Part shown: positions 1-64,000 of the stretch, one piece after another
Numbering within the stretch: position 1 is the stretch's first letter
How the letters are laid out: each line of letters opens with the position of its first letter
From: Limnohabitans sp. Bal53
GTDB taxonomy: Bacteria > Pseudomonadota > Gammaproteobacteria > Burkholderiales > Burkholderiaceae_C
Length of the DNA: 64,000 bases
Reading direction: 5' to 3'
Assembly (NCBI RefSeq): GCF_003063355.1
Contig: NZ_NESH01000006.1
Span: 1-64,000, forward strand
The notes under the pieces: model-generated
The model's database searches: none
The model's input: only the letters and a program-made list of their open reading frames with translations
Told to the model about the DNA's origin: nothing
Program-made: the position numbers and the translations under genes

Positions 1-139
1 ACGCTTTGGCAGCACCGCCGAACTTGGCAGCCAACACGGTGGTGATGGCAGCAGTCAGTGTGGTTTTGCCGTGGTCAACGTGACCGATGGTGCCCACGTT
101 CACGTGGGGTTTGGTCCGTTCGAATTTTTCCTTAGCCAT
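1..139 (-). CDS. tuf: Elongation factor Tu, N-terminal part (cut by window edge)
   Basis: The first 46 codons of EF-Tu, the GTPase that delivers aminoacyl-tRNA to the ribosome. The start reads [20 protein letters not shown] and the P-loop HVDHGKTT follows, which is diagnostic. An A-rich stretch with a weak purine-rich Shine-Dalgarno site precedes the ATG. It is the last visible gene of the str operon, about 156 bases downstream of fusA. The rest lies outside the window. Confidence 0.97.
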
Positions 140-295
140 TTTTCAATCCTTAAAAAGAGCAATGCCCGTGTGTTGGTTTTATGTTTGCATCAGGTTGCTT
201 GATCACTCCGCACGGGCACAGAGTGGCACTTGATCGCAGACAGTTTTTGAATGACTGACAAGTCACCCTGATGACTCAGGATGACTGACTGGCGT

Positions 296-2398
296 TTACT
301 TGGCACGAGCCGCAACAATGGCTTCCGCCACGTTACGAGGAGCTTCCGAGTAGTGCTTGAATTCCATGGTGTAGGTGGCGCGACCTTGCGACATCGAGCG
401 CAGTGTGGTCGAGTAACCGAACATTTCAGACAATGGCACTTCGGCCTTGATGGCCTTGCCGCCACCAACCATGTCGTCCATACCTTGGACCATGCCACGG
501 CGTGAGGACAAGTCGCCCATCACGTTACCGGCGTAGTCTTCTGGTGTCTCGACTTCCACAGCCATCATGGGCTCCAGAATCACGGGCTGGGCTTTGCGGC
601 AACCTTCTTTGAAACCAAAGATGGCGGCCATCTTGAAGGCCATTTCGTTCGAGTCCACATCGTGGTACGAACCGAAGTGCAGGGTGACCTTCACGTCCAC
701 AACGGGGTAACCCGCCAACACGCCTTGACCCAAAGCTTCGATCACGCCTTTTTCCACCGCAGGGATGTATTCGCGAGGAACCACACCGCCCTTGATGGCG
801 TCAACGAATTCGAAGCCTTTGCCTGGCTCTTGAGGCTCAACCTTCAGAACCACGTGGCCGTACTGACCCTTACCACCGGACTGACGCACGAACTTGCCTT
901 CGGCTTCGTCCACGGTCTTGCGGATGGTTTCGCGGTAAGCCACTTGCGGCTTGCCCACGTTGGCTTCCACACCGAATTCGCGCTTCATGCGGTCAACGAT
1001 GATTTCCAGGTGCAATTCGCCCTGGCCACCAATGATGGTCTGACCGGATTCTTCGTCGGTTTGCACGCGGAAAGAAGGATCTTCAGCAGCCAAACGCGAC
1101 AGGGCCATGCCCATCTTTTCCTGGTCAGCTTTGGACTTGGGTTCCACAGCCTGACGGATCACGGAGTCAGGGAACACCATGCGCTCCAAGGTGATCACGG
1201 CGTTGGGATCGCACAGGGTTTCACCGGTGGTCACGTCTTTCAAGCCCACGCAAGCGGCGATGTCGCCCGCGCGGATCTCATCGACTTCTTCACGGTTGTT
1301 GGCGTGCATCTGCACGATACGACCGATACGCTCTTTCTTGCCGCGCACGGCGTTGTACACGGTGTCGCCCTTTTTCAGAACGCCGGAGTACACGCGCACG
1401 AAAGTCAACTGGCCCACAAAGGGGTCTGTCATCAACTTGAATGCCAATGCGGAGAATTTTTCTTCGTCGTCAGCCTTGCGGGTGATTTCTTTTTCATCTT
1501 CGTCGAAGCCCTTGATGGCTTTCACATCCAAAGGAGAAGGCATCAATTCCAGAACCGCATCCAGCATACGCTGCACGCCTTTGTTCTTGAAGGCTGTGCC
1601 GCACAACATGGGCTGGATTTCGCTGTTGATGGTGCGAACGCGCAGGCCGTGCGTGATTTCTTCTTCGGTCAAGTCGCCTTCTTCAAGGTACTTGTTCATC
1701 AGCTCTTCAGAGGCTTCAGCAGCGGCTTCAACCATCTTCTCGCGCCACTCTTTGGCCACTTCGACCAAGTCGGCTGGGATCTCTTCGAAGGTGAACTTCA
1801 TGCCCTGGGAAGCTTCGTCCCAGATGATGGCTTTCATCTTGCGCAGATCGACCACGCCGGTGAAGTTTTCTTCAGCGCCGATTGGGATCACGATTGGCAC
1901 AGGGTTGGCCTTCAGGCGCAACTTCATCTGCTCCACAACTTTGAAGAAGTTGGCACCGGTACGGTCCATCTTGTTCACAAAGGCCAAACGTGGCACTTTG
2001 TATTTGTTGGCCTGACGCCACACGGTTTCAGACTGGGGCTGCACGCCACCCACAGCGCAGTACACCATGCAAGCGCCGTCGAGCACGCGCATGGAACGCT
2101 CAACTTCAATGGTGAAGTCCACGTGGCCGGGGGTGTCGATGATGTTGATGCGGTGGTCATCGAAAGAGCCGTCCATGCCTTTCCAGAAGCAGGTGGTGGC
2201 CGCAGAGGTGATCGTGATGCCACGCTCTTGCTCTTGCTCCATCCAGTCCATGGTGGCAGCGCCGTCGTGCACTTCACCAATCTTGTGGTTCACGCCGGTA
2301 TAAAAAAGAATACGCTCTGTCGTTGTGGTCTTGCCAGCGTCGATGTGCGCCGAAATACCAATGTTGCGATAGCGCTCGATGGGGGTAGTGCGAGCCAT
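296..2398 (-). CDS. fusA: Elongation factor G
   Basis: EF-G, the GTPase that drives ribosomal translocation. The protein is 700 aa, the normal length. G1 is AHIDAGKT (residues 17-24), G3 is DTPGH (88-92), and G4 is NKMD (142-145). The C-terminal domains end in the usual EF-G way (FKHYSEAP near the end). I chose the ATG giving [10 protein letters not shown] rather than the upstream in-frame ATG at 2410, because the first matches the family start and is preceded by GGAGAAATAT. It sits between rpsG and tuf as the third str operon gene. Confidence 0.98.
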
Positions 2399-2497
2399 AT
2401 ATTTCTCCAATGATTAAGTACCAAAGCCCGCCACCCCAAATGGGGCCAGCGGGCTGGCTTCTGACAGTGTCGGGCTTCTGTGTGAAACCCGTGTGAA

Positions 2498-2968
2498 TCA
2501 GAAGCGGAAGTGCGAGAACGCCTTGTTGGCTTCGGCCATGCGGTGAACTTCGTCACGCTTTTTCATGGCGCCGCCACGGCCTTCATTGGCCTCGAGCAGT
2601 TCGTTGGCCAAACGCAGGGCCATGGACTTTTCACCGCGCTTGCGTGCGGCCTCTTTGATCCAGCGCATCGACAAGGCCAAGCGGCGAACAGGGCGCACTT
2701 CAACAGGCACCTGGTAGTTCGCACCACCCACGCGGCGGGATTTGACTTCCACCATGGGCTTGACGTTGTTGATGGCAATCGAGAACAGCTCGACAGGGTC
2801 TTTGCCTGTTTTCTTTTCCATGGTTTCCAAGGCACCGTAAATGATGCGCTCAGCAACCGCTTTTTTGCCGCCTTCCATGATCACGTTCATGAACTTGGAC
2901 AACTCGACATTGCCGAACTTGGGATCCGGCAGGATTTCACGTTTAGGGACTTCGCGACGACGTGGCAT
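2498..2968 (-). CDS. rpsG: 30S ribosomal protein S7
   Basis: Ribosomal protein S7, which nucleates assembly of the 3' domain of 16S rRNA and in many bacteria is the translational autoregulator of the str operon. It has 156 aa, the usual length, and starts [21 protein letters not shown] good ribosome binding site (GAGGTGA) lies just before the ATG. There are 165 bases between rpsL and rpsG and 99 between rpsG and fusA; I see no additional promoter I would defend in either gap. Confidence 0.98.
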
Positions 2969-3133
2969 ATTTCACCTCATATTGCTTCAGTTGGCGTCTT
3001 TTCAGACACCGCGAGTGTTATTCAAAACAACTCACTTACTCGACCCACCTGGACAATTCCGGGCTTCGGGTCACTTCGCTGCATCACCGCGCCACGCGGG
3101 AAACAGCACCGAAAAATTTCAACCCAAAAGGGT

Positions 3134-3511
3134 TTACTTGGCCTTTGGCTTCTTCGCGCCGTACTTGGAGCGAGACTGCTTGCGGTCTTTCACGCCTTGC
3201 AAGTCCAAAGAACCGCGAACGATGTGGTAACGCACACCGGGCAAGTCTTTGACACGACCACCGCGCACCAGAACCACCGAGTGTTCTTGCAGGTTGTGGC
3301 CTTCACCGCCGATGTAGGAGATGACCTCAAAACCGTTGGTCAAGCGCACTTTGGCAACTTTACGCAGAGCGGAGTTAGGCTTTTTTGGCGTTGTGGTGTA
3401 CACACGGGTGCAGACACCACGACGCTGTGGAGAGTTTTGCATCGCAGGGCTTTTGGACTTGATCGTTTCGACCTCGCGCCCCTGACGCACCAATTGATTG
3501 ATGGTTGGCAT
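3134..3511 (-). CDS. rpsL: 30S ribosomal protein S12
   Basis: Ribosomal protein S12, part of the decoding centre and first gene of the str operon. Its 125 aa match the family. The decoding loop [18 protein letters not shown] is intact, with K43, K88 and P91 all wild type; these are the sites where streptomycin-resistance substitutions arise, so the sequence predicts a susceptible S12. An AGGGAC motif precedes the ATG. Transcription should start from the promoter at 3584-3613. Confidence 0.98.
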
Positions 3512-3583
3512 TGTTTGTAACGTCCCTAAACGTTGAATTTAGACAAAAGAAACTTCCCCGCCCCAAAAGCGGAAAAGCCCGCC

Positions 3584-3613
3584 AGTATAACCGTGTGATG
3601 GGCCGCGTGGCAA
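3584..3613 (-). promoter_or_regulatory. Probable sigma-70 promoter of the str operon
   Basis: Read on the minus strand, a TTGCCA -35 box (3608-3613) and a TATACT -10 box (3584-3589) are separated by 18 bases. The predicted start is near 3577, giving an rpsL leader of about 65 bases. It is the best promoter-like match upstream of rpsL. Confidence 0.7.
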
Positions 3614-3614
3614 G

Positions 3615-3632
3615 TTATCCACAATTTTGTGG
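3615..3632. promoter_or_regulatory. Perfect DnaA box overlapping a 14-bp palindrome
   Basis: TTATCCACA at 3615-3623 is an exact consensus DnaA box, directly upstream of the -35 box of the str promoter. It overlaps the perfect palindrome CCACAATTTTGTGG (3619-3632). A single 9-mer can occur by chance, so regulation by DnaA is only an inference; the palindrome could equally be an operator or a hairpin. Confidence 0.4.
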
Positions 3633-3661
3633 TTCCGAAGGGAGGCAACGCCCCCTGCGCA

Positions 3662-4819
3662 TCACTTGATCCACAGCCTCACTGCATCCCAAGCACGGCC
3701 CAACACCCCGGCTTGCTCGACCGGCTCCAGCACCAGCAAAGGCACCTCAAACAAGGCTTTGTCGCCCTGCATCACCTTCAAGCTGCCCACGGCCTGCCCT
3801 TTGGTAAAAGGTGCGACCAAAGGGTCTGGGCGAACCACCTGGGTTTTGAGTTGTGCGGCGCTGCCTGCGGGGACAGCCACCACCAAGGGTCGTACCGAGC
3901 CGAGTTTGAGCACTGGCTGCTTGCCTTTCCACACCAGTGGCGTGACCACCGCCTGGTTGGCGTCAAAGAGCTTGACCGCGTCAAAGGCCGAATAACCCCA
4001 GTTGAGCAGCTTCTGACTCTCGTTGGCGCGGGCATTTTCACTTTCCGCGCCCAGCACCACACTCAGCAACCGGCGTGTACCCACATTGGGCAGTTCCCGC
4101 TTGGCCGAGGCCACCAGGCAATAGCCAGCAGCCTGGGTGTGGCCGGTTTTGAGGCCATCGACACTGGTGTCGCGAAACAGCAACAGGTTACGGTTGGTGT
4201 CGTTGGCCGCCGGGGTGCCTTCGTAGCGGTATTTCCTGATGGCGTAATAAGGCACATAGTCCGGAAAATCGCGCATCAAGCGTGTGGCAAGCAGCGCCAG
4301 ATCCCGGGCGGTGGTGGTGTGGCCTGGGGCTGTGAGACCTTCAGGGTTTTTGTAGGCTGTGCTGTTCATACCCAACAACTTGGCCTGATCGTTCATCAAC
4401 TGCACAAAGCGCTCGACGCTGCCCGCCACCCCTTCTGCCAAGGCCACCGTCGCGTCGTTGCCCGACTGGACAATCATGCCTTTGATCAAGTCCTCAACGG
4501 GCACCTTCATGTTGGGATCGATGAACATGCGCGAGCCGGGCATCTTCCAGGCGCGCTCGGACACCGGCATCGTCTGCTTGATGTCGATCTTGCGGTTTTT
4601 CAGAGCGTCAAAGACCAAATAGGCCGTCATCAGCTTGGTCAGCGAAGCTGGCTCCACCGCCATGTCGGGCTCTTTGACCGCCAGCACTTGGTTGGCGGTC
4701 ACATCCATCAGCAAGTAGGCTTTCACCGCCATTTCGGGCGCTTGTGGCATCTGGGCCTGGGCGATCCACGTGATGGCGGCCAGCCCAGTGCCGATCAAAA
4801 ATTTCAAAAAAGTATTCAT
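3662..4819 (-). CDS. D-alanyl-D-alanine carboxypeptidase (PBP5/6 family)
   Basis: A low-molecular-weight penicillin-binding protein that trims the terminal D-Ala from peptidoglycan stem peptides in the periplasm. The three active-site motifs are present: SLTK (residues 59-62, nucleophile S59), SGN (119-121) and KTG (224-226). The N-terminus is a signal peptide ending near AQAQ (about residue 23), and the C-terminal domain finishes with an amphipathic stretch of the membrane-anchor type (WDAVRLWIK). Length is 385 aa, usual for DacA/DacC. The ATG at 4819 was preferred to the upstream one at 4894 because it begins the signal peptide. Confidence 0.93.
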   Translation of the reverse strand: MNTFLKFLIGTGLAAITWIAQAQMPQAPEMAVKAYLLMDVTANQVLAVKEPDMAVEPASLTKLMTAYLVFDALKNRKIDIKQTMPVSERAWKMPGSRMFIDPNMKVPVEDLIKGMIVQSGNDATVALAEGVAGSVERFVQLMNDQAKLLGMNSTAYKNPEGLTAPGHTTTARDLALLATRLMRDFPDYVPYYAIRKYRYEGTPAANDTNRNLLLFRDTSVDGLKTGHTQAAGYCLVASAKRELPNVGTRRLLSVVLGAESENARANESQKLLNWGYSAFDAVKLFDANQAVVTPLVWKGKQPVLKLGSVRPLVVAVPAGSAAQLKTQVVRPDPLVAPFTKGQAVGSLKVMQGDKALFEVPLLVLEPVEQAGVLGRAWDAVRLWIK

Positions 4820-4915
4820 GCGCTGGTGTGTGATGCGGGTCATGGATTGCCAAGTGCGCGCCCAATTGGGTGGTGCACTGGGTGTATCAAACAAAAGAAA
4901 GGCTTGGGCAGCTGG

Positions 4916-5542
4916 TCAGGCGCTCAGGTGGCGCATCACCAAGGATTTGAGCAGGGGCAATTGTCCGTGAAAGAAGTGCTCACACCCGGGAATCACCGTG
5001 ATGGGCAAGGATTGAGGTCGGGCCCAGTCCATCACGCTGGCCAGTGGCACCGTGTCGTCCTGCTCGCCGTGTAGCACCAGGCAGCGCTCGTGCAACTCGG
5101 GGGCCACCGGAGCCACCTCAAAACGCGATGCTGCCGTGCCTACCAAGACCAGTTGTTGCGGTGGCCGTTGATCGCCCAGGGCTTGCACCACATGGCTGGT
5201 GACAAAAGCACCAAAGGAAAACCCGGCCAGCGCCAGCGGCCCCTCGGGTGCCACCTGCGTGATGACTTGCTGCATGTCGACGGCTTCACCACGGCCTTCG
5301 TCGTAAGCGCCTTCACTCGCGCCCACGCCCCTGAAATTGAAACGCACGGCTCGCCAGCCACTTTGCACAAAAGCTCGCGCCAGGGTTTGCACCACTTTGT
5401 TGTGCAAAGTGCCGCCAAACAAGGGGTGGGGGTGGGCAATCACGGCTGTGCCCTGCACGGGGCCTTCGACGGGCTCGTCCAGCAAAGCCTCAATCTGTCC
5501 AACCTGGCCTTGCAGGCTGAGCTTGCGGGTCATGGGGTTCAT
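4916..5542 (-). CDS. Small alpha/beta hydrolase (COG2945 type)
   Basis: A 208-aa cytoplasmic alpha/beta hydrolase of the uncharacterised COG2945 group. The nucleophile elbow is GFSFG (residues 107-111, S109), the acid is probably D162 or D163 in GEQDDTVPL, and the histidine is H189 or H192 near the end. The early motif HPHPLFGGTLHNKVV is typical of the group. Its substrate is unknown. The start overlaps the stop of the upstream ferredoxin gene by one base (TGATG), so the two are probably translationally coupled. Confidence 0.85.
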   Translation of the reverse strand: MNPMTRKLSLQGQVGQIEALLDEPVEGPVQGTAVIAHPHPLFGGTLHNKVVQTLARAFVQSGWRAVRFNFRGVGASEGAYDEGRGEAVDMQQVITQVAPEGPLALAGFSFGAFVTSHVVQALGDQRPPQQLVLVGTAASRFEVAPVAPELHERCLVLHGEQDDTVPLASVMDWARPQSLPITVIPGCEHFFHGQLPLLKSLVMRHLSA

Positions 5543-5886
5543 CAGCGCCCCAGGTGTTCGGGGGTCAGCAAACGCTCCACCACCTGGCCATTTTTCAAAT
5601 GCGACTCGACGATCTCGTCGATATCGCTTGGGTCAACGTAGGTGTACCAAACGCCTTCTGGATACACCACAGCCACAGGCCCACCCGCACAGCGGTCCAG
5701 GCAGCCCGCTTTGTTGACCCGCACTTCGCCGGGGCCAGACAGTCCGAGTGCTTTCACACGGGCTTTGCAGTGGTCAAAGGCGGCCTGGGCGTTGTGCTGT
5801 GCGCAGCATGCTTCGTTGTTTTTGCGCTCGTTCAGGCAAAAAAAGATGTGGCGCTTGAAATAAGGATTGGGGGTTTCGGTGCTCAT
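5542..5886 (-). CDS. Thioredoxin-like [2Fe-2S] ferredoxin
   Basis: A 114-aa protein of the thioredoxin-fold [2Fe-2S] ferredoxin family (Shethna/NuoE-like fold). The start contains HIFFCLNERK, and conserved cysteines occur in the first part (FFCLNER) and in the loop NKAGCLDRCAGGPV, a typical cluster-ligand pattern. It is probably a small electron carrier. It is the first gene of a pair with the COG2945 hydrolase, a common pairing in betaproteobacteria as far as I recall. The redox partner is not visible. Confidence 0.88.
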   Translation of the reverse strand: MSTETPNPYFKRHIFFCLNERKNNEACCAQHNAQAAFDHCKARVKALGLSGPGEVRVNKAGCLDRCAGGPVAVVYPEGVWYTYVDPSDIDEIVESHLKNGQVVERLLTPEHLGR

Positions 5887-5930
5887 TTGGCAATTTTAGG
5901 CCCCCGACTCACGGCAGGAAGTCACCCGGC

Positions 5931-7022
5931 TCAGGAAAGGCCAGGCCAGGCCAGTCGGCGCACCAGATACCCCAGCAAGGCATAAGGCCACAGCCAGCCC
6001 AACCACTGGATCAGGCCATGAAAACGGATGAAACGCCCCTGCTCCCAAGTTTGTAGCGTCAAGGAAAAATACACATCGGCCGAGGCGCTGTTGAGCAAGC
6101 TCAACTGCAGCACCAAAGCTGCTAAAGCCAGCACCCAGCACAACCGGGGTGGGCACAAGGACAGCAGCGCAGCCCCCACCAAGGCCCAGGCCATGCCCTT
6201 GACCACCTCGGGACTGATCCAACCCCAGGCGTGCACGGGGCCGTATGTCAAAGCTGCTGAAAGGGCGCTGGCCAACAAACCCGCCGCCAGGCACAAACCA
6301 GCCACCACCCAGCGCTGCGGCCTGCGGCGCACCACACCAAAGGCCAGCAAACAGGGCAACAACAAACCAACGGCCACACACAAAGTCTCGGTCAAGGGCA
6401 GCAATGGCTGCAATTCAGTGGTGCGCACAGGCCACCAATCCAGCCAGGGCGTGTCTTGCAACCACTCGATCCAGGTGGTCTCCACGCGCTCAAACACATG
6501 GCCCAAGCCAAAGGGCACGGGGGCCGGAAACAGCAAGGCCAAGGGCCACAGGGCCAACAAGGCCAGCGCGCCACTGGCCTCGGATTCAAACCAGCGGTCT
6601 CTGAACCGGCTCCATCGCTCGATCAGGCCCGCCCAAGCCAAGCCGCTCGCCACCACGGCTCCCGCCCAAGCCCCGCCCACGTTCAGCACCCAATCGAGGT
6701 TGGAAGGCACCCGCACCGGCAAGAACATCTGCAGCGACTCCATCACCAAGGACAAGACTGCGGCCACCAAAGCCGCCAAGGTGATGGCTGGCCAGTGCAG
6801 GCGGCTGCGGTGCACGGCCAACGCCAGCAAAAAGCCCAAGGGGGCATAGCCCAGCACATTGGAAAACACGTCAAACCCGGTCCAATAACGTGGCCAGGGT
6901 GCCGTCAGGAATGACCAGGACACCAGGCCCTGAAACCGCCAGTTGTCGAACGGGTACAGGCTGGCATAGACGATCAGGACCGCGTACAGCCAAAACAAAG
7001 GCCAAGCGGTTGTTTTGCGCAT
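5931..7022 (-). CDS. VanZ family membrane protein
   Basis: A 363-aa polytopic membrane protein. The first half carries the VanZ-like pattern: an N-terminal membrane segment, LYPFDNWR, and later DVFSNVLGYAPLGFLLA. Several more hydrophobic segments follow to the C-terminus, so it is longer than the minimal VanZ domain. VanZ-like proteins are of unclear function outside the teicoplanin-resistance context, and nothing here suggests glycopeptide resistance. It lies 19 bases downstream of hemJ on the same strand and may be cotranscribed. Confidence 0.85.
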   Translation of the reverse strand: MRKTTAWPLFWLYAVLIVYASLYPFDNWRFQGLVSWSFLTAPWPRYWTGFDVFSNVLGYAPLGFLLALAVHRSRLHWPAITLAALVAAVLSLVMESLQMFLPVRVPSNLDWVLNVGGAWAGAVVASGLAWAGLIERWSRFRDRWFESEASGALALLALWPLALLFPAPVPFGLGHVFERVETTWIEWLQDTPWLDWWPVRTTELQPLLPLTETLCVAVGLLLPCLLAFGVVRRRPQRWVVAGLCLAAGLLASALSAALTYGPVHAWGWISPEVVKGMAWALVGAALLSLCPPRLCWVLALAALVLQLSLLNSASADVYFSLTLQTWEQGRFIRFHGLIQWLGWLWPYALLGYLVRRLAWPGLS

Positions 7023-7041
7023 AAGCCTTGCTTGTCAGGCC

Positions 7042-7470
7042 TTAAAAAGGCTTGACCACCACCAACACAACGGCTGCAAACATCATCAACACCGGCGCTT
7101 CGTTGAACCAACGAAACCAGACATGGCTGCGCTGCATCTGCCCTTTTTCAAACTTGCGCAACATCACGCCACAACTGTGGTGGTAACCCAACAAGGCCAC
7201 AACGATCAGCAGTTTGGCGTGCATCCAGCCTTGGCCAGGGCCCATGCCTATGCCGTAGTAGAGCCAAAGCCACAAGCCCAGCGCCAAGGCCGGAACGGCC
7301 AGGATGGTCATGAAACGGTAGAGCTTGCGCGCCATCAGCAGCAAGCGCTCGCGCTCGGCGCTCGAGTCTGCCGGCACCATGGCCAGGTTGACATAGATGC
7401 GAGGCAAGTAAAACAAGCCAGCGAACCAGCTGGCGATGAAAACGATGTGAAGGGCTTTGATCCAGAGCAT
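7042..7470 (-). CDS. hemJ: Protoporphyrinogen IX oxidase, HemJ type
   Basis: HemJ oxidises protoporphyrinogen IX to protoporphyrin IX in the membrane, the penultimate step of haem synthesis in bacteria that lack HemG or HemY. The 142-aa protein starts MLWIKALHIVFIASWFAGLF, which holds the conserved histidine (H8) and the W-F-A-G-L-F-Y motif, and it has about four membrane segments. I chose the ATG at 7470; the longer frame adds 17 non-conserved residues. It is divergent from hemB across a 323-base gap, so two haem genes share one intergenic region. Confidence 0.92.
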   Translation of the reverse strand: MLWIKALHIVFIASWFAGLFYLPRIYVNLAMVPADSSAERERLLLMARKLYRFMTILAVPALALGLWLWLYYGIGMGPGQGWMHAKLLIVVALLGYHHSCGVMLRKFEKGQMQRSHVWFRWFNEAPVLMMFAAVVLVVVKPF

Positions 7471-7476
7471 GCGTCG

Positions 7477-7482
7477 AGTGTA
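7477..7482 (-). promoter_or_regulatory. Candidate -10 element of hemJ
   Basis: TACACT on the minus strand lies six bases before the hemJ ATG, with no Shine-Dalgarno site between. No good -35 box is visible at the usual distance. It fits the leaderless pattern seen at other genes in this window. Confidence 0.35.
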
Positions 7483-7733
7483 GCCAGAGATGCACGAGCC
7501 AAGGACCTGTTCACCGGGCAAAAAAAACCCCCGACCAGAGGCCGAGGGCAGGAAGCCTTTTTGCTGTCACACATCAAGGCGCCCGCTCAGGGAGGAAAAG
7601 CGGGAGGCAGCAAGCTGCCCGCTAAGGAATTTATCAAATAACAAAACCAATAACAAGGTCATGTTTGTTTTTTATGTTGTTTTTGTCATTTTGATATGGA
7701 CATGCCGTTCTTGTCCCCCGCAATGCCGCCTGA

Positions 7734-8801
<1,068 letters not shown>

Positions 8802-8828
8802 AAATACACGGGCGATTGATCGGCCAGA

Positions 8829-9518
8829 TCAGCCCACGTGCTGCTTGAAAAACGCCAGCGTGTGTTCCCGTGCCTGCTGGGCTGAGGGTGCATGCCATGA
8901 ACCGCGCTGGTCGCAGTTGAAGCCGTGGTGCGCGGCATAGGTGAACACCTGAACCGCAGGATGGGCTTTTTTGAGAATCTCGACCGTGTCCAAAGGAATC
9001 CACTTGTCCTCGTCGGCAAAGTGCGCCATGACCGGCACCCGAGGTTGGCGGGCGATTTCGGCTTCTGTGGTGACACCGCCACCGTAATAAGGCGCTGCTG
9101 CACTCAAACCGGACAGCGTGCAAGCCGCACGCCAGGTCAGCAAGCCGCCCCAGCAATAACCCACAATGCCCACCTTGCCGCCTGAGGCTTGGGCGGCATG
9201 GTCAATGGCCGCTTGAATGTCCTGCATCACACCGGGTGCAGGCAAGGCCTCTACGGCCGTTTTGTAGCCAAAACCCTCACCCATGTCGGTATCGGTGTAA
9301 CCCAGCTCGACCCCTGGCTTGACCCGGTGGAATGCGGCCGGGGCCACCGCCAGATAACCGTCGGCGGCGTAGCCATCGGCCACGGCGCGAATGTGGCTGT
9401 TGACGCCAAAAATCTCCTGAATCACCACCACGGCCCCTTTGGGGGTGCCTGCAGGGTGGGCTTCGTAGGCGGGCACTGCTGTGCCGTCAGCGCTTTGGAG
9501 TTCAATCATCGTTCCCAT
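8829..9518 (-). CDS. Dienelactone hydrolase family protein
   Basis: A 229-aa alpha/beta hydrolase of the dienelactone hydrolase family. The nucleophile is a cysteine in GIVGYCWGGL, the acid lies in HFADEDKWIP, and the histidine is in YAAHHGFNCD, so the Cys-Asp-His triad is complete. The N-terminal GAVVVIQEIFGVN is characteristic. I start at the ATG at 9518 (MGTMIELQ); an upstream in-frame TTG exists at 9539. No chlorocatechol genes are nearby, so the real substrate is uncertain. It lies next to a DsbA-like isomerase gene on the same strand. Confidence 0.9.
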   Translation of the reverse strand: MGTMIELQSADGTAVPAYEAHPAGTPKGAVVVIQEIFGVNSHIRAVADGYAADGYLAVAPAAFHRVKPGVELGYTDTDMGEGFGYKTAVEALPAPGVMQDIQAAIDHAAQASGGKVGIVGYCWGGLLTWRAACTLSGLSAAAPYYGGGVTTEAEIARQPRVPVMAHFADEDKWIPLDTVEILKKAHPAVQVFTYAAHHGFNCDQRGSWHAPSAQQAREHTLAFFKQHVG

Positions 9519-9545
9519 GTTTTGGTCTTTCAGGTTCAAATGTGT

Positions 9546-10148
9546 TCAACCGACCAGCGCACGCTCGACAAAGTCAAGTCGGTCCTGGCCCCAAAAAATC
9601 TCGCCATCGACCACATAGCTGGGCGCTCCAAACACCCCTGCATCAATGGCCGCCTGGGTACAGGTCTCATAACGCTCTTGCACCGCCTGGGTGCGAGATG
9701 CCTCCATCAGCGAAGCCGGCAAGTCCTGCTCGCTCAGCAGCTCAGCCAGCACCTTGTCATCGGCCATGTTGCGCTCTTGCGCCCAGCAAGCCGCCAAAAT
9801 CGCACCCGCGATCTTCATGGCCGCCTGAGCACCTTGGGCCAGATCGGCCGCAATGATCAGACGGGCCGAGTCGTCACCCCCAACGGGGAAGTACTTGGGC
9901 TTGAGGGTCAGGGGCACATTCAGGTGTTGGCTGAAACGCTGCAACTCCACCAAGCGGTAAGCCTGCCGCTGCGGCGCCCGCTGGCCGAGAGGCAAGCCCC
10001 CCGAAATGGGGAACACCTTGCCACCCAAGTCGATGGGCATGACACGCACCGCAGCGCCAGTGCGCTGCACGATGTCGGCCAAGCGCTGGTGGCCCAAATA
10101 AGCCCAAGGGCTTTGCGGGGCGAAGTAATAGTCCACTGTGCGACCCAT
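9546..10148 (-). CDS. 2-hydroxychromene-2-carboxylate isomerase family (DsbA fold)
   Basis: A 200-aa thioredoxin-fold protein of the kappa-class GST/HCCA isomerase family, beginning MGRTVDYYFAPQSPWAYLGH. The SPWAYLG segment is the conserved glutathione-binding start of this family, and the end FGAPSYVVDGEIFWGQDRL is its usual C-terminal signature. In naphthalene catabolism such enzymes isomerise 2-hydroxychromene-2-carboxylate, but no such pathway is visible here, so a more general glutathione-dependent role is likely. The start at 10148 follows a GGAGACA ribosome binding site. Confidence 0.88.
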   Translation of the reverse strand: MGRTVDYYFAPQSPWAYLGHQRLADIVQRTGAAVRVMPIDLGGKVFPISGGLPLGQRAPQRQAYRLVELQRFSQHLNVPLTLKPKYFPVGGDDSARLIIAADLAQGAQAAMKIAGAILAACWAQERNMADDKVLAELLSEQDLPASLMEASRTQAVQERYETCTQAAIDAGVFGAPSYVVDGEIFWGQDRLDFVERALVG

Positions 10149-10224
10149 GCTGTCTCCTGGTGTGTTGTGTAATCTTTGAGCTGCGGTTGTAACCGCAAGC
10201 GACCATTTTTGCAGGAGACACGCG

Positions 10225-10971
10225 ATGAACAAGGTCTTGTTGGTGACCGGCGGCAGCCGAGGCATTGGGGCCGCTACCGCCCTGTTGGCCGCCCAAAATG
10301 GCTGGTCGGTGGCGGTGAACTACACCGCCAACTCGTTGGCGGCCGACGAAGTGGTGCGCCAGATCCGCGCCGCGGGTGGCCAAGCCATGTCGGTGCAAGC
10401 CGATGTGGCCGATGAAGCGCAGGTGCTGCGCATGTTCAGCCACATCGACGCCAAATTCGGCCGCCTGAGCGGGTTGGTCAACAACGCAGGCGTGGTTGAC
10501 GTGACTGCCCGCGTGGACCAGATGAGTGTGGCCCGCTGGAAACGCATGTTCGACATCAACGTGATCGGCAGCATGATCTGCGCCCGTGAAGCCGTTCGCC
10601 GCATGAGCACGCAGCACGGTGGCGAAGGCGGCAGCATCGTCAACGTTTCAAGTGCCGCATCACGCTTGGGCTCGCCCGGCCAGTATGTGGACTACGCCGC
10701 CGCCAAAGGGGCGATTGACGCTTTCACCATCGGCTTGGCCAAAGAAGTGGCTGCCGAAGGCATCCGCGTGAACGCCGTACGCCCGGGCCTGATCGAGACC
10801 GAGATCCACGCCTCGGGCGGCTTGCCCAACCGCGTCAAAGAGCTGCAGCACTTGGTGCCTGCCCAGCGCGGCGGCACCGCCGAGGAGGTGGCCCAGGGCA
10901 TTGTTTGGCTGTTGTCCGACAGCGCCAGCTACACCACCATGAGTTTTATCGACATTTCGGGAGGCCGTTGA
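10225..10971 (+). CDS. Short-chain dehydrogenase/reductase
   Basis: A 248-aa classical SDR. It has the cofactor motif TGGSRGIGAA near the N-terminus, NNAG, the catalytic serine in VNVSSAASRLGSPG, and YVDYAAAKG containing the YxxxK catalytic pair. The alternating charge after the second strand suggests NADP preference but this is weak. A strong GCAGGAGAC site precedes the ATG. Its stop overlaps the ATG of the following MaoC-family gene (TGATG), a pairing that suggests reduction and hydration steps on a hydroxyacyl-CoA-like substrate. Confidence 0.9.
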   Translation: MNKVLLVTGGSRGIGAATALLAAQNGWSVAVNYTANSLAADEVVRQIRAAGGQAMSVQADVADEAQVLRMFSHIDAKFGRLSGLVNNAGVVDVTARVDQMSVARWKRMFDINVIGSMICAREAVRRMSTQHGGEGGSIVNVSSAASRLGSPGQYVDYAAAKGAIDAFTIGLAKEVAAEGIRVNAVRPGLIETEIHASGGLPNRVKELQHLVPAQRGGTAEEVAQGIVWLLSDSASYTTMSFIDISGGR

Positions 10972-11432
10972 TGGCTGAATTCAAGTACTACTGGGAAGAC
11001 TTTGCCCCCGGCGAAGTGCGTGACCTGGGCACCATCACACCCACCCGCGAAGAAATCATCGCCTTCGCCACACAGTTTGACCCGCAGCCCTTTCACCTGA
11101 ACGACGAGGCGGCCAAGGCCTCGGTGTTTGGCGCCCTTTCGGCCAGTGGCTGGCACACCTGCTCCATGGCCATGCGCCTGATGGTGACCAACTTCCTGTG
11201 CGAAACCTCCAGCCTCGGCTCGCCGGGTTTGGAAAACATCAAATGGCTCAAACCGGTTTATCCGGGCGACACCTTGCGCCTGCAAAGCACCATGCTCGAG
11301 ACCAAACCCATGGGCAAGCGCCCGGATGTGGGCATGACACGCAACCTGTGGGAAATGTTCAATCAGCACGGTGACAAAGTGCTGCACATGGAAGGCTGGG
11401 GCATGTTCAGAAGGCGCACGCCTGCGGCCTGA
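10971..11432 (+). CDS. MaoC family dehydratase (hot-dog fold)
   Basis: A 153-aa MaoC-like protein starting MAEFKYYWEDFAPGEVRDLG. The hydratase motif is seen as FATQFDPQPFHLNDEAA, with the D and H expected for enoyl-CoA hydratase activity, followed by FGALSASGWHTCSMAMRL. The ATG overlaps the stop of the SDR by one base, so the two form an operon. Probable role: reversible hydration of an enoyl thioester; the substrate is unknown. Confidence 0.9.
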   Translation: MAEFKYYWEDFAPGEVRDLGTITPTREEIIAFATQFDPQPFHLNDEAAKASVFGALSASGWHTCSMAMRLMVTNFLCETSSLGSPGLENIKWLKPVYPGDTLRLQSTMLETKPMGKRPDVGMTRNLWEMFNQHGDKVLHMEGWGMFRRRTPAA

Positions 11433-11448
11433 AAGCGACCTGAAGGGG

Positions 11449-11454
11449 CACAAT
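11449..11454 (+). promoter_or_regulatory. Candidate -10 element of marC
   Basis: CACAAT lies six bases before the marC ATG. The -35 region is not convincing. The AGGG just before the ATG may instead act as a short Shine-Dalgarno site. Confidence 0.3.
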
Positions 11455-11460
11455 AGGGTG

Positions 11461-12099
11461 ATGGACTTCAAACCGCTCATCACCCTGCTGGCCATCGTCA
11501 ATCCTTTGGCCATCGTCCCTTTTTTCATCCACTACACGCAGGGCTTCAGCCCGGCCCAGCGCAAAAAAACGATTTGGGTGTCGTCCTTTTCGGCCTTCGT
11601 GGTGATCGCCGCCAGCGCCTTGCTGGGCTTGCAGATCCTAGAGTTTTTTGGCATCTCGCTGGCCAGCTTTCAGGTCGGCGGCGGCATGCTGCTCTTGACC
11701 GCCGCACTGTCGATGCTGAATGCCCAACCCGCTGAAGCCCGCGCCAGTGCCGACGAAGTGCATGACGCTGAAGCCAAAGCCGCCATGGGCGCCAGCATCG
11801 CCGTGGTGCCGCTGACCATCCCCCTGCTGACGGGTCCGGCCACCATGTCCACCGTGGTGATTTACGCGGAAAAAGCCAAGAACTTCGCCCAACTCGGCAC
11901 CCTGGTCGGCTACGGCGTGGTCATTGCGCTGGCCACAGGCCTGTGCTTTTCGTTGGCCACACCGATTGCACGCATTTTGGGAAAAACCGGCATCAACGTC
12001 ATGACCCGGCTGATGGGTTTAATTTTGGCCGCGCTCGCGGTCGAGGTGATGGCCGACGGGCTGACCAAGCTGTTTCCGGTGCTGGCGAGGGGGATTTGA
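11461..12099 (+). CDS. MarC family integral membrane protein
   Basis: A 212-aa six-helix membrane protein of the MarC/UPF0056 family. It begins MDFKPLITLLAIVNPLAIVP, and the conserved NP motifs appear at the N-terminus and in the PLTIPLLTGPATMSTV region at about residues 117-132. The molecular function of MarC proteins is not established; early links to multiple antibiotic resistance were not sustained. The start at 11461 is chosen for the family N-terminus. It is convergent with the GNAT gene. Confidence 0.92.
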   Translation: MDFKPLITLLAIVNPLAIVPFFIHYTQGFSPAQRKKTIWVSSFSAFVVIAASALLGLQILEFFGISLASFQVGGGMLLLTAALSMLNAQPAEARASADEVHDAEAKAAMGASIAVVPLTIPLLTGPATMSTVVIYAEKAKNFAQLGTLVGYGVVIALATGLCFSLATPIARILGKTGINVMTRLMGLILAALAVEVMADGLTKLFPVLARGI

Positions 12100-12112
12100 A
12101 AGGAAGCAAGCC

Positions 12113-12139
12113 TGTCGTTCTTTCAGAACAAAGACGACA
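12113..12139. terminator. Possible bidirectional terminator between marC and the GNAT gene
   Basis: An inverted repeat of about 10 base pairs with one bulge (TGTCGTTCTTT and AAAGACGACA) and a six-base loop lies between the convergent genes. It is followed by CTCTTTG rather than a clean T tract, so it is a weak candidate. Confidence 0.35.
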
Positions 12140-12165
12140 CTCTTTGAGTGCTGCGCCGTAAGTGC

Positions 12166-12681
12166 CTAAACCGCTAAACGGCAGGAATAGCGAATTTCTT
12201 CAACCATCGATCCACCCAGCTCAAATGTTTTTGCAGTGAATTCGTCCCGGTCAAACCCGACTGCTTGATAAAAACGGATCGCTCGCGCGTTTTGCGCCAG
12301 CACCCATAAATGACACTGCCGATAGCCTTGTTCGATCAAACGATTCCGGGCTGACACCCAAAGTTGCCGACCCACGCCCTTGGACCAGACAACGGGCGAC
12401 ACATAAAAAGCCCAAATTTCGGCTTCGTCTCTCGCCAAACCCTCGTCCCGGCAGGGCCCGGTATTGATCCAGCCAAACATGCAGTCGCCTTCCATGGCCA
12501 CATGCAAATCACCTTGTTTGTCTGCCAGAAACCGACCCCAGAATGCCTGGCGTGATGACACCGTCAAGGAAGCCAGAAACGCTTCAGGCAGGATGTCCGC
12601 ATAAGCGGCTCGCCAAGCATCAACATGGATTTCAGCGACCGCCCTTGCGTCTTCAGGCACTGCATGACGAATCTGCATCAT
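12166..12681 (-). CDS. GNAT family N-acetyltransferase
   Basis: A 171-aa GCN5-related acetyltransferase. The start MMQIRHAVPEDARAVAEIHV is typical for the fold, the acetyl-CoA loop reads SKGVGRQLWV (Q/R-x-x-G-x-G/A pattern), and the last motif ARAIRFYQAVGFDRDEF is the common GNAT end. The substrate is unknown. The gene starts inside the end of the signal peptidase gene (ATGATG over its TGA), so translation is probably coupled to it. Confidence 0.88.
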   Translation of the reverse strand: MMQIRHAVPEDARAVAEIHVDAWRAAYADILPEAFLASLTVSSRQAFWGRFLADKQGDLHVAMEGDCMFGWINTGPCRDEGLARDEAEIWAFYVSPVVWSKGVGRQLWVSARNRLIEQGYRQCHLWVLAQNARAIRFYQAVGFDRDEFTAKTFELGGSMVEEIRYSCRLAV

Positions 12682-13346
12682 TCGATCACTTCCAGCGTGC
12701 GGTTCCAGCGCGGCAACCAATTGCCCAAGATATTGGCCGACACCAGCACCCGGTGTGCGCGTCCGATCAGCAAGTAGCGCGGCACCATGCCGATGAAGCG
12801 AGAGTCGGCGCTGTTGTCACGGTTGTCGCCCAAAAAGAAATACTGTCCCTGCGGCACCTGCACCGGGCCAAAACTACGCAACGCATTCAGTTCAGGCAAG
12901 ACCTGCACGGAACGTTCATGCCCAGCAACTCGCTCGCGGGCCTGAATGGCGGGAGTGGTCAACCCGCCGCCCAGTGGCTCGGTCACGGCCACTGGGACAA
13001 GGTATTTAGACGCGACACCATTGAGGTACAGCACTTCGTCACGCATTTCCACCACATCACCGGGCACCGCCACCAACCGCTTGATCATGCGCACGCCATC
13101 TTTGGGCGAGATGAACGTGACCACATCCCCACGCTGCGGCTCAGCCAGCGGCGCTACCACCACATCGGTCAAAGGCAACTTGACATCGTAGGCCAGTCGG
13201 TTGACCAGCACCACATCGCCTTCGAGCAAAGTCGGGCGCATGGAGCCCGACGGGATCGGGTTCCAGTCGGCCACGGCCAAGCGGAAAACGCCGAAACAGC
13301 ACATGAACAAGATGAAGCTGCGGTTGTCTTTGAACCAGGATTTCAT
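12678..13346 (-). CDS. lepB: Signal peptidase I
   Basis: A membrane-bound type I signal peptidase that removes Sec and Tat signal peptides. The 222-aa protein has one N-terminal membrane segment (FILFMCCFGVFRLAV), the catalytic serine in NPIPSGSMRPT (S35) and the general-base lysine in RMIKRLVAVPGD; the final GDNRDNSADSRFIGMV box is intact. It is shorter than E. coli LepB, which has two membrane segments, so it may be a second, accessory LepB. I prefer MKSWFKDNRS (13346) over an ATG three codons upstream; AAAGGATG precedes it. Confidence 0.92.
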   Translation of the reverse strand: MKSWFKDNRSFILFMCCFGVFRLAVADWNPIPSGSMRPTLLEGDVVLVNRLAYDVKLPLTDVVVAPLAEPQRGDVVTFISPKDGVRMIKRLVAVPGDVVEMRDEVLYLNGVASKYLVPVAVTEPLGGGLTTPAIQARERVAGHERSVQVLPELNALRSFGPVQVPQGQYFFLGDNRDNSADSRFIGMVPRYLLIGRAHRVLVSANILGNWLPRWNRTLEVIE

Positions 13347-13355
13347 GGAAAACAT

Positions 13356-13679
13356 CCTTTGATCACAAAATAAAATAGGTCTTTATAACTCATTAAATCC
13401 TCATGTCTCTGAATTTCTCCATGGCCTTTGAGGGAAGCAGCAACCGCTGCTGGTGGCAGGCTCTCAGAGCTCGTGACGCCCTTCGAAGAAAATCAACTGT
13501 CCGCCAAATTAAAAAGCACCCGTGCAGGAACCGCCATCGCAGACTCGCTTCTGATAAAAAATATGCAAGTCGGGTATGAGAAAAAGTTCTTGAAAAAATT
13601 GCAACACCCACGTAACGGGTTAAGCGCTTTCAACCCAACTCATCTTGCCAAATTTTGCCAAACCCACTATCCTGAGCAG
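13356..13679. other. Intergenic region between lepB and parD
   Basis: These 324 bases hold no gene I can support. They are noticeably lower in GC than the neighbours, especially 13356-13400 and 13500-13610. The AT-rich left end carries the lepB upstream region. The parD promoter is at the right end. A long open frame on the plus strand that runs into parD has no recognisable protein before the antitoxin start. Confidence 0.45.
13645..13673 (+). promoter_or_regulatory. Probable promoter of parDE, leaderless type
   Basis: TTGCCA (13645-13650) and TATCCT (13668-13673) are 17 bases apart. The parD ATG starts six bases after the -10 box, which predicts a transcript beginning at or next to the start codon. 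TTTTGCCAAA inside the spacer partly repeats the -35 surroundings and could be part of an antitoxin operator. Confidence 0.6.
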
Positions 13680-13931
13680 ATGAGCACCATGAACATTTCC
13701 CTGCCCGAGACCTTGAAGACCTTCGTGGATGTGCAAGTTAGCCAGCGCGGTTACGGCACCAGCAGCGAGTACGTACGTGAGTTGATACGCAAGGACCAAG
13801 ATCGCCTGCAATTACGTGAACTGCTGATGAACGGTGCCAGTTCCGCACCTACGGCTCCCGTCGATGCGACTTACTTTGACGGCTTGCGTGAGCAGGTTCA
13901 CCAAGCCGCCCGGACCCACTCACCCCGGTGA
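13680..13931 (+). CDS. parD: ParD-type antitoxin
   Basis: An 83-aa ribbon-helix-helix antitoxin. It starts MSTMNISLPETLKTFVDVQV, followed by the ParD signature GYGTSSEYVRELIRKDQDR, and a polar C-terminal tail that would wrap the toxin. It binds ParE and represses its own promoter in known systems. The next gene starts within its stop (GTGA), the typical toxin-antitoxin overlap. A second in-frame ATG lies three codons downstream (MNISLPE). Confidence 0.93.
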   Translation: MSTMNISLPETLKTFVDVQVSQRGYGTSSEYVRELIRKDQDRLQLRELLMNGASSAPTAPVDATYFDGLREQVHQAARTHSPR

Positions 13932-14254
13932 AAACAAAGCCAGTCACCCCACGCGAATTGGCCCTTCGGGATGTTGAGCAAGCTGTTGCCTATTATTTAG
14001 GCGAGGGTGCGCCTTCTGCGGCTCTCGGTTTGATTGATGCGCTGGAAAAAGCCTATGCCCACATCGGTCGGCACCCCGCCACGGGATCTCCAAGGTATGC
14101 CCACGAATTGAACCTGCCGGGTCTACGGTTTTGGCCACTGACCCGCTACCCATATTGTGTTTTTTACACCGAAAAATCAGACCACATCGATGTTTGGCGG
14201 GTGTTGCACGGTCAACGAGATATTCCTGCCTGGCTTCAAACCGAACCCGATTGA
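13928..14254 (+). CDS. parE: ParE-type toxin (RelE/ParE superfamily)
   Basis: A 108-aa ParE-like toxin, expected to inhibit DNA gyrase when free of ParD. The centre has TGSPRYAHELNLPGLRFWPL and the end VWRVLHGQRDIPAWL, both characteristic. It starts with GTG overlapping the parD stop. The reading frame is intact, so the module is probably functional; nothing mobile is seen around it. Confidence 0.92.
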   Translation: MKTKPVTPRELALRDVEQAVAYYLGEGAPSAALGLIDALEKAYAHIGRHPATGSPRYAHELNLPGLRFWPLTRYPYCVFYTEKSDHIDVWRVLHGQRDIPAWLQTEPD

Positions 14255-14308
14255 GTTCACCTTGGCGGCAATTAAACAGCGGTGCAAAGTCTCATCGGTG
14301 GCCGGAAA

Positions 14309-15247
14309 TCACACCCCAAACCCGCCCTCAAGCCCCTTCTTCAAGTGACCCACCAGCGCCGCCACGGCCCGGGGCACATGCGGCGCATAAGGGCGAATGG
14401 CGTAAATGGTTTCGGCAAAGGCCCCCACAGGTTTCCAACCCGGCAGCACGCGCACCAACTGGCCTTTGCGCAACTCGGCTTGGGCGCTGAAGTCAGGCAA
14501 AAGTGCGATGCCTGCGCCGGTCAGGGCCGCTTCGCGCAAGGCTTCGCTGTTGTTGGCGGCAAAGCGGCCACCCACGGGTACCGTGATGCGATCGCCCTCG
14601 CCTGAAGGTTGACGCGGCTCAAAGGTCCAGGCCGGGGTGTCTTGAGAGCGGGGGTAGTGCAGGCAGTTGTGGGTTTGCAGGTCGACCGGGTTTTGCGGTT
14701 CGCCAAATTGACCGATGTAAGCGCGGGTGGCCACGAGCACCGATTCGGTCGCGCACAGCGCCCAAGCCACATGCGTGTCCGGCGGGCGGGCGGTGTGGCG
14801 TATGGCCAAGTCATACCCTTCTGTGGCCAGAGCGCTCAGGCGGTCAGACAGGTCCAGCTCGATGCGAACGTCCGGAAAATCTTTCAAAAAAGCGGCGAAC
14901 AAAGGCACGAGTTGCTGCCTGGCCAGCGCCACGGGCGCGGTCACGCGCAGCAAGCCGCTGGGCTGCTCGGCCAAGTCGCGTACCTGGGCAAAGCTTTGCG
15001 CGATCTGCTCGAATGAAGCGCGGGTGTCATCCACCAGCCTTTGGCCTGCCTCGGTCAGGCGCAGGCTGCGGGTGGTGCGCTGCACCAGGGTGACCTTGGC
15101 CGCACGCTCGAGCTCAGCGATGCGCTGACTCATAGCGGCCTTGCTCACGCCCAAACGGGCGGCCGCTGCCGTGTAGCTGCCCTGCTGGGCCAGTACGCTC
15201 AGCCAATGCAGGTGTGTCCACAAGGCGTTGATTTTTTGCTCTTCCAT
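14309..15247 (-). CDS. LysR family transcriptional regulator
   Basis: A 312-aa LysR regulator. The N-terminal winged helix is clear (SYTAAAARLGVSKAAMSQRI), followed by the linker RSLRLTEAGQRL and a periplasmic-binding-like effector domain to the end. I start at ATG 15247 (MEEQKINALW); the upstream in-frame start is within the operator. It is divergent from mmsA, so it may regulate that gene and itself; a LysR-type dyad lies seven bases before its ATG. The effector is unknown. Confidence 0.9.
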   Translation of the reverse strand: MEEQKINALWTHLHWLSVLAQQGSYTAAAARLGVSKAAMSQRIAELERAAKVTLVQRTTRSLRLTEAGQRLVDDTRASFEQIAQSFAQVRDLAEQPSGLLRVTAPVALARQQLVPLFAAFLKDFPDVRIELDLSDRLSALATEGYDLAIRHTARPPDTHVAWALCATESVLVATRAYIGQFGEPQNPVDLQTHNCLHYPRSQDTPAWTFEPRQPSGEGDRITVPVGGRFAANNSEALREAALTGAGIALLPDFSAQAELRKGQLVRVLPGWKPVGAFAETIYAIRPYAPHVPRAVAALVGHLKKGLEGGFGV

Positions 15248-15253
15248 CTGCAC

Positions 15254-15275
15254 ATTGTTCACTATTTTGAACAAT
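15254..15275. promoter_or_regulatory. Probable LysR-type operator
   Basis: ATTGTTCA (15254-15261) and TGAACAAT (15268-15275) form a perfect 8-bp inverted repeat with a six-base spacer. It contains a T-N11-A core of the type bound by LysR regulators and lies just upstream of the regulator's own start, as expected for autoregulation. Confidence 0.6.
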
Positions 15276-15333
15276 CAATTCAGATTTGCGGTATTGCAGG
15301 GGGGAATGTGGGTGCCTACACTGCAAGGCGAAA

Positions 15334-15408
15334 TGTAGGGGCCCACCCTTTGGGCGATTTTTTGGTCAGCTGACCATGGGGCAATCGCCCACAGGGCGGG
15401 CTCCTACA
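15334..15408. repeat. REPIN-like element: two inverted REP-type sequences
   Basis: A 25-base REP-like unit at 15334-15358 (begins TGTAGGGGCCCACC, ends GGGCGAT) is followed in inverted orientation at 15384-15408 by a near copy (begins ATCGCCCACAGGGC, ends GCTCCTACA). About 20 of 25 positions agree. The spacer holds a perfect 14-bp palindrome, TGGTCAGCTGACCA (15363-15376). Each arm also forms a hairpin. This is the architecture of REPINs mobilised by RAYT transposases; no RAYT gene is in the window. Confidence 0.75.
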
Positions 15409-15454
15409 AGAGACACATCGACAAGCAACCGGCACAAGCCACAAGGAGTCCCCC

Positions 15455-16966
<1,512 letters not shown>

Positions 16967-16975
16967 GCGGCTTGA

Positions 16976-16998
16976 CCCTCGGGCTTGCCTGAGGGTTT
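16976..16998 (+). terminator. Terminator after mmsA
   Basis: CCCTCGGGC and GCCTGAGGG can form a 9-bp stem (one G-T pair) with a two-base loop, followed by TTTGCTTG. It sits 10 bases after the mmsA stop. Confidence 0.6.
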
Positions 16999-17178
16999 GC
17001 TTGCCTGAAGGAGCAGATGCCGCATCCGCGCCTCAGGCTGAGCCACATGGCCTCATCGGGCGCTTCCGCGCCAGCAAATCGGTCGCGCGGCCCATCCTGA
17101 GTCACGGACGCTACGTTCGTTCTGAACGAGATGACCATTCCAAAGGCACAATGATCGGCTGAGGAGACCGGCCAGACC

Positions 17179-18861
17179 ATGAACCACAACAGCTTTGACT
17201 ACATCGTCATCGGCGCAGGCACCGCAGGGTGTTTGCTGGCCAACCGGCTCAGTGCCGACCCCAGCAAGCGGGTCTTGCTGGTGGAGGCGGGCAAAAAAGA
17301 CAACTACCACTGGATCCACATCCCGGTGGGTTACCTGTACTGCATTGGCAACCCGCGCACCGACTGGCTGTACCAAACCGAAGCAGCCCAGGGTCTGAAC
17401 GGGCGCAGCCTGCGTTACCCGCGTGGCAAGGCGCTGGGCGGCTGCAGCAGCATCAACGGCATGATTTACATGCGCGGGCAGTCGCGCGATTACGAGCACT
17501 GGGCCGAGGTCACGGGTGACGAGGCCTGGCGCTGGCAGCCCTGCTTGGCCGACTTCAAAGCGCACGAAAACCACCACAAACTCGATGCAGCGCTGGCACC
17601 TGACTTTGCCCGCCAGCACGGAGGCGCTCGGGGTGACTTTGTCCAACTGCACGGTCACGGCGGTGAGTGGCGCATTGAAAAGCAGCGCCTGCGCTGGGAA
17701 GTGCTGGACGCCTTTGCACAGGCAGCGGTGCAGGCGGGCATCCCGGCCACGCCGGACTTCAACACGGGCAACAACGAAGGTGTGGGATACTTTGAGGTGA
17801 ACCAGAAAGACGGTTGGCGCTGGAATGCGTCCAAGGCGTTTTTGCGCCCCGCCCAGCAGCGCCCCAATCTGACGGTCTGGACCGAAACCCGGGTACAAGC
17901 GCTCCAGCTGGCCCCCCAATCCGATGGCAGCATGCGCTGCGTGGGCGCGAACTTGGTGCGCAAGGGGCAGGCGGTGAATGTGAGCGCCCAGGCCGAGGTG
18001 ATCTTGAGCGCGGGCAGCATCGGCTCGGTGCAGATTTTGCAGCTCTCGGGCATTGGCCCCGCCGAGCTGCTGCGGGCCAAAGGCGTGCCCGTGCAGGTTG
18101 ACCTGCCCGGAGTGGGCGCCAACTTGCAAGACCATTTGCAGATCCGCTCGGTCTACAAAGTTCAAAACACCAAAACCCTGAACACCTTGGCCAGCAGCTT
18201 GTGGGGCAAGGCCATGATCGGGCTGGAATACGCCCTCAAGCGCACCGGCCCCATGAGCATGGCGCCGAGCCAGCTCGGTGCATTCACCAAGAGCGATCCG
18301 TCGCAGCCGCACGCCAACATCCAATACCACGTTCAGCCGCTCAGCCTGGACGCCTTTGGAGAGCCGCTGCACAGCTTTCCGGCGATCACGGCCAGCGTGT
18401 GCAACCTCAACCCCACCAGCCGGGGCAGAGTTGAGATCAAGACGCCGCACTTCGAAGATGCGCCCGCCATCGCCCCCAACTACCTGGCCACCGAAGCCGA
18501 CCGAAAAGTGGCCGCTGACAGCCTGCGGGTGACGCGCCGCATCATGGCGCAACCCGCCATGGCCCCTTTTGCACCCGAAGAGTTCAAGCCCGGCGTGCAG
18601 TACCAAAGCGACGAAGAGCTGGCCAAACTGGCTGGGGACATCGCCAGCACCATCTTCCACCCTGTGGGCACCACCCGCATGGGGCGGGGTGACGACCCGA
18701 TGGCCGTGGTCAACTCGCGCCTGCAGGTGCGTGGCGTAGCGGGCCTGCGCGTGGTCGATGCCGGCGTGATGCCCACCATCACCAGCGGCAATACCAACAG
18801 CCCCACGCTCATGATTGCGGAAAAAGCAGCGCGTTGGATCGTGCAAGACGCAGCCCGCTGA
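17179..18861 (+). CDS. GMC family FAD oxidoreductase (choline dehydrogenase-like)
   Basis: A 560-aa glucose-methanol-choline oxidoreductase. The FAD dinucleotide fold is at the N-terminus (YIVIGAGTAGCLLANRLS), then GGCSSINGMIYMRGQ, the second GMC signature GSIGSVQILQLSGIGP, and the C-terminal active-site block STIFHPVGTTRMG with GNTNSPTLMIAEKAA. Alcohol oxidation is expected, but no betaine genes are near, so choline is not implied. GAGGAGACC precedes the ATG by a suitable distance. It is followed by a large palindrome. Confidence 0.92.
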   Translation: MNHNSFDYIVIGAGTAGCLLANRLSADPSKRVLLVEAGKKDNYHWIHIPVGYLYCIGNPRTDWLYQTEAAQGLNGRSLRYPRGKALGGCSSINGMIYMRGQSRDYEHWAEVTGDEAWRWQPCLADFKAHENHHKLDAALAPDFARQHGGARGDFVQLHGHGGEWRIEKQRLRWEVLDAFAQAAVQAGIPATPDFNTGNNEGVGYFEVNQKDGWRWNASKAFLRPAQQRPNLTVWTETRVQALQLAPQSDGSMRCVGANLVRKGQAVNVSAQAEVILSAGSIGSVQILQLSGIGPAELLRAKGVPVQVDLPGVGANLQDHLQIRSVYKVQNTKTLNTLASSLWGKAMIGLEYALKRTGPMSMAPSQLGAFTKSDPSQPHANIQYHVQPLSLDAFGEPLHSFPAITASVCNLNPTSRGRVEIKTPHFEDAPAIAPNYLATEADRKVAADSLRVTRRIMAQPAMAPFAPEEFKPGVQYQSDEELAKLAGDIASTIFHPVGTTRMGRGDDPMAVVNSRLQVRGVAGLRVVDAGVMPTITSGNTNSPTLMIAEKAARWIVQDAAR

Positions 18862-18956
18862 CCCCCACACGCCAACCCCAAAACCCATTTAGCCGGGGCT
18901 GAACGTCTGCGTCAGCCGCAAAATTTCACTTTTTGACCTTTGGCACGGCTTTGCGT

Positions 18957-18991
18957 CTCAGGGATTTCCCCCAAATGGGGAAATCCCTGAG
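18957..18991. repeat. Perfect 15-bp inverted repeat after the GMC gene
   Basis: CTCAGGGATTTCCCC (18957-18971) and GGGGAAATCCCTGAG (18977-18991) are exact complements around the loop CAAAT. Neither strand has a T run after it, so it is not a standard rho-independent terminator. It may be an operator, a transcript-stabilising hairpin or a dispersed repeat. Confidence 0.7.
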
Positions 18992-19021
18992 AAAACTTGG
19001 GGTCTTGTTACCGTACATTTC

Positions 19022-19120
19022 ATGCACTCGATGCAAAGCAGTAACTGCATCCTGAGGGCCGAGGAGACATTTCGAGACCCGAAGAACAAGTACATCAAGC
19101 AACATCCAAACGAGGTGTGA
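19022..19120 (+). other. Candidate small ORF or small RNA ending at a strong terminator
   Basis: The 356-base gap 18862-19217 contains a 32-codon open frame starting MHSMQSSNCILRAEE and ending KQHPNEV, rich in charged residues. It has no clear ribosome binding site. What makes it worth recording is the strong terminator that begins eight bases after its stop, while no other plus-strand gene ends here. The unit could be a small protein, a small RNA, or the tail of a decayed gene. I do not recognise it. Confidence 0.3.
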
Positions 19121-19127
19121 TTTCCCC

Positions 19128-19155
19128 AAGCGTCGCGCAAGCGGCGCTTTTTTTT
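19128..19155 (+). terminator. Strong rho-independent terminator
   Basis: AAGCGTCGC and GCGGCGCTT pair over 9 bases (one G-T) around a GCAA tetraloop, followed directly by six or more T. It is on the plus strand, about 270 bases after the GMC stop and right after the 32-codon open frame. Confidence 0.8.
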
Positions 19156-19204
19156 GGCCGCGTCATGACGCCTTGACAGGACCAACGTCGCCAAAACCCG
19201 ATGC

Positions 19205-19210
19205 CACAAT
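19205..19210 (+). promoter_or_regulatory. Candidate -10 element of the TSUP gene
   Basis: CACAAT lies seven bases before the ATG at 19218, with no Shine-Dalgarno site. A TTGACA at 19173-19178 is 26 bases upstream, too far to be its -35 box. Confidence 0.35.
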
Positions 19211-19217
19211 CGACCCC

Positions 19218-19976
19218 ATGGAATTACTGATTGTTTCGCTGGCCTCGCTGCTGGCCGGGCTGATCGACTCGATCGTGGGCGGTGGTGGCCTGATCTTGCT
19301 GCCCGCGCTGTTTGCCACCTTTCCTGGTGCGGCCCCCGCCACCTTGTTTGGCACCAACAAAAGCGCCTCCATTTGGGGCACGGCCTTTGCCACGGTGCAG
19401 TACAGCCGCAAAGTGGTCATGCCCTGGCGCTCTTTGCTCCCGGCGGCTGGCGCGGGCCTGGTGGGTTCGGTCATCGGGGCCTGGATGGTCACGCAGGTCG
19501 ACCCAGCCCTGTTTCGCAAAGCCCTGCCCGTGATGCTGGCGGTCTTGCTCGTCTACACCCTGGCCAAAAAAGACATGGGCCGCCGTCACGCCCCGCGTTT
19601 TGCTGGCCGCCAAGAGGCCTGGATCGCCTCGGGCATCGGTTTGACGATCGGTTTTTATGACGGTTTTTTTGGCCCCGGCACAGGCAGCTTTCTGGTGTTT
19701 GCTTATGTGCGGCTGCTGGGTTATGACTTTTTAAACGCCTCGGCCTCGGCCAAACTGATCAACGTCGCGACCAATTTTTCGGCCCTGATGTTGTTCGCCT
19801 ACCAAGGCCATGTGTGGTGGCACCTGGCGCTGGCCATGGCGGTGTCCAACATCATCGGCAGCATCATCGGCACGCGCCTGGCCCTCAAGCACGGGGCGGG
19901 CTTTGTGCGCCAGATTTTCATCTTTGTGGTGCTGGCCCTGATCTGCAAAACCGCCTACGACACCTGGCTGCTTTGA
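19218..19976 (+). CDS. TSUP family transporter (TauE/SafE type)
   Basis: A 252-aa membrane protein of the sulfite exporter TauE/SafE superfamily. It has the two-repeat pattern: SLLAGLIDSIVGGGGLILLP at the N-terminus and GFYDGFFGPGTGSFLVF in the second half, each with the conserved glycines. About eight membrane segments are visible. Family members move sulfite, sulfoacetate or other organic anions; the substrate cannot be told here. The ATG at 19218 is chosen because the protein then starts directly with the first membrane helix. Confidence 0.9.
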   Translation: MELLIVSLASLLAGLIDSIVGGGGLILLPALFATFPGAAPATLFGTNKSASIWGTAFATVQYSRKVVMPWRSLLPAAGAGLVGSVIGAWMVTQVDPALFRKALPVMLAVLLVYTLAKKDMGRRHAPRFAGRQEAWIASGIGLTIGFYDGFFGPGTGSFLVFAYVRLLGYDFLNASASAKLINVATNFSALMLFAYQGHVWWHLALAMAVSNIIGSIIGTRLALKHGAGFVRQIFIFVVLALICKTAYDTWLL

Positions 19977-19983
19977 CCACCGT

Positions 19984-20907
19984 TCAGCGCAAGCGCCACT
20001 TGATTTGCCCAGCGTACTGCGCCAGCGCAACGCCCAGCAAAGTCACGCCGGCTCCAGCGATCTTGATCCAGGTGTAGTGCTCACCCGACAGCGCCCAGGC
20101 AAACAGGCCCGCCATGGGCGGCATCAAATAGATCAAAGGCGCTGTGCGGGCCACGCCACGCACATTGTTGATCCAGCCCCAGGCCAACCAGCCGATGAAG
20201 GCCGACACCAACACCGACCAGAACAGGCCCACCCAGGCCCAAACATCGAGCGCTGCCCAGTTCGCATCCAGGCCTGCAGGCAGCGACAGCAGCATGACCG
20301 GCAAACCACCCAACAAGGTGGCATAACCCATGGTCAGCACCGGACCGTGTTCTTGCATCACAGGCTTGACCGCCACGGTGTAATAAGAGAACAAACTGGC
20401 AGCCACCAGCAAGACCAAGTCTCCCCCGCCAGCACGCCAGTTACCGCCCAATAATTTGTCCGAGAGAAACATCAAGACGCCACCCAAGGCCAAAGTCACG
20501 CCGGACAACTGCGCCGCCGTCAAGCGCTCCAAGCCCTGGATGCGCAGTATCAACAAGGTAAAAATTGGTCCGCACGCCAAAATAACCGAGCTGGAAAATG
20601 CGGTGGACCAATGAATGCCATAAGTGACCAGCCCCACATGCAAAGAGTGGCCTATGAAGCCCAACCAGGCCATATGCAGCCACACTGGGCGCGGTAGCGG
20701 CGGCAACCAGCGTCCAAAGCGCCAGCGCATCAGCAGCAACGCGCACACGGGCATGATGAGGTAACGCGCCCACAAAAAACCACCGGGGGTGATCAGGTCA
20801 AACAGGTACTTTTGCAGCGTGAAGTTGCCCCCCCAGATGACAATCAAGACCAACGCCACCCACAAGGCGAGTTGGTCATGGACGTGAGGCGGGGCGCGAT
20901 GAGGCAT
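19984..20907 (-). CDS. EamA (DMT) family transporter
   Basis: A 307-aa membrane protein of the drug/metabolite transporter superfamily with ten hydrophobic segments in two EamA repeats. The first repeat starts ALWVALVLIVIWGGNFTLQK; the second repeat contains GLFSVLVSA-like and WINNVRGVARTAPLIYLMPP segments. The substrate is unknown. The start at 20907 (MPHRAPPHVHD) is chosen because the longer frame overlaps nothing conserved and a CACAAT box sits seven bases before this ATG. Confidence 0.88.
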   Translation of the reverse strand: MPHRAPPHVHDQLALWVALVLIVIWGGNFTLQKYLFDLITPGGFLWARYLIMPVCALLLMRWRFGRWLPPLPRPVWLHMAWLGFIGHSLHVGLVTYGIHWSTAFSSSVILACGPIFTLLILRIQGLERLTAAQLSGVTLALGGVLMFLSDKLLGGNWRAGGGDLVLLVAASLFSYYTVAVKPVMQEHGPVLTMGYATLLGGLPVMLLSLPAGLDANWAALDVWAWVGLFWSVLVSAFIGWLAWGWINNVRGVARTAPLIYLMPPMAGLFAWALSGEHYTWIKIAGAGVTLLGVALAQYAGQIKWRLR

Positions 20908-20914
20908 GAACCCG

Positions 20915-20920
20915 ATTGTG
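20915..20920 (-). promoter_or_regulatory. Candidate -10 element of the EamA gene at 19984-20907
   Basis: CACAAT on the minus strand, seven bases upstream of the ATG, with no Shine-Dalgarno site. No convincing -35 box. Confidence 0.35.
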
Positions 20921-20962
20921 CGGCCACAGGCCTGGGGCCCATGTCTCGCCCGCAGCAAGCTT

Positions 20963-22060
20963 TCAGTCTTGCACCAACACGGGCACGCGCTGCGCGAGCG
21001 CACACATCAGCTCGTAACCCACGGTGCCCGCCGCTTGCGCCACCTCGTCGATGCCGAGCACCGCACCTTGGGCCGACTGCCCCCACAGCGTGACAGTGCT
21101 GCCCACACCTGCATCGGGAAAGGGACTCAGGTCCACCGTCAGCATGTCCATGCTCACGCGGCCCACGGTGCGGCCCCGTTGACCGTCCACCAGCACGGGC
21201 GTGCCCGTGGGGCAGATGCGCGGGTAACCGTCGGCGTAGCCGCAGGCCACCACGCCAATGCGCAGGGGGGCATCGGCCACAAAGCTAGAGCCATAACCCA
21301 CGCTGTCGCCCGCCTGCAGTTGCTGAACGGCGATGATTTTGGCGTTCAAACTCATAGCGGGCTGCAGGCCCCAGTACGCCGCGCTGTGTTCTGGAAAATC
21401 GGGCGAGCTACCGTAAACCGCGATGCCAGGGCGGATCCAGTCGGCTTTGACAGCGGCATCCTGCGCATGACGCAAGGTGGCGGCGCTGTTGCTGAGGCTG
21501 CGCTCGCCCGGCAGGTCGCGGGTGGCTTCTTCAAAGCGGGCCATCTGCTCGGCGATGCCCTTGGGGCCATCGGCGTCGCTGAAATGGGTCATGAGCGAAA
21601 TTTCGTCCACCTGCGGCAAAGCGTTCAAGCGTGTCCAGGCCGAGCGAAAACGCTGCGGTGCAAAGCCCAGCCGGTTCATGCCCGAGTTCATCTTCAAGAA
21701 CACCCGGTGCGGCTCGTGCGTCTTGTGCAGCGCCAGCATATCGATCTGCTCGTCGCAATGCACCGTGTGCCACAGGTGCAGGCGGGAGCACAACTCCAGG
21801 TCACGCGCCTCAAAAGCGCCTTCGAGCAGCAAGATCGGGCCGCGCCAGCCCAGGGCACGCACCCGCTCGGCCTCACCCAGGTCCAAGAGAGCAAAGCCAT
21901 CGGCCCCTCGCAAACCATCAAACACCCGCTCGATGCCATGGCCATAAGCATTGGCCTTGACCACGGCCCAAGCTTGAGCATCGGGCGCGGCTTGCTGGGC
22001 ACAGCTCAGGTTGCGGCGCAGCGCGGCGGTATGGATGGTCGCTTGAATGGGGCGGGGCAT
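20963..22060 (-). CDS. alr: Alanine racemase
   Basis: Alr interconverts L- and D-alanine with PLP and feeds D-Ala to peptidoglycan. The 365-aa protein begins [18 protein letters not shown], the PLP lysine is in [11 protein letters not shown] (K35), and the second catalytic region is present ([27 protein letters not shown] region). The long upstream in-frame extension to 22318 has no family similarity and overlaps the divergent dedA gene, so ATG 22060 is used. D-Ala is later removed by enzymes such as the carboxypeptidase at 3662-4819. Confidence 0.96.
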
Positions 22061-22283
22061 GGGGTCTGGGCTTGCACAAAAGAGGTTTGCAAGTGTGCCA
22101 GCAAAGTCGTGGCTCTGGCCAAACGAAGGCCGCACTGTCCGCTGCAGGCCCACGCCGCCAGGCCCCGGGAATACCCGCCTGACCCGTCTCTGGAAGGGGC
22201 TTGCAAATGCTTTACACTGGCGCGCAGCCTGCTGACCCCCTGCATTTCGCCACCGGGTTTTGCGCCGCCAGACTTTGAAATCC

Positions 22284-22922
22284 ATGGAAGTTTTTGAGTT
22301 CTTGATGCCCATCTTCACCGAATACGGCTATTTGGCCGTGTTCGTGATGCTGTTGATCTGCGGCTTTGGCGTGCCCGTGCCTGAAGACGTGACCTTGGTC
22401 ACTGGCGGCGTGATCGCAGGTCTGGGGCATGCCGACGTGCACACCATGTTTGCAGTGGGCATGGCGGGCGTCATGGTCGGTGATGGCCTGATGTTCACCT
22501 TGGGCCGGCTGTACGGTGAGCGCATTTCCAAATTGCCCGGCTTTCGCAAAATCCTCACACCCGAGCGCTTTGCCAGCGCCCAAGACGCCTTCCAGAAATA
22601 CGGCAAATGGGTCATGTTCGTGGCCCGGTTTTTGCCCGGTTTGCGCACACCGGTGTTCTTCTCGGCCGGCATGAGCCGACGCGTGAGCTTTACCACCTGG
22701 TTTTTCATGGATGGCTTTGCCGCCTTGATCAGCGTGCCGATCTGGGTGTACCTGGGCTACTTAGGTGCGCAAAACTGGGACTGGATGTTTGGCGTGCTGC
22801 ACCAGTTCCAGTACGGCATCTTTGCGCTGCTCGGCATCGGCGGTGGCTGGCTGGGCTGGCGCTGGTGGCAAAAGCGCCGGTCCACTGCAGCAGCTGCCAA
22901 AGCCCCCGGCGACGCTTCTTAA
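22284..22922 (+). CDS. DedA family membrane protein
   Basis: A 212-aa DedA/SNARE-associated-type membrane protein. It shows the family pattern [20 protein letters not shown] in the first half and [18 protein letters not shown] in the second, with the conserved acidic and arginine residues. DedA proteins support membrane homeostasis; several act as lipid flippases or undecaprenyl phosphate transporters. Start ATG 22284 (MEVFEF) is preferred over an upstream in-frame ATG at 22260. It is divergent from alr and 12 bases upstream of an EamA gene. Confidence 0.92.
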
Positions 22923-22934
22923 GCTGCCCCACGC

Positions 22935-23831
22935 ATGGGCCGCACCTCCCCCAAAAGCCTGGCGATTGCCGGGCTCTTGTTCAACGCCTTTGTCTGGGGC
23001 GTGTGCTGGTGGCCCTTCAAACAACTCGAAGCCCAGGGCCTGCACCCGTTGTGGGCTACGGCGCTGGTCTACGCCTTCGTCTTTGTGTCCATCGCCTTGT
23101 GGTTGTGGCGCAGCGGGCAACTGCTGAGCTGGCGCGGCCACTCCGGGTTGTGGCTCTTGTTGCTGGCCTCGGGCCTGACCAATGTGGGCTTCAACTGGGC
23201 CGTGACGGTGGGCGACGTGGTGCGCGTGGTGCTGCTGTTTTATTTGATGCCGGCCTGGTCGGTGCTGGTGGCCTGGTGGCTGCTGGGTGAAAAACCCACC
23301 CCCATGGCCCTGCTGCGCTTGCTTTTAGCGCTGGCCGGTTTGTTCATCGTGCTCAAAACCCCCGAAACGCCTTGGCCCGTGCCCGAAAGCCTGGCCGATG
23401 GCCTGGCCCTGATGGGGGGTCTGACGTTTGCCATCACCAACGCCTTGCTGCTCAAACTCAAGGACACCCCCAGCTCGTCGCGCACCCTGGCCATGTTTGG
23501 CGGTGGCGCGGTCATGGCCACGCTAGCGGCCTTTGTGGGTTTGGCCACGGGCGTCGTGGTCATCGGCGCGGCCCCCACTTGGAGCTGGCTGCCCTTGGTG
23601 GCCCTGCTGAGCATCTCCTTTTTGTTGGGCAACCTGGCGCTGCAATACGGCGCCGCCCGCCTGGCCGCCCACACCACGGCACTGGTCATGCTGTCCGAAG
23701 TGCTGTTTGCCAGCGTGTCCTCGGTGCTGCTGGGCGCATCCAGCTGGGACAGCCGCACCCTGATCGGCGGGTCTTTGATCTTGCTGGCGGCGTTGCTGTC
23801 CATCGTCGGGCCGGGCCACAAGGCCAAATGA
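22935..23831 (+). CDS. EamA (DMT) family transporter
   Basis: A 298-aa protein with ten predicted membrane helices and two EamA repeats (LLFNAFVWGVCWWPFK in the first, NLALQYGAARLAAHTTALVM in the second). The second repeat ends with the usual short polar tail. Substrate unknown. It follows dedA by 12 bases on the same strand and may be cotranscribed with it. No clear ribosome binding site is visible. Confidence 0.88.
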   Translation: MGRTSPKSLAIAGLLFNAFVWGVCWWPFKQLEAQGLHPLWATALVYAFVFVSIALWLWRSGQLLSWRGHSGLWLLLLASGLTNVGFNWAVTVGDVVRVVLLFYLMPAWSVLVAWWLLGEKPTPMALLRLLLALAGLFIVLKTPETPWPVPESLADGLALMGGLTFAITNALLLKLKDTPSSSRTLAMFGGGAVMATLAAFVGLATGVVVIGAAPTWSWLPLVALLSISFLLGNLALQYGAARLAAHTTALVMLSEVLFASVSSVLLGASSWDSRTLIGGSLILLAALLSIVGPGHKAK

Positions 23832-23901
23832 CACAGCTTGTACCGCCATCGGCTGTCGCTGGCATGATGTCCTTTTGCCCACTTCCACCGGAAAGCACCC
23901 C

Positions 23902-24384
23902 ATGAGCCTGTACGACCTCGAAGCCCAAAGCATCGACCACCAAACCGTGCCCCTGTCGCGCTACCAAGGTCAGGTGATGCTGATCGTCAACACCGCCAGC
24001 GCCTGCGGCTTCACACCCCAGTTCACTGGCCTTGAAAAGCTGCACAAAACCTACGCCGACCAAGGCTTGGCCGTGCTGGGCTTTCCCTGCAACCAGTTCG
24101 CCAGCCAAGACCCGGGCGAAGACGCACAGATTGCCAACTTTTGCCAAAAGAACTACGGCGTGAGCTTTCAGATGATGAGCAAGGTCAAAGTGAACGGCGA
24201 CGACGCCCACCCGCTGTACCAATGGCTCACGGCTGAAGCGCCTGGCATTTTGGGCAGCAAGGCCATCAAATGGAACTTCACCAAATTTTTGGTGGGGCGC
24301 GACGGGCGTGTGATCAAGCGCTATGCGCCGCAAGATTCGCCCGAAAAGATCGCCAAGGACATTGAGGCGGCGCTGACGGCTTGA
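23902..24384 (+). CDS. Glutathione peroxidase family protein
   Basis: A 160-aa thiol peroxidase of the GPx family that reduces hydroperoxides. The peroxidatic residue is a cysteine, C35 in NTASACGFTPQ, with Q-type and W-type partners in GFPCNQF and KWNFTKFLV (W124). C81 in NFCQKNYG is positioned like the resolving cysteine of the thioredoxin-dependent GPx group, so thioredoxin may be the real reductant. Start ATG 23902 follows a GGAAAG site; an upstream in-frame ATG exists at 23875. Confidence 0.94.
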   Translation: MSLYDLEAQSIDHQTVPLSRYQGQVMLIVNTASACGFTPQFTGLEKLHKTYADQGLAVLGFPCNQFASQDPGEDAQIANFCQKNYGVSFQMMSKVKVNGDDAHPLYQWLTAEAPGILGSKAIKWNFTKFLVGRDGRVIKRYAPQDSPEKIAKDIEAALTA

Positions 24385-24513
24385 TGGTGTTTTGATGTTA
24401 TTTTGAGGGTAGTTTGATATCAAGTCATTGGCTTCCGTACCCGGCGGCTGGGGCTGCCAGACTGAACCAACGGCTCTGCATGAAGAGCCTCCAACCCATT
24501 CAAGCGCCTCGGC

Positions 24514-24900
24514 TCAAGCCCACCACGTCAGCACCGCCAACCACACCAACACAGCCGCGCCACCCCACACCAACACCCGCGTGCGCAGGCGCAACACTTC
24601 CACAGCACTGACCAAGCGCGCATTTTGTTCGGCCAACTCGGCCAGGGTTTCGGTGAGTTCGCGCTGGGTCTGGGCTTGGCGATCGATCTGGCCTTGCGCA
24701 GCGATCAAGGCGTTTTTAAGCTCGCCCAAGCTGGGCACCGCACTGACCGGGGTCGTTGTGGCGGGGGTGCCCGCTTCGCCTGGGGGCTGAGCGGGTTGGC
24801 GGTCCATCAGCTTGCGTGCGGCTTTGAGCACCGAAGGCGCGTGTTCGATCACATCGCCCCAGGGAATCACTTTGAGCGCCATCAACCAAGGTATCGCCAT
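24514..24900 (-). CDS. Hypothetical protein with C-terminal membrane anchor
   Basis: A 128-aa protein of unknown function. It begins MAIPWLMALKVIPWGDVIEH, has a proline-rich middle, then a heptad-like region (about residues 60-100, AQGQIDRQAQTQRELTETLA) likely to be a coiled coil, and ends with one membrane helix (LVWGGAAVLVWLAVLTWWA). This is a small tail-anchored coiled-coil design. I start at ATG 24900, preceded by AAAGGAC. Similar small proteins are common in Comamonadaceae but I know no function. Confidence 0.6.
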   Translation of the reverse strand: MAIPWLMALKVIPWGDVIEHAPSVLKAARKLMDRQPAQPPGEAGTPATTTPVSAVPSLGELKNALIAAQGQIDRQAQTQRELTETLAELAEQNARLVSAVEVLRLRTRVLVWGGAAVLVWLAVLTWWA

Positions 24901-25065
24901 CGTCTTGTCCTTTGTTTGCGCTGAGCAAGCGCTGTCTGCCGTCCAGTGCTGAATCCTACCCGGGTGGGCATTTTGGCGTGCATCGGCGCTGGTCTTGCCG
25001 GATGAGGAAAAGGACTTATAGGGCTGGCAACTCAGGTCGGCGAGGCAGGATTTATCCATTAAACA

Positions 25066-25098
25066 TTGAAATACCAACGTCACACGTTAAAATTTCAA
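25066..25098 (+). promoter_or_regulatory. Candidate promoter with inverted repeat before the DUF4143 ATPase
   Basis: TTGAAA (25066-25071) and TAAAAT (25088-25093) are 16 bases apart. TTGAAAT (25066-25072) and ATTTCAA (25092-25098) also form a 7-bp inverted repeat that would cover both boxes, as an operator might. AAGG precedes the ATG at 25101. Confidence 0.45.
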
Positions 25099-25100
25099 GG

Positions 25101-26270
25101 ATGATTGACCGTCAAACCCTCACCACGCTGTCTGAGCGCCTGCACGAAGCCCCGGCAGTGGTGCTGCTCGGACCGCGTCAGGTCGGCAAAACCACCTTGG
25201 CGCTCACGCTGGCCGACACCTGGCCAGCTGGCTCAACTTACCTCGATCTGGAACGTCCGGCAGACCGTTTGCGGCTGCAAGACGCCGACGCATTTTTGCG
25301 CGCTCAAGGCGGCAAATTGGTCATCCTCGATGAAATCCACCGCATGCCGGGCCTGTTTGAAGTCCTGCGCGGCATCATCGACGAGCGCCGCCGTGCAGGC
25401 CAGCGCTTTGGCCATTTCTTGCTGCTGGGATCTGCCTCGCTTGACTTGATGCAGCAAAGCAGTGAAACGCTGGCCGGGCGCGTGGCTTATCTGGAGATTG
25501 GCCCTGTTCACGGGCTCGAATGGCCCGCCGCCGATCTGGACACGCTGTGGCTGCGTGGCGGTTTTCCGGACAGCCTCTTGGCCGCCAGCGATGGGGCCAG
25601 CCTGCGCTGGCGCGAAGACTTTGTGCGCAGCTACCTGCAACGCGACGTGCCCATGTTTGCGCCACGCCTGCCGGCCGAAACCGTGGGGCGCCTGTGGACC
25701 ATGCTGGCACACCAACAAGGCGCTCTGCTGCAACAAAGCCGTTTGGCCAGTGGCTTGGGCGTGAGCAGCCCGGCAGTAGAGCGCTACATCGACTTGCTGG
25801 TAGACCTGCAACTGGTGCGCCGCCTGCGGCCCTGGAGCGGCAATGTGGGCAAACGCCTGGTCAAAGCGCCCAAGGTCTATGTGCGCGACAGCGGGCTGGT
25901 GCACGCTTTGCTGGGCTTAGGCAGCTTGCATGACCTGGCAGGTCACCCTGTGTGCGGCCCAAGTTTTGAGGGCTTTTGCATCGACAACCTGATGGCCGCC
26001 GCCCACCCGCAATGCACGGCTTACAGCTACCGCACTCATACGGGTGCCGAGATCGACCTGCTGATTGAGCGTGCCGGTCAGCCGTGGATGGCCATCGAAA
26101 TCAAACGATCCACCGCGCCCACACTGAGCAAGGGCTTCGACATCGCCTGCGCAGACCTGAACATCGACCAGCGCTATGTGGTTTATCCCGGCACCGAACG
26201 CTTTCCGATGCGTTACGGCACACAAGCGATTGGCTTGGTGGAGTTGATGCAGGTGCTACGCGAGGCTTGA
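25101..26270 (+). CDS. AAA ATPase with DUF4143 domain
   Basis: A 389-aa ATPase of the AAA_14/DUF4143 family. Walker A is GPRQVGKT (residues 24-31), Walker B is LVILDEIHRMP, and the C-terminal DUF4143 part carries an acidic nuclease-like pattern (THTGAEIDLLIERAGQPWMAIEIKRS), close to the D-(E/Q)xK arrangement of restriction-type nucleases. The family's role is unclear and it is often a mobile accessory gene. It has no partner gene here. The ATG at 25101 is close to a ribosome binding site. Confidence 0.88.
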   Translation: MIDRQTLTTLSERLHEAPAVVLLGPRQVGKTTLALTLADTWPAGSTYLDLERPADRLRLQDADAFLRAQGGKLVILDEIHRMPGLFEVLRGIIDERRRAGQRFGHFLLLGSASLDLMQQSSETLAGRVAYLEIGPVHGLEWPAADLDTLWLRGGFPDSLLAASDGASLRWREDFVRSYLQRDVPMFAPRLPAETVGRLWTMLAHQQGALLQQSRLASGLGVSSPAVERYIDLLVDLQLVRRLRPWSGNVGKRLVKAPKVYVRDSGLVHALLGLGSLHDLAGHPVCGPSFEGFCIDNLMAAAHPQCTAYSYRTHTGAEIDLLIERAGQPWMAIEIKRSTAPTLSKGFDIACADLNIDQRYVVYPGTERFPMRYGTQAIGLVELMQVLREA

Positions 26271-26377
26271 TCGGCAAGGCTGTCCTTTTTCGTCCCCTTC
26301 TGGTCTTGCCCAGCCCTGTGCAACGCCCGGTCTGATTCGCACCATGACGACATGTTCAACGCCTGAGCCAGCGCACC

Positions 26378-26941
26378 ATGACCCGCCTCACCAAGCCACC
26401 CAAATCCGCTCTGCTCATCATCGATGTGCAGCCATCTTTTTTGCACATGCCTTATTGGTCGTCTGGCCATGAAGCGCCATTTCAGCAAGCGCTCCTGAAG
26501 CTGGAAGCAGGTTGTCGCGCAGCGGATGTACCGGTGGTGCACATTTTTCACATCGACGACGATGCACCTTTTCGTGCCGACTCGGGCCTGATCCGTGCCA
26601 TGGACTGGCTGCCGGGCGAGCCCGCCGCACGCTTTGACAAGCATGTGCACAACGCCTTCACCGACACCGGGCTCGACAACTGGCTGCGCCGTCAAGGCGT
26701 GCAGCGCCTCATCATCAGCGGCATCCGCACAGAGCAGTGCTGCGAGACCACAGCCCGAGTGGGCTCGGACTTGGGTTATGCGGTGGACTTTGTGTCTGAA
26801 GCGACGCTGACTTTCCCGATGACGCACAAAAGCAGCGGCCAGACCTTCAGCGCCCAAGACATCACCACACGCACCGAGCTGGTGTTGGCCAACAGCATTG
26901 CGCGCATCGTGAACGTGGATACTTGCCTGTCCAGCCTTTAA
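26378..26941 (+). CDS. Isochorismatase-family cysteine hydrolase
   Basis: A 187-aa protein of the isochorismatase-like superfamily. The catalytic aspartate lies in LLIIDVQPSFLHM, and the nucleophilic cysteine in ISGIRTEQCCETTARVGSD, the standard positions. The reaction could be hydrolysis of an amide such as nicotinamide or a related compound; the substrate is not predictable. It is followed by a small zinc-finger protein and a broken GlxA-type regulator, a set that may once have been a regulated unit. Confidence 0.88.
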   Translation: MTRLTKPPKSALLIIDVQPSFLHMPYWSSGHEAPFQQALLKLEAGCRAADVPVVHIFHIDDDAPFRADSGLIRAMDWLPGEPAARFDKHVHNAFTDTGLDNWLRRQGVQRLIISGIRTEQCCETTARVGSDLGYAVDFVSEATLTFPMTHKSSGQTFSAQDITTRTELVLANSIARIVNVDTCLSSL

Positions 26942-26961
26942 ACCGCCCACCGGGGAACCCC

Positions 26962-27207
26962 ATGCTCCAACTGCGCCCCAACTGTGAATGCTGTAACCGC
27001 GACCTGCCGCCTGCGGCGCAAGATGCACGCATCTGCTCGTTTGAATGCACTTTTTGCGCCGACTGCGCCGACACCCACCTGCACGGCTACTGCCCCAACT
27101 GCGGCGGCGAACTGGTGCGCCGCCCGGTGCGGCCAGCAGCCAAGCTGTTGAACAACCCGGCTTCGACCGAACGGGTGTTCAAACCGCAGGGCTGCGCGTC
27201 CGAATGA
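26962..27207 (+). CDS. DUF1272 zinc-ribbon protein
   Basis: An 81-aa protein with seven or more cysteines arranged as zinc ligands: CECCNRDLPPAA, ICSFECTFCADCAD and CPNCGGELVRRP. This matches the DUF1272 family, whose function is unknown. GGGGAACCCC precedes the ATG at 26962. It lies 20 bases after the isochorismatase-like gene on the same strand. Confidence 0.88.
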   Translation: MLQLRPNCECCNRDLPPAAQDARICSFECTFCADCADTHLHGYCPNCGGELVRRPVRPAAKLLNNPASTERVFKPQGCASE

Positions 27208-27256
27208 CTGGCCTTTAAAAACCAGGCATGACAGTCAAGCTGCACAACCGCTGGCC

Positions 27257-27978
27257 ATGGAAAACTTGAATCTGTCGGTTTATCTGGTTGTCACGCCCGG
27301 CGTGTTGATGCTCGACTACGCTGGCCCGGCCGAAGCCCTGCGCATGGCGCGAGACATGGGCGCACCGCTCACGCTGTACACCTGCGGGCCGCTGCCCGAT
27401 GTGCCCACATCGCTGGACACCCAACTGACCGGGCTTGAACCCTTGCCCCAGCCACTGCCGCCCAACAGCCAGGTGCTGATCACCGGCAACAGCCACGAAC
27501 GCGAAGACTATGCAACGCCCGCAGCTCAGCAAGTGGTGAGCTGGCTGCAAACCGCCATGCGGCCGGTGCCGCACTGGCAGCGCAAGTGGCACGGCGCTTG
27601 GTGTTGTACACCCGGCGCGGCCCCAACGACCCACAGCTGTCGCCCTGGTTAGCGCACCGCAACCACATGCACCCAGCGGTGCACCGCGCACAAGACGCCA
27701 TCGCGCAAAGCCTGAGCCAAGACCCGGCCCACCGCTGGTCATTGGACGAACTGGCCAATGTGGCGTGCGTGAGCTCCCGGCATTTGTCGCGTCTGTTCAT
27801 GCAACACACGGGTATCAGCGTGCTGGACTACCAGCAGCAACTGCGCATGGCGCGTGCGCAAGAGTTGATGGCGCACAAACCGTCACTGACCCAGGAGCAA
27901 CTGGCCGAGGCCTGCGGCTTTGCATCGGCAAGGGATTTCAGGCGGGTGTGGGGAAGCTGGGGATCGCGCATTTCATAA
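27257..27978 (+). pseudogene. Broken GlxA-type AraC-family regulator (internal out-of-frame deletion)
   Basis: Two pieces of one GlxA-like regulator in different frames. The first, from ATG 27257, is the start of the DJ-1/PfpI-like domain (VYLVVTPGVLMLDYAGPAEA) and stays meaningful to about 27568. The second, in another frame from about 27576 (LAAQVARRLVLYTRRGP), is the linker and complete AraC helix-turn-helix pair (WSLDELANVACVSSRHLSRL, EEQ-like LAEACGFASARDFRRVW). Intact relatives are about 320 aa; roughly 80 codons from the DJ-1 domain are missing at the junction near 27570, which also shifts the frame. The HTH part could still be made from an internal start at 27586. Confidence 0.8.
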
Positions 27979-28143
27979 AGTCAAACGACGCTGCTCGCTC
28001 AAATATGCTCCGTCCAAATACTGAGCCAACACATCCATGTCAGCATGGCGCACATTTAAGCGACTGAACAGATCTTGCTGCTGCGCATGCACTTGATCGG
28101 GATGCGCTAGGCTGCCACCTCTAAGCCGAACCGAACCATCCAA
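27973..28143 (-). other. 56-codon open frame directly after the DUF6506-like remnant, same frame
   Basis: After the TGA of the next gene the same frame stays open for 56 more codons (DGSVRLRGGSLAHPDQ at the start, AQYLDGAYLSEQRRLTL at the end). It has no ATG near its start, so it may be the tail of a larger decayed gene or a small protein from TTG at 28143. It overlaps the end of the broken regulator on the opposite strand by three bases. I do not recognise the sequence. Confidence 0.3.
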
Positions 28144-28344
28144 TCAACCAAATAGTTTTAACAGCCCTGCTTCTTGATCTGGCGTGTACATCACTACGCC
28201 CACAGGAATTTTGTGATTCGTTTGATCCAGATGCGCAGCGCCCACAATACGCGTTGAGAATTGATCAGAAGAAAGTTCCGTGCTGTGCTTCTCAGCAGAA
28301 TAGCCCGGGGCTTTGACAATATATGCAAATTTTTTAAGCAGCAT
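28144..28344 (-). pseudogene. Probable shortened DUF6506-like protein
   Basis: A 66-aa open frame starting MLLKKFAYIVKAPGYSAEKH and ending IPVGVVMYTPDQEAGLLKLFG. From memory, DUF6506 proteins start with a similar AYIV-APGY segment and end with a PVG-V segment but are about 100 aa, with a glycine-rich ELCGGFG region in the middle that is missing here. The likeliest reading is an in-frame internal deletion after TRIVGAAHLDQ. It could still be translated. GC content is lower than that of the neighbours. Confidence 0.45.
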
Positions 28345-28356
28345 CAGACCATGAAC

Positions 28357-28731
28357 TCATGCTGTATTTGAGTTGACTGAACCAGGTCTCAACACATCTC
28401 CCGGCCTGCGCGACATGCGTCGACTGCGCTGGCGCACCGCCTCAATGTCCTGCTCCAGCGCGTTCAGGTCTTGCGCCGGAGCGGCCACTTCAGGCAGCGC
28501 AGCATGACGCCCCATGAGCCACAGCGCCGTGGCATAGACACCCATGCCCACCGAAGGATCGCCCTTTTCCATGCGGATGAGCGTGGGCACCGACACCGCC
28601 ATGCGACTGGCCCAGGCGCGCAGGCTTTCCTTGCGGCGCTGGCGAGCCAGTGCCAGGTTTTCACCCAAATCTCTCAGCGCCTTGGCGGCTGAAGCGGGCA
28701 ATTGATCGGCGGCAAGAGAGGGTTTTGGCAT
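28357..28731 (-). CDS. XRE/HipB-like helix-turn-helix regulator, without a toxin partner
   Basis: A 124-aa protein with a HTH domain (NLALARQRRKESLRAWASRM, then VSVPTLIRMEKGDPSVGMGV). This is the pattern of HipB-like antitoxins that in many proteobacteria precede a hipA kinase gene. No hipA follows; downstream is only the DUF6506-like remnant. It ends with an arginine-rich tail. The upstream 46 bases are AT-rich, with two TTTTATG repeats that could be operator half-sites. Confidence 0.75.
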   Translation of the reverse strand: MPKPSLAADQLPASAAKALRDLGENLALARQRRKESLRAWASRMAVSVPTLIRMEKGDPSVGMGVYATALWLMGRHAALPEVAAPAQDLNALEQDIEAVRQRSRRMSRRPGDVLRPGSVNSNTA

Positions 28732-28777
28732 AACACAAACTTTAACAGAACGCGTTTTTTATGCCGTTTTATGAAAC

Positions 28778-29008
28778 TCAATCGGCTTGGCCAGCGCTTG
28801 CGTTCTGCGCCCGGTGGTAGGCCACCAGCGCGTTGGCGTGGCCGTGGCCCAGGCCGTGCTCGGTCTTGAGGTGCGCCACCTGCTCCATGTGCTTTTTGCC
28901 TTGCATGCCGTCCAGCATGCTCAACCAATGCGACACAGGTTGCCCGTAGGTTTTTTCAATCGAGGGGAAATACGATGCCGGACCCTGAACTTTGCCTGTT
29001 GTGGCCAT
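28778..29008 (-). CDS. DUF4287 domain protein
   Basis: A 76-aa protein beginning MATTGKVQGPASYFPSIEKT and containing HLKTEHGLGHGHANALVAYH, the signature of DUF4287. These small proteins are widespread in bacteria and have no known function; the His-rich GHGHAN segment is the conserved core. GGAGCACACC precedes the ATG. Confidence 0.88.
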   Translation of the reverse strand: MATTGKVQGPASYFPSIEKTYGQPVSHWLSMLDGMQGKKHMEQVAHLKTEHGLGHGHANALVAYHRAQNASAGQAD

Positions 29009-29107
29009 GGTGTGCTCCTGATTGTTTTTGCTCTGCCCGAGCGACCCGGTAAATGCCGGGTGCCATTAAAAACAGCAGTGCCATGGATGATATCTATCCG
29101 TCTGGCA

Positions 29108-29413
29108 TCAAATCAGCACTTGCCGTTCACTGTTGGCTTTGGACCAGTGCAGGATTTCATAGCTTTGCCGCAGCCCTGCCAGATAAAAAGGATCGGTCTG
29201 AAGCAGCGCTTCAAGCTGTTGTTTGGATGCGGCTTGCGCGATCCACAAACCGCCTTTGGGCGTTTGTGAAGGTTCATGCCGCAACGACCCGCCCACAGGG
29301 ATCACATCCCTGTGCCGCTCCAACCAATCGATGTGCGCCTGCAAATACTCAGCCCGGACGTGTCCGTGATCGGGCTTGTCGGTCAAAAAACAGCAAACAA
29401 CATGTGGGAACAC
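29108..29413 (-). CDS. YciI family protein
   Basis: A 101-aa YciI-like protein (dimeric ferredoxin-like fold). The start HVVCCFLTDKPDHGHVRAEY carries the conserved catalytic-type histidine and aspartate, and the end DPFYLAGLRQSYEILHW is the usual family C-terminus. It begins with GTG. Family members include dehydrochlorinases and stress proteins; the substrate is unknown. It lies 32 bases downstream of glcF on the same strand and may be part of that transcript. Confidence 0.88.
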   Translation of the reverse strand: MFPHVVCCFLTDKPDHGHVRAEYLQAHIDWLERHRDVIPVGGSLRHEPSQTPKGGLWIAQAASKQQLEALLQTDPFYLAGLRQSYEILHWSKANSERQVLI

Positions 29414-29445
29414 CCTTCACACGATCCGCCTGACCGCCCTCTTTT

Positions 29446-30681
29446 TTAACGGATTGCCTCATCGAGCAACTCCACCCAGTGCCGTACAGGCAAGCCGCTG
29501 CCGCTTTGCAGGTGGGTGATGCAGCCGATGTTGGCGCTCAGCACGCCCTGGGGCTCCAGTGCATTCAAGTGGCCCAGCTTGCGGTCGCGCAGTTGCTTGG
29601 ACAAATCGGGGTTGAGCACGCTGTAAGTGCCGGCTGAGCCGCAGCACAGGTGCGACTCATTGGCCGTGACCTTGATCTTGAACCCCAGATCGCCCAAATG
29701 CTTTTCGACACCGCCTTTGAGTTGCTGGCCGTGTTGCAGCGTGCAGGGTGGGTGGTAGGCCTGCAGGCCTGCGGCTTTCAATGCTTCGGGTTTGAGCTTG
29801 CCCTTGAGCAACGGCACCAGCTCGGGCAGCAACTCGCTCAGGTCTTTGGTCAACGCACCGATGCGAGCGGCTTTGTCGGCATAAGCTGGGTCGTCTTTCA
29901 GCACATGGCCATAGTCCTTGACCATCACGCCGCAGCCCGAGGCGTTCATGATGATGGCTTCGACTTCACCCGACGCGACCAACGGCCACCAGGCATCAAT
30001 ATTGGCGCGCATGTGGTCCTTGCCACCGTCATGGTCGTTCAGGTGGAATTTGACGGCGCCGCAGCAACCGGCCTTGGGGGCGGTCACGGCTTGTATGCCT
30101 GCGGCGTCGAGCACGCGGGCGGTGGCGCTGTTGATGTTGGGGCTCATGCTCGGCTGCACACAACCGGCCAGCATCAGCACCTTGCGGTCGTGCTGCGCCG
30201 TGGGCCAGGCACCGGCGTTTTGCGGCGCGGGCACTTTGGCTTTCAGGCTTTCGGGCAGCAGGCCGCGCACCATCTGGCCCATCTTCATGGCGGGGGCAAA
30301 CAGCGGCGAAGGCAGGCCTTCTTTGAGTGCCCAGCGCACCAGCTTTTCGCTGGCGGGGCGCTCAACTTTGGCATCCACCAGTTTGCGGCCAATGTCGACC
30401 AAGTGGCCGTATTGCACGCCGCTCGGGCAAGTGCTTTCGCAGTTGCGGCAAGTCAGGCACCGGTCCAGGTGCATCTGGGTTTTGCGGGTGGGCGTTTCGC
30501 CTTCAAGCACCGCCTTCATCAAATAGATGCGGCCACGCGGGCCGTCCAACTCGTCGCCCAGCAACTGGTAGGTGGGGCAAGTGGCGGTGCAAAAGCCGCA
30601 GTGCACACACTTGCGCAAGATGGCTTCGGCTTCTAGGCCATCGGGGGTGTTTTGGTATTCGGGGGCGAGATTGGTTTGCAT
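29446..30681 (-). CDS. glcF: Glycolate oxidase iron-sulfur subunit
   Basis: GlcF is the iron-sulfur subunit of membrane-associated glycolate dehydrogenase, which converts glycolate to glyoxylate. The 411-aa protein has two 4Fe-4S motifs near the N-terminus (CVHCGFCTATCPTY and CLTCRNCESTCPSG) and the CCG-type domains further on (PKAGCCGAVKFH, ESHLCCGSAGTYS). It follows glcE by 17 bases on the same strand. The catalytic FAD subunit glcD is not in this cluster. Confidence 0.95.
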   Translation of the reverse strand: MQTNLAPEYQNTPDGLEAEAILRKCVHCGFCTATCPTYQLLGDELDGPRGRIYLMKAVLEGETPTRKTQMHLDRCLTCRNCESTCPSGVQYGHLVDIGRKLVDAKVERPASEKLVRWALKEGLPSPLFAPAMKMGQMVRGLLPESLKAKVPAPQNAGAWPTAQHDRKVLMLAGCVQPSMSPNINSATARVLDAAGIQAVTAPKAGCCGAVKFHLNDHDGGKDHMRANIDAWWPLVASGEVEAIIMNASGCGVMVKDYGHVLKDDPAYADKAARIGALTKDLSELLPELVPLLKGKLKPEALKAAGLQAYHPPCTLQHGQQLKGGVEKHLGDLGFKIKVTANESHLCCGSAGTYSVLNPDLSKQLRDRKLGHLNALEPQGVLSANIGCITHLQSGSGLPVRHWVELLDEAIR

Positions 30682-30698
30682 GGAGGTTCGTCCCGCGA

Positions 30699-31844
30699 TC
30701 AGAGTGGGTGCAGGCGACCGGTGGCGAACACGCCTTTCGGGTCAAACTGTTTTTGCAATTGTTGCTGGATGCGCTTTTGCACGGCGTCCAGCGGGGTGTT
30801 CACGCCCACGGATTTGTCCGCCTCAGCATGGGCGACCCTGACTCTGGACAGCGTGGCATGGCCACCGACCTTCTGCGCCACTTCACGCAAAGTCACTGCG
30901 GCCGATGCGGGAGCCCACAGCCAGCGCTGCGCGCCTTGCCATTCAATGTATTGGGCGAAAGGCAAATCCAGCACCGGCGCGGTTTGTGGCACCGACAGCC
31001 GCCAGAGGCAGGCATCCGGGCTGGGCGCATCAAAGAAAGGCAAGGTTTGCTCGCCACTGCCACGCCAGTCTTGCGCGGCTTCGGCGTTGTCCATGGCTTG
31101 CACTTGGGCGCCCAAAGCTACGGCATCGGCTGCCATCTTGCCGGTGGCCGACTGCACCGCCGCCACCGCACCGCGCAGGCGCACAAACAAATAGTCCGCC
31201 GCAGGCTGGGCGGTGGTGTCGCGCACCCAGGCGCTGGCATTCAGGGGCAGGGGGTGGCCACCCCAGCGGTGCAGCAAATCAAGTGCCGGGCCTTGGGCCA
31301 GGCCCGCGATCATCAAAGTCGCCTCGGCCGGGGCCACCGGCAAGACCTTGAGGCTGACCTCCGTGATCAGGCCCAGCGTGCCCCAGCTGCCGGCCATGAG
31401 GCGGCTCACGTCGTAACCCGCCACGTTTTTCATGACCTGGCCGCCAAAGGTCAGGTGCTCGCCCAAGCCGTTGATGAAACGGGCGCCGAGCACATAGTCG
31501 CGCACAGCGCCAGCGGTGGCACGGGCCGGGCCGCTCAGACCGGAAGCGACCATGCCGCCCACCGTCGCACCAGATCCAAAGTGCGGTGGCTCAAACGCCA
31601 GGCACTGCCCTTTTTCAGCCAAAGCAGCTTCCAGCTCGACCAGCGGCGTGCCGCAGCGGGCCGTGACCACCAACTCGCTGGGCTCGTAACTCACGATGCC
31701 CTGGTAAGACCGTGTGTCGAGCACCTCGCCCGTGAGGCTTTGGCCCCAAAAATCTTTGGTGCCGCCACCGCGCAAGCGCAAAGTGCGGCCATCCGCAGCG
31801 GCTTGGCGCACGGCATCGATAAGGGAATTGAGTTGAGCTTCCAT
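30699..31844 (-). CDS. glcE: Glycolate oxidase FAD-binding subunit GlcE
   Basis: GlcE is the second flavin-fold subunit of glycolate dehydrogenase. The 381-aa protein has a PCMH-type FAD domain (GRTLRLRGGGTKDFWG, then FGSGATVGGMVASGLSG). ATG 31844 (MEAQLNSL) is chosen; an upstream in-frame ATG at 31943 adds an unrelated extension. A TACCAT box is eight bases before the ATG and no Shine-Dalgarno site is seen. It is first of the pair glcE-glcF; upstream is a divergent membrane protein instead of glcD. Confidence 0.93.
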   Translation of the reverse strand: MEAQLNSLIDAVRQAAADGRTLRLRGGGTKDFWGQSLTGEVLDTRSYQGIVSYEPSELVVTARCGTPLVELEAALAEKGQCLAFEPPHFGSGATVGGMVASGLSGPARATAGAVRDYVLGARFINGLGEHLTFGGQVMKNVAGYDVSRLMAGSWGTLGLITEVSLKVLPVAPAEATLMIAGLAQGPALDLLHRWGGHPLPLNASAWVRDTTAQPAADYLFVRLRGAVAAVQSATGKMAADAVALGAQVQAMDNAEAAQDWRGSGEQTLPFFDAPSPDACLWRLSVPQTAPVLDLPFAQYIEWQGAQRWLWAPASAAVTLREVAQKVGGHATLSRVRVAHAEADKSVGVNTPLDAVQKRIQQQLQKQFDPKGVFATGRLHPL

Positions 31845-31980
31845 GGGTAAAGATGGTAACGCCCGCGCCCTGACGCGTGCGTGAATTTTTTGAACGGGCA
31901 GGTTGTGGGAAATTGCTTCTTCTGAGCTTTTCGAATGCAGCAAGGGCAGTCACCGCAAAGGGGGTATTTGAATTATTAGG

Positions 31981-31986
31981 TATTCT
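31981..31986 (+). promoter_or_regulatory. Candidate -10 element of the membrane protein gene
   Basis: TATTCT lies seven bases before the ATG at 31994. A GCAGG directly before the ATG is too close for a good ribosome binding site. Confidence 0.3.
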
Positions 31987-31993
31987 TTGCAGG

Positions 31994-32818
31994 ATGAAGC
32001 CTTTGCCCCGCAACCCCATGCCCCCACCGAACCTGGGCCACTTACGCAGTCTTGCCATCGAGCGAGTCAAAAAACGCCTGATGCAGGCGTCATTCCCCAG
32101 GCTACAGATGACGCTGATCGTTGCACTCACGGGCGGGGTGGGCTTGCTGTCTTCATTGGTCATGTTGCCCTTGGGCGTAGAGACCATGGCGATCCGCTAC
32201 CCCTTGGCGCTGGCGGTGGCCTATTTGTTCTTTCTGTTCCTGATGTGGCTGTGGCTGCGGACAAAGGCACAAGACTACCTCGACATGCCAGATTGGACCC
32301 ATGCCTTGCCTGGACCGAGAACGTCCACCCGTTTGCCTGATTTCAAAAGCGGCGGTGGTGGTGATTTCAGCGGCGGCGGTGCCACTGGCTCTTTTAACGG
32401 CGGAGCGACATCGCTGCCTTCGGACGCTTCTTCACCTTTGGGGGCGGTCGGTGAGTCCCTCGGGGCTGTGGCCGAAGCTGACGATCTGGCCATCCCACTC
32501 CTGGCCATCACCTTGGTCATCGGCGCGGTCACCGGGTTGGCGCTCGCATGTTTCTACCTTGTCTACCTTGCCCCCATTCTTTTTGCAGAGGTGCTGGTCG
32601 ACGGTGCGCTTTCCTACGCCCTTGTCCGCCATTTGCGCGGGCAATCGCCTCAGCATTGGCTGTCAAGCACCTTGCGGCGTACCGCGCTGCCCTTTGCTGC
32701 AACGGCCCTGTTCCTGGTTGCAGTCGGTTCGGCCATGGCCGCTTACGCACCCCATGCGACATCTGTCGGCGAAGTCATTCATCAGGCCATGGGCCAGCCG
32801 TCAACGGGGCCGCGCTGA
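31994..32818 (+). CDS. Hypothetical membrane protein with glycine-rich linker
   Basis: A 274-aa protein with two N-terminal membrane helices (MTLIVALTGGVGLLSSLVML and LALAVAYLFFLFLMWLWL), a glycine/serine-rich central linker (SGGGGDFSGGGATGS), then two or three more hydrophobic segments (AIPLLAITLVIGAVTGLALA and following). I do not recognise the family; glycine-rich loops of this kind occur in TPM-domain and related membrane proteins. It is divergent from glcE. Start could also be ATG 32018. Confidence 0.6.
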   Translation: MKPLPRNPMPPPNLGHLRSLAIERVKKRLMQASFPRLQMTLIVALTGGVGLLSSLVMLPLGVETMAIRYPLALAVAYLFFLFLMWLWLRTKAQDYLDMPDWTHALPGPRTSTRLPDFKSGGGGDFSGGGATGSFNGGATSLPSDASSPLGAVGESLGAVAEADDLAIPLLAITLVIGAVTGLALACFYLVYLAPILFAEVLVDGALSYALVRHLRGQSPQHWLSSTLRRTALPFAATALFLVAVGSAMAAYAPHATSVGEVIHQAMGQPSTGPR

Positions 32819-32911
32819 AGGTTGGCTCGGTTGACCTTCAACGAATCGAACAAACCGCTGAAAAGTTCAAAGCCATCGCCCCGCTCTCAACTGATCCAGG
32901 CATGACGGGGA

Positions 32912-33967
32912 TCAAATGCCTGACTGATCCCGCAGACGATCAATGAGTTCATTGGTGATTTTCACCCCTCTTGCTGGCAAGGGCTCGATACCCAAATCCG
33001 CCAATTTTTTTGGAACCCGGTCCACAAACCCATTTACCGGCACCCCCGCCACATCCACCCGCATCGCCCACACGCACCCCGCACCGGGGTACTGCGCCAG
33101 CTCCGCCTGGCTGCGACCATGCCGGGCAGTGGTGATGAACAAGGTCTTGAGGTCCTCCCCGCCAAAGCAGGGCATGGTGGGGCACAGCGCCGGGGTGGGC
33201 AGATCGGCCAGCACTTCACCTTGTGGCGACAGGCGCAGCAGTCGCCCACCTTCATATTGAGCAGACCAGTAGCAGCCCTCAGAATCCACAGCCGCGCCGT
33301 CGGGACGGCCGCCATAGAACTCAGCATCACCCCAAGTCCACCCGGCGGGCTTGGGAGCCATGTGGTGGAAGACGCGCCCAGCACTCAGTTGGCCGCTCGC
33401 GGCGTCAAAGTCAAAAGCACGCACCTGGTGTGCGGCCGTGTCGGCCCAATAAGCCGTGCGGCCGTCGGGCGACCAAGCCAGGCCGTTGGCGGTGACCACA
33501 CCGTCCTTGTCGCCACCCAGCATGGCATGCAGGCCTTGGCCGTCCAGCATGTACAACACGCCTAACTTCTGGTCTTTCGGCTCGTACAGGCTGCCGGCCC
33601 AAAATCGGCCTTGGGCATCGCACTTGCCGTCGTTGAAGCGTTGCTTGCCCGTGTCATACGGCGCAGCCGCCAGCAGCTGCAAGGGGCCACCCCACTCGCG
33701 TGCCAGATAAATGCCATCGCGCAGCGCCATGACCAAGCCGCCACCTTGCACGGGGGCGATGCAGCCCGGCTCCTGGGTCAAAGGCCAATAGTCGACCGGT
33801 CCTTGAGCCTGCAGGCCTTGCACCCCCACGCGGCCAATACGCCGGCCGGGGATGTCCACCCAATACAAGCGCTCTTCTTGCGGGTGCCAAAAAGGCGATT
33901 CGCCCAAGCCATCGGGTTCGGTGGTCAGGGCGGTCCAGTGGGGTATCAACAAGGCAGGTGCGGGCAT
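32912..33967 (-). CDS. SMP-30/gluconolactonase family protein
   Basis: A 351-aa six-bladed beta-propeller of the SMP-30/gluconolactonase/LRE family. Metal-ligand regions are visible: LGESPFWHPQEERLYWVDIP (glutamate), FNDGKCDAQGRFWAGS (asparagine and aspartate), and NGLAWSPDGRTAYWADT. It likely hydrolyses a sugar lactone in a sugar-acid pathway. I start at ATG 33967 because a CACAAT box lies seven bases upstream; an ATG three codons before it (33976) overlaps that box. Confidence 0.88.
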   Translation of the reverse strand: MPAPALLIPHWTALTTEPDGLGESPFWHPQEERLYWVDIPGRRIGRVGVQGLQAQGPVDYWPLTQEPGCIAPVQGGGLVMALRDGIYLAREWGGPLQLLAAAPYDTGKQRFNDGKCDAQGRFWAGSLYEPKDQKLGVLYMLDGQGLHAMLGGDKDGVVTANGLAWSPDGRTAYWADTAAHQVRAFDFDAASGQLSAGRVFHHMAPKPAGWTWGDAEFYGGRPDGAAVDSEGCYWSAQYEGGRLLRLSPQGEVLADLPTPALCPTMPCFGGEDLKTLFITTARHGRSQAELAQYPGAGCVWAMRVDVAGVPVNGFVDRVPKKLADLGIEPLPARGVKITNELIDRLRDQSGI

Positions 33968-33974
33968 GCAATCC

Positions 33975-33980
33975 ATTGTG
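33975..33980 (-). promoter_or_regulatory. Candidate -10 element of the SMP-30 family gene
   Basis: CACAAT on the minus strand, seven bases before ATG 33967, no Shine-Dalgarno site. The same arrangement as at hemB. Confidence 0.35.
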
Positions 33981-34065
33981 CCCGAGGCCGTGAGACCCAG
34001 CGCCGCGTCAGCGGGCACGTACCCCGATCAATCCTCAGGCCCTAGCAGCCAAAACCTCACCTCCC

Positions 34066-34102
34066 AAAGAAACAGCCCGCAGGGCCGAAGCACTGCGGGC
34101 TG
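34066..34102 (-). terminator. Terminator of the torF-glnK-amtB operon
   Basis: CAGCCCGCAG (34073-34082) and CTGCGGGCTG (34093-34102) form a perfect 10-bp stem with a 10-base loop. On the minus strand it is followed by TTTCTTT. It lies about 55 bases after the amtB stop. Confidence 0.7.
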
Positions 34103-34155
34103 ATGAGGGGGTGGCTTTCGCCACCGCTTGCAATGAAATTTGCAGTGACCGGCTT

Positions 34156-35553
34156 TTAGCCGTGGTAGGCCGACTCACCGTGTGAGGAGATGTCCAGACC
34201 TTCGCGCTCTTCTTCTTCCGTGACACGCAGACCCACCAACATGTCCACGATCTTGAAAGCCACATAAGCGACGATGGCAGACCAAACCATGGTGATGACC
34301 ACGCCCTCGGCCTGGACAAACAACTGGCTGGCAATCGAGTAATCGCCGCCCTTGATGCCGCCCAACGAAGCCGCCGAGAACACGCCGGTCAGCAAGGCAC
34401 CCACGATACCGCCTACGCCGTGCACACCGAACACGTCCAGCGAATCGTCTGCGCCCAGCATCTTCTTCAGACCCGTCACGCCCCACAGGCACAGGAAGCC
34501 AGAGACGAGGCCGATGATGATGGCGCCCATGACACCCACCGTACCGCAAGCGGGGGTGATGGCGACCAAGCCAGCCACGGCACCCGAAGCTGCACCCAGC
34601 ATGGAGGCTTTGCCTTTGGTCAGGGTCTCGCCGACGCACCAGGCCAGCACCGCAGCCGCAGTGGCCATCAAGGTGTTGATGAAGGCCAGGGTGGTGCCAC
34701 CGTTGGCTTCCAGGTTAGAGCCCGCGTTGAAACCGAACCAACCCACCCACAGCAAGGAAGCACCCACCATGGTCAAGGTCAGGCTGTGCGGGGCCATCGA
34801 TTCACGGCCGTAACCCAAACGCTTGCCAATCACATAAGCACCCACCAAACCAGCCATGGCCGCGTTGATGTGCACCACCGTGCCGCCAGCGAAGTCCAAA
34901 GCACCCTTGTCAAACAGGTAACCACCAGCACCCCAAACCATGTGTGCAATGGGCAGGTAGCTGAAAGTGAACCAGATGGTGCAGAACAACAACACGGCTG
35001 CGAACTTGATGCGCTCGGCAAAAGAGCCGACGATCAGCGCGCAGGTGATGCCCGCAAAGGTGCACTGGAAAGCGATGAAGATGAACTCGGGGATCATCAC
35101 GCCAGGCGTGAAGGTCGCTGCCAATGAGTCGGGTGTGACGCCTTTGAGGAACAACTTGTCAAAGTTGCCATAGATCAGGCCCTCGCCGCCAAACGCCAGG
35201 CTGTAGCCGTAAACGGCCCACAACACCGAGATCAGCGAGAACACCACCATGACCTGCATCAGTACCGACAGCATGTTCTTGCTGCGCACCAAGCCGCCGT
35301 AAAACAGCGCCAGGCCCGGAATGACCATCATGATGACCAACACGGTGGAGATCATCATCCAGGTGACGTCGCCCTTGTCGACGGTTTCCTTGATGGCGGC
35401 CGCGGCCGCTTCGGCTGCAGGTGCGGCATCGGCCGAAGCCGGCGCAGTCACGGCTGCAGGGGTATCGGTGGCAGCTGGGGTCTGGGCCAGCGCCAGCGTG
35501 CCCGAAGCCAACAAACTCAGGCCCAAGGCCAGTGAGACAAACAGTTTTTTCAT
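34156..35553 (-). CDS. amtB: Ammonium transporter AmtB
   Basis: A 465-aa Amt/MEP/Rh ammonium channel protein with a cleavable signal peptide (MKKLFVSLALGLSLLASGTL, cut near LALAQ), a low-complexity Ala/Pro/Thr stretch, and then 11 membrane helices. Conserved pieces include GLALFYGGLVRSKNML, the channel-lining FNAGSNLEA region and DSLDVFGVHGVGG near the C-terminus. The cytoplasmic tail would bind GlnK. It lies 22 bases after glnK in an operon with a sigma-54 promoter. Confidence 0.96.
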   Translation of the reverse strand: MKKLFVSLALGLSLLASGTLALAQTPAATDTPAAVTAPASADAAPAAEAAAAAIKETVDKGDVTWMMISTVLVIMMVIPGLALFYGGLVRSKNMLSVLMQVMVVFSLISVLWAVYGYSLAFGGEGLIYGNFDKLFLKGVTPDSLAATFTPGVMIPEFIFIAFQCTFAGITCALIVGSFAERIKFAAVLLFCTIWFTFSYLPIAHMVWGAGGYLFDKGALDFAGGTVVHINAAMAGLVGAYVIGKRLGYGRESMAPHSLTLTMVGASLLWVGWFGFNAGSNLEANGGTTLAFINTLMATAAAVLAWCVGETLTKGKASMLGAASGAVAGLVAITPACGTVGVMGAIIIGLVSGFLCLWGVTGLKKMLGADDSLDVFGVHGVGGIVGALLTGVFSAASLGGIKGGDYSIASQLFVQAEGVVITMVWSAIVAYVAFKIVDMLVGLRVTEEEEREGLDISSHGESAYHG

Positions 35554-35575
35554 ATGCAACTCTCTTTCTGATCCA

Positions 35576-35938
<363 letters not shown>

Positions 35939-35949
35939 TTAGGTCCAGC

Positions 35950-36630
35950 TCACATGGCTTTGGACAGGGACAAAACCACGCGGTTGTCGTTGGCAAAGCC
36001 GTAAGCCGCCTTCTTGGTCGCACCCACATAGGCACCGCCCAAGCTGTAACCGTCGCCCAGGTCATAAGACAGGCCCAGGCTGTAGTCAGAAAAATCAGTG
36101 CCTGACTTGAAGTTCGTCATGCCCACGGCGGCTTTGAGCGTCAGACCGGTGGTCAGTTCGGTGGCGTAACCAACGTTGAAGTAAGAAGCCTTGGAGCCAC
36201 CGAAGTACTGGCTCGACACAGTCTGTGAATATTTGGCCGAGAAGGGGCCATAGCTCAAGCCGCCATAAACCTCGGTGGTGTTGGCTGCCGAAGCACCTGG
36301 GTAGGCATACACCAGCACGCCCACGTCATAACCCAAGCCCGGGCTCAGTTCACCCTTGTAGCCGCCGTAAACATCCATCTCCAGCGAGTTGCCAGACAGC
36401 CAGTTCACGCTGGAGTTCCAGTTACCCACATACAAACCATTGCCAAAGGCGTAGTCAAAACCACCCTGCAAAGCGGGCTTGAAATCAGCCGATTTGGAAG
36501 CGTCCTGATCCTGTCCCCGGAACTTGTAGTTGGTGGTCAGGGAAATGTTGCTCGACAGTTGGGCGCTGGCGACAAAAGGCAAAACAGCGAACAGGGAAAC
36601 CAACAAAGATTTTTGAGTAACGAATTTCAT
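35950..36630 (-). CDS. TorF family outer-membrane porin-like protein
   Basis: A 226-aa protein of the TorF family of putative outer-membrane channel proteins (TIGR02001). It starts with a signal peptide (MKFVTQKSLLVSLFAVLPFV, cut after ASA), then LSSNISLTTNYKFRGQDQDA, the family hallmark, and alternating beta-strands ending in a strand (NRVVLSLSKAM). ATG 36630 is used, not the upstream in-frame extension. It is the first gene of the operon with glnK and amtB, so it probably lets nitrogen compounds through the outer membrane. Confidence 0.85.
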   Translation of the reverse strand: MKFVTQKSLLVSLFAVLPFVASAQLSSNISLTTNYKFRGQDQDASKSADFKPALQGGFDYAFGNGLYVGNWNSSVNWLSGNSLEMDVYGGYKGELSPGLGYDVGVLVYAYPGASAANTTEVYGGLSYGPFSAKYSQTVSSQYFGGSKASYFNVGYATELTTGLTLKAAVGMTNFKSGTDFSDYSLGLSYDLGDGYSLGGAYVGATKKAAYGFANDNRVVLSLSKAM

Positions 36631-36668
36631 GAAGAACTCCAAAAGTAAATAAAGGACATAGTCTTTAA

Positions 36669-36683
36669 GCAGGGACCGTGCCA
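36669..36683 (-). promoter_or_regulatory. Sigma-54 promoter of torF-glnK-amtB
   Basis: On the minus strand the sequence is TGGCACGGTCCCTGC. It matches the sigma-54 consensus TGGCACG-N4-TTGC at every fixed position but one, with the GG and GC elements correctly spaced. The start is expected near 36657, giving a leader of about 27 bases before torF. Confidence 0.82.
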
Positions 36684-36798
36684 AGCTGTTGGCCACACCC
36701 CTGCATAGGCATTGAGGGACGTTTTTCCCTCTGAACGGGCACCCCCGGCATTCCACTCCGTTCGCTGGACATGCACTGTGGGCCAGCACACCCAGTGC

Positions 36799-36814
36799 GC
36801 ACCAATTTGAGGCA
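36799..36814. promoter_or_regulatory. Candidate NtrC binding site
   Basis: GCACCAATTTGAGGCA matches 12 of 16 positions of the usual NtrC dyad (GCACCATATTGGTGCA). A weaker inverted half-site is at 36837-36845. Both are about 140-190 bases upstream of the sigma-54 start, a normal distance for an enhancer. Confidence 0.5.
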
Positions 36815-37013
36815 TTGGCGACTTTCGGGTCTCAGTTTGGTGCGCGAACACGCATGGCCAGGCCCAGATGCACGCCTTGACACCTTTGCGGTGCACGCAC
36901 GGACCCACGCCCGTCTGAGTGCGTGAGCGGCGTGCTTGACAGACCCACAACACTCACCCAAAACAGCAGCCCTCCTCTACACTGGTGCCCATAAAAAAGA
37001 GGGAGGACGAGAC

Positions 37014-38546
37014 ATGGCACTGGCCACCATCCACAGCCGCGCCCTGGTGGGCCTGACCGCTCCGGCCGTCATGGTCGAGGTGCATCTGGCCAATGGCCTG
37101 CCCAGCTTCACGCTGGTGGGGCTGGCCGATGTCGAAGTCAAGGAAGCCCGCGAGCGCGTGCGCTCGGCCCTGCAAAACAGCGGGCTGGACTTTCCGCACA
37201 ACCAGCGCATCACCGTGAACTTGGCCCCGGCCGATTTGCCCAAGGATTCAGGACGGCTGGACTTGCCGATTGCGCTGGGCATCTTGGCGGCCAGCGGCCA
37301 GATCGATGCCAGCAAGCTGGCGGGTCACGAGTTCGCGGGCGAGCTGTCACTGTCAGGCGAATTGCGCCCGGTGCGCGGCGCCTTGGCCATGAGCCTGGTG
37401 CTTCGCCAGCAGCATGTGCGCACCCGGCTGGTGTTGCCACCGGGCAGCGCCGAGGAGGCGGCCCTGGTGCCCGATGCCGAAGTTTTTCGTGCCCAGCACC
37501 TGCTGGATGTGGTGCAGCAGTTTTTACCGCCCTCCAGCGAGGCCCCGCCCGAGCCCACCGACGGCTGGGCCCGCATGGCCGCCACCACGCCCAGCGCACC
37601 ACCGCGCTACGCCGACTTGGCCGACGTGAAAGGCCAAGCGGGCGTCAAGCGCGTGCTGGAGATCGCCGCCGCCGGTGGGCATTCGCTTTTGATGGTCGGC
37701 CCGCCAGGCTCGGGCAAGTCGATGCTGGCGCAGCGCTTTGCGGGTTTGCTCCCGCCCATGTCGATTGAGGACGCGCTGGAATCGGCAGCTGTGGCCAGCC
37801 TGGCCGGACGCTTTGATCTGAGCCAATGGGCACAGCGCCCCACAGGCCAGCCCCACCACTCGGCCAGTGCGGTGGCTTTGGTGGGCGGCGGCTCGCCCCC
37901 GCGCCCCGGCGAAATTTCGCTGGCGCACCACGGCGTGCTGTTTCTGGACGAACTGCCGGAGTTCCCGCGTGCGGCGCTCGAAGCCCTGCGCGAACCGCTG
38001 GAGACGGGCAGCATCACCATCGCCCGGGCCGCACGGCGGGCCGAATTTCCGGCGCGCTTCCAACTGATCGCGGCCATGAACCCCTGCCCCTGCGGCTATT
38101 TGGGGAGCAGCACTCGGGCCTGCCGCTGCTCACCCGATCAGGTCAGCCGCTACCAAGGCAAGCTCAGCGGCCCCTTGCTCGACCGCATCGACCTGCACAT
38201 CGAAGTGCCCAGTCTGGGTGCGCAAGACCTGCTGAACGCCCCACCCGGCGAAAGCACAGCGGCCATCGCCACCCGCAGCGGGGCCGCCCGTGAACGCGCG
38301 CTGGCACGCCAAGGCTGCACCAACGCCGCCCTGCAAGGCCAGGCCATCGACCAAGAATCGCGGCTGGAGGACAGCGCTACTGCCTTGCTGCAAAAAGCCG
38401 CCACCAAACTCGGCTGGAGCGGGCGCAGTGTGCACCGCAGCCTCAAAGTCGCCCGCACCATCGCCGACCTGGCAGGCAGTGACACGATCGCTTCGGTGCA
38501 TGTGGCCGAGGCCCTGCAGTACCGGCGGGTGTTACAGGGGCAGTGA
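37014..38546 (+). CDS. comM: ComM/YifB family Mg-chelatase-like AAA ATPase
   Basis: A 510-aa protein of the YifB/ComM family. ComM is a hexameric helicase that promotes branch migration during natural transformation. It has the N-terminal Lon-type domain (MALATIHSRALVGLTAPAVM), Walker A GPPGSGKSMLAQRFA, Walker B HHGVLFLDELPEF, and a C-terminal Mg-chelatase domain with the zinc-like cysteine cluster NPCPCGYLGSSTRACRCSP. GGGAGGACG precedes the ATG. I do not see other competence genes nearby. Confidence 0.94.
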   Translation: MALATIHSRALVGLTAPAVMVEVHLANGLPSFTLVGLADVEVKEARERVRSALQNSGLDFPHNQRITVNLAPADLPKDSGRLDLPIALGILAASGQIDASKLAGHEFAGELSLSGELRPVRGALAMSLVLRQQHVRTRLVLPPGSAEEAALVPDAEVFRAQHLLDVVQQFLPPSSEAPPEPTDGWARMAATTPSAPPRYADLADVKGQAGVKRVLEIAAAGGHSLLMVGPPGSGKSMLAQRFAGLLPPMSIEDALESAAVASLAGRFDLSQWAQRPTGQPHHSASAVALVGGGSPPRPGEISLAHHGVLFLDELPEFPRAALEALREPLETGSITIARAARRAEFPARFQLIAAMNPCPCGYLGSSTRACRCSPDQVSRYQGKLSGPLLDRIDLHIEVPSLGAQDLLNAPPGESTAAIATRSGAARERALARQGCTNAALQGQAIDQESRLEDSATALLQKAATKLGWSGRSVHRSLKVARTIADLAGSDTIASVHVAEALQYRRVLQGQ

Positions 38547-38591
38547 GCACTGGGCTCCTTTTTTCGTCCTAGCGAAGCAAGAAGCGACCAA

Positions 38592-38656
38592 TGGACTGCC
38601 GCGCTGCGCTCGCAGTGACGGAGGGGAGCCGTCATCGCGAGGAACGAAGCGATCCA
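38592..38656. repeat. Dispersed palindromic repeat, GTCATTGCGAGG type
   Basis: Two inverted arms: 38592-38621 (contains CTGCGCTCGCAGTGACGG) and 38629-38656 (contains CCGTCATCGCGAGGAACGAA). They are imperfect complements around a short AGGGGAG spacer. The motif family CGTCATTGCGAGG...GAAGCGA with its inverse is a widespread interspersed repeat of unknown origin in many bacterial genomes. This copy lies between comM and an MFS gene. Confidence 0.7.
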
Positions 38657-38680
38657 TGCATCACTGCATCAACGACCCCG

Positions 38681-38686
38681 GATAAT
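38681..38686 (+). promoter_or_regulatory. Candidate -10 element of the MFS gene
   Basis: GATAAT lies six bases before the ATG at 38693, with no Shine-Dalgarno site. It starts 25 bases after the palindromic repeat. Confidence 0.4.
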
Positions 38687-38692
38687 CGGCGC

Positions 38693-39943
38693 ATGCCCGC
38701 CACACGCCAGATGCCTCCTCATCCCACAGCACTGGGACCCTTCAGCGTCTGGCTGTCCCTGCCTCAGCTGATCACCTGGGGCAGCGTTTTCTACACTTTT
38801 TCCTTGCTCATGGTGCCTCTGGAGGCCGAGCTGGGCATGGGGCGGGCTGAGTCTTCGCTCGCGTTCAGCCTGGCGCTGCTGGCCGAAGGGCTGATGGCTT
38901 ACTGGGTGGGTCGCTGGATCGATGCCGGACACGAGCGACGGGTGATGACGCTGGGCTCGGTGTGGGTGGGCTTGGGGCTGCTGGGGCACAGCTTTGTGAC
39001 TTCGGTGGCGGGCTTTTATGCCGCCTGGATCTGGCTGGGCCTGGGCATGGCGGCCACGCTGTACAACCCGGCGTTTGCGGTGGTCACACGGCGCTTTGCC
39101 CAAGACTTTCGCCGCGCCATCATCACACTCACGTTTTTGGGCGGGCTGGCCAGCACGGTGTTCATTCCGCTGTTTGCCTGGTGGATGGCGTTGTGGGGCT
39201 GGCGGCAAGCCTTGTGGGCTTTGGCTGCGCTGCAGCTGCTGGTGTGCGCGCCTTTGCACGGCTGGTTGTTGCACGGGGCGCCGCGCCCCCACACCAGCCA
39301 CACCAGCCACACCGACCGCACGCAGCCCCAACACGCCGAGACGCAGAACCCCGCCGTAACCGTGCGCGAGCACCTGCACCATGCGCCGTTTTGGTTGCTG
39401 GCCTTGTTCATGGTGCTGACCATGTCGGTGACTTCAGCCCTGCCCGCGCACATGATCGCCTTGCTGCAGGAATCTGGGCTGTCCCCCGCTTGGGTGCTGG
39501 CCATTCCAGCGGCCATTGGGGTGATTCAGGTGCTGGGGCGCTGGGTGCTGTTTGTGTTTGAGCGTTATTGGGATGTGCACGCTGCCAACCGCTGGATTCC
39601 GACCCTCATCCCGGCGGGGATCGTGGCCTTGCTGATCGGTGGGCTGAGCCCTGTGGCCTCGCTGGTGTTTGTGGTGCTTTACGGCCTAGGCAATGGCATG
39701 AACACCATCGTCAAAGGCACGGCCATGGCGCAGTACGTGAGCCGCGCGCATGTAGGCCAACTCAATGGTTTGCTGGGTTTGCCGATTGCGCTGGCCCGCG
39801 CTGCGGCACCCCTGATCCTGGGTTTGCTCTGGTCTCCGCAGCACGGTTACACCCTGGCGCTGTGGTGGCTGCTGGCGGCCAGTTTGCTGGGCACTGGGGC
39901 GCTGTGGGCGGCACAACGCTTCGCCCTTCAAGCCACACGCTGA
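38693..39943 (+). CDS. MFS transporter
   Basis: A 416-aa major facilitator superfamily protein with about 12 membrane helices. The signature loops are seen as AYWVGRWIDAGHERRVMTLG (loop 2-3) and a His/Thr-rich central loop (TSHTSHTDRTQPQHAE) between the halves. The monocarboxylate-type motif YNPAFAVVTRRFAQDFRRAI is present, so an organic acid is a reasonable guess. ATG 38693 is chosen for the N-terminal length; an upstream in-frame ATG at 38591 runs through the repeat. Confidence 0.88.
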   Translation: MPATRQMPPHPTALGPFSVWLSLPQLITWGSVFYTFSLLMVPLEAELGMGRAESSLAFSLALLAEGLMAYWVGRWIDAGHERRVMTLGSVWVGLGLLGHSFVTSVAGFYAAWIWLGLGMAATLYNPAFAVVTRRFAQDFRRAIITLTFLGGLASTVFIPLFAWWMALWGWRQALWALAALQLLVCAPLHGWLLHGAPRPHTSHTSHTDRTQPQHAETQNPAVTVREHLHHAPFWLLALFMVLTMSVTSALPAHMIALLQESGLSPAWVLAIPAAIGVIQVLGRWVLFVFERYWDVHAANRWIPTLIPAGIVALLIGGLSPVASLVFVVLYGLGNGMNTIVKGTAMAQYVSRAHVGQLNGLLGLPIALARAAAPLILGLLWSPQHGYTLALWWLLAASLLGTGALWAAQRFALQATR

Positions 39944-39961
39944 GCCGAGTTCTTCGCGTCT

Positions 39962-39985
39962 TTATATCTGCACTGGCATATATAA
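39962..39985. promoter_or_regulatory. AT-rich dyad upstream of the sulfur locus
   Basis: TTATAT (39962-39967) and ATATAA (39980-39985) form an inverted repeat with a 12-base spacer, in an otherwise GC-rich region. ArsR-type sulfide sensors (BigR/SqrR, YgaV) bind AT-rich dyads before rhodanese and YeeE genes, so this is a plausible operator, and TATATA may also serve as the -10 box. Confidence 0.4.
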
Positions 39986-40068
39986 CCAACAAAAAAATCG
40001 TTCCCATGTCTGAAGCGGCTGGCCAAAATCGCGCCATCTTCTGTTCATCACCTTCTGGAACGACCCTC

Positions 40069-41019
40069 ATGAAACGCATCTCTGCCCTGGTTCTGGCCTT
40101 GTCGGCCACAGCTTTTTCTTTGCCCGCTTTGGCCGCCCAGCCCCTGCTCAGCCCTGCCGAGCTGCAAGCCAAACTGTCCGATGCCAACGTGCGCGTGATC
40201 GACATCCGCGACCCCAAGTCATACGCCGCCAACCACATCCCCGGCGCCCTCAATGCGCCTTATGGCACTTGGCGCGGCCCGGCCAACAACCCTGGCGAGT
40301 TGCCTGCCCTGCCCAAGCTGACCACCTTGGTACAAAGCCTGGGCCTGACCCCCAGCACGCACGCGGTGATTGTGTCCAGCGGTGCGGATGCCACCGACTT
40401 TGGGGCTTCGGCTCGGGTTTACTGGACGCTCAAGGTTTTGGGTCTGAAAGAGCTGTCGGTGCTCAACGGCGGCGTCAAGGGCTGGACCACAGCTGGTTTG
40501 CCACAAAACAACCAGGCCGTGAAAGTCGCGGCCAGCAGCTTCCAGCCACAAATCGACCCCAGTCTGGTCGCCACCAAAGAAGAGCTGGTGGCCCGTGTGA
40601 AAGCCGGTGACGCTGCCTTGATCGACGCACGCCCGGCCGAATTCTTCAAAGGTGACACCCGCCATGTGGCCGCCAGCGTGCCCGGCACCTTGCAAGGCGC
40701 GGTGAACGTGGAGCACTACAAATGGTTTGCGCCCGGCACATCCACTTTTGTGAGCACCGATCAGGCCCAAAAAGTGGCAGCCGCCAGCCCGATCGACCCG
40801 GACAAAGAAACCGTGTCGTTTTGCAACACCGGCCACTGGGCCGCGACCAACTGGTTTGCCATGTCCGAAGTGCTGGGCCAGAAAAACGTGAAGCTCTATG
40901 CGGGCTCCATGGTGGAGTGGTCCAAAGACGCCAGCGGCCTGCCCATGGCCAACGTGCCCAGCCGCCCCAAGCAGCTCCTGATCGACGCCAAGTTCTGGGC
41001 CGAGAAAACCTTCAAATAA
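40069..41019 (+). CDS. Periplasmic rhodanese-type sulfurtransferase
   Basis: A 316-aa protein with a signal peptide (MKRISALVLALSATAFSLPA, cut after LAA) and two rhodanese domains. The first domain (VRVIDIRDPKSYAANHIPGA) lacks the active cysteine; the second has the loop VSFCNTGHWAATNW with the persulfide-forming cysteine. It would move sulfane sulfur in the periplasm. An in-frame ATG at 40006 would add 21 residues before the signal peptide. It is followed by a YeeE transporter 10 bases on, so thiosulfate or persulfide use is likely. Confidence 0.9.
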   Translation: MKRISALVLALSATAFSLPALAAQPLLSPAELQAKLSDANVRVIDIRDPKSYAANHIPGALNAPYGTWRGPANNPGELPALPKLTTLVQSLGLTPSTHAVIVSSGADATDFGASARVYWTLKVLGLKELSVLNGGVKGWTTAGLPQNNQAVKVAASSFQPQIDPSLVATKEELVARVKAGDAALIDARPAEFFKGDTRHVAASVPGTLQGAVNVEHYKWFAPGTSTFVSTDQAQKVAAASPIDPDKETVSFCNTGHWAATNWFAMSEVLGQKNVKLYAGSMVEWSKDASGLPMANVPSRPKQLLIDAKFWAEKTFK

Positions 41020-41028
41020 GCACAGGTC

Positions 41029-42102
41029 ATGAAACGCCTTCCTTTGGCGGCCTTGCTGGCCGCCTTTTTCATCTTTTTGGCACTGTCCGTGTCCATCCGC
41101 CAAGCCGTGCTGATGCTGGTGGGCGTGGGCATGGGCGCGGCTTTGGCCGCCGCCCGCTTTGGTTTCACCACCGGCTGGCGTCAGCTCATTGAGCAACGCA
41201 ACCCACAAGGCGTCACCGGCCAGGTGCTGCTGCTGGCCTTGGCCAGTTTGGCGGCCCTGCCGCTGCTGGGCCAGTTCTCTGAACTGCACGCCGCCTTGGG
41301 CCCCCCCAGCGTGAGCCTGCTGGTGGGCGCCTTTGTGTTCGGGCTGACCATGCAAATTGCCGACGGCTGCGGCTCGGGCAGTTTGTACAAGGCGGGCCTG
41401 GGCGTGCCGCTGAACATGGGCATCTTGCCGCTGTTCGCCTTGGGCAGTTTTTTAGGCTCGGTGCACCTGGACAGCTGGTTGTCACTGGGCCAAACGGCCC
41501 CGGTCAGTTTTTCTGCCGAATACGGCACGGGCGGCGCTTTGGCCTTGACGCTGGCCCTGCTGGCCGCCGTGTTGGTGGCCGTTCGCCTGTGGGTGGGCGC
41601 AGGCCAAAGCTGGTTCGACAAACGCTGGGTCTGGGGCGCGGTGGCGCTCGCCGTTTTGGCCACATTGAATTTGTTGCTGGCTGGGCAGCCTTGGGGCGTG
41701 GTGTACGGCTTTGGCCTGTGGGCGGCCAAGATCTCGGTGGCGCTGGGCGCTTTTGACCCCACAGCCAACGCGTTTTGGGGCCAGGCGGGCAACGCGCAGC
41801 GCCTGACGCAAACCGTGTTCATGGACGTGACCACCATCACCAACATCGGCATTCTGGGCGGTGCGCTGTGGGTCTCCGCCAAGGCCCCGGCCAGCAACAA
41901 GCCCCTGACCACGCAGCAATGGATCATTGGCCTGGTGGCCGGTTTCGTCATGGGTTACAGCTCGCGCCTGGCCTTTGGGTGCAACATCGGCGCCATGTTG
42001 AGCGGCATCTCCACCGGCAGCTTGCACGGCTGGCTTTGGGTACCTCTGGCCTTTGCGGGCACGCTCATTGGCGTGCGCGTGCGCCGCCACTACCAGTTCT
42101 GA
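41029..42102 (+). CDS. YeeE/YedE family sulfur transporter
   Basis: A 357-aa membrane protein of the YeeE/YedE family, several of which import thiosulfate or sulfur-containing ions. The two conserved cysteine motifs are present: MQIADGCGSGSLYKAGLG and SSRLAFGCNIGAMLSGISTG. About nine membrane helices are seen. It lies directly after the periplasmic rhodanese and before a small membrane peptide gene. Confidence 0.92.
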   Translation: MKRLPLAALLAAFFIFLALSVSIRQAVLMLVGVGMGAALAAARFGFTTGWRQLIEQRNPQGVTGQVLLLALASLAALPLLGQFSELHAALGPPSVSLLVGAFVFGLTMQIADGCGSGSLYKAGLGVPLNMGILPLFALGSFLGSVHLDSWLSLGQTAPVSFSAEYGTGGALALTLALLAAVLVAVRLWVGAGQSWFDKRWVWGAVALAVLATLNLLLAGQPWGVVYGFGLWAAKISVALGAFDPTANAFWGQAGNAQRLTQTVFMDVTTITNIGILGGALWVSAKAPASNKPLTTQQWIIGLVAGFVMGYSSRLAFGCNIGAMLSGISTGSLHGWLWVPLAFAGTLIGVRVRRHYQF

Positions 42103-42112
42103 TGGAGGCCAC

Positions 42113-42280
42113 ATGAACACGACGCACCAACTGCAAGCGGTTTTCTGGCTGACGCTGGCCGCTTTTTTGGCCTGGGACTTTCAGGCCTCCGACCCGGTGG
42201 ACCTGCGCAATGAACCACCCCTGATCGCTGCAGGCTCCGGCCAGGCCAGCAGCGGGGGGCATTGCTCGATGGCGAAGTGA
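42113..42280 (+). CDS. Small membrane peptide downstream of YeeE
   Basis: A 55-aa open frame starting MNTTHQLQAVFWLTLAAFLA, one membrane-like helix, then a polar tail with a single cysteine (SGGHCSMAK). GGAGG precedes the ATG by a proper distance, and it begins 10 bases after the YeeE stop, so translation is likely. I know no family; a small subunit or chaperone of the sulfur transporter is possible. Confidence 0.65.
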   Translation: MNTTHQLQAVFWLTLAAFLAWDFQASDPVDLRNEPPLIAAGSGQASSGGHCSMAK

Positions 42281-42305
42281 CCGAGCCCCATCATTGGCAA
42301 CGCCT

Positions 42306-43247
42306 TCACACCTGAACTTGCCGCAAATGCAATCGCGCAGCGGCTTTGACGGCTTCGGTCAAGCGCTGGGCTGAGGGGGCCTCTCGGGCCCAGTGCTGCC
42401 AGTACAGGGCCACATCCACCGTGGCACCGGGCAGCAGCTCCTGCAGGGTTTGCGCAGGGTCCGCCTGCAGCGCAGCGCGTTGCGCCAAGTGCTGCTCGGG
42501 CACCATGCCCCAGCCCAAGCCCAATTCGATGGCGGTCTCGAAGGCCTCGACCGCCGGGGCGAAGTGGCGTGGGTAGTGGGGTTGCTGCAGGCCAAAGTGC
42601 TGGGCCAAAAATGCGTCTTGCAAGGCGTCCTTGCGGTTGAAGATGACCGCCGGCTGGGCCAACATTTTGTGCAGTGACACCGCGCCGCTGGGCGTTTGGG
42701 AGCGCTTGACCACCGCAGGCGTGGCCACACAGCAATAGCGCATGATGCCCAGCGGCTCGGCCACGCAGCCGCGCATGGGCTCGGCCAAGGTGCTCACACA
42801 ACCGATCACGTCGCCGCTTTTGAGGGCGTCGTGCGTGTGGTCTTGGTCGTCGATCAGGATTTCGAGCAACAAATGGTGCTTCAGCAGCAAAGGGGCCACA
42901 CCGGGCAAAAACCAGCTGGCCACCGAGTCGGCGTTGACGGCCACGCTCAGCGATTGCCAGCGCTGGGCCTTGCGCGGACCGCTTGGGGCAGACGTGCCTT
43001 GCAGGCCGCCCAGCAAGTCGGCCTCCATCATGCGCACTTGTTTGACATGGGCCAGCAAGCTCTGCCCAGCCGGGGTGGCCCGCACCTGCTTGCCCCGCAC
43101 CAGCAGTCGCTGGCCGAGGGTGTCTTCCAACGCCTTGATGCGCAAGGACACGGCCGCCAAAGTGAGCGACAGCGCCTGGGCCGCCGCACCAAAACTGCCG
43201 TGCTCGACCACGGCGGCCAGGGCTTCGAGTTGACGGGCGTCCAGCAT
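42306..43247 (-). CDS. argP: LysR family regulator ArgP
   Basis: A 313-aa LysR regulator of the ArgP (IciA) type, which in E. coli activates the arginine/lysine exporter argO. The N-terminus MLDARQLEALAAVVEHGSFG and the HTH AAAQALSLTLAAVSLRIKALE match. It is divergent from a LysE-family gene across 148 bases, the argP/argO arrangement. The effector would be lysine or arginine. The start lies next to an inverted repeat that it probably binds. Confidence 0.92.
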   Translation of the reverse strand: MLDARQLEALAAVVEHGSFGAAAQALSLTLAAVSLRIKALEDTLGQRLLVRGKQVRATPAGQSLLAHVKQVRMMEADLLGGLQGTSAPSGPRKAQRWQSLSVAVNADSVASWFLPGVAPLLLKHHLLLEILIDDQDHTHDALKSGDVIGCVSTLAEPMRGCVAEPLGIMRYCCVATPAVVKRSQTPSGAVSLHKMLAQPAVIFNRKDALQDAFLAQHFGLQQPHYPRHFAPAVEAFETAIELGLGWGMVPEQHLAQRAALQADPAQTLQELLPGATVDVALYWQHWAREAPSAQRLTEAVKAAARLHLRQVQV

Positions 43248-43249
43248 GA

Positions 43250-43289
43250 TTGAATTAAATATTTATTGAGTGATATGAGTTTAATTCAA
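43250..43289. promoter_or_regulatory. Candidate ArgP operator between argP and argO
   Basis: TTGAATTAAA (43250-43259) and TTTAATTCAA (43280-43289) are a perfect 10-bp inverted repeat with a 20-base spacer, in an AT-rich island immediately upstream of the argP start. Confidence 0.55.
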
Positions 43290-43395
43290 CTTGGTTTAAA
43301 TCAAGGCGCTTGACGCGCACACTCGTGGCCATTCACCGGCAGCCTCATCAAGCTGCCCCAGCATCACACCGCCTCTAAGGCGCCCGGAGATTCCC

Positions 43396-44061
43396 ATGGT
43401 TCTGAGCATTCCCACTTTCACCGCCGGCATGGTGCTGAGCATCTCGCTGATCATGGCCATTGGCCCACAAAACGCGCATGTGCTGCGCATGGGTCTGCAG
43501 CGCCAGCACCTGTGGCTGACGGTGACCGTCTGCGCCGTGGCCGATGTGGCGCTGATTGGCCTGGGCGTGCTGGGTCTGGCACAGCTGGGGGGGCTGAGCG
43601 ACAAACTGCACGGCGCACTGGTGGGTGCTGGCATGCTGTTTTTGGCGGTCTATGGCTGGCAAGCTTTTCAGCGGTTTTTGCAGCCCCGTGTTTTGTCATT
43701 GGATCTGCCTTCCGGCGACACCTCCTGCGCATCGGTGAACACCGCGGCCAGCCCCCGGCCAGAACCCGTCACGCGTCGGCAAGCCGTGCTGTCGGCGCTG
43801 GCGTTTTCCTGGCTCAACCCACACGCGTGGCTGGACACGGCCGTGCTGATCGGCACCGCCTCGCTGGCCTATGGGCAAGGCAGCACGATCTTCGGTCTGG
43901 GCGCAGCGGCGGGCTCTTTGCTCTGGTTTTTGGTGTTGGGCACAGCCGCCTTCTGGCTCGGCCGTCGCCTGCATTCCCTGCACATCTGGCGTGCACTCGA
44001 CGGCGCCGTGGCGCTGATGATGTGGGGCACAGCGCTGTGGCTGGGGTTCAGTCTGGTTTGA
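43396..44061 (+). CDS. argO: LysE/ArgO family amino acid exporter
   Basis: A 221-aa membrane exporter of the LysE family. It starts FTAGMVLSISLIMAIGPQNA, the conserved first helix with the GPQNA motif, and has about six helices with a second block ALAFSWLNPHAWLDTAVLIG that carries the NPHAW signature. It exports arginine and/or lysine, controlled by ArgP. CGGAG lies before the ATG. Confidence 0.93.
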   Translation: MVLSIPTFTAGMVLSISLIMAIGPQNAHVLRMGLQRQHLWLTVTVCAVADVALIGLGVLGLAQLGGLSDKLHGALVGAGMLFLAVYGWQAFQRFLQPRVLSLDLPSGDTSCASVNTAASPRPEPVTRRQAVLSALAFSWLNPHAWLDTAVLIGTASLAYGQGSTIFGLGAAAGSLLWFLVLGTAAFWLGRRLHSLHIWRALDGAVALMMWGTALWLGFSLV

Positions 44062-44122
44062 GCGCGACCGATTTGAGGGTGCATCAACATTTCCTCATCG
44101 CCGCTCTGTACCATCTCGCCCC

Positions 44123-44893
44123 ATGACCCGCAAAAAACCTTCTGCCCTCAGCCTCGCACTGCCCGAAGTCAATTTCTCCGAAGACGGTGAGATCCGTTAT
44201 CTGCACCTGGGCACCGAATGGATTCAGGGCTCGATGTTTCTAGACCGCCCATTTGACATTGAGCTGGAATATGTCCAGCGCATGTTCGGCTGGCTGCTGT
44301 TTTTTCCGCATGCCGAAGTCAAGGGCGCTCACGCCATGCAACTGGGGCTGGGTGCAGGCACCATCACCAAGTTTTGCTACAAGAAACTCAAAATGACCTG
44401 CACGGCTGTGGAGTTGAATCCGGGCGTGTTGCACGCTTGCCGGGGTTGGTTTCGCCTGCCGCCCGATGACGAGCGTTTGCGCGTGGTGTTGGCCGATGCG
44501 TCGCTGGAAATTCAAAAGGACGAATGGCGTGGCACTGTGGATGCGCTGCAAGTAGACCTCTACGATGAAGAGGCTGCAGCCCCGGTGCTCGACACACCCG
44601 ACTTTTACCGACATTGCCGCGAACTCCTCAGCCCGCAAGGCTGCATGACAGTGAACCTGTTTGGCCGCTCGTCGAGTTACGCCGAGAGTGTGGAGAAAAT
44701 CTGCGCGGCCTTTGGCGAAGACGCCGTGTGGGAGTTCAAACCCACCCGCGAAGGCAATGCCATCGTGCTGGCGCAACGCACGCCGCATCGGCCATCGCGC
44801 GATGCGATGCTGCAAGCGGCCAGTGCCATCGAAGAAAAATGGGGCCTGCCCGCACCGAAATGGCTCAAGGTCTTCAAGCCGCTGACCAAATGA
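44123..44893 (+). CDS. Spermidine synthase-like protein
   Basis: A 256-aa protein of the spermidine synthase fold. The nucleotide-binding region is QLGLGAGTITKFCYKKLKMT with CTAVELNPGVLHACRGWFRL, then the acidic loop DALQVDLYDEEAAAPV, where the normal enzyme has an aspartate-rich D-x-x-D site. It is shorter than SpeE and lacks an obvious polyamine site, so it may be a spermidine-synthase-like methyltransferase relative. It follows argO by 61 bases; a TACCAT box is 8 bases before the ATG. Confidence 0.8.
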   Translation: MTRKKPSALSLALPEVNFSEDGEIRYLHLGTEWIQGSMFLDRPFDIELEYVQRMFGWLLFFPHAEVKGAHAMQLGLGAGTITKFCYKKLKMTCTAVELNPGVLHACRGWFRLPPDDERLRVVLADASLEIQKDEWRGTVDALQVDLYDEEAAAPVLDTPDFYRHCRELLSPQGCMTVNLFGRSSSYAESVEKICAAFGEDAVWEFKPTREGNAIVLAQRTPHRPSRDAMLQAASAIEEKWGLPAPKWLKVFKPLTK

Positions 44894-45039
44894 GTGCATT
44901 CGCGGGGAATCACTCACAACAGTGTGCGCGTCAGGGTTAACCATGGGGTCGTCACCCCGGGGACATAGGTGTAACCCACATCCTTGAAGTCGTCAGTTTC
45001 ACGCAGAATCACCTCAACTCAAAACAGAGGAGATATCGC

Positions 45040-45528
45040 GTGAATATCAAGAGTCAGAAAGACTTTTTCGCAGGCCTGTTGTATGCGGTCGTGGGTGGCG
45101 CCTTCGCCATTGGTGCCACCAACTACAACATTGGCACGGGTGCCCGCATGGGCCCAGGTTACTTTCCACTGATGCTAGGCGTTTTGCTCGGTCTCATTGG
45201 CTTGTACATCATGTTCAAGTCCCTGGTGATGGAAACCGCCGATGGCGACAAGATCGGCAAGTGGGCCTGGAAGCCCTTATTTTTCATCATTGCCGGCAAC
45301 TTGCTGTTTGGCGTGCTGCTCAGCGGCTTGCCAAGATTTGGCATCCCTGGCATGGGTCTGATTGTGGCCATCTACGGCGTGACGATTGTGGTCAGCAAGG
45401 CGGGCGGTGAAGCCAACATCAAGGAATCTCTGATCTTGGCCACCATTTTGTCGACCATCAGCTATTTGGGCTTCATCAAACTGCTCAACCTGCAGTTCCC
45501 GGTCTGGCCATCTTTCATCACAGGTTGA
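45040..45528 (+). CDS. tctB: Tripartite tricarboxylate transporter, TctB subunit
   Basis: A 162-aa small membrane subunit of a TTT-family carrier, with four helices. The start MNIKSQKDFFAGLLYAVVGG and the middle GTGARMGPGYFPLMLGVLL are typical TctB features. It begins with GTG, preceded by AGAGGAGA. It lies 13 bases before tctA. The importer also needs a periplasmic binding protein, TctC, which is broken in this locus. Confidence 0.92.
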   Translation: MNIKSQKDFFAGLLYAVVGGAFAIGATNYNIGTGARMGPGYFPLMLGVLLGLIGLYIMFKSLVMETADGDKIGKWAWKPLFFIIAGNLLFGVLLSGLPRFGIPGMGLIVAIYGVTIVVSKAGGEANIKESLILATILSTISYLGFIKLLNLQFPVWPSFITG

Positions 45529-45541
45529 GGAGAAAACATCC

Positions 45542-47053
45542 ATGGAACTTTTTGACAACCTGGCGCTTGGTTTTGGGGTGGCCTTCACCTTCCAGAACCT
45601 GATTTATGCGTTCATTGGCTGCCTCTTGGGCACGCTGATTGGTGTGTTGCCTGGCGTGGGCCCTGTGGCCACCATTGCCATGCTGCTGCCCGCCACTTAC
45701 TCACTGCCTCCTGTGGCGGCGCTGATCATGTTGGCCGGTATCTACTACGGCGCGCAATACGGTGGCTCCACCACGGCCATTTTGGTCAACCTGCCGGGCG
45801 AAGCCTCGTCGGTGGTGACCATGATTGACGGCTACCAAATGGCCCGCAAAGGCCGTGCTGGCCCCGCTTTGGCGGCGGCTGGTATCGGCTCTTTCTTTGC
45901 CGGTTGCGTGGGCACCTTGGTGTTGGCCGGTTTTGCGGTGCCGCTGACCGAAGTGGCTTTCAAGTTCGGCCCGGCCGAATACTTCTCGCTCATGGTGCTG
46001 GGCCTGATCGGTGCGGTGGTGCTGGCTTCGGGCTCGCTCATCAAGGCCGTGGGCATGATCATCTTGGGTCTGTTGTTGGGCCTCATTGGCACTGACGTGA
46101 ACTCCGGTGTGGCCCGCTACAGCTTTGACATCCCTGAGTTGACCGATGGTCTGGGCTTCATCGTGATTGCGATGGGTGTGTTCGGTTACGGCGAGATCAT
46201 CTCCAACCTGGCCAAGCCTGACGAAGAGCGCGAAGTGTTCGCCAAAAAGGTCGATGGCTTGATGCCCACCAAAGAAGACTTCAAGAACATGATACCGGCC
46301 ATTTTGCGCGGCACGGCCTTGGGTGCGGCCTTGGGCATTTTGCCTGGGGGTGGTGCCACTTTGTCGGCTTTTGCGGCTTACACCATCGAGAAGAAAACCA
46401 AACTCAAGCCCGGTGAAGTGCCATTCGGCCAAGGCAACATCCGTGGTGTGGCAGCGCCAGAGTCGGCCAACAATGCCGGCTCGCAAACCTCCTTCATTCC
46501 GTTGCTCACACTGGGCATTCCACCCAACGCCGTGATGGCCTTGATGGTGGGTGCCATGACCATCCACAACATCCAGCCTGGCCCCCAGGTGATGACCAGC
46601 AACCCCGAGCTGTTCTGGGGTCTGATCGCCTCGATGTGGATCGGCAACGCCATGCTGATCATCTTGAACCTGCCGCTGATTGGCATCTGGATCAAGTTCC
46701 TGACTGTGCCTTACCGTTGGTTGTTCCCGGCCATTGTGTTGTTCTGCGCCATTGGCGTGTACTCGACCAACAACAACACCTGGGACATCTGGATGGTGGG
46801 CTTGTTCGGCGTTGTGGGTTATGTGTTCATCAAATTGGGCATGGAGCCTGCCCCCTTGCTGCTGGGCTTGATTCTGGGCCCGATGATGGAAGAAAACTTG
46901 CGCCGCGCCATGCTGCTCTCGCGTGGTGACTGGAGCGTGTTCGTCACGCGCCCCCTGTCGGCCACCTTGCTGGCCATGGCGGTGCTGCTTTTGATCATCG
47001 TGGCCTTGCCATCCATCAAGTCCAAACGCGAAGAGGCCTTCGTCGAAGAGTGA
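45542..47053 (+). CDS. tctA: Tripartite tricarboxylate transporter, TctA subunit
   Basis: The 503-aa large membrane subunit of a TTT-family carrier. The family signature LLGTLIGVLPGVGPVATIAM and GILPGGGATLSAFAAYTIEK repeats are clear, and YYGAQYGGSTTAILVNLPGE is a TctA hallmark. GGAGAAAACATCC precedes the ATG. Substrate would be set by the missing binding protein; an orphan TctC elsewhere in the genome might serve it. A large hairpin follows directly. Confidence 0.95.
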   Translation: MELFDNLALGFGVAFTFQNLIYAFIGCLLGTLIGVLPGVGPVATIAMLLPATYSLPPVAALIMLAGIYYGAQYGGSTTAILVNLPGEASSVVTMIDGYQMARKGRAGPALAAAGIGSFFAGCVGTLVLAGFAVPLTEVAFKFGPAEYFSLMVLGLIGAVVLASGSLIKAVGMIILGLLLGLIGTDVNSGVARYSFDIPELTDGLGFIVIAMGVFGYGEIISNLAKPDEEREVFAKKVDGLMPTKEDFKNMIPAILRGTALGAALGILPGGGATLSAFAAYTIEKKTKLKPGEVPFGQGNIRGVAAPESANNAGSQTSFIPLLTLGIPPNAVMALMVGAMTIHNIQPGPQVMTSNPELFWGLIASMWIGNAMLIILNLPLIGIWIKFLTVPYRWLFPAIVLFCAIGVYSTNNNTWDIWMVGLFGVVGYVFIKLGMEPAPLLLGLILGPMMEENLRRAMLLSRGDWSVFVTRPLSATLLAMAVLLLIIVALPSIKSKREEAFVEE

Positions 47054-47065
47054 CGAGGCATTGAT

Positions 47066-47111
47066 GCCCCCAAAGACAACGGCCTCCTCGGAGGCCGTTG
47101 TCTTTGGGGGC
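47066..47111 (+). terminator. Perfect 21-bp hairpin after tctA
   Basis: 47066-47086 and 47091-47111 are exact complements (left arm begins GCCCCCAAAGACAACGG) with a CTCG loop, starting 13 bases after the tctA stop. There is no T run, so it may work as an intrinsic terminator of unusual type, an mRNA 3' stabiliser, or a repeat. It is the longest perfect hairpin I found in the window. Confidence 0.6.
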
Positions 47112-47220
47112 GCTTGCGCTTGTGCCTACCGTGGTCTTGTCACTTGGGTGCAGCAGCGGCGCATGCCCTCTGAGACAATCATTTTGATTTTGCGGCCGAG
47201 TTCGGCAGAGGAACATCACC

Positions 47221-47542
47221 ATGAAAAATCGACACCTCTTGCGTGGCCTGTGCGACGCCACCTTGGCTTTGGCCAGCCTGGGCTTGGTCCATGCGCAGAG
47301 CTACCCCAGCAAAGCTGGTGCGCCTGATCGTGCCGTTCCCGGCAGGTGGCGCGACCGATTTTTTCACCCGCATCAACACCGCGGCCAACCAAGTGCTCAA
47401 AGACCCTGAAGTGATGGAAAAACTGCTGCGCTTTGGCATTGAGCCAGTCGGCGGCACGCCTGCCCAATTCACCACCACGCTGGCCAGCGAATCGGCCAAG
47501 TGGAAAAAGATCATCACCGAGCGCAAGATCACCCTGGAATAA
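47221..47542 (+). pseudogene. tctC: Remnant of tctC (binding protein of the tctBA carrier)
   Basis: What is left of a TctC/Bug-type periplasmic binding protein. The signal peptide and first strand are intact (ATG 47221, ending VHAQSYPSK), then one extra A in an AAA run near 47310 shifts the frame to KLVRLIVPFPAGGATD. Directly after this the sequence jumps to the C-terminal part (FFTRINTAANQVLKDPEVME ... ERKITLE). A normal TctC is about 320 aa; roughly 200 or more central codons are gone. Its position after tctB-tctA confirms the identity. Confidence 0.82.
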
Positions 47543-47543
47543 C

Positions 47544-49166
47544 ATGAACTTCGATTACCAATTCCCCTACACCAGCACCCGATTGCCACTGTTTGCACGC
47601 AATGTGGTCTCCACCTCGCACCCCTTGGCTGCGCAAGCGGGCTTGCGCATGATGCTCAAAGGCGGCAACGCGGTCGACGCCGCCATTGCCGCCGCCGCCG
47701 TGATCACCCTGACCGAGCCGGTGAGCTGCGGTTTGGGGTCGGACGCATTCGCCATTTTGTGGGACGGCAAAGCGCTGCACGGTCTGAACTCGTCTGGCCC
47801 CGCGCCCGCCACCTGGACGCCCGAGTACTTCCACCGCAAATACGGCGCCGAGACCAAAACACCACCCAAGCGCGGCTTTGACTCGGTCACCGTGCCGGGT
47901 GCCGTGGCCGGCTGGGTCGCTTTGAGCGACCGTTTTGGCAAGCTGCCTTTTGCCGATTTGATGGAGCCCGCCATTGAGGTGGCTGAGCGCGGTTATTTGA
48001 TCCCCGTGGTGGTGCAGCAAAAGTGGGCCGCTGCCACTCCCGAGTTGCAGTCGCAGCCCGGCTTTGCGCAAAGCTTTTTGCCCTGGGGCCGTGCGCCGCA
48101 GGTGGGCGAGTTGTTCCAGTTCAAAAATGCGGCGCGGGGCCTGAGGGCCATCGCGGCCACCAAGGGCCAAGCGCTGTATGGCGGCGAGATCGCCGAAGCC
48201 ATTGAAAAGTTTGCCAAGGACAACGGCGGCAGCATCACCGCCAAAGACCTGGCCGACTTCAAGCCCGAGTGGGTCAAGCCCATGGCGCAAGACTACCGGG
48301 GCTACACCCTGCACGAGATCCCGCCCAACGGCCAAGGCATCGCCGCGCTGATCGCATTGGGCATCTTGTCCAACTTCGACATGGCCAGCCACAAGGTGGA
48401 CAGTGCCGACTCGCAGCACCTGCAGATCGAGGCGATGAAACTCGCCTTTGCCGACACGTACCGCTATGTGGCCGACCCGCGTTTCATGGAGCTGCCGCCC
48501 GAGCAAATGCTGGACCCGGCCTACCTGGCCAGCCGCGCCAAACTCATCGACATGAAAAAGGCGCAAGACTTCAAGGCGGGCAATCCGGTCAAGGGCGGCA
48601 CGATTTACCTCACGGCCGCCGACGAAAACGGCATGATGATCAGCTTCATCCAGAGCAACTACATGGGCTTTGGCTCGGGCGTGGTCGAACCCACTTACGG
48701 CATCAGCTTGCAAAACCGGGGTCATGGTTTCAGCACCGACCTGCAGGGCCAAAACCCCGCCAACTTGGTGTTGCCGGGCAAGCGCCCCTTCCAGACCATC
48801 ATCCCGGCCTTTGTCACCAAAGACGGCCAGCCCGTCATGAGCTACGGCGTGATGGGCGGCAACATGCAGCCCCAAGGCCACATGCAAACCCTGGTGCGCA
48901 TGCTGGACTACGGCCAAAACCCGCAAGCGGCGTGTGATGCACCGCGCTGGCGCTACAACTCGGGCCTGAACATCAACGTCGAAGCCACGATGAATGGCGC
49001 CACGGTGCAAGAGCTGATCGCTCGCGGCCACCAGCTCGACATCATCAGCGACTCTTACCAGGACTTTGGTGCTGGCCAGTTCATCTGGCGCATGGGTGAC
49101 CCGGCCGTACAGGGCTACCAAGTCGCCAGTGACCCGCGCCGCGACGGTCAAGCTGTGGGCTTTTGA
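47544..49166 (+). CDS. Gamma-glutamyltransferase family protein (YwrD type)
   Basis: A 540-aa Ntn-hydrolase of the gamma-glutamyltransferase family. The conserved early part ARNVVSTSHPLAAQAGLRMM and GGNAVDAAIAAAAVI match, and the small-subunit start GGTIYLTAADENGMMISF contains the predicted autocatalytic threonine; it is followed by SNYMGFGSGVVEPTYGISLQ. The TIYL form instead of TTHxS groups it with YwrD-like enzymes, which lack a signal peptide here and so are cytoplasmic. It starts two bases after the tctC remnant and leads a tight operon with an EamA transporter and an SDR. Confidence 0.9.
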   Translation: MNFDYQFPYTSTRLPLFARNVVSTSHPLAAQAGLRMMLKGGNAVDAAIAAAAVITLTEPVSCGLGSDAFAILWDGKALHGLNSSGPAPATWTPEYFHRKYGAETKTPPKRGFDSVTVPGAVAGWVALSDRFGKLPFADLMEPAIEVAERGYLIPVVVQQKWAAATPELQSQPGFAQSFLPWGRAPQVGELFQFKNAARGLRAIAATKGQALYGGEIAEAIEKFAKDNGGSITAKDLADFKPEWVKPMAQDYRGYTLHEIPPNGQGIAALIALGILSNFDMASHKVDSADSQHLQIEAMKLAFADTYRYVADPRFMELPPEQMLDPAYLASRAKLIDMKKAQDFKAGNPVKGGTIYLTAADENGMMISFIQSNYMGFGSGVVEPTYGISLQNRGHGFSTDLQGQNPANLVLPGKRPFQTIIPAFVTKDGQPVMSYGVMGGNMQPQGHMQTLVRMLDYGQNPQAACDAPRWRYNSGLNINVEATMNGATVQELIARGHQLDIISDSYQDFGAGQFIWRMGDPAVQGYQVASDPRRDGQAVGF

Positions 49167-50086
49167 TGGTGCCCAGCCCCACGCCGCACCTGACGGCGGG
49201 TCTGTTGCTGGCGGCTGCCGGCTCCATGGCTTTCAGTGGCAAGGCCATCATCGTCAAGCTGGCCTACCGGCACGGCGTGGATGCGGTCACCCTGGTCATG
49301 TGGCGCATGCTGCTGGCCCTGCCTTTGTTTGTGCTCATGGCTTGGTGGGCCGGGCGGGGTAAAGCGCCCCTGACCCGGCGTGACTGGTTGGGCGTGCTGG
49401 GTCTCGGTTTTTGTGGCTACTACCTGTCGAGCTTTCTGGATTTTTGGGGCCTGGAGTTCATCAGCGCTTCTTTGGAGCGCCTGATCCTCTACCTCAACCC
49501 CACGCTGGTGCTGTTGCTGGGCTGGTTTTTGTTCAAAAAACGCATCACCCAGCGCCAGGGCGTGGCCATGGCCATCAGTTACTCAGGCGTGTTGCTGGTG
49601 TTTGGGCACGAGCTGGGGCTGGCCGGGCCGCACGCGGCTTGGGGCGCTTTGCTGGTGTTTTTGAGCGCGACCACTTATGCCATTTATTTGACCTACAGCG
49701 GTCAGCTCGTGCAGCGCTTAGGCTCTTTGCGTCTGGCAGGTCTGGCCACCTCGGTCGCTTGCGGTTTTTGTCTGCTGCAGTTTGTGCTGCTCAGGCCCTT
49801 GGCCACGGCGGTGGTGCCCGAGCCCGTGATGTGGCTGTCGCTGCTGAACGCCACTGCCTGCACCGTGCTGCCCGTCCTTTTGGTCATGATGGCTATTGAG
49901 CGCATTGGGCCAAGCCTGACTGCGCAAACGGGCATGATCGGCCCCATGTTCACCCTGCTCATGGGCGTGTGGATTTTGGACGAGCCGTTCAACATGTGGA
50001 TCATCGCCGGGACCGTGCTGGTCTTGAGCGGTGTGTTTTGGGTCACGCGGCCGGTGAGCCGCACAACATCAACTTCAGGAGATTGA
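49166..50086 (+). CDS. EamA (DMT) family transporter
   Basis: A 306-aa ten-helix membrane protein with two EamA repeats. The first contains GSMAFSGKAIIVKLAYRHGV and the second SATTYAIYLTYSGQLVQRLG. Substrate unknown; being between a GGT-like hydrolase and an SDR, it may move an amino-acid-like compound. Its ATG overlaps the stop of the preceding gene (TGATG), so translation is coupled. Confidence 0.88.
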   Translation: MVPSPTPHLTAGLLLAAAGSMAFSGKAIIVKLAYRHGVDAVTLVMWRMLLALPLFVLMAWWAGRGKAPLTRRDWLGVLGLGFCGYYLSSFLDFWGLEFISASLERLILYLNPTLVLLLGWFLFKKRITQRQGVAMAISYSGVLLVFGHELGLAGPHAAWGALLVFLSATTYAIYLTYSGQLVQRLGSLRLAGLATSVACGFCLLQFVLLRPLATAVVPEPVMWLSLLNATACTVLPVLLVMMAIERIGPSLTAQTGMIGPMFTLLMGVWILDEPFNMWIIAGTVLVLSGVFWVTRPVSRTTSTSGD

Positions 50087-50087
50087 C

Positions 50088-50888
50088 ATGGACTTGGGCA
50101 TTGCAGGCAAGTGGGCTTTGGTGGGTGGCGCAAGCAAAGGCTTGGGCTGGGGTTGTGCACGGGCCTTGGCCCTGGAAGGCGTGAACGTCGTCATGGTGGC
50201 CCGCGGCGCCGAGGTGCTGAACAAAGCCGTGGAAGACTTGCGTGCCGAGACAGGCGGCAAGGTGCAGTTGATCGCTGTCGCGGAGGACATCACCACCGAA
50301 GCCGGACGCGAAGCCATCTGGAACGTGGCAGGCGGCCCCGGCAAAGACTACGACATCGTGGTCACCAACGCAGGCGGCCCGCCGCCCGGCGACTTCCGCG
50401 ACTGGGACCGCGAGGCCTGGCTCAAGGCCATCGACGGCAACATGCTCACCCCCATCGAACTCATCAAAGCCACCGTGGACCGCATGGCCGCACGCGGCTT
50501 TGGCCGCATCGTCAACATCACCTCCAGCGCCGTGAAGGCGCCCATCGATGTGCTCGGCCTGTCCAACGGCGCACGCAGCGGCCTCACGGGCTTTGTGGCG
50601 GGGGCTTCGCGCAGCGCCATCGCGGCCAAAGGCGTGACCATCAACAACCTGCTGCCCGGCAAATTTGACACCGACCGCATCCGCGCCACGCTGCCCGCCA
50701 TGGCGCAAAAGCAAGGCAAAACAGTGGAAGAGCTGCGCGTGATCCAGCAAGCCCAAATCCCGGCCGGGCGCTACGGCAACCCCCAAGAGTTCGGCGCGAT
50801 CTGCGCCTTCTTGTGCAGCCAGCATGCGGCTTACATGACGGGCCAAAACGTGTTGGCCGATGGTGGGTCTTACGCAGGGACGTTTTGA
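50088..50888 (+). CDS. SDR family protein without the catalytic Tyr-Lys pair
   Basis: A 266-aa protein of the SDR fold. The cofactor loop GGASKGLGWGCARAL and NAGGPPPGDF are clear. At the place of the YxxxK catalytic motif it reads VLGLSNGARSGLTGFV, so neither the tyrosine nor the lysine is present; this Leu-Ser-Asn variant is shared by an uncharacterised FabG-like subgroup. It may bind rather than reduce its ligand, or use another acid. It follows the EamA gene by one base with a CAGGAG site. Confidence 0.85.
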   Translation: MDLGIAGKWALVGGASKGLGWGCARALALEGVNVVMVARGAEVLNKAVEDLRAETGGKVQLIAVAEDITTEAGREAIWNVAGGPGKDYDIVVTNAGGPPPGDFRDWDREAWLKAIDGNMLTPIELIKATVDRMAARGFGRIVNITSSAVKAPIDVLGLSNGARSGLTGFVAGASRSAIAAKGVTINNLLPGKFDTDRIRATLPAMAQKQGKTVEELRVIQQAQIPAGRYGNPQEFGAICAFLCSQHAAYMTGQNVLADGGSYAGTF

Positions 50889-51002
50889 TAACGTTCAGTA
50901 GGCTGCAATGAAAAGCAGCCTTCGAAACGCTCATTCCAAGAGTTGTCGCCAAATTAGGCCGCATCGCCTGATTGATCTCGCAAGTGCCAGGGGATACAGA
51001 CT

Positions 51003-51572
51003 TCAGGCATCACCAGGCCCTCCGCAGGCGCCTTGGCGACGAAACTGGATCACCTGGGACCCTTTGAATTCTGATCGGCAGTATTCTTGATAACCGGCCT
51101 TTTGAGCAACTCGAATGGATGCGGCGTTCCCTGGGTCAATGATGCACGCCGTCGTTTTGGCTCCGAACTTTTCATCCATCCATGCAAGCGCAGCGTTCAC
51201 AGCTTCAGTGGCCATGCCGCGCCCATGCGCTTCGGTTGAGAACACCCAACCACCTTCCGGCAGACCCTCCAGGGGAGGGCTTATGTTTCGCTCCCAGTTC
51301 GCAAAGCCAACGTCACCGATGAGCTGTGCACCGTCCTTCCTTTGCACGGCCCAGTAGCCAAAGCCAAGCAACTCCCAGTGCCCGGCATAACGAAGAAGCC
51401 GCGCCCAGCAATCCTCCCGCGTTGAAGGCTGCCCGCTAATGAAACGAGCGACTACGGGATCACCCCACATGGCTGCCAATGCAGGAAAGTCACCCAGACG
51501 ATGCGCACGCAAAATCAGCCGTTCGGTTTCAATCGTGGGTGCGCCCATGTTCTTCGACTCCAGTTGCTCCAT
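51003..51572 (-). CDS. GNAT family acetyltransferase (RimJ/RimL type)
   Basis: A 189-aa acetyltransferase of the RimJ/RimL-like group, shown by TIETERLILRAHRLGDFPAL at the start, GWVFSTEAHGRGMATEAVNA (acetyl-CoA loop) and IDPGNAASIRVAQKAGYQE near the end. The substrate is unknown. The start could be the ATG at 51572 or at 51548 (MGAPTIETE); the latter is closer to the conserved start. It is an isolated gene. Confidence 0.88.
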   Translation of the reverse strand: MEQLESKNMGAPTIETERLILRAHRLGDFPALAAMWGDPVVARFISGQPSTREDCWARLLRYAGHWELLGFGYWAVQRKDGAQLIGDVGFANWERNISPPLEGLPEGGWVFSTEAHGRGMATEAVNAALAWMDEKFGAKTTACIIDPGNAASIRVAQKAGYQEYCRSEFKGSQVIQFRRQGACGGPGDA

Positions 51573-51650
51573 TGCAGTGACTCAATCTACCACCGGTCGG
51601 TTGGCCCGAGCGTGACATCTAACCCCTTGCCCTGCTTAGCGCCTCGCGTC

Positions 51651-52550
51651 TTATTTTCTGGATGACACCCAAATCCCGCCAATGATCAGCGCGAATGCCA
51701 GCCCATGGAACAGTTGGGGCAACTCGCCCAAAAAGGCGGCTGAGAAGATCGCTGCAAACAGCGGCGTGAGATTGGCAAAAAAACCGGCCACGGCAGGCCC
51801 TGCTTGCTGGATGCCCAGGCCCCAGCAGCGGTAGGCCAACACGGCCGGGCCCACCGCCACAAAGGCCAGCGCACTGACGAGCGGCCAGCCCCAAGTGATC
51901 TGCGCATCGGTCAGGCCCCATTCCATGCCTGCAAACAGGCCTGACCAAGCCAGACCAAACACCACTTGCGCCAGCAAAAAGGCGGCCCAGTCATTGCGGA
52001 TGGCCTCGGGCTCGTCTTTGCGACTGAGCAGCCAGCTGTACCAGGACCAGCAGGCCGTGGCCAGCAAAATGAAAAAGTCACCGATCACCAAGCGCACCGC
52101 CATGAGTTGCGCCCAGTCGCCCCGCGACAAGACCACCAGCACGCCCAGAATGGACAGCACGGCTCCATAAATTTGTGCACGGCGCACCGGTGCTTTGAAA
52201 AAAAGTGCCCCGATGGCCAGCATCCACACCGGGCCACTGGCGGCCACCAAGGTCACGTTCAGCGGTGTGGAAGTTTGCAGGGCCAGGTATTGCAACGCGT
52301 TGTAGCAGCCCACGCCCAGCAAGCTGAGCAGCGCAAAACGACGCCAGTGCTGCCACAGGCCACTGTTGCGCTTCAAGACCCAGGCCGCCAAAGGCAGCAA
52401 GAGACACAAGGCCACAGCCCAGCGTAAAAAGTTGAGCGTGATGGGCGGCACCAAATCGCTGACCAAGCGACCCACCACCGCATTACCAGCCCACATCAGG
52501 GGCGGAATGGTCAAGAGCAAGGCGGTTGAGGGCGAGAGTTTTTGAGTCAT
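51651..52550 (-). CDS. EamA (DMT) family transporter
   Basis: A 299-aa ten-helix membrane protein with two EamA repeats (PPLMWAGNAVVGRLVSDLVP first; RCWGLGIQQAGPAVAGFFAN second). It is divergent from the quinone reductase gene with a 131-base gap. A GATACA box lies seven bases before the ATG. Substrate unknown. Confidence 0.88.
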   Translation of the reverse strand: MTQKLSPSTALLLTIPPLMWAGNAVVGRLVSDLVPPITLNFLRWAVALCLLLPLAAWVLKRNSGLWQHWRRFALLSLLGVGCYNALQYLALQTSTPLNVTLVAASGPVWMLAIGALFFKAPVRRAQIYGAVLSILGVLVVLSRGDWAQLMAVRLVIGDFFILLATACWSWYSWLLSRKDEPEAIRNDWAAFLLAQVVFGLAWSGLFAGMEWGLTDAQITWGWPLVSALAFVAVGPAVLAYRCWGLGIQQAGPAVAGFFANLTPLFAAIFSAAFLGELPQLFHGLAFALIIGGIWVSSRK

Positions 52551-52595
52551 GCGGCACTGTATCGGTATTCGGGTTTTCCCGCTGTCGCCAAACTG

Positions 52596-52618
52596 TCCCC
52601 CAACTGCCCCTGTTGGGG
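52596..52618. repeat. 8-bp perfect inverted repeat in a divergent promoter region
   Basis: CCCCCAAC (52596-52603) and GTTGGGGG (52611-52618) around a seven-base loop, halfway between the divergent EamA and quinone reductase genes. It could be an operator or a hairpin; there is no T run. Confidence 0.4.
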
Positions 52619-52681
52619 GCTGGGGCTCGCGTTTCGTGGCAAAGTGTTTGGTTTAAAACCACATTCCAACAGGAGAACACC

Positions 52682-53665
52682 ATGAGCCTTGCAGTCCAAA
52701 TCGACCAGAACGGCGGTCCCGAAGTCATGAAACTGGTCGATGTCACCGTCGGCGAGCCTGGCCCCGGCGAGATCCGCATCCGCCACAAAGCCATCGGTCT
52801 GAACTTCATCGACGTTTACCAGCGCGGTGGTTTGTACCCGCTGCCCATGCCCCTCAAATTGGGCATGGAGGGTTCAGGCGTGATCGAAGCCGTGGGCGAG
52901 GGCGTGACCCATTTGCAAGTAGGCGACCGCGCAGCGTATGCCAGCCAGCCACCCGGCAGCTATTGCGAAGTGCGTGTGATGCCCGCCAAGTGCGTGTGCA
53001 AGTTGCCCGACGCGATCTCGTTCGAGACGGGTGCGGCCATGATGCTCAAGGGCCTGACAGCGCAGTATTTGCTCAAGCGCACGCTGCCCCAGGGTGGCCT
53101 CAAAGCCGGTGACTTTGTTTTGTTCCATGCCGCAGCCGGGGGCGTGGGCCTGATCGCTTGCCAATGGGCCAAGGCGCTGGGCTTGCGCCTGATCGGCACG
53201 GCCGGCAGCGACGCCAAGTGCGCACTGGCTTTGGCCAATGGCGCGGAGTTCTGCATCAACTATTCGACAGAAGACTTCCAGGCCAAGGTCAAAGAGATCA
53301 CGGGCGGCGCAGGTGTCAAAGTGGTGTACGACTCGGTGGGCAAGGACACCTGGGACAAGTCACTGGACTGCTTGGCTCCGTTTGGTTTGATGGCCAGCTT
53401 CGGCAATGCCTCAGGCCCCGTGGCCCCGTTTGCGCCCGGCATTTTGGGCCCCAAGGGCTCCATTTACGTGACGCGCCAGACTTTGTTCAGCCACATCACC
53501 ACCCGCGAAAACACCCAGGCCATGGCCGATGATTTGTTCGAAGCCGTGACCAGCGGCAAAGTCAAGATCCACATCGAGCAGACCTTCCCCTTGGCGCAAA
53601 TTCAGGACGCCCACATCGCCCTGGAAGCCCGCAAAACCACGGGCTGCACGATCATCACGCTGTAA
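52682..53665 (+). CDS. qorA: NADPH:quinone oxidoreductase
   Basis: A 327-aa zinc-free medium-chain dehydrogenase of the quinone oxidoreductase type. It has GLNFIDVYQRGGLYP, GAAMMLKGLTAQYLLKRTLP and the NADPH loop LFHAAAGGVGLIACQWAKAL; there are no zinc-binding cysteines. It reduces quinones or related enones. ATG 52682 follows CAGGAG; a longer in-frame ORF starts at 52526 but has no family similarity in its first 52 residues. Confidence 0.92.
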   Translation: MSLAVQIDQNGGPEVMKLVDVTVGEPGPGEIRIRHKAIGLNFIDVYQRGGLYPLPMPLKLGMEGSGVIEAVGEGVTHLQVGDRAAYASQPPGSYCEVRVMPAKCVCKLPDAISFETGAAMMLKGLTAQYLLKRTLPQGGLKAGDFVLFHAAAGGVGLIACQWAKALGLRLIGTAGSDAKCALALANGAEFCINYSTEDFQAKVKEITGGAGVKVVYDSVGKDTWDKSLDCLAPFGLMASFGNASGPVAPFAPGILGPKGSIYVTRQTLFSHITTRENTQAMADDLFEAVTSGKVKIHIEQTFPLAQIQDAHIALEARKTTGCTIITL

Positions 53666-53671
53666 GGGCTA

Positions 53672-53695
53672 CGCGAGCCCCCATCGGGGCTCGCG
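53672..53695. terminator. Bidirectional terminator hairpin
   Basis: CGCGAGCCCC (53672-53681) and GGGGCTCGCG (53686-53695) form a perfect 10-bp stem with a four-base loop, between the convergent quinone reductase and phnE genes. No long T run follows on either strand. Confidence 0.55.
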
Positions 53696-53765
53696 CCAAA
53701 CGCCATGGGCCGATCTGAGGTCATGGCCCTGAAACTGTGGAGATGCCGTCCACCGGCTGAGGCTT

Positions 53766-54599
53766 TTAGCGCGTTAACCAGCGCCGCGCTGCAAAGCTCA
53801 GCGCATCCACACAAGCCACCATGAGCAGCATGGCCGCCAAAATGGTGGCCGTCTTGTTCATGTGGAACAGGCCCATGTGGAAAGACAACATCTGCCCCAA
53901 ACCACCCGCCCCCACCACGCCCAACACGGCGGCAGCACGGATGTTGTTCTCCCAGCGGTACAGGGCGTAGCTCATGAGTTGCGGCAGCACCTGCGGCAAG
54001 GTCGCGTAAAAGAACACACGCAGCGGCCCCACGCCTTGCGTGCGCAGCGCATCGCCCGGCCCGGTGGGGATGTTCTCCATCGCTTCGGCAAACAGGCGCC
54101 CCAGCACACCACTGGTGTGCAGCGCCAGCGCCAAAGTGCCGGCCATGGGCCCGAGGCCCGCCGAAATCAAGAGCAAAGCGGCCCACACCAATTCGGGGAT
54201 GGCGCGCAGGGCATTGAGCAACCATCGTGTGGGGCTGCGCAGCCAAGCCGCGTCTTGAGCGGACATGCGGCTGGCAGGCACGGCCAAGGCCAAGCCCAGT
54301 ACCGCTGCAATGACGGTGCCCAAGGCCGACATGGCCAAAGTTTCCCAGGCGGCCCAAACCACCTTGTTGACAAACACAGGCGACAAATCAGGCGGGAAAA
54401 ACTCCGCCACAAAACGGCCCATGCTGCGTGCCGCTTCCATGGACGCAAATGACGCCCAATCCAGGTCGAGCGAAACAAAGCTGGCCACCACCAAAACCAG
54501 CAAAGCCAAAGTGAACCAACACGCTTTGCAGCGGGCATCAAAAATCGGCGGCGGCAATTTGTAGGGCGGGTTGGCCGCTTCACGCGGAAAAGACTTCAT
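53766..54599 (-). CDS. phnE: Phosphonate-type ABC transporter permease (second PhnE)
   Basis: A 277-aa membrane permease of the PhnE family. It has six helices and the EAA-type loop LNALRAIPELVWAALLLISA, then RWENNIRAAAVLGVVGAGGL, both characteristic. Its ATG overlaps the stop of the first PhnE gene (ATGA). The two PhnE proteins share the ALRAIPEL / LRSIPELIWA block and probably form a heterodimer. It ends near a terminator-like hairpin. Confidence 0.92.
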   Translation of the reverse strand: MKSFPREAANPPYKLPPPIFDARCKACWFTLALLVLVVASFVSLDLDWASFASMEAARSMGRFVAEFFPPDLSPVFVNKVVWAAWETLAMSALGTVIAAVLGLALAVPASRMSAQDAAWLRSPTRWLLNALRAIPELVWAALLLISAGLGPMAGTLALALHTSGVLGRLFAEAMENIPTGPGDALRTQGVGPLRVFFYATLPQVLPQLMSYALYRWENNIRAAAVLGVVGAGGLGQMLSFHMGLFHMNKTATILAAMLLMVACVDALSFAARRWLTR

Positions 54600-55456
54600 G
54601 CCAGCGCCTTTCGCAACCAGGCGCTCACGCGGTCGGCCAGCGCCACCAGCGCAATGAAGACCAGCAGCATGGTGGCCACTTCGCCGCCGTTGAACATCTT
54701 CATCGAGTTGTCGAGTTGCTGACCCAAGCCCCCCGCGCCCACAAAGCCCAGCACCACCGAGGAGCGGATCGCGCATTCCCAGCGGTACACGGTGTAAGAC
54801 GCCAATTCAGCGGCGTGGCTGGGCAGCAAGGCGTACACAAAGGCCTGCAGGCGGCCACTGCCATTGCGCATCAGGTTTTGGGTGGCATGGCTCTCGCCGC
54901 TTTCCAAAATCTCAGCGTAGACCTTGCCCAGCATGCCGCCATAGGTCAGGGCAATGGCCAGCACGCCGGCCGTAGGCCCCAAGCCCACCACGCGCACGAA
55001 CACCAGCGCCCAAATCAACTCGGGAATGCTGCGCAGCACAATCAGCGTGGCACGCACCAGCCAGCGCAGCACCGCAGGCAATCGGTCCATGCGACCGGAC
55101 AAAGCCGACAACGACAAAACCCGTGTGGCCAACAGGCTCAAAGGAATGGCCAGCACCAGCGCCAGCGTGACGCCCGCGGTGGCCATGGCCACGGTGCGCC
55201 AAGTCTCACGCACCACCATGTCCATGAACTCGGCGTTGTGGACCAGCGGCCAAAAGGTGGACAAGAACTGCGCCGTCACTTTTCGGTTTTCAGGCTCCCA
55301 CAGCACCCACAAACGGAACTCGGTGGCCACGCCCAGTGGCCACAACAGCACCAAAGCCAGGCTCAGCCAAAACACCCGCTTGAAAAAGGCCGGGTCGCGG
55401 GCAGGCGCATCCCGGCGAGGCCGGGGCGTTGGCAGGTGTGAAACAGAAGCGGTCAT
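54596..55456 (-). CDS. phnE: Phosphonate-type ABC transporter permease (first PhnE)
   Basis: A 286-aa PhnE-like permease with an N-terminal cytoplasmic tail rich in Arg and Pro, six helices, and the blocks LIVLRSIPELIWALVFVRVV and RWECAIRSSVVLGFVGAGGL. It is directly followed by the second PhnE gene. The operon order is phnD-phnC-phnE-phnE. The substrate may be phosphonate, phosphite or another phosphorus compound; no C-P lyase genes are here. Confidence 0.92.
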   Translation of the reverse strand: MTASVSHLPTPRPRRDAPARDPAFFKRVFWLSLALVLLWPLGVATEFRLWVLWEPENRKVTAQFLSTFWPLVHNAEFMDMVVRETWRTVAMATAGVTLALVLAIPLSLLATRVLSLSALSGRMDRLPAVLRWLVRATLIVLRSIPELIWALVFVRVVGLGPTAGVLAIALTYGGMLGKVYAEILESGESHATQNLMRNGSGRLQAFVYALLPSHAAELASYTVYRWECAIRSSVVLGFVGAGGLGQQLDNSMKMFNGGEVATMLLVFIALVALADRVSAWLRKALA

Positions 55457-55484
55457 CTTGAACCCGGTGCAGCCAGCTACAGCA

Positions 55485-56324
55485 TCAACGGCAGTGCATC
55501 ACCGCAGGCGCGGACTGGGCTGAAGTGGCTTGTGCTGAGGGCAAAGGCGGGGCTTCGCCACGCAACTCGTGTTCGTACTGGTCGTACAAATGCGCCAAGC
55601 GCTCGGGGCTGACCTGTGCAGAAGGCAAATCAAAGACCAGCTGCCCGTCGCGCAAGCCAATGATGCGCGGGAAGTGCGCCAGCGCCATGTCCACCTGGTG
55701 CAGTGTGGCCACCAACGTGACTTGGCGCTCGGCCGCCAGGTTCACCAAAGCGGCCATGGCCATGCGGGCGCGCATCGGGTCGAGCGCCGACAGCGGCTCG
55801 TCGATCAGCCACAGGCTGGCCGGGGCCAACAGGGCGCGGGCCAGACCCACGCGTTGGCGTTCACCGCCCGACAGGCGGTCCACGCGGTCGAACAATTTGT
55901 CACCCAGGTCAAAGTGCACCAGCGCTTCGTAAGCGGCCGGGATGTCGGTCGGGTAGAACAGCGAGCGCAAGCTGGACCAAAAGCCCATGCTGGGCAAACG
56001 CCCGGCCAGCACCGAGGTCACCACGCGTTGACGCGGCGGCAGCGGCGGCACCTGCGGGGCCAGAAACAACTGGCCGCGCAAACGGCGCAAGGCGCCAGCC
56101 GACTGCGCCCAAGGGTTCACGTCCGACAACTGCAAGCTGCCTTGGGTGGGCCGTTGCGCGCAGGCCAGCACCTGCAGCAAAGTGGTCTTGCCCGCGCCAG
56201 ACGGGCCAATGATGGCCACCTGCTCGCCTGCGCCAAAACGCAGGTTCAAAGCCCGCAAGGCCGCTGGCGCACCGGGCAGCGCGGCCGGGTGCCGCGCCTC
56301 CAGGGCCGAGAGTTCGATCTTCAC
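55485..56324 (-). CDS. phnC: Phosphonate-type ABC transporter ATP-binding protein
   Basis: A 279-aa ABC ATPase. Walker A is IIGPSGAGKTTLLQVLA, the signature is RLSGGERQRVGLARALL, Walker B is ASLWLIDEPLSALDP. The start is GTG (56324) at MKIELSALEARHP. It is between phnD and the first phnE on the minus strand with short gaps. Confidence 0.93.
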   Translation of the reverse strand: MKIELSALEARHPAALPGAPAALRALNLRFGAGEQVAIIGPSGAGKTTLLQVLACAQRPTQGSLQLSDVNPWAQSAGALRRLRGQLFLAPQVPPLPPRQRVVTSVLAGRLPSMGFWSSLRSLFYPTDIPAAYEALVHFDLGDKLFDRVDRLSGGERQRVGLARALLAPASLWLIDEPLSALDPMRARMAMAALVNLAAERQVTLVATLHQVDMALAHFPRIIGLRDGQLVFDLPSAQVSPERLAHLYDQYEHELRGEAPPLPSAQATSAQSAPAVMHCR

Positions 56325-56342
56325 AGCCGTGGTGCTCAGGCT

Positions 56343-57260
56343 TTAGAGCAAGCCCGCACTGCGTGCAGCAGACTCCAGACCTTTGTAGTTCTCGGGCGTG
56401 GTGGAGATGTAGCGGGTCGAGCGGTTGAGCTTGAGGATCTCGGCGTGCTCGGGGTTGGCGGGGTTCAGGGCCAACAAGGCGGCCTTGATTTTTTCGCGCA
56501 AGTCGGCAGGCATGTCGGCGTGCACCGACCAGTTGTAGTTGAAGTAAGGGGGCGTGGTGTAGAACACGTTCACGTCTTGCGTGTTGACCTTGTTTTCAGC
56601 CACGAACTTTTTCCAGACGGTGATGTCCAAGGCCGCAGCGTCCACCTTGCCGCTGACCACCGAAGCGATGGTGGCGTCGTGCGCGCCGCTGTAGGCAATG
56701 CGCTTGAAGTCCTTTTCAGGTTCGATCTGCGCTTGCAGCAAGAAGCTGCGCGGCATCAGGTGGCCCGAGGTGCTGCTTTGTGAGCCAAAAGAGACTTGCT
56801 TGCCCTTCATGTCGGCCAGTGTCTTGATGCCCGAGTTGGTCTTGGCAATGAACACCGACTGGAAACGTGTGTCTTCTTCACGCTGGGCCAATGGCACGAT
56901 CTTGCCGCCCGAGCGGAGGTTGGCTTGCACAAAGGTGAAACCACCAAACCAGACCACATCGACTTTCTTGTTGACCAGCGACTCCACCGCAGCGGGGTAA
57001 TCGGTCACGGGTGTGAACTGCACCTTCATGCCCAGCTGCTTTTCCAGGTAGCTGGCCAGGGGCGTGAACTTGCGCACCTGCTCGGTGGCGGCCTCCTCGA
57101 GGATGGTGGTCACACGCAGCGTGGTTTGGGCTTGGGCTGCCGAAGAAAAAGCGGCCGACAAAGCCAGCAACCCCATCAGGGCCGCAGTCTGGATTTTGGA
57201 AAAAAGGGAAGTGCTCTTGAAAAAACTCACCAAGGGTAAGACACTGAAAAAGGAGGTCAA
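56343..57260 (-). CDS. phnD: Phosphonate/phosphite-type substrate-binding protein
   Basis: A 305-aa periplasmic binding protein of the PhnD family. Its signal peptide ends at SSAAQAQ. Conserved ligand-site pieces are VDVVWFGGFTFVQANLRSGG and FGSQSSTSGHLMPRSFLLQA, where serine and threonine residues bind the phosphorus group in this family. The end KAALLALNPANPEHAEIL is usual. The frame starts with TTG at 57260; a GTG at 57230 would give a more normal signal peptide. Substrate range cannot be read from sequence alone. Confidence 0.92.
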   Translation of the reverse strand: MTSFFSVLPLVSFFKSTSLFSKIQTAALMGLLALSAAFSSAAQAQTTLRVTTILEEAATEQVRKFTPLASYLEKQLGMKVQFTPVTDYPAAVESLVNKKVDVVWFGGFTFVQANLRSGGKIVPLAQREEDTRFQSVFIAKTNSGIKTLADMKGKQVSFGSQSSTSGHLMPRSFLLQAQIEPEKDFKRIAYSGAHDATIASVVSGKVDAAALDITVWKKFVAENKVNTQDVNVFYTTPPYFNYNWSVHADMPADLREKIKAALLALNPANPEHAEILKLNRSTRYISTTPENYKGLESAARSAGLL

Positions 57261-57311
57261 TTAGACCCCATTTTGAAAGTTCAGGTCTGCCCCGCAGTGG
57301 TGCCTGCGGCC

Positions 57312-58025
57312 TCAGTTGAAGCTCAGGTTGTTGCACTCCTCACACTCCTCTTGCAACCAGCCGAATTTGACGAACAGCGCATGGAGTTTGCAGCCCACGC
57401 AAAAGCCCAAAATCGCCTCCAGCCACATGAAACCCAAGCACACCCAAACCATGACCAAAGGCAGCCAGCGTGGCAGGTATTGCTCGGTGGTGGGCAGCAG
57501 CGGCAAAGTGGTCACGGTATTGACAAAGCCCGCGAATTTTTCGGGGTGAAAGAACACCAGGCACAGGGCAATCATGCTGGCCCCGATGCCCCAGGCAAAA
57601 CGCTTGGGAGCGAGCGGTTTCCAAACAGCTGGGGCGCGCCGCGCCAACCAGTTGGACAGCCAGATGGTGGGCGAGAGGTAGGAGGTTTTGACGCTCATAC
57701 CCGCCAGCATCTCGAACAAGGCATAGAACAAGAACCAGGTTTGCACCGTGTAGTCGTAGGTGCGCCGAACCGCCTCGACCATGTACAAAATGCGCCCGTC
57801 AAAATCGGTGTCAAAGGTGTCACGGATGACGTTGCCCGTGACGTTCCAGCGCGTGCCAAAGACAATGTCCACCAGCGTGAACGCCATGAAAATCGGCACA
57901 ACCAGCATGATGCCTGCCCGGATGCGCACCGCCGTTTCGTTCAGGTAGGGCTGGACATCGTCGCGGCTGCGAAACCAGACATAGCGGGTGTCGGGGGGTG
58001 TGAATGTGGCGGCGGGGGTGTTCAT
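57312..58025 (-). CDS. DUF4395-like membrane protein
   Basis: A 237-aa membrane protein with about five helices (RAGIMLVVPIFMAFTLVDIV first, WLPLVMVWVCLGFMWLEAIL later) and a cysteine-rich end: LGFCVGCKLHALFVKFGWLQ then EECEEC. The CxGCxxH/Y pattern at the end of a helix is the DUF4395 signature; a metal or thiol role is possible. I prefer ATG 58025, six bases after GGAG, over ATG 58031. It is upstream of phnD on the same strand and may be cotranscribed. Confidence 0.65.
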   Translation of the reverse strand: MNTPAATFTPPDTRYVWFRSRDDVQPYLNETAVRIRAGIMLVVPIFMAFTLVDIVFGTRWNVTGNVIRDTFDTDFDGRILYMVEAVRRTYDYTVQTWFLFYALFEMLAGMSVKTSYLSPTIWLSNWLARRAPAVWKPLAPKRFAWGIGASMIALCLVFFHPEKFAGFVNTVTTLPLLPTTEQYLPRWLPLVMVWVCLGFMWLEAILGFCVGCKLHALFVKFGWLQEECEECNNLSFN

Positions 58026-58165
58026 GGGCATCTCCTTGGGCTTATGTGCTGTGGTCTTGGTTTGCGGAGCAAAACATCAGGGTCGACTTATTTATGCCAT
58101 CATTATGCGCACTATTGAACGTTTGAACAGGTCCGGGAGGTGTGTGCTCTTGGTTTCGCAACGCG

Positions 58166-59164
58166 ATGCTGCCCCCTTTTGCCATAGCATGGCCGCATGA
58201 CCCCCCCCAATTCATTCAGCTCTACCAGCACAACGCCGCTGCGGTGGCGCAAGAGCTCTTGCAGGGCCTGAGCGCCCCGCAGGCTTTTACCTCGCCCAAA
58301 TACCTGTACGACGCGCTGGGCTCGCGCTTGTTCGAGGCCATCACCGAGCTGCCCGAATACGACCTGACGCGCACCGAAGCGCAACTCATGCGCCTGCACA
58401 GTGCCGACATGGCACTGCACATGCCCGCAGGCGCTTGCTGGATCGACTTGGGCGCCGGCAACTGCGAAAAAGCCGGGCGCATGCTGGGGCCCCTGCAGGC
58501 CGGGCGCTACGTGGCGGTGGACATTTCGGTGGACTTTGTGCGCCAAGCCTTGGACAGCCTGCAGCGCCAGCACCCAGACCTGGCCATGGCGGGCCTGGGC
58601 ACCGACTTTTCGAGCGGTCTGGAATTGCCAGACGCCTTGGGGCTTGACTCGGCACAAGCACGCGTGTTGTTTTACCCGGGCTCGAGCATCGGCAACTTCA
58701 CGCCCGATCAGGCCCTGGGCTTTTTGCAAAGCCTGCACCGCGCTTGCGGCACGGCAATGGGCAGCGGTTTGCTGATCGGGGTGGATTTGCTCAAAGACGC
58801 CGCCGAATTGGAAGCGGCCTACGACGACGCCTTGGGCGTGACCGCGGCCTTTGACCTGAATTTGCTGCTTCACATCAATCGCTTGGTGGGCAGCAACTTT
58901 GTGGTGCGCGACTGGCGGCATTTGTCGCGCTTCAACGCCGAGCAGTCGCGCGTGGAAATGCACCTGCAAGCACGCCATGCGGTCCAGGTTCAGTGGCCGG
59001 GTGGCGAGCGGCTGTTTGCGGCAGGCGAGACCATCCACACCGAAAACGCCTGCAAATGGACGTTGCCGAACTTTGAGGCCTTGTTGCACGCAGCAGGCTT
59101 TGCCCAAACCCGCGCCTGGACCGATCCGGCCCAGCGCTTTGCGGTCTTGTGGGCCACGGCCTGA
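58166..59164 (+). CDS. egtD: L-histidine N-alpha-methyltransferase EgtD
   Basis: EgtD trimethylates histidine to hercynine with SAM, the first step to ergothioneine and selenoneine. The core is complete: SPKYLYDALGSRLFEAITEL at the start, CWIDLGAGNCEKAGRML (SAM site), LFYPGSSIGNFTPDQA (hercynine site), and TENACKWTLPNFEALL near the end. The start is uncertain. In this frame the first ATG is 58166, preceded by non-conserved residues; the better-placed ATG at 58197 is out of frame by one base because the C run after it has eight Cs where nine would be needed. It is convergent with senA, with 13 bases between stops. Confidence 0.9.
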   Translation: MLPPFAIAWPHDPPQFIQLYQHNAAAVAQELLQGLSAPQAFTSPKYLYDALGSRLFEAITELPEYDLTRTEAQLMRLHSADMALHMPAGACWIDLGAGNCEKAGRMLGPLQAGRYVAVDISVDFVRQALDSLQRQHPDLAMAGLGTDFSSGLELPDALGLDSAQARVLFYPGSSIGNFTPDQALGFLQSLHRACGTAMGSGLLIGVDLLKDAAELEAAYDDALGVTAAFDLNLLLHINRLVGSNFVVRDWRHLSRFNAEQSRVEMHLQARHAVQVQWPGGERLFAAGETIHTENACKWTLPNFEALLHAAGFAQTRAWTDPAQRFAVLWATA

Positions 59165-59177
59165 CAACACCGAGCGT

Positions 59178-60452
59178 TTACAAAGCCACTGACCGGAACC
59201 CCGCAAAAATATCGCGCCGCTCGGGCACAAAGAAGTTGCGGTAACGCACATCGACCACGTTGGCCGAGGTGGCTGCACAGGCTCCACGCAGCACGCGGTG
59301 GTTGTGCCACCAAGGCGCTGAATAGTCGCGGTAAGGGTGCACCTCAAAGCCCGGATAGGGCGCAAAGTCGCTGGCCGTCCATTCCCACACTTGGCCCCAC
59401 TCAAAGCTGGGTTGTTGGGCTGCGCATTCCCATTCGGCCTCGGTGGGTAAGCGCCTGCCTGCCCATTCGCACCAAGCCTGTGCATCAAACGCATTCAAAT
59501 GCACTGCCGGGGCCTGCAGGTCAAGCAGCTGCCACAGACCAAAGCGCTGCACTTGCCAAGCGCCCTCAACGCAACGCACATGGGGCGCCAGCGCATGGCC
59601 CGTGGCCTGCACAAAAGGCAAGTACCTCGCCCAACTCACCGCTGCAGCATCGATCTCGAATGCGGCCAAAGCCTGCGGGTGGGCCTGGCGCTCGTTGTCA
59701 AAAGCAAAGCCTGGCCCTGCATGGCCCAAAGTATGAACCTGCGCGGGCACCTGGATGGACACCAGCCGATCCTTGGGCGCGTCGTGCGCAGCCGCTGCAC
59801 AAGATGCGGGTTCACGCCAACTCAAAGCGGGTGGCACATCCAGCCCCAAGCCCTGCGCCATGTAGACCGAAGCTTCGTTGTGCATGTCTTCGTGCTGCAG
59901 CACCAAGCGCCAAAAATACAGCGCATCGTCGCTCTCACCCTGACCGGCATTCAAGGTGGCATGCAGCTGGTCCAGGCTGCGTTGCAGCACCTGCGCCAAA
60001 TATGACCGCGTTCCGGCCAGATCGGGCAAAGGCAGTGCCCAGCGGCTGTCGTGTGCGACTTCGCTGGAGTTGTAGAGCGCATCGGCATCGGGCAGCAGCG
60101 AGACTTCAAAGTCTGCGCCGGAGCTGGCACTGCGCGTGCCCAGGTGGCGCTGGCGGTTGCGCACCGTCCACCACTCCTGAAACCAGGCGATGTGGCCCCA
60201 TTCCCACAGCGGCGGGTTCATGCCCGGCAAGGGCGGCACCGACAGATCGGGCATGGCGTTTTGCCACGCCTGCATCAGCCCCAGCGTGCGATCGCGGGTG
60301 CGTTGCAGGGCCTGGGCCAACTCGGTCGCACTGGCCCTGCGCACGGCGCTGTGCACAGGGCCCAGGCAGCCTGAAGACGACCCATCCAAAAGTCCGCATG
60401 AACAGGCGCTTGGTGTGGTCTGCCCTGCCTGCGCCGAGGTACTGCCATTCAT
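59178..60452 (-). CDS. senA: Selenoneine synthase SenA (EgtB-like)
   Basis: A 424-aa EgtB homologue: an N-terminal DinB-like domain with the iron-binding histidines H87 (EWGHIAWFQEWW) and H187/H191 (LQHEDMHNEA), and a C-terminal FGE-sulfatase domain (RRLPTEAEWECAAQ, WEWTASDFAPYPGF, end RDIFAGFRSVAL). In the sen pathway SenA joins the selenium of a selenosugar to hercynine and gives selenoneine. I call SenA rather than EgtB because senB and a SelD-type senC follow divergently. The N-terminal 36 residues are low complexity; an in-frame GTG at 60356 is a possible later start. Confidence 0.85.
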   Translation of the reverse strand: MNGSTSAQAGQTTPSACSCGLLDGSSSGCLGPVHSAVRRASATELAQALQRTRDRTLGLMQAWQNAMPDLSVPPLPGMNPPLWEWGHIAWFQEWWTVRNRQRHLGTRSASSGADFEVSLLPDADALYNSSEVAHDSRWALPLPDLAGTRSYLAQVLQRSLDQLHATLNAGQGESDDALYFWRLVLQHEDMHNEASVYMAQGLGLDVPPALSWREPASCAAAAHDAPKDRLVSIQVPAQVHTLGHAGPGFAFDNERQAHPQALAAFEIDAAAVSWARYLPFVQATGHALAPHVRCVEGAWQVQRFGLWQLLDLQAPAVHLNAFDAQAWCEWAGRRLPTEAEWECAAQQPSFEWGQVWEWTASDFAPYPGFEVHPYRDYSAPWWHNHRVLRGACAATSANVVDVRYRNFFVPERRDIFAGFRSVAL

Positions 60453-60453
60453 G

Positions 60454-60459
60454 TATAAA
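60454..60459 (+). promoter_or_regulatory. Candidate -10 element of senB, between senA and senB
   Basis: TATAAA lies six bases before ATG 60466. It overlaps TATACA on the minus strand, which would suit senA. No -35 box is obvious on either side. Confidence 0.35.
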
Positions 60460-60465
60460 CCGCCC

Positions 60466-61440
60466 ATGCAAAAACTTCGTGTGGTGATTGTCAGTCCCGC
60501 CTTGGCCGACGCCAACAACGGCAATTGGCAAACCGCGCGCCGCTGGCAACAGTTGCTGTCTGCGCATTCTGCACGCATCGTGCGCCAGTGGCCTGACGCG
60601 CAGGCTGATGGTGACGATGTCATGCTCGCCCTGCACGCGCGCCGCTCGGCCGAATCGGTGCAGAACTGGCACAACCAGCACGGCCAGCGCGGCTTGGGCG
60701 TGGTGCTGACCGGCACCGACCTGTACCGCGACATCGTCAACGATCCGCAAGCGCTGCGCTCGCTGGCGCTGGCGCATTCGCTGGTGGTCTTGCAAGGCCT
60801 GGGTGTGAAAAGTCTGCCACCACAACACCAATCCAAAGCCCGTTTGATTTTTCAATCCACGGGTACGCGCCAGACCCTGCCCAAAACCTTGCGCCACTTG
60901 CGGGTGGTCATGGTGGGCCATTTGCGCGAAGAAAAAGACCCGCTGACCCTGATGAGCGCAGCGCGCCTGTTGCCCCCAGACGCAAGCGTGTTCATCGATC
61001 ACATTGGCGCTGCACTTGACCCCGTTTTGGGCCAGACCGCACAGGCCACGCAAGCCCAGTGCCCCCATTACCGATGGCTGGGGGCTGTGCCCCATGCACA
61101 AACCCTCAAGCGCATCCAGCGCGCGCACCTGCTGGTGCACTGCAGCCGCATGGAGGGTGGCGCGCATGTGCTGATGGAGGCGGTCTGCAGCGGCACACCC
61201 GTGCTGGCCTCGCGCATCGACGGCAATGTGGGCCTGATGGGCGAGGACTACGCGGGTTACTTCGAGCCCGGTGATGCACCCGCGTTGGCGCGGTTGATGC
61301 AGGCTTGCCGAACGCAGGGCGGCCATGCGGGTCTGGTGGCACACTTGAGGGATCAGTGCGCCTTGCGCGCACCCTTGTTTGAACCGCAGGCCGAACGTGC
61401 TGCCTTGCACCGCTGGGTGCAAGACCTTGGGACCCTTTGA
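60466..61440 (+). CDS. senB: Selenosugar synthase SenB
   Basis: A 324-aa glycosyltransferase-fold protein (GT4/GT-B type). The start is MQKLRVVIVSPALADANNGN, followed by GTDLYRDIVNDPQALRSLAL and the EX7E-like motif RMEGGAHVLMEAVCSGTPVL (E230 and E238). In the known pathway SenB makes a selenosugar from a UDP-sugar and selenophosphate. Divergent from senA and two bases before the SelD-type gene, it is in exact sen context. An in-frame ATG at 60451 would add five residues and overlap the senA start. Confidence 0.88.
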   Translation: MQKLRVVIVSPALADANNGNWQTARRWQQLLSAHSARIVRQWPDAQADGDDVMLALHARRSAESVQNWHNQHGQRGLGVVLTGTDLYRDIVNDPQALRSLALAHSLVVLQGLGVKSLPPQHQSKARLIFQSTGTRQTLPKTLRHLRVVMVGHLREEKDPLTLMSAARLLPPDASVFIDHIGAALDPVLGQTAQATQAQCPHYRWLGAVPHAQTLKRIQRAHLLVHCSRMEGGAHVLMEAVCSGTPVLASRIDGNVGLMGEDYAGYFEPGDAPALARLMQACRTQGGHAGLVAHLRDQCALRAPLFEPQAERAALHRWVQDLGTL

Positions 61441-61442
61441 GT

Positions 61443-63809
61443 ATGCAATCTTCCCCTCAACCCGTGCTGCGCGACCTGGTGCTGGTCGGCGGTGGCCACA
61501 GCCATGTGGGCGTGCTGCGCATGTTCGCCATGAAGCCCGAACCGGGTGTGCGCATCACCGTGATCTGCACCGACATCGACACCCCCTACTCGGGCATGCT
61601 GCCGGGCTACATCTCGGGGCATTACAGCTTTGACGAAGTGCACATCGACCTGGGCCGGCTGTGCGCCTTTGCTGGGGCGCGGCTGTACCACGATGCGGTG
61701 GTCAGCATCGACCGCCAAAACCAGAAAGTCATTTGCAAAGACCGCCCTCCAGTGGCGTACGACTTGTTGTCCATCAACATCGGCTCGACACCACAGGTGC
61801 GCCATGTGGAAGGCGCTCAATCGCTGGCCGTGCCGGTCAAGCCCATTGCGCAATTCAACCAGCGCTGGCTGGCCCTGCTGGACAAAGCCCGCCAGTGGCC
61901 GGTCCACCGGGGTCGCATGACGATTGCGGTGGTGGGCGCGGGTGCTGGCGGTGTGGAGCTGGTGCTGTCCATGCAATACCGCTTGCGCAACGAACTCAAG
62001 GCCTTGGGCCGCAACCCGGAAGACCTGAAATTTGTGCTGCTGACCTCGGGCGACAGCATCTTGCTTACGCACAACCCGGGCGTGCGACAGCGCTTTGCCC
62101 AGGTGCTGCAAGAGCGCAACGTCGAGGTCCACACACTCGCCGAGGTGGTGCAGGTCTCGCCTGGTTGCCTGCACACGCGTGACGGCCGCACTTTCGATGC
62201 CGACGAAACCATGTGGGTCACCCAGGCCGGTGGCCCCGCGTGGCTACAAAGCACGGGCTTGGCGCTCGACAAGCACGGCTTCATCCTGGTGCACCCCCAG
62301 CTGCAAACCCTGAACGACCCGCTGGTGTTCGCTGCGGGCGACATCGCCTCGTTTGTGGAACGCCCCCTCGAAAAAGCCGGTGTGTTTGCCGTGCGCATGG
62401 CCAAGCCCTTGGCCGAAAATTTGCGCCGCAGCCTGCGAGGCCAAAAGCTGCTGGCCTATGACCCACAACGCCATTGGCTGGCCCTCATTTCCACCGGCAA
62501 CCGCTTTGCCGTGGCCTCACGCGGCCCGCTGGGCTTTGCCGGGGCCTGGGTCTGGCGCTGGAAGGACCGCATCGACCGGGAGTTCATGCGCCGCTTCACC
62601 GAATTCCCGGCCATGCCCGCAGCCGCCAGCCCCGCCCGAGGCGAGTCGCAAGTGCGCGAAGCCGTTCGGGCCATGGGCCAGCTGCTCAAGGACATTCAGA
62701 CACATGGCAAGGGCCAAACCACGCGGCTGGCGCTGACGTCAGAAGAGTCGCTGCAAGCCATCTCGGCCATCGCCATGCGCTGTGGAGGATGCGGCGCCAA
62801 AGTGGGCGCTAACATTTTGTCTCGCGCCCTGGGCAGCTTGCAGCCTGTTGAGCGGCCAGATGTGCTGATCGGCCTGCACTCACCAGACGACGCGGCCGTG
62901 GTGCGCGTGCCGCCCGGCATGGCCGTGGTGCAGACGGTGGACTTTTTCCGGGCCTTCATCGACGACCCTTATGTGTTCGGCAAAGTGGCGGCCAACCACG
63001 CGCTGGGCGACATTTTTGCCATGGGCGGCGAGCCCCAAACCGCCACCGCCGTGGTCACCGTGCCGCCGGGCCTGGAGAGCAAGGTCGAAGACCTGCTGAC
63101 CCAAATGATGGGCGGCGCCATCGAGGTGCTGAACGCCGCAGGTTGCGCCCTGGTGGGCGGGCATACGGGCGAAGGTGCCGAGCTGGCCCTGGGCTTTGCC
63201 ATCAACGGCCTCATCGACGAGAAGATGGACAGCGTGATGCGCAAGGGCGGCATGCAGCCGGGTGATGTGCTGGTGCTGACCAAGCCGATTGGCACCGGCA
63301 CCCTGTTTGCCGCGCATGCCCGCTACGCCGCCAAGGGCCGCTGGATCGATGCAGCGCTGCAGTCGATGGTGCTGTCCAACCAATCGGGCGCACAGATTTT
63401 GCGCAGCCACGGGGCCACGGCCTGCACCGACTTGACCGGCTTTGGCCTGCTGGGTCACTTGGTGGAGATGACCAGGCCGTCCGACGTGGACGCCGAGCTG
63501 CAACTGAGCACCCTGCCCCTGCTCGACGGCGCGGTGGACTGCGTGCAAGCGGGCATTGTCAGCTCCTTGCAGCCTGCCAATGTGCGCCTGCGCCGCGCCC
63601 TGCGCAATGCCGACGAGTTCGTGGACGACCCGCGCTACCCGCTGCTGTTCGACCCACAAACCGCGGGTGGCCTGCTGGCCAGCGTGCCCGCCGCCCAAGC
63701 AGCCGCTTGTGTGCAAGCGCTCAAGGCGGCTGGTTATGTACACACCGCCATCATCGGCCGCATCACCGCGCAAAGCGAGGCCATCGAGCCGGTGCTGCTG
63801 AAAACCTGA
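61443..63809 (+). CDS. senC: SenC: NADH dehydrogenase-like FAD domain fused to selenophosphate synthetase (SelD)
   Basis: A 788-aa two-domain protein. Residues about 1-370 are a FAD/NAD oxidoreductase of the NDH-2-like kind ([57 protein letters not shown]). After a linker, the SelD part begins about 440 with [20 protein letters not shown]450 and K453 are in the position of E. coli Cys17 and Lys20, and no in-frame UGA is used. It makes selenophosphate from selenide and ATP for SenB, and could also serve tRNA or selenoprotein use. Domain fusion of this type is known in other SelD proteins. Confidence 0.9.
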
Positions 63810-63832
63810 ACGCCTTCAAGGCCTGTTATGTC

Positions 63833-64000
63833 ATGAGCACCGAACACATCACCCTCAACGCCGACCGGACCCAGCGCTGCATCATCCACAGCCCCTCGCT
63901 CGATTGGGTGGACTCCCCCGCCTCGGGCGTGTCGCGCCGCATGCTCGAGCGCGACGGCGGCGAAGTGGCGCGCGCCACGTCCATCGTGCGTTATGCGCCG
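63833..64000 (+). CDS. Cupin domain protein, N-terminal part (cut by window edge)
   Basis: The first 56 codons, starting [20 protein letters not shown], then [20 protein letters not shown] and a run ending VRYAP, typical of the ChrR-like cupin that follows SelD/sen genes in some betaproteobacteria as far as I recall. It starts 23 bases after the senC stop on the same strand. It may be a sen operon member, but only the N-terminus is seen. Confidence 0.7.

Follow-up and report, generated by a model that had tools for sequence, protein, structure and literature searches.

Does a freshwater bacterium of the Limnohabitans type make selenoneine, and by what route would selenium reach the pathway? 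The question arises from four genes packed into 5.7 kb of the window (the whole stretch of 64,000 nucleotides analysed here, from a genome of 3.64 Mb, assembled into 28 contigs and 99.96% complete). A preliminary description had predicted that this locus makes selenoneine, which PMC10665234 describes as the main organic form of selenium in marine fish. The prediction holds up well: SenA falls outside EgtB, SenB retains K158 together with 15 of the 18 further residues compared, and no EgtB above cut-off was found in the genome. On this sequence evidence we assign the locus to selenoneine biosynthesis (sen) with a probability of about 0.92, and Limnohabitans-type freshwater bacteria would join the likely selenoneine producers.

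Organization of the locus

All four genes have open reading frames, with boundaries equal or close to those first proposed (Table 1). senA and senB lie head to head, with about 60–110 bp between their possible starts; GTG at 60356 is the likely start of senA, as the alignment with 8K5I begins there, and TTG at 60389 is a possible one. The fusion gene overlaps or abuts the 3' end of senB. Directly left of egtD, and absent from the preliminary description, are a DUF4395 gene and a four-gene ABC transporter (53766–57260, minus strand). The open frame listed for PhnE-like permease 2 reaches 54776, and its real start is probably near 54.6 kb. A promoter scan of positions 56300–64000 returned no sigma-70-type site (0.8 expected).

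Table 1. Features of the sen locus and its left flank, from left to right.
Feature	Position	Strand	Profile or structure match
PhnE-like permease 2, candidate selenium ABC transporter	53766..54600	-	TIGR01097 261.6 bits, cut-off 216.7
PhnE-like permease 1	54596..55456	-	TIGR01097 201.1 bits, slightly under cut-off 216.7; PF00528 above cut-off
PhnC-like ABC ATPase	55485..56324	-	PF00005; top NCBIfam model TIGR02315 190.4 bits, under cut-off 266.1
Periplasmic binding protein, 'putative selenate ABC transporter substrate-binding protein'	56343..57260	-	TIGR04553 348.8 bits, cut-off 250
DUF4395 membrane protein	57312..58031	-	PF14340 57.0 bits
egtD, predicted L-histidine N-alpha-methyltransferase (hercynine)	58142..59164; other ATG start 58166	+	TIGR03438 336.9 bits, cut-off 290.9; PDB EgtD 4pim E=3.7e-52
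senA, predicted selenoneine synthase	59178..60356	-	NF041186 453.5 bits, cut-off 420; 8k5i E=8e-109
senB, predicted selenosugar synthase	60451 or 60466 to 61440	+	TIGR04348 428.3 bits, cut-off 300
senC, predicted NAD(P)H/FAD oxidoreductase-SelD fusion	61437/61443..63809	+	TIGR03169 500.5 bits, cut-off 310; TIGR00476 300.6 bits, cut-off 125

We asked whether the DUF4395 protein might be a new membrane protein for selenium. Across 156 loci (149 SenB loci and 7 SenB-like ones), its sole match above 30 bits was a stretch of 26 residues in one locus, L149. Because of this single short match we dropped it from the system, outside of which it probably lies.

Judged by NCBIfam curated cut-offs, the profile scores of EgtD, SenA, SenB and both halves of the fusion are far beyond chance; that these proteins pass their cut-offs while the EgtB and PhnD models fail counts for the selenoneine reading. 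With roles transferred from characterised relatives, EgtD, the genome's hercynine source by its TIGR03438 match, would trimethylate histidine to hercynine, and the SelD half of the fusion would make selenophosphate from selenide and ATP. SenB would pass selenium from selenophosphate to a UDP-sugar to give a selenosugar, which SenA, predicted to be an O2-dependent non-haem iron enzyme, would join to hercynine as a selenoxide that breaks down to selenoneine. Around this core, the adjoining TIGR04553/PhnC/PhnE transporter may import a selenium oxyanion, probably selenite; the flavin half of the fusion may reduce a selenium compound to selenide for the SelD half; and the shared selenophosphate pool may also feed SelU for tRNA 2-selenouridine.

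SenA and SenB

SenA has DinB and FGE-sulfatase domains in common with EgtB, the ergothioneine sulfoxide synthase. The two families are related, and with the EgtB model TIGR03440 the window protein reaches 216.6 bits. It could on this basis be an EgtB, in which case the locus would lead to sulfur ergothioneine and SenB would be an unrelated sugar transferase. However, TIGR03440 has a cut-off of 360, far above this score, and with NF041186 the protein clears the SenA cut-off of 420 at 453.5 bits. The protein is 51–52% identical to the solved selenoneine synthase 8K5I, its top matches among solved structures are the selenoneine synthase entries 8k5i and 8ryz, and its translation contains the stretches WEWGHIAWF and HEDMHNEA.

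Phylogeny separates the two families with full support. We built a 57-row tree from window SenA, 36 of 98 SenA-like proteins encoded at SenB loci, and 20 EgtB proteins above cut-off from a sample of the order (22 of 100 order-sample genomes had such an EgtB, and loci were kept for 20). The 37 SenA-type rows were split from the 20 EgtB rows by a branch with 100/100 support. In a 30-row tree, 20 SenA-type proteins, including the window protein and 8K5I, were likewise split from 10 EgtB proteins (100/100, and 100% of 200 bootstrap trees). Such a tree had been proposed in the preliminary description as the check on SenA, and in it the window protein lies outside the EgtB clade, grouped with 8K5I.

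A genome-wide search for EgtB, the one sulfur-ergothioneine enzyme that it covered, found none above the TIGR03440 cut-off, the EgtB-family matches being window SenA and one formylglycine-type enzyme. The earlier remark that the window holds no sulfur-ergothioneine genes can therefore be extended, for EgtB above cut-off, to the whole genome, which favours selenium over sulfur.

SenB points the same way. Its top solved-structure matches are 8jjq, 8jjn, 8fbx and 8k5u, and it is 65% identical to the SenB chain 8jjq over 317 residues. At 16 of 19 checked 8jjq positions the residue is identical (N17, G19, N20, T23, H58, R61, T83, T85, D86, Q131, R155, K158, T214, E231, H235 and E239; roles of the checked residues follow PMC10891094 and PMC10702425). 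The features by which we recognised a SenB, namely K158, an EGGAHV motif, and N20, T23 and E231, are all present. Retention of K158 and of the checked SeP-pocket residues argues against an unrelated sugar transferase and, together with the scores and the trees, makes an ergothioneine locus highly improbable.

The characterised SenB prefers UDP-GlcNAc. Three of the checked positions are replaced in the window protein: R22 by Gln, V157 by Glu and L209 by Val. According to PMC10891094, V157 touches the acetyl group of UDP-GlcNAc, and other replacements there lowered activity; with Glu at this position, window SenB may use a sugar other than UDP-GlcNAc. Nine of its first ten named relatives are titled Limnohabitans, at 85–90% identity.

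A single SelD fused to an oxidoreductase

The two halves of the fusion match different solved structures, SelD (3u0o) and NDH-2-type flavoproteins, respectively. The fusion is the only SelD above cut-off in the genome (a second match, at 48.7 bits, is under it). SelU is encoded (353.4 bits, cut-off 219.75). There was no match to SelA in the genome, and no tRNA-Sec at the gathering score among the 150 of 768 first-look candidates scored; eight sub-threshold matches coincided with genes called by ARAGORN as ordinary tRNAs. The pair by which we defined a Sec system, SelA and tRNA-Sec, was thus not found in this genome. As the only selenophosphate synthase found, the fusion would have to serve SelU as well, leaving two known outlets for selenophosphate: selenoneine and tRNA selenouridine. 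The preliminary description had called the fusion SenC. A SelD fusion does lie next to senB, well above the TIGR00476 cut-off, but with SelU present, SelA absent and no other SelD above cut-off in the genome, it is not a dedicated SenC.

Its SelD active-site stretch reads CGGCGAK. All 50 fusions aligned, the window protein among them, have Cys44, Cys100, Cys449, Cys452 and Cys570. We extracted 41 non-fusion entries from other loci, of which two proved to be fusion-type proteins cut short; the remaining 39 are 32–37% identical to the window SelD half. Where the fusion has MRCGGCGAK, 37 of the 41 entries have [SA]HGGGCGCK (the frames used for L161 and L174 did not show it). Both types keep the catalytic Cys and Lys, which correspond to E. 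coli Cys17 and Lys20.

SelD is above cut-off in 179 of 250 order-sample genomes. In a 100-genome sample it was found in 74, none with two complete SelDs; one of these 100 genomes, G011, has two partial SelD pieces at contig ends. In four others (G000, G003, G016 and G052), an open frame of >760 aa contains a SelD whose score lies in the lower range of the window fusion.

Gene order among relatives

We compared gene order in 80 named SenB loci, the best 80 of 342 by likeness to window SenB and therefore a sample that favours close relatives, with loci from the order sample. Loci were scorable if they reached at least 6 kb upstream and at least 3 kb downstream (56 of 80 named and 56 of 69 order-sample loci). 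The arrangement seen in the window, with egtD convergent with senA and senA head to head with senB, occurs in 37 of the 56 scorable named loci. In 21 of these the genes are closely packed; the other 16 have inserts of about 1.8–6.8 kb on the egtD side or the senB side of senA. By contrast, the order EgtD-SenA-SenB occurs in 2 of the 56 scorable order-sample loci, one of them compact. The layout is therefore typical of close relatives and not of the whole order. The arrangement that the preliminary description called unusual is rare in the wider order, but among related Comamonadaceae it is common and is the lineage standard.

Homologues of the binding protein, at 120 bits or more in tblastn, turned up in 31 of the 56 scorable named loci versus 5 of the 56 order-sample loci, and a fusion-type SelD (>55% identity to the window SelD half) in 38 versus 1. 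The low order-sample counts for gene order, binding protein and fusion count against our reading of the locus. Another SelD was present in 12 versus 18, and none in 6 versus 37.

In five genomes of the Limnohabitans type, senB and the fusion are retained and SenA reaches its cut-off nowhere, so the senB–selD pair can exist without SenA. These genomes, and the presence of SelU beside a sole SelD in the window's genome, would suit a cluster that ends at a free selenosugar or mainly serves SelU, with selenoneine a minor product. In the window, however, both senA and egtD are intact and above their cut-offs, and we regard such an end point as very improbable here. A YedE-like gene adjoins the senA-less pair of one locus, L151; there is none in the window.

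A candidate selenium ABC transporter

The transporter left of egtD combines a binding protein that passes TIGR04553 with adjoining PhnC-, PhnE- and PhnE-like genes, the arrangement by which we defined this transporter type. Its genes are of the PhnCDE type, and it may instead be a phosphite or phosphonate importer with no role in selenium metabolism. The binding protein fails the PhnD equivalog model TIGR03431 (180.0 bits, cut-off 261.1), though, and no C-P lyase PhnJ was found in the genome, so neither mark of a phosphonate transporter with C-P lyase was detected.

Across the order sample, TIGR04553 accompanies selenium genes. It is above cut-off in 56 of 250 genomes, and SelD occurs in 50 of these versus 129 of the 194 without it (one-sided Fisher P=0.0004, ignoring kinship). 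SenB is present in 30 of the 56 versus 40 of the 194 (two-sided P=6e-6, ignoring kinship), and among SelD-positive genomes only, in 28 of 50 versus 40 of 129 (one-sided P=0.002, again ignoring kinship). The associations with SelD and with SenB argue against a system without a selenium role. At the level of the locus the evidence is divided: selD lies inside the fetched flanks of 11 of the 56 TIGR04553 loci, the window included, whereas the flanks of the other 45, several of them cut by contig ends, hold none. Six TIGR04553 genomes have no SelD. Four of these (G002, G159, G170 and G195) are fragmented into 210–680 contigs; in G198, which is 98% complete, and in G205, a single contig with the weakest above-cut-off TIGR04553 match, the absence is not easily explained.

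The binding pocket would fit selenite as well as phosphite. Tyr88, Ser163-Thr164-Ser165, His194 and the capping Tyr242 correspond to the oxyanion-binding set of PhnD1 and PtxB (residue roles from PMC10284923 and PMC5700983), a match to phosphite and phosphate binders that favours a phosphorus substrate. On the other side, Asn243, beside the capping Tyr, replaces the His of two phosphorus-binding references in 92 of 92 aligned binding proteins, all of them selected for their similarity to the window protein. Relative to the 7S6G protein, D11 is replaced by Glu55, N174 by Asp212 and D203 by Asn241. We considered E55/D212/N241 versus D/N/D as a selenite/phosphite signature; the two types account for 50 and 40 of the 92 sequences, with two others, and both adjoin sen genes, so the split is not a marker of selenium use. 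The pocket comparison allows a three-oxygen oxyanion, with selenite and phosphite not told apart. Since selenite is chemically close to phosphite, we would favour selenite as the substrate over the selenate of the family name.

A PhnC gene does not adjoin the binding-protein gene in 11 of the 41 named loci that have one; in the five examined, the binding protein sits at the edge of the fetched stretch. Another of the 11, L201, has just 1.3 kb upstream of senB. These loci therefore carry no weight for or against our initial suspicion that some relatives have the binding protein and lack its ATPase.

Weighing these points, we consider a phosphite or phosphonate importer doubtful, though by no means far-fetched. 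We tentatively propose, at somewhat less than even odds, that TIGR04553/PhnC/PhnE/PhnE is a dedicated high-affinity selenite importer. The fusion would carry out both reduction and phosphorylation of selenium on a single polypeptide, and importer and fusion together would make an unbroken path from external selenite to selenoneine (and SelU). Our literature searches found no experimental substrate for TIGR04553, and according to a 2026 review, no dedicated selenium importer is identified in prokaryotes (PMC13188914). If the proposal is true, no selenium-specific uptake system would have been identified in a prokaryote before this one, and the interest of the locus lies in this candidate dedicated importer beside the sen genes.

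Comparison with known systems

The selenium chemistry of the locus is already known: the selenoneine pathway was published in 2022 (Kayrouz et al. 2022, via PMC9814287), and NCBIfam models already name SenA (NF041186) and SenB (TIGR04348). Three points go beyond the preliminary description: a candidate selenium importer is attached to the locus, one SelD would serve both selenium outlets, and the gene order is the standard of the lineage.

Variovorax paradoxus DSM 30034 has a sen cluster with SenA, SenB and SenC (PMC9814287, PMC10702425), and, as in the window, SenA, SenB and a SelD-type enzyme are encoded together. The comparison covers gene content; in the window, senA is divergent from senB, egtD lies inside the locus, SelD is fused to a flavin oxidoreductase and a Se-type ABC transporter is attached.

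Fusions of a COG1252 oxidoreductase to SelD were noted before, with the oxidoreductase proposed to make the SelD substrate (Zhang et al. 2008, PMC2432076). The window protein is likewise an oxidoreductase fused to SelD (TIGR03169) but fills the senC slot directly 3' of senB; that its flavin half acts as a reductase is predicted from the fusion of the two genes.

The transporter shares with the TIGR04553 'putative selenate ABC transporter', an NCBIfam hypothetical equivalog, the same binding protein, PhnC-type ATPase and two PhnE-type permeases, and the window member is linked to selenoneine genes. An earlier candidate for selenium transport or export, YedE, was also proposed from gene neighbourhood (PMC5322559). 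YedE is, however, a single membrane protein of a sulfur-transport family, whereas the window system is of the ABC importer type.

Apparent separation of SenB from other selenoneine genes

Among the 69 SenB loci from the order sample (L045–L113), 24 of the stretches examined contained no SenA match of at least 100 bits and 49 contained no SelD match of at least 120 bits, some of these stretches ending at contig ends. SenB therefore seems to be frequently apart from the other selenoneine (sen) genes. At the genome level, G198 (the genome with locus L094; 98% complete) carries SenB, SenA-like and TIGR04553 (putative selenate transporter binding) proteins, and yielded no SelD match whatsoever.

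Five Limnohabitans records (L133, L144, L151, L155 and L156) have senB together with the gene for the flavin oxidoreductase–SelD fusion. No egtD was found near these pairs, and none of the five genomes encodes a SenA over the cut-off (420 bits, NF041186). The SenA-like remnant in L133 is a fragment only, with 105 residues aligned. In L151, genes for a rhodanese and for a Sulf_transp (PF04143) protein, the latter scoring under the YedE cut-off, lie upstream of the pair. Such senA-less pairs may belong to a selenosugar-only pathway or to a different selenium pathway.

SenB-like proteins of 173–229 bits, against a SenB cut-off of 300 bits (TIGR04348), were present in seven genomes from one family of the order (G017, G064, G108, G147, G184, G215 and G245). 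Four of these genomes (G064, G108, G184 and G245) have selD beside the SenB-like gene. These proteins could form a sister family of selenosugar synthases.

Additional genes in and around sen loci

The window encodes a DUF4395 protein, which showed no conservation among relatives, and inserts interrupt the sen loci of several relatives (see table). For the RND efflux pump of L146, the permease and adaptor pass the cut-off and the TolC-like protein falls under it; L141 and L153 have frames of the same size as the pump frames, the family scan having covered L146. An egtD–senA gap of approximately 6.8 kb occurs in ten relatives (L124, L128, L132, L134, L135, L142, L147, L148, L150 and L176), and the insert scanned, that of L124, contains TRAP transporter genes and a gene for a TauD-like dioxygenase.

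Positions of features in the window and in related loci
Feature	Record	Position	Location or motif
DUF4395 membrane protein	Window	57312–58031	Between transporter and egtD; cysteine motifs CVGC and CEEC
CusA/CzcA-type RND efflux pump	L146	4178–9893	Between senA and senB
egtD–senA insert	L124	about 2.0–8.7 kb	Between egtD and senA
senB	L133, L144, L151, L155, L156	about 10.0–11.0 kb	With SelD fusion

The L141 contig (CALQKH020000023.1), which bears a sen locus, is titled MAG: Akkermansia muciniphila. Because its sen proteins are 67–97% identical to those of the window, the contig very probably stems from a Limnohabitans-type bacterium and was mis-binned under a different name.

Variation in gene content and SelD type

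Compared with G000, the genome G234 of the same genus encodes an ordinary, high-scoring SelD, with no SenB over the cut-off and no TIGR04553 match. Thus, sen genes, transporter and SelD type vary within the genus. The selD frames of six other genomes (G005, G012, G046, G055, G060 and G090) each contain one in-frame TGA, as would be expected if these genes encode a selenocysteine-containing SelD.
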